NCBI GenBank assembly: GCA_012798135.1
Contig: JAAZNU010000334.1
Location: 1 to 9,470 of the forward strand
Direction: 5' to 3'
DNA length: 9,470 nt
Origin: Veillonellaceae bacterium
GTDB lineage: Bacteria; Bacillota_C; Negativicutes; UBA1444
Shown here: positions 1-9,470 of the stretch, piece after piece
How the letters are laid out: the number at the start of each line of letters is the position of its first letter
Numbering within the stretch: position 1 is the stretch's first letter
The notes under the pieces: generated by a model
Told to the model about the DNA's origin: nothing
What the model saw: the letters and a program-made list of their open reading frames with translations, nothing else
The model's database searches: none
Made by a program: the position numbers and the translations under genes

Positions 1-36
1 GCTCCATCTACCAAACCCACACTCAAAACCGTATAA
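1..36 (+). CDS. C-terminal end of the preceding gene, probably the major tail (tube) protein
   Basis: Frame 1 from base 1 reads APSTKPTLKTV and stops at TAA (34-36). The stop lies just before the ribosome binding site of the next gene, the usual spacing in this operon. Frame 2 is also open until a TAA at 47-49 and frame 3 is open further, so the choice rests on the tight stop-to-RBS arrangement. The identity as tail tube protein is inferred only from position, since the gene before the tail chaperone in siphoviruses is normally the major tail protein. Eleven residues are too few for recognition by sequence. Confidence 0.5.
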   Translation, partial: APSTKPTLKTV

Positions 37-52
37 AGGAGAGCTTTAATTT

Positions 53-382
53 ATGGCTAAACAAATTACTTTCGTTTATGATGGTAAAGAATATACCCTT
101 GAATTTACCAGAAAATCAATAGAAACAATGGAAAAACAAGGTTTTGTGGCAAGCGATATTACTGAAAAACCAATGTCCACATTACCGGCGTTGTTTGCGG
201 GAGCGTTTATCGCACATCATAAATTTGTAAAGCGAGAACTCATCGACGAAATATTTGATAAGCTTACAAATAAGCAAGAGTTAATTGGTAAACTTGCCGA
301 AATGTACAACGAACCGATATTGTCATTGATGGATGAGCCTGCCGAAGATGAGGGAAACGTCAAGTGGGGAGCGAGCTGGTAA
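53..382 (+). CDS. Tail assembly chaperone, short form (gpG-like)
   Basis: This 109-residue protein is the zero-frame product of a gpG/gpGT-type chaperone pair. Such proteins coat the tape measure protein in the cytoplasm and help tail tube subunits polymerise around it; they are not in the mature virion. The N-terminus (KQITFVYDGKEYTLEFTRKS) is a short beta-hairpin-like start followed by helices, and the C-terminus is acidic (residues 94-101, EPAEDEGN), as is common in this group. The start ATG at 53 has a good site (AAAGGAGAG, 36-44) 8 bases upstream. The TAA stop at 380-382 sits in the loop of the frameshift hairpin. The gene overlaps the -1 frame extension and lies directly before the tape measure gene, which is the diagnostic position. 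The fold is assigned from size, position and frameshift architecture rather than from a strong motif. Confidence 0.85.
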   Translation: MAKQITFVYDGKEYTLEFTRKSIETMEKQGFVASDITEKPMSTLPALFAGAFIAHHKFVKRELIDEIFDKLTNKQELIGKLAEMYNEPILSLMDEPAEDEGNVKWGASW

Positions 383-398
383 ATCCGGCTTCTCCCCA
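352..398 (+). promoter_or_regulatory. -1 programmed ribosomal frameshift signal (slippery heptamer plus stem-loop)
   Basis: The zero-frame codons GAG GGA AAC contain the slippery heptamer G GGA AAC at 352-358, a canonical X-XXY-YYZ site. After a 6-base spacer (359-364) comes a hairpin: TGGGGAG (365-371) pairs perfectly with CTCCCCA (392-398). After a single bulged C (372), GAGCTGG (373-379) pairs with CCGGCTT (385-391) using two G-U pairs, closing a TAAAT loop (380-384). The zero-frame stop TAA occupies the loop. The shift moves reading from the 53-382 frame to the 358-801 frame, as required. A GAGGG run at 350-354 could also act as a weak internal Shine-Dalgarno element. Pairing was worked out by hand, and frameshift efficiency cannot be read from the sequence. 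Confidence 0.9.
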
Positions 399-801
399 TA
401 TTACATATGCACGAGTTTTTTATGATAATTTTCCGTTTTATTTATCGATTGGCATGACTTACGATCAGTATTGGAATGAAGATAACACTTTAACGATTTA
501 TTACCGAAAGGCTTTCGAATTAGAAAAATCCCGAAAGAATCAAGAACTTTGGTTGCAAGGTTTGTATTTTTATGAAGCGTTGTGTGATGTTTCGCCTGTT
601 TTGCAAGCTTTTGCGAAGGCGGGTACAAAACCGTTGCCGTATTTAGATAAACCATATGCTCTATCAGCAAAAGAAATCAAAGAACAAAAAGAAACTATCG
701 AAAGAGAAAATCGTAAAAAAGCGATGGCGATGTTCAGCAGATGGGCAGAGCGCTTCAAAGAACATAGTAGAGAGGAAGTGATTGCAGATGGCAACAATTG
801 A
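358..801 (+). CDS. Tail assembly chaperone, frameshifted C-terminal extension (gpT-like part of gpGT)
   Basis: This is the -1 frame extension of the chaperone. A ribosome that slips on GGGAAAC (352-358) continues with CGT at 358, giving a fusion of 102 + 147 = 249 residues with junction EDEGN-RQVGSELV. The extension contains the conserved stretch of Firmicutes phage tail chaperones, including SIGMTYDQYW, NQELWLQGLYFYEALCDV and GTKPLPY, followed by a charged helix (about the last 45 residues, KEIKEQKETIERENRKK onwards). In the lambda model the T part binds the tape measure protein and recruits tube subunits. A separate start at GTG 364 is conceivable, with GAGGG about 9 bases upstream, but that purine run is also part of the slippery region, and the complete frameshift signal makes a fusion far more likely. 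The TGA stop (799-801) overlaps the first 14 bases of the tape measure gene. Confidence 0.88.
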   Translation, partial: RQVGSELVNPASPHITYARVFYDNFPFYLSIGMTYDQYWNEDNTLTIYYRKAFELEKSRKNQELWLQGLYFYEALCDVSPVLQAFAKAGTKPLPYLDKPYALSAKEIKEQKETIERENRKKAMAMFSRWAERFKEHSREEVIADGNN

Positions 802-3800
802 TAGTTTGCAAATTGAGATAAGACAAGATTCGCAAAAAGCCGTAAATGGTATAGATGCGTTGGTAGTATCTCTCAACAAGCTCAAAGCTGCCGCGCGCGG
901 TGGAGTGGGGCTTACTGCTGTCAGCAATCAGTTAAAAAAATTAAACGAGGCAATAAACACATTACAAGACCCGTCCGGCAAAATATCTCAACTTGTATCG
1001 GCTCTCAAACCTCTCGAAAGCATTGGTAAATCTAATCTAAACTCCACGTTAAATCAACTCAAAAAATTACCGGAGATTACAAAACAATTAGCGGCAATTA
1101 ACATGGACGCTTTCGCCACCCAGATAAACAGAGTGGTTGTAGCGTTGAAGCCTTTGGCTGACGAAATGAATAAAGTTGCCGCCGGATTCAGTGCGTTCCC
1201 ATCTCGGATCCAAAGACTTATCACACAAAACGAAAAGCTTTCAGCATCCAATAGTAAAACCGGAAAATCTTTTGGTGTCATGGGAACGGGTTTTAGCAGT
1301 CTACAAGTAAAATTTGGTATATACTATATGATGCTCCGTAGAGTTGCATCGATAATGGCCGATTGGGTTACCGAGAGCAATAATTACGTTGAAAACATCA
1401 ATCTTTTCACAGTAGCGATGGGTAAATACGCAAACGAAGCTCTCGAATATGCTAAAACCGTTCAAAAAACGATGGGCATCGATATGTCCGAATGGATACG
1501 CAATCAAGGTATCTTTATGCAGATTGCTACCGGTTTTGGGGTGGTAGAGGATAAAGCTTACCAAATGAGCAAGGGGCTCACTCAGATAAGTTATGATATA
1601 TCGTCCTTTTTTAATATCCCGATCGGAGAATCCCTCGAAAAAGTACAGTCCGGTATTTCGGGAGAATTGGAACCGCTCCGTAGGCTCGGTTATGCTCTTG
1701 ATGTCGCGACATTACAGCAGATAGCATATAATAATGGTATTACAACGAACATTAACAAAATGACACAGGCGCAGAAATCGCAGTTGAGATATATTGCAAT
1801 TATGCGACAGAGCAAAAACGTCATGGGTGATATGTCCAGAACATTGATTACTCCTGCTAACGCTTTGCGTATTTTGAATCAGCAAATTACGCAATTGAAA
1901 AGAGCGCTGGGAGATATGCTTATTCCCATCCTCATAAAAATTATTCCGTATGTACAAGCTTTCGTTAAGGTGCTTACAAACGCAGTTGCAAAAGTAGCAA
2001 CATTGTTAGGCTTTAAATTGCCGACGATAGATTATACAGGTTTAGGAGCAGTCACGGCCGGAGCAACAGCGGCAGAAGAAGCCATTAACGATACGACCGA
2101 TGCGACTAAAAAATTAAAAAGTACTCTTGCTGGTTTCGACGAACTGAATATAATCTCGAAAGACGATGGATCTGACACAACAAGCACAAGTGGCTCGACT
2201 AATAATTTTGATTTACCGCTGGATTTGTCAAAATATGATTACGGTTTTTTGAATGGGATTAAAACGCAAGTCGACGAAATCGCAGAGAAGATTCAAAAAC
2301 CGTTTGAAACAGCTTTAAAATTAGCGGGCGCGATTGCGGTCGCGATCGGGGCATGGAAGATCGCACAAGGTGTATGGGATTTTATATCGGGTCTTAAAAA
2401 TCTCGCCGGGCTTGCTGGTATATCCGGTTTAGGCGGAGGTTTCGCCGAAGCAGCGGGCGCGGTCGCCGGGATAGCGGGAACGCTTACTGTAATGATTTTA
2501 CGCACCATTGATTTATGGAACAAGAGTAAGTATTTCCGTGAGGGAGTGCAAGCGATATGGGATACTTTGAAAAATACGTACAATTGGGTGGTTAATGTTG
2601 CGATCCCGGGAGTGGGCGATTTTTTCAAAAATCTCATCCCGGAAAATATGCGCCAGTCCGTCGAAAATTTCTTAAAACCCATTGGGGAGGTTTTAAAGGT
2701 TTTCGACGTTGACGCCGCCGATTTACTAATAACTTTGAGCGCGATTGCTTTAATGTTTACACCAGCCGCTCCTTTCGGCGTAGCGCTGTTGGCGTTCGAG
2801 GGTATAACATTAGCGATTAGAGGAATCGGATGGGCAGCATCGGACGTAATAGAACCGGTTGATTTGTTTGGTGAAGGTATTAGTGATATTACCAAAAACA
2901 AAGTACAACCCTTTGTTGATAAAATGAGGGAACTGGATGATACTATAACCACTTTAAATTGGACACATATGACAATCGACCAGTCGATTGTAGACGATGT
3001 CAAACAAAAAGTCCATGCAATTGTAGAAACGATTGTTAACGAGCTTGACAGCGATCGAAATGAAGCATTATCGACACTTGCTCCGTTAAAGAAAGCACTC
3101 GGGGAGGATGCTTATAACGATTTGATCGCAGACAATACGGCGTATTACGATAGCATTATATCCAAAGTGCAAGACGGAGAGGCGCGCATCAATGAAATAA
3201 TGGCGGGAGCAAAAGCACAAAACCGCGAATTAACACAAGCCGAAGCAGACGAAATCAAACGCATACAAGCGGACATGATGGATACAGGGGTACGACACCT
3301 CTCCGAAACCGAAGTCGAATATACCAAAATAATGACACGACTAAAAAACAATTCGACGAGGATAACGTTAGAGCAAGCGTCCGAAATTATAAAAAATGCT
3401 AAGGAAACTCGTGACAAAGCGATTGACGCCGCGGAAACACAGTATGCAAAAATAAAACTCGAAGCAGACAGGATGCTCGAAGTTGGAGCAATCAATAAAG
3501 ACGAATACAAAAAAATTATCGACGCCGCCGAAAAGACAAAAGACGATACTATCTCAGCAGCAAACGAACAATACAATACGATTACCGAAACTACTAAAAC
3601 GAAACTCGGCCATCTTGCTAAATATATTGATTTTACAAGCGGTGACATTAAAGGCAAGTGGGAAGTCTTTTGTGAGGGTGTGGCAAAAGTTTGGAACGAA
3701 AAGTGGGAACAAATAAAAAACACATTTGATCAGTGGAAACAAAACATTGAAAGCGGCTGGAAGGTGTTCAAAACTGTGTTCGAAGCTGCATGGAAATCTT

Positions 3801-4294
3801 TTTGGAAAGGTATAGGCAATTTCTTTATTGATATTTGGAATGGTATAGTTGGTGCTTTTGAAAACGCTTTAAATGGCGTGATCGATGGCATTAACGCAGT
3901 GATTAGAGCTTATAACAGGGTCGTGTTAAACATACCCGGCATTGGGTATAAGATAAGAATATCGACAATCGAACATATTGATTTCGGTAGAGTGCCACGA
4001 TTAGCAAATGGAGGCATACCAGACGAGGGGCAATTATTTGTCGCTCGCGAAGCTGGTGCCGAACTTGTCGGCGGTTTTGGTAACAAAACGGCGGTTATGA
4101 ACAACGAGCAAATTGTTGCGGCGGTGTCCGAGGGTGTGTATCAAGCTGTTGTCGCAGCAATGCCAAAATCGAACGAACAAAGCGTCGAATTAAAAGTTTA
4201 TCTCGACGGTAAAGAAATCACCAAAAAGGTTGAAAAAGTACAAAACGAACGGGGCGCGAATTTGTTGCCGGGGGGTGTAGTGTTTGGCTGGTAG
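788..4294 (+). CDS. Tail tape measure protein
   Basis: This 1168-residue protein sets tail length and probably passes into the host membrane during DNA injection. Features in order: a coiled N-terminus (about 1-150); the conserved tape-measure core (about 155-400) with FTVAMGKYANEALEYA and the GISGELEPLRRLGYALD stretch; a Ser/Thr-rich low-complexity linker (about 455-470); hydrophobic, glycine-rich segments (about 505-580 and 640-690) that could insert in membranes; a long charged coiled coil rich in EA/AK (about 790-940); a tryptophan-rich amphipathic region (about 950-1050); and the typical C-terminal motif LANGGIPDEGQLFVAREAGA (from about 1071). The ATG at 788 is preferred over the TTG at 782 because GAGGAAG (772-778) is then 9 bases away. 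The gene overlaps the gpGT end by 14 bases and the next gene by 11. At about 0.15 nm per residue, the usual tape-measure scaling, the tail would be roughly 175 nm long; that figure is an inference. Confidence 0.95.
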   Translation: MATIDSLQIEIRQDSQKAVNGIDALVVSLNKLKAAARGGVGLTAVSNQLKKLNEAINTLQDPSGKISQLVSALKPLESIGKSNLNSTLNQLKKLPEITKQLAAINMDAFATQINRVVVALKPLADEMNKVAAGFSAFPSRIQRLITQNEKLSASNSKTGKSFGVMGTGFSSLQVKFGIYYMMLRRVASIMADWVTESNNYVENINLFTVAMGKYANEALEYAKTVQKTMGIDMSEWIRNQGIFMQIATGFGVVEDKAYQMSKGLTQISYDISSFFNIPIGESLEKVQSGISGELEPLRRLGYALDVATLQQIAYNNGITTNINKMTQAQKSQLRYIAIMRQSKNVMGDMSRTLITPANALRILNQQITQLKRALGDMLIPILIKIIPYVQAFVKVLTNAVAKVATLLGFKLPTIDYTGLGAVTAGATAAEEAINDTTDATKKLKSTLAGFDELNIISKDDGSDTTSTSGSTNNFDLPLDLSKYDYGFLNGIKTQVDEIAEKIQKPFETALKLAGAIAVAIGAWKIAQGVWDFISGLKNLAGLAGISGLGGGFAEAAGAVAGIAGTLTVMILRTIDLWNKSKYFREGVQAIWDTLKNTYNWVVNVAIPGVGDFFKNLIPENMRQSVENFLKPIGEVLKVFDVDAADLLITLSAIALMFTPAAPFGVALLAFEGITLAIRGIGWAASDVIEPVDLFGEGISDITKNKVQPFVDKMRELDDTITTLNWTHMTIDQSIVDDVKQKVHAIVETIVNELDSDRNEALSTLAPLKKALGEDAYNDLIADNTAYYDSIISKVQDGEARINEIMAGAKAQNRELTQAEADEIKRIQADMMDTGVRHLSETEVEYTKIMTRLKNNSTRITLEQASEIIKNAKETRDKAIDAAETQYAKIKLEADRMLEVGAINKDEYKKIIDAAEKTKDDTISAANEQYNTITETTKTKLGHLAKYIDFTSGDIKGKWEVFCEGVAKVWNEKWEQIKNTFDQWKQNIESGWKVFKTVFEAAWKSFWKGIGNFFIDIWNGIVGAFENALNGVIDGINAVIRAYNRVVLNIPGIGYKIRISTIEHIDFGRVPRLANGGIPDEGQLFVAREAGAELVGGFGNKTAVMNNEQIVAAVSEGVYQAVVAAMPKSNEQSVELKVYLDGKEITKKVEKVQNERGANLLPGGVVFGW

Positions 4295-4670
4295 AGCTTT
4301 GGTGTCTATTGATGGCTATGATTTGCCGGAACCATCTACATATAGCGGTAATACTGCAACGCTTGTTGACGCGGGTCGTAATCTCGAAGGCAAGATGATA
4401 GGCTCTGTTATTCGTGACGATGTGGCAAAAGTTGAAATAACATGGAATTATTTAACGGTCGAGCAATGGGCGAATATCAACAAAAAATTCAAAACTTCTG
4501 CCGGAGGTAAATTCATAAACTTAGTGACATTTTTCGACCAAAGTGCCGGAGGATGGGTCACGAAAGAAATGTATATCAGCGATCGTAGTGCCGGAATGTG
4601 GAGGAGAGATCCTATTTCCGGCGACATCCTCGGTTGGAAAGATTGTAAACTTAATTTAATTGAGGTATAA
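4284..4670 (+). CDS. Small conserved tail-tip/baseplate protein, DUF6711-like
   Basis: This 128-residue protein is encoded directly after the tape measure gene, the place of the distal tail (Dit-type) or a tail-completion protein. It is predicted to be mostly beta-strand, with conserved-looking stretches VIRDDVAKVEITWNYLT (residues 42-58), TFFDQSAGGWVTKEMYISD (82-100) and MWRRDPISGDILGWKDCKLN (105-124). The opening MAGRALVSIDGYDLPEPSTY resembles the N-terminus of small Clostridia phage tail proteins (kxxInGvdlPxPS). The start is TTG at 4284, with a G-rich site GGGGGGTG (4270-4277) 6 bases upstream, overlapping the end of the tape measure gene. The next in-frame candidates (TTG 4299, GTG 4302) would remove the conserved opening. 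Length is far below a full Dit (about 250 residues), so it may be equivalent to the Dit N-terminal ring domain. The family label is from memory and tentative. Confidence 0.6.
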   Translation: MAGRALVSIDGYDLPEPSTYSGNTATLVDAGRNLEGKMIGSVIRDDVAKVEITWNYLTVEQWANINKKFKTSAGGKFINLVTFFDQSAGGWVTKEMYISDRSAGMWRRDPISGDILGWKDCKLNLIEV

Positions 4671-4685
4671 AAGGAGGGTTATCAG

Positions 4686-6479
4686 ATGCAAACAGTTAGT
4701 ACAGCATGGGTTAATAATCAAAAACGAACAATTCTTGAAGAAAGTTTTGTCGAACTGTTTTATGATATAACAGATCCCGAAGCTATTGCCGAGGCGAGTG
4801 TATCTGATAACGGCACTTGTTACATATCTAACACACAGCAAATAACGAACAATATAATTAAAACCTTTACACCTTACGCGACGCTGGAACGTAATGTTTG
4901 GGTGTTGGATGGTAGTCGAAAAAATATTCCCGAAAATAATTATAAAGCGGGATATGTAAGTAAATATATTTGCTCCGAATCGAGTTCTTTCGAGCAAATT
5001 CCCGTTATTGAGATTTCTTTCGCCCAAACGCATACACAATCTATACCCGGAATAACGATAATTTGGGCGGAAGAATATAACGAATACGCTACGGATTTTA
5101 AAGTTGTCGCATATAACGACAACGAAATTATAGCTGAAAAACGAATTATAGACAACGCATCTACGACATCGATTGTCGAAATGAATATTGATAATTATAA
5201 TCGAATTTGTATTGAAATATTAAAATGGTGTCTGCCCTATCATCGTGCGAGAATAACCGATGTTTTTGTGGGCGTGCGTAAAACATATGATAAATCGCAA
5301 TTGGTTAGTTTTGAATATAATCAGTATGTTGATCCGTTAAGTGCTAATCTCCCAAAAACAAGTATAAATGTGGAAATAGACAATACGTCGGATATATATA
5401 ACCCATTTTATAATGAGGGTATGTCTAAATATCTCACACCTCGACAACAAATTCGCGCACGATACGGCTATAAAGTTGATGAAGAAATAGAATGGATAAA
5501 TGGCGGAACTTTTTATCTGTCCGAATGGGAAATCCCGCAGAACAGCAGAACCGCTAAAATCGAGGCGAGAGATCTACTGGAATTTATGAACGCGACATAT
5601 ATGAAGGGTCTTTATTCCTCGACGGGTATCGATTTGTATACATTAGCGCAATCTGTATTGCAAGAGGCTAATCTACCGTTAAATAAAGATGGTAGTGTAA
5701 AATGGACAATTGACGAATCGCTTAAAAATATTTATACAAATGCTGCCTTGCCTTTAACTACTTTGTCGCAATGTTTACAAATGATTGCGAACGCGAGCCA
5801 ATGTGTTTTGTATGTAGATCGTGATGATATATTACATATCGAACCAATCGGGAATATTATAAAAGATTATACGATTGACAAATTCAATAGTTATAAAAAA
5901 GCTGAAATCTCTTTAACCAAGGCTCTCGAAAGAGTTGATGTGACGATTTATAATAATACACCAAGAGAAACCGCCGTTGCTATATACAATGGTACAATGA
6001 ATATAAACGGCACATCAAGCACATGGATAAAATATACAGACCCTGCGATAGATGTTGCCGCAACGGTGACAAACGGCACATTGATATCGGCACAATATTA
6101 TACAAACGCTTGCTTGCTAACAATTAGTGGCAATGGTGCAGTTGAAATTACCATAACCGGACGACCTCTTGAAACCTCAGAAACAATTTATACGTTATCG
6201 ACGGGGCTTACAAACGGGGAAACTCAAAAGGTACTAAACCCCTTAATCACAACATCAGAACGAGCCGCGAATGTGGCAGACTGGGTAAAAAATTATTTGT
6301 CTAATAGGAAAATATTATCAGCAGAATGGAGAGCAGATCCTCGTTTAGATGCACTTGACATAATAAATATACAAAACGATTATGGTACATATCCGATGAG
6401 GACAACCTCTGTAACTTTTACTTTTAAAGGGGCGTTCCGAGGCGAAAGTGAGGGTAGATTACTAAATGATATGGCGTGA
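4686..6479 (+). CDS. Baseplate hub-like tail protein with probable galactose-binding-like domain
   Basis: This 597-residue protein is probably a tail-tip or baseplate hub protein replacing Dit/Tal. Residues about 60-205 read like a discoidin/galactose-binding jelly roll: ATLERNVWVLDGS (65-77), GYVSKYI, PVIEISFAQTHTQSIPGITI, ATDFKVVAYNDNEI and CLPYHRARITDVFVG. Residues about 209-290 (FEYNQYVDPLSANLP, INVEIDNTSDIYNPF, LTPRQQIRARYGY, INGGTFYLSEWEIPQ) match the beta domain of phage gp27/Tal-like hub proteins. About 298-400 is a helical and strand insert (LYTLAQSVLQEANLP, ASQCVLYVDRDDILHIEPIG). The C-terminus (about 518-590) has the hub-type ending WRADPRLDALDIINI and FTFKGAFRGESEGRL. The start is ATG 4686, with AAGGAGGG (4671-4678) 7 bases upstream. 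No peptidase or lysozyme domain is seen. It overlaps the next gene by 14 bases. The hub assignment is by pattern and position; the sugar-binding role is inferred. Confidence 0.72.
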   Translation: MQTVSTAWVNNQKRTILEESFVELFYDITDPEAIAEASVSDNGTCYISNTQQITNNIIKTFTPYATLERNVWVLDGSRKNIPENNYKAGYVSKYICSESSSFEQIPVIEISFAQTHTQSIPGITIIWAEEYNEYATDFKVVAYNDNEIIAEKRIIDNASTTSIVEMNIDNYNRICIEILKWCLPYHRARITDVFVGVRKTYDKSQLVSFEYNQYVDPLSANLPKTSINVEIDNTSDIYNPFYNEGMSKYLTPRQQIRARYGYKVDEEIEWINGGTFYLSEWEIPQNSRTAKIEARDLLEFMNATYMKGLYSSTGIDLYTLAQSVLQEANLPLNKDGSVKWTIDESLKNIYTNAALPLTTLSQCLQMIANASQCVLYVDRDDILHIEPIGNIIKDYTIDKFNSYKKAEISLTKALERVDVTIYNNTPRETAVAIYNGTMNINGTSSTWIKYTDPAIDVAATVTNGTLISAQYYTNACLLTISGNGAVEITITGRPLETSETIYTLSTGLTNGETQKVLNPLITTSERAANVADWVKNYLSNRKILSAEWRADPRLDALDIINIQNDYGTYPMRTTSVTFTFKGAFRGESEGRLLNDMA

Positions 6480-6948
6480 TCCTATATATGACCGTACACA
6501 AGCAGACATAGATTATGCTATCGCTAAAATAACCGAATGGAAAAGATTGATAACGAGAGGAGAGCGTGTTAATGTTATTGAACTCAAAGGTTGTTTAAAT
6601 CTTAGCGATATAACTCGTATAGAAGATAACATTAAATATCTCTCGGACACATTAAACGCATTAGGATATAATAGTCATATTTTTTATAAAACATGGGCGA
6701 TAGACGGACTACCCGATATAAACGATGTCCGCCGCATTTTAAATAACGTTCTCGAAATAATAGAATCATATCATCAACCAAACGATGTTCCTTTTATCCC
6801 GAACAGTCTGTTGACATATCAAGACGTAAATTCCTTGGAATTAAATTTGTTTAAAATAAAGCAAATGATTGATTTGATGATTATGAGTTTCCCAAAAAGC
6901 GGAAAATTAACAAGTAACGGACTACATATTTTGCCTATGAGGAGATGA
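6466..6948 (+). CDS. Conserved phage tail-tip protein of unknown function (YDRTQAD/KGxxNxSDxxRIE motif)
   Basis: This 160-residue protein is largely alpha-helical. It carries the signature IYDRTQADIDYAI (residues 7-19) followed by ELKGCLNLSDITRIEDNIKYL (split around 39-59), a paired motif common in structural proteins between the hub and fibre genes of Clostridia phages. The spacing (YDRT...KG.xN..D..RIE.N..yL) suggests a small helical connector or fibre-attachment module. The N-terminal Trp-Arg-Asp-Pro and a second helical region (residues about 80-145, DINDVRRILNNVLEIIESY and DVNSLELNLFKIKQMIDLM) make two similar halves, possibly an internal duplication. The ATG at 6466 has GTGAGGGT (6448-6455) upstream and lies inside the hub gene end, which suggests translational coupling. 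No enzyme motif is present. Confidence 0.65.
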   Translation: MIWRDPIYDRTQADIDYAIAKITEWKRLITRGERVNVIELKGCLNLSDITRIEDNIKYLSDTLNALGYNSHIFYKTWAIDGLPDINDVRRILNNVLEIIESYHQPNDVPFIPNSLLTYQDVNSLELNLFKIKQMIDLMIMSFPKSGKLTSNGLHILPMRR

Positions 6949-6955
6949 TATAAAG

Positions 6956-7252
6956 ATGGCGTATATAGCAAGAGATATAAAGGACAGGATCGCGTTTGGT
7001 GACGATTGTTTTTATGTTGAAAATCTGCCGGACGGTAGAATCAGACTTATTCCAGCGCCTGACAGTGTAGTCGAAACTGGAACGGACATAAATAAAGCAT
7101 TATTGCAGCCGATTGAGGATAGTGTAGCATGGTTAATCAATAGATTTTTTGATGATATAACGAGCAATCCTTTTATGATTGCTTTCGAAGATTTATCGGG
7201 AGTGACTGTAACCGGCGTTTGGAATCAAACGCTGAAAAGAATCGAATGTTAA
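6956..7252 (+). CDS. Small conserved phage structural protein, probable fibre adaptor
   Basis: This 98-residue protein contains VENLPDGRIRLIPAPDSVVE (residues 21-40) and TGTDINKALLQPIEDSVAWL (41-60). The 'PxPDsVxExGTxINKalLqpIED' pattern recurs in tail-fibre or structural proteins of Clostridia phages, just before the receptor-binding gene. The C-terminus (SGVTVTGVWNQTLKRIEC) looks like a beta-strand cap and ends in Cys. The start ATG 6956 has AGGAGATGA (6940-6948) about 7 bases upstream, overlapping the stop of the previous gene. Its place between the helical connector and the large variable fibre protein suggests it helps join or assemble that fibre; this is inferred from position only. Confidence 0.62.
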   Translation: MAYIARDIKDRIAFGDDCFYVENLPDGRIRLIPAPDSVVETGTDINKALLQPIEDSVAWLINRFFDDITSNPFMIAFEDLSGVTVTGVWNQTLKRIEC

Positions 7253-7265
7253 AAGGTGATTAAAA

Positions 7266-8993
7266 ATGGCACAAACAATTTCAAATTTGCCTATTGGAGC
7301 AAAAATAGAAATACCTGTGAAAGCAGAATATCAATCGTATTTTGGCTCAACAATTGAGTTTAGGATTGCAGATAAAAACCACACAGGTTATCCTGTTAAT
7401 TCAGTAACTTTAATTACTGACAAAATAATACAACTCTTACCTTTTGACGGCAAAGAAGGTTTGAACCCTGATTTATCCCGACAAAATTACGGAAACAATA
7501 GATATTCACAATCTAATATCCGACAATGGCTTAATAGTACTGCCACATCGGGGTGGTATTCTGCGCAACATACATATGACGCGCCGCCGAGTTCGTCTAA
7601 CGTATCGGTAAATGCATACGACACACGAGCGGGATTTCTCGCGATCTTCGATGCGACATTCGTCAACGCGATGTTGAATACAACCTTGACAGTTGTAAAA
7701 AACACCGTAACAGACGGCGGTGGCTATGAAACGGTTACGGATAAAATGTTTTTGGCATCCACCACAGAAGTTGGACTTGCGAACGAAAACAGCATTGCCG
7801 AAGGCACGAAGCTGGCACTATTTACGGACGACGCAAGCCGTGTTGCATACTGCACGCAAGAAGCGATTGATACAAGCACATATACGTACAATCCGATGAC
7901 TTCGCAAGCATGGCCCTGGTGGCTTCGCACGCCTTTTTCGTCGGAGGCCTTCTACGTCCGCGACGTCCGTCCGACCGGCTCGTTGGCCGGCAACGACGCG
8001 TTCAACGGGACCATGGGCATTCGCCCGCTTTGTAATGTTTCATCGTCGTCGTTGGTATCAGATACTACAAATACAAACGATTGTTATACTTTAATATTAT
8101 GGAATATACCACCATCTACTCCATCATTTATTGACGTGCCGACTTCCGTTTATGGTAATAACACTGCCGTTATCTCATGGGGCGCGTCAACTGATCCGGA
8201 AAATAGTTTGGGCGGTTATATTTTGCAACGTTCCGTCGACGGGGGTACGTTTGTACAAATATATAAAGGTGCGAGTTTATCATACACTGATACTATTACA
8301 TTAGGGTGGACAACCGTAACTTATCGTGTGTGTGCGTATGATACCTCCGATACTCAAAGCGATTGGCAAACCAGCGCGACACGGACGGTAAACAACAATC
8401 AACCCCCGGTTATTTCCGGAACAGATGAAAACCTCGGCGAAAAGACAGACGGTTTTACCATTACTTACACAGTCACCGACGCCGAAAATGATACGGTTAC
8501 CGTTACGGAAAAAATAGACAATGTGACTTTACGTACATATATTGTTACATTAGGGGCAACGAATACTCTTGCGGTCACAGATATGACATGGTTATCTTTG
8601 TTAAATGGCTCTCACACAATAACCATTACTGCGTCTGATGTAAACGGGAATTCTGCGTCCAGAATTTATATTTTTAATAAAAACATTAACTCTTTCACAA
8701 TCCAAAACAGCACACCATTATCAGCGTCGGTAAGACCAACTCGTATAAAAATGGTTGTAACTCGTAATATTCCTGCGGGAGCGACGTTTAAAGTTTATGT
8801 TTGTAATAATGGTTTCGACGAAACGCCGACATGGGAAGATGCAACATCGTCCGTTACAGGGGGATTGGTACATGTTTTTGCAAATACAATCAAAACCGCC
8901 GGAAATTGGGGAGTATTGATTAAAGTAGAAGTGAATCGCGGGTCAGCGGAAGGCGCTTGTTTTGTTAGTCAGATAGGAGGTAATTTTGAATGA
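7266..8993 (+). CDS. Receptor-binding/tail-fibre protein with DUF6273 C-type-lectin-like domain; probable DGR variable protein
   Basis: This 575-residue protein is likely exposed at the tail tip. Residues about 1-30 form a short attachment lead (MAQTISNLPIGAKIEIPVKA). About 30-260 form a DUF6273-type domain related to the C-type-lectin fold used by diversity-generating retroelement targets, with SQSNIRQWLNS, DKMFLASTTEVGL, then PWWLRTP (217-223) and the ending GIRPLCN (251-257). Residues 224-250 between the last two are the putative hypervariable binding face. About 283-376 is a fibronectin type III-like module (TAVISWGASTDPENSLGGYI, TVTYRVCAYD). About 381-472 is an Ig/cadherin-like module (ITYTVTDAENDTVTV, GSHTITITASDVNGN), and 474-575 is a further beta-sandwich (ARPTRIKM-type strand, NWGVLIKVEVNRG). 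The start ATG 7266 follows AAAGGTGAT (7252-7260). The G+C content of the lectin-like part is clearly higher than that of both flanks. Receptor binding is inferred from the fold and position; a cell-wall-binding fibre without active mutagenesis is the alternative. Confidence 0.82.
   Translation: MAQTISNLPIGAKIEIPVKAEYQSYFGSTIEFRIADKNHTGYPVNSVTLITDKIIQLLPFDGKEGLNPDLSRQNYGNNRYSQSNIRQWLNSTATSGWYSAQHTYDAPPSSSNVSVNAYDTRAGFLAIFDATFVNAMLNTTLTVVKNTVTDGGGYETVTDKMFLASTTEVGLANENSIAEGTKLALFTDDASRVAYCTQEAIDTSTYTYNPMTSQAWPWWLRTPFSSEAFYVRDVRPTGSLAGNDAFNGTMGIRPLCNVSSSSLVSDTTNTNDCYTLILWNIPPSTPSFIDVPTSVYGNNTAVISWGASTDPENSLGGYILQRSVDGGTFVQIYKGASLSYTDTITLGWTTVTYRVCAYDTSDTQSDWQTSATRTVNNNQPPVISGTDENLGEKTDGFTITYTVTDAENDTVTVTEKIDNVTLRTYIVTLGATNTLAVTDMTWLSLLNGSHTITITASDVNGNSASRIYIFNKNINSFTIQNSTPLSASVRPTRIKMVVTRNIPAGATFKVYVCNNGFDETPTWEDATSSVTGGLVHVFANTIKTAGNWGVLIKVEVNRGSAEGACFVSQIGGNFE
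7911..8036 (+). other. Candidate DGR variable region (VR)
   Basis: The segment encodes WPWWLRTP, then residues 224-250, then GIRPLCN. From 7941 to 8030 there are, by hand count, only 12 A and 61 G+C in 90 bases, against roughly 30% G+C at 7261-7320 and 27% at 8641-8700. Nearly every codon from 7938 to 8018 ends in C or G, with GCC, TTC, TAC, CGC, GAC, ACC, GGC and AAC at positions that would be AAC in a template. This is what adenine-specific retrohoming from an AAC-rich template leaves behind. Conserved ends would be TGGTGGCTTCGCACGCC and GGCATTCGCCCGCTTTG, the latter serving as the initiation-of-homing end. No template copy or reverse transcriptase gene is in the window, so the exact borders are estimates. 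Confidence 0.72.
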
Positions 8994-9172
8994 GTTTATC
9001 ATTCAAACCCACAGAAAAAACTGAAAAGCAAATTAGTGAGGATTTATCTCTTAATAAAATGACATCCACAGAAATCAGTATTTTGGTAGCAGCTTTGCAA
9101 GCACAAAACATGCAGGCAATCGCCGAATTATCGGCGTTAATCGCCGAACACATAAACAATGGGGGTAATTAA
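8990..9172 (+). CDS. Small hypothetical protein downstream of the fibre gene
   Basis: This 60-residue protein is not recognised. The start ATG (8990-8992) overlaps the fibre-gene stop as ATGA, with an excellent AGGAGG (8975-8980) 9 bases upstream, so it is clearly translated and coupled to the fibre gene. The N-terminal half is charged (KPTEKTEKQISEDLS). The C-terminal half is an amphipathic to hydrophobic helix rich in Ala, Leu and Ile (ISILVAALQAQNMQAIAELS), which could be a short coiled coil or membrane-associated helix. It could be a fibre chaperone, a small tail-tip component or a lysis-related peptide; nothing in the sequence decides. It is too short for the accessory Avd protein of DGRs, which is about twice this length. 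Confidence 0.65.
   Translation: MSLSFKPTEKTEKQISEDLSLNKMTSTEISILVAALQAQNMQAIAELSALIAEHINNGGN
9121..9147 (+). repeat. Three-part inverted repeat able to form two alternative hairpins
   Basis: CGCCGA (9121-9126) is followed by TCGGCG (9131-9136) and a second CGCCGA (9142-9147). The central arm can pair perfectly with either flanking arm, giving 6-base-pair hairpins with loops of 4 or 5 bases that exclude each other. The repeat encodes the similar peptides IAEL and LIAE within the 60-residue protein. It lies about 15 bases before the ribosome binding site of the next gene, so it might affect translation, but it may equally be a by-product of the repeated codons. Confidence 0.35.
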
Positions 9173-9313
9173 ATGTTTACAGAAGAAAGCGGCTTGGTAA
9201 AAACATGGGTGAGATTGATTGAGCAAAAAGTTTATACAATCGAAGATGTGCCCATGTTGAGCAATTTAAAAGAAATGGTAAAAAATGTTTTAGAAAGGAG
9301 TGATGAAAAATGA
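9173..9313 (+). CDS. XkdX-like (CD1375-type) phage mini-protein, copy 1
   Basis: This 46-residue protein reads MFTEESGLVKTWVRLIEQ... with IEDVPMLSNLKEMV further on. The layout W..LI....YTIEDVP.L.NL.E.V..VL is that of the very short XkdX/CD1375-type proteins encoded between the tail-fibre and lysis genes of Bacillota phages; their function is unknown. The start ATG 9173 directly follows the previous stop, with GGGGGT (9161-9166) 6 bases upstream. The TGA (9311-9313) overlaps the ATG of the second copy as ATGA. Its close similarity to the next gene, both in protein and in bases, shows a tandem duplication. Confidence 0.7.
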   Translation: MFTEESGLVKTWVRLIEQKVYTIEDVPMLSNLKEMVKNVLERSDEK

Positions 9314-9447
9314 CGTTTACAAAAAATAGCGGTCTTGTAAAAACATGGGTCAGCTTGATTTTATGCGGAGTGTTTACGATTGACCAAGTACCTAATTTGT
9401 ACAATTTGCGAGAAGTTGTACAGGAAGTACTCAACGAAACAAAATGA
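9310..9447 (+). CDS. XkdX-like (CD1375-type) phage mini-protein, copy 2
   Basis: This 45-residue protein reads MTFTKNSGLVKTWVSLILCG... followed by FTIDQVPNLYNLREVVQEVL. It aligns along its whole length with the preceding mini-protein (shared SGLVKTWV, LI, TI, VP.L.NL.E.V..VL) at a spacing of 140 bases. The differences include an LCG turn in place of EQK, closer to the 'G.y/f tidqvP' form typical of the family. The site AAAGGAG (9294-9300) is 9 bases upstream of ATG 9310. The role is unknown for the family; the position suggests a late structural or assembly function. Confidence 0.7.
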   Translation: MTFTKNSGLVKTWVSLILCGVFTIDQVPNLYNLREVVQEVLNETK

Positions 9448-9458
9448 GGTAGAACGGT

Positions 9459-9470
9459 ATGTCAATTGAA
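9459..9470 (+). CDS. Start of the next late gene (partial)
   Basis: ATG at 9459 begins MSIE and runs off the window. TGAGGT (9445-9450) lies 8 bases upstream and overlaps the stop of the previous gene, matching the operon's pattern. In this gene order a holin or lysin would be expected, but four residues give no identity. Confidence 0.5.

Follow-up and report, generated by a model that had tools for sequence, protein, structure and literature searches.

Diversity-generating retroelements (DGRs) copy a template RNA with errors at adenines and write the copy into a gene. In Treponema denticola, the proteins targeted by DGRs are of the bacterial lipoprotein type. Eight of 17 T. denticola isolates carry DGR target genes but neither a template repeat (TR) nor a reverse transcriptase (RT), according to the parts of PMC4891356 available to us. 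The phages nd4 and nd12 are published carriers of tentaclins that are mutated by DGRs (PMC10743442, in the sections considered here). The largest DGR survey, to the extent that its approach is set out in the portion of PMC8144416 used here, would not detect remote targets, i.e. those whose variable region (VR) does not lie beside the RT, and VRs like the one reported below would be missed by such a survey too. Target genes of this kind raise the question of how a hypervariable receptor-binding domain fares after its mutator is lost, i.e. whether its last variant stays fixed, decays or spreads to other phages.

Here we analyse a tentaclin gene on a contig of 9,470 bp, hereafter the window; results for it cover this entire contig rather than a complete phage genome. 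The window holds an orphan and probably frozen head that was diversified by a DGR and seems to be of foreign origin. Features are listed in Table 1, and loci of related tentaclins carry numbers with the prefix L (nd12 is L004 and nd4 is L005).

Table 1. Features of the window, with positions counted from its first base.
Feature	Position	Strand	Basis or remark
Tape measure gene	782-4294	+	Homologue at the same place in the L001-L003 order
Further tail genes upstream	4284-4670, 4686-6479, 6466-6948	+	Order shared with L001-L003
98-aa gene, precedes the DGR cassette in L001-L003	6956-7252	+	73-76% identical
13-bp gap with AAGGTG ribosome-binding-like motif; slot of avd, TR and RT in relatives	7253-7265	+	
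Tentaclin gene, 575 aa	7266-8993	+	ORF; DUF6273; phrog_10993
Head, residues 1 to about 275, nd12-type ancestry	7266-8090 (3' end approximate)	+	Identity profile, 128 proteins, trees
Variable region (VR)	7929-8030	+	Aligns to TRs of relatives
14 template-adenine codons (residues 224, 227, 229, 230, 233, 235, 241-244, 246, 247, 249, 250)	7935-8015	+	
Ig-like stalk, residues about 276-575, L001-type ancestry	8091-8990	+	Identity profile, trees, structural matches

Tentaclin gene and protein

The protein is a tentaclin, i.e. a phage protein in which a DUF6273 head sits on Ig-like domains. The DUF6273-type domain named in a preliminary description of the sequence is matched by Pfam at residues 45-259 (E = 6e-34; N-terminal domain), and a Hoc-like match to the phrog family spans residues 1-575. 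Identity to the tentaclins of nd12, nd4 and the viral contigs L001-L003 is 48-57% (56-57% for L001-L003), and the alignment with the nd12 and nd4 proteins reaches the protein's end. FnIII/Ig-like structural matches cover residues 280-474 and beyond, and the strands of the hypermutated beta-hairpin of the head lie at VR residues 230-234 and 240-244. A Foldseek search with the head returned one clear match, IgA peptidase 9qa6, with C-lectins scoring weakly and BPP-1 Mtd absent among the matches listed. A defence role was considered and set aside, there being no PADLOC match. When tentaclins are clustered at 90% identity, clusters P0088, P0040 and P0044 have 10,507, 2,453 and 985 members, respectively, and that of the window has one; the large clusters are possibly swarms of DGR variants.

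Codon imprint of the variable region

Homology to the TRs of relatives begins at 7929 and ends after 8030. The adenine-poor, GC-rich segment first reported at 7941-8030 was recounted at exactly 12 A and 61 G+C. At least 61 G+C occur in 16 of the 9,381 90-base segments of the window, all of which start at 7902-7943, and at most 12 A occur in 61, of which 60 are at the VR segment and one is at 2401. The codons had been described as almost only NNC or NNG, and this holds for 33 of the 38 codons in the frame 7914-8027 vs 192 of 537 elsewhere in the gene (Fisher p = 5e-10). G+C content is 0.68 in this frame vs 0.34-0.49 in the gene's other stretches.

At the 14 sites listed in Table 1, most of the relatives compared (37-46 per site) have AAC, AAT or TAC as their TR codon. 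Ten of these 14 variable codons end in C in the window, compared with 97 of 537 elsewhere in the tentaclin gene. None of 19 fixed VR codons contains an avoidable A, whereas 176 of 395 do in the remaining gene, as expected because fixed codons are copied from a template that is barred from A at these positions. The frame from PWWLRTP to GIRP was found at residues 217-254. Of the 14 sites within it that the preliminary description took to be randomised, 11 fall on codons that contain adenine in the templates of relatives (229, 230, 233, 235, 241-244, 246, 247 and 249) and site 237 was partly right, its TR codon being mostly GAC or GAT, but 228 and 232 are fixed positions, and sites 224, 227 and 250 had been overlooked. 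By such an imprint, in which fixed codons are free of A and variable codons end in C, orphan VRs can be recognised simply and without an RT.

In other DGRs, a hairpin lies downstream of the VR. By script, no perfect stem of at least 6 bp was found downstream of the VR in the window; a 6-bp stem is present in 7 of the 14 relatives listed.

Comparison with templates of relatives

We compared the window's VR with the TRs of relatives in place of a TR of its own. The 99-base TR of L021 differs from it by 25 mismatches, 20 of which are at the 31 TR adenines and five at the 68 other bases, and the TR of nd12 gives 18 mismatches at A and seven at other bases. Over the non-A positions of nd12-type TRs, the VR agrees at 61-63 of 68-70, and its five non-A mismatches to templates compare with at least 27 for codon-shuffled versions of the same VR. 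In the relatives themselves, the VR departs from its TR at 707 of 1,376 TR adenines vs 19 of 3,536 other bases across 48 loci, so that TR adenines account for 707 of 726 differences in these pairs, which were pre-filtered as self-copies with at least 85% of at least five mismatches at A in the copy. These loci include some near-copies of each other. Upstream copies of L008 (12/15), L049 (5/6) and L088 (15/26) fell below the filter and were left out, and L012 and L042 escaped the VR motif that was used to find self-copies.

Within the common 38-codon frame, the window keeps the family's fixed positions and varies at the template-adenine positions. The homologues differ chiefly at the codons named in the preliminary description, the opposite of differing evenly along the domain, and relatives with intact DGRs strongly support its proposal of a DGR-type VR in a receptor-binding domain. 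By these sequence comparisons, the VR of the window was at some time written by a DGR. It is scarcely credible that this domain was never a DGR target and owes its composition to coincidence. DUF6273 proteins without a DGR do exist, e.g. in phage AR9, in whose record RVT_1 was not found, but the AR9 protein lacks the imprint (NNC 0.09 vs 0.07 in the rest of the gene; 0.56 vs 0.18 in the window), and the match of the window's VR to TRs, together with its advantage over codon-shuffled versions at non-A bases, already contradicts such a coincidence.

Twelve of the 14 site codons can be reached from family template codons by adenine changes alone. The remaining two, GAG (Glu227) and ATG (Met250), cannot be derived in this way from any of the 46 TR codons that the family has there. 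According to the sections of PMC10743442 considered here, Q, M, K, E and W cannot arise at such sites, and none of 538 VR codons opposite AAC or AAT in DGR-bearing pairs encodes any of them; at a rate of 1/538, the chance of two or more such codons in 14 is 3e-4. These values suggest that Glu227 and Met250 stem from ordinary mutation after the last rewriting. Alternatively, the window's own template may differ, and AAG-type codons in it would explain both residues without any loss. Template-impossible residues provide a rough measure of decay.

Gene neighbourhood and the cassette slot

In L001-L003, the gene order is 98-aa gene, avd, TR, RT and tentaclin, and nd12 and nd4 share this order. In the window, by contrast, the tentaclin gene starts 13 bp past the 98-aa gene. 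L001-L003 each have two extra copies of the VR segment. The upstream copy is a typical TR (in L001, 15 of 15 VR mismatches are at A in the copy). Ahead of it lies an Avd-like gene, whose match to DivGenRetAVD of NCBIfam (E = 3e-6) falls short of the curated cut-off, and behind it lies an RT gene (8968-10053 in L001; RVT_1, E = 6e-18). The remaining copy forms a second VR, inside another DUF6273 gene. When seven loci were compared, the upstream tail genes of the window matched L001-L003 and not nd12 or nd4, except for the end of the 98-aa gene.

We also took a census of 84 tentaclin loci in which the start of the gene and 1.5 kb or more of upstream sequence are visible, and from which only exact duplicates had been removed. 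In 71 of them, the sequence directly upstream matches RT over at least 250 aa; two have a partial match, and none was found in 11, including the window. The preliminary description had seen here the strongest candidate for a special system and had proposed searching for a near copy of the VR and for a DGR RT; within the window neither was found. There was no second, template-like copy of the VR segment in its 9,470 bp, no tblastn match to DGR RT (two queries) or Avd, and, in a scan of nine window proteins, no RVT_1. An active system in the window is therefore not supported, its Avd-TR-RT slot being empty where most relatives carry an RT.

With regard to the loss of the cassette, the phage genome is incomplete, and the RT and TR may sit elsewhere in it. 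That they still diversify the tentaclin from such a place is unlikely, but the chance is appreciable. L001-L003, nd12 and nd4 have their second VR 8-12 kb or more from the TR and one TR therefore serves distant VRs; the contig is short, and the imprint has hardly decayed, a strength that recent DGR activity would also explain. However, all RT-query matches in tentaclin loci with a visible start lie in the slot and otherwise none were seen, 11 whole records without an intact RT (most of them fragments) show no RVT_1 elsewhere, and Glu227 and Met250 do not fit the known templates.

Megablast gave no match to near-identical phage records, and a search for relatives via the 597-aa gene confirmed none. 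Relatives in genome contigs were found with an alignment, and none via the tentaclin alone. Near the window's end, a 46-base direct repeat (9175-9220 and 9315-9360; 83% identical, spacing 140) is located at the starts of two small reading frames that adjoin each other and resemble a short gene that has been duplicated.

Ancestry of head and stalk

Identity to relatives shifts near residue 275. For L008 it drops from 0.70 (head) to 0.47 (stalk), for L002 it rises from 0.47 to 0.68, and none of 128 comparators (mostly best whole-protein matches) exceeds 0.6 in both parts. We inferred separate maximum likelihood trees of 29 sequences for head and stalk, with groups picked after the identities were known and with L054 left out as too short. 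In the head tree, the window shares a clade with L024 and the ten nd12-type loci (100/99); in the stalk tree, it joins L001-L003 (100/98). Grouping of the head with the L001-type was rejected (p-AU = 0.0086), as was grouping of the stalk with the nd12-type (p-AU = 4.6e-7). L024 falls among the window and the ten nd12-type sequences in the head tree, so these form no exact clade, and the respective constraint was not rejected (p-AU = 0.129). Placement of the window beside L001-L003 and L027 in a tree of the whole protein was driven by the stalk and is superseded by the separate trees.

Among 63 full-length tentaclins, head-stalk discordance is highest in the window (0.232 vs 0.109 for the next). 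Judged from these sequences, the head is of nd12-type ancestry, apparently taken over from a different phage lineage, and stalk and tail module are L001-type. Of five cassette-less full-length genes, only that of the window is discordant; L031, L042, L056 and L074 show no discordance, and cassettes are therefore not generally lost through head swapping. A connection of the two changes is seen in one case, the window.

These patterns bear on whether two separate events were involved, the head having been swapped with or inside a cassette and avd, TR and RT having been deleted later or earlier. Loss without head exchange (L031 and L042) and weaker discordance despite an intact cassette (L021 and L008) are consistent with such a history, but both changes coincide in position in the window, there is no remnant of avd, TR or RT, and one event is simpler. 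We regard separate events as unlikely, with a modest chance of being correct.

Cassette loss in other loci and the fate of their variable regions

The slot is empty in L042 and L054, as it is in the window. In L031 only the C-terminal end of the RT remains, and L058 retains the RT's C-terminal end and the beginning of Avd, with the TR and the RT core gone. Loss of the cassette is therefore a repeated event. These loci also speak to the possibility that the empty slot or the chimera is an artefact of metagenome assembly, which the repeat nature of TR and VR and the presence of related phages in one sample could promote; this is highly improbable, however, given the empty slots in L042 and L054 and a 5' junction that is outside the TR/VR repeat, with a normal gene start and AAGGTG before it.

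A cassette-less pair from two genomes, L095 and L096, differs at 2 of 1,806 gene bases and at none within the VR; it is the only pair on the cassette-less side of this comparison. Eight DGR-bearing pairs have flanks that differ at no more than 13 of 600 bases. In seven of them, 13-23 of the 114 VR bases differ, e.g. in L013 and L017 (0 of 600 flanking bases and 19 of 114 VR bases); the eighth, the near-identical pair L025 and L026, shows no VR difference. RVT_1 was not found in the genome of L095, and the genomes of L096 and L115 contain RVT_1 matches that are not necessarily of DGR-type. A search for VR copies in these three genomes (completeness unstated) returned the VRs themselves and short matches with E of at least 0.17, and a positive control worked.

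Further loci merit mention. L056, L062 and L076 (RT-less records of 13, 39 and 45 kb) encode tentaclin-like heads with a C-ending, GC-rich VR and are orphan VR candidates. In L092, a tentaclin-type gene (4231-5775) without an RT or a recognisable WWLR...GVRP region directly follows a gene of the 98-aa type. Two or three separate tentaclin loci are located in single bacterial genomes (G015, G093 and G359; L089 and L090), and different tentaclin prophages can therefore meet in one cell.

Such encounters might allow the window's VR to be rewritten in trans by a DGR that a co-resident phage carries. The existence of genomes with several tentaclin loci, the persistence of the imprint in L056, L062 and L076 and the agreement of the VR with nd12-type TRs at non-A positions are all compatible with writing of this kind, but we consider it very unlikely. 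The entire head is nd12-type and the likeness of its VR to nd12-type TRs therefore needs no trans-writing and is largely discounted as a sign of it. Moreover, with L023 the fraction of mismatches is low (0.087), yet within the range of pairs with similar head identity (minimum 0.072), and the VRs of L095 and L096 are identical.

A possible history of the locus

The head swap and the missing cassette meet at one place, and a single block replacement is therefore the simplest history. We give about an even chance to one recombination having swapped avd, TR, RT and the resident head for a bare foreign head whose sites have been frozen since. The head was formerly diversified by a DGR, to judge from its imprint. 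The recombination would have had one end immediately ahead of the tentaclin gene and the other around residue 275, and would have replaced the Avd-TR-RT block and resident head with a bare, already diversified nd12-type head. The 14 sites would no longer hypermutate, unless an RT and TR act from elsewhere, and Glu227 and Met250 would later have been gained by ordinary mutation.

A broader and more speculative reading, to which we attach a small chance, is that tentaclin phages can exchange their mutator for its finished product. A head that the DGR of another lineage has diversified would be captured with its VR in place of the resident Avd-TR-RT-head block, and it may later be rewritten in trans each time a phage with a matching TR is present in the cell. 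If this is true, diversified heads would be a pool common to phage lineages, and diversification would be toggled by recombination.

Comparison with known systems

The tentaclins of nd4 and nd12 resemble that of the window in the DUF6273 head with its hypermutated hairpin, the Ig-like stalk, the VR position and the template pattern, as far as they are described in the parts of PMC10743442 available to us. In each of the genomes analysed there, however, the tentaclin is inside a DGR cassette, whereas in the window the slot is empty and head and stalk are of different lineages. DGR targets of Faecalibacterium prophages likewise have their VR at the C-terminal end of DUF6273 and have Hoc-like relatives, but their DGRs are intact (PMC11792537, sections considered). 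In the literature covered on tentaclins and orphan DGR targets (subscription papers and preprints were mostly outside it), no cassette-less tentaclin and no swapped head were found.

Retention of targets after loss of the DGR core has a parallel in T. denticola, although no head exchange is described in the portion of PMC4891356 used here. In crAss-like phages, too, a target is conserved in genomes without DGRs, but these are another phage group and the target is a tail collar fibre protein (PMC8867640, in the part considered). Thus DGRs, tentaclins and DGR targets without an RT are already known, and what is new in the window is a swapped head adjoining an empty slot.
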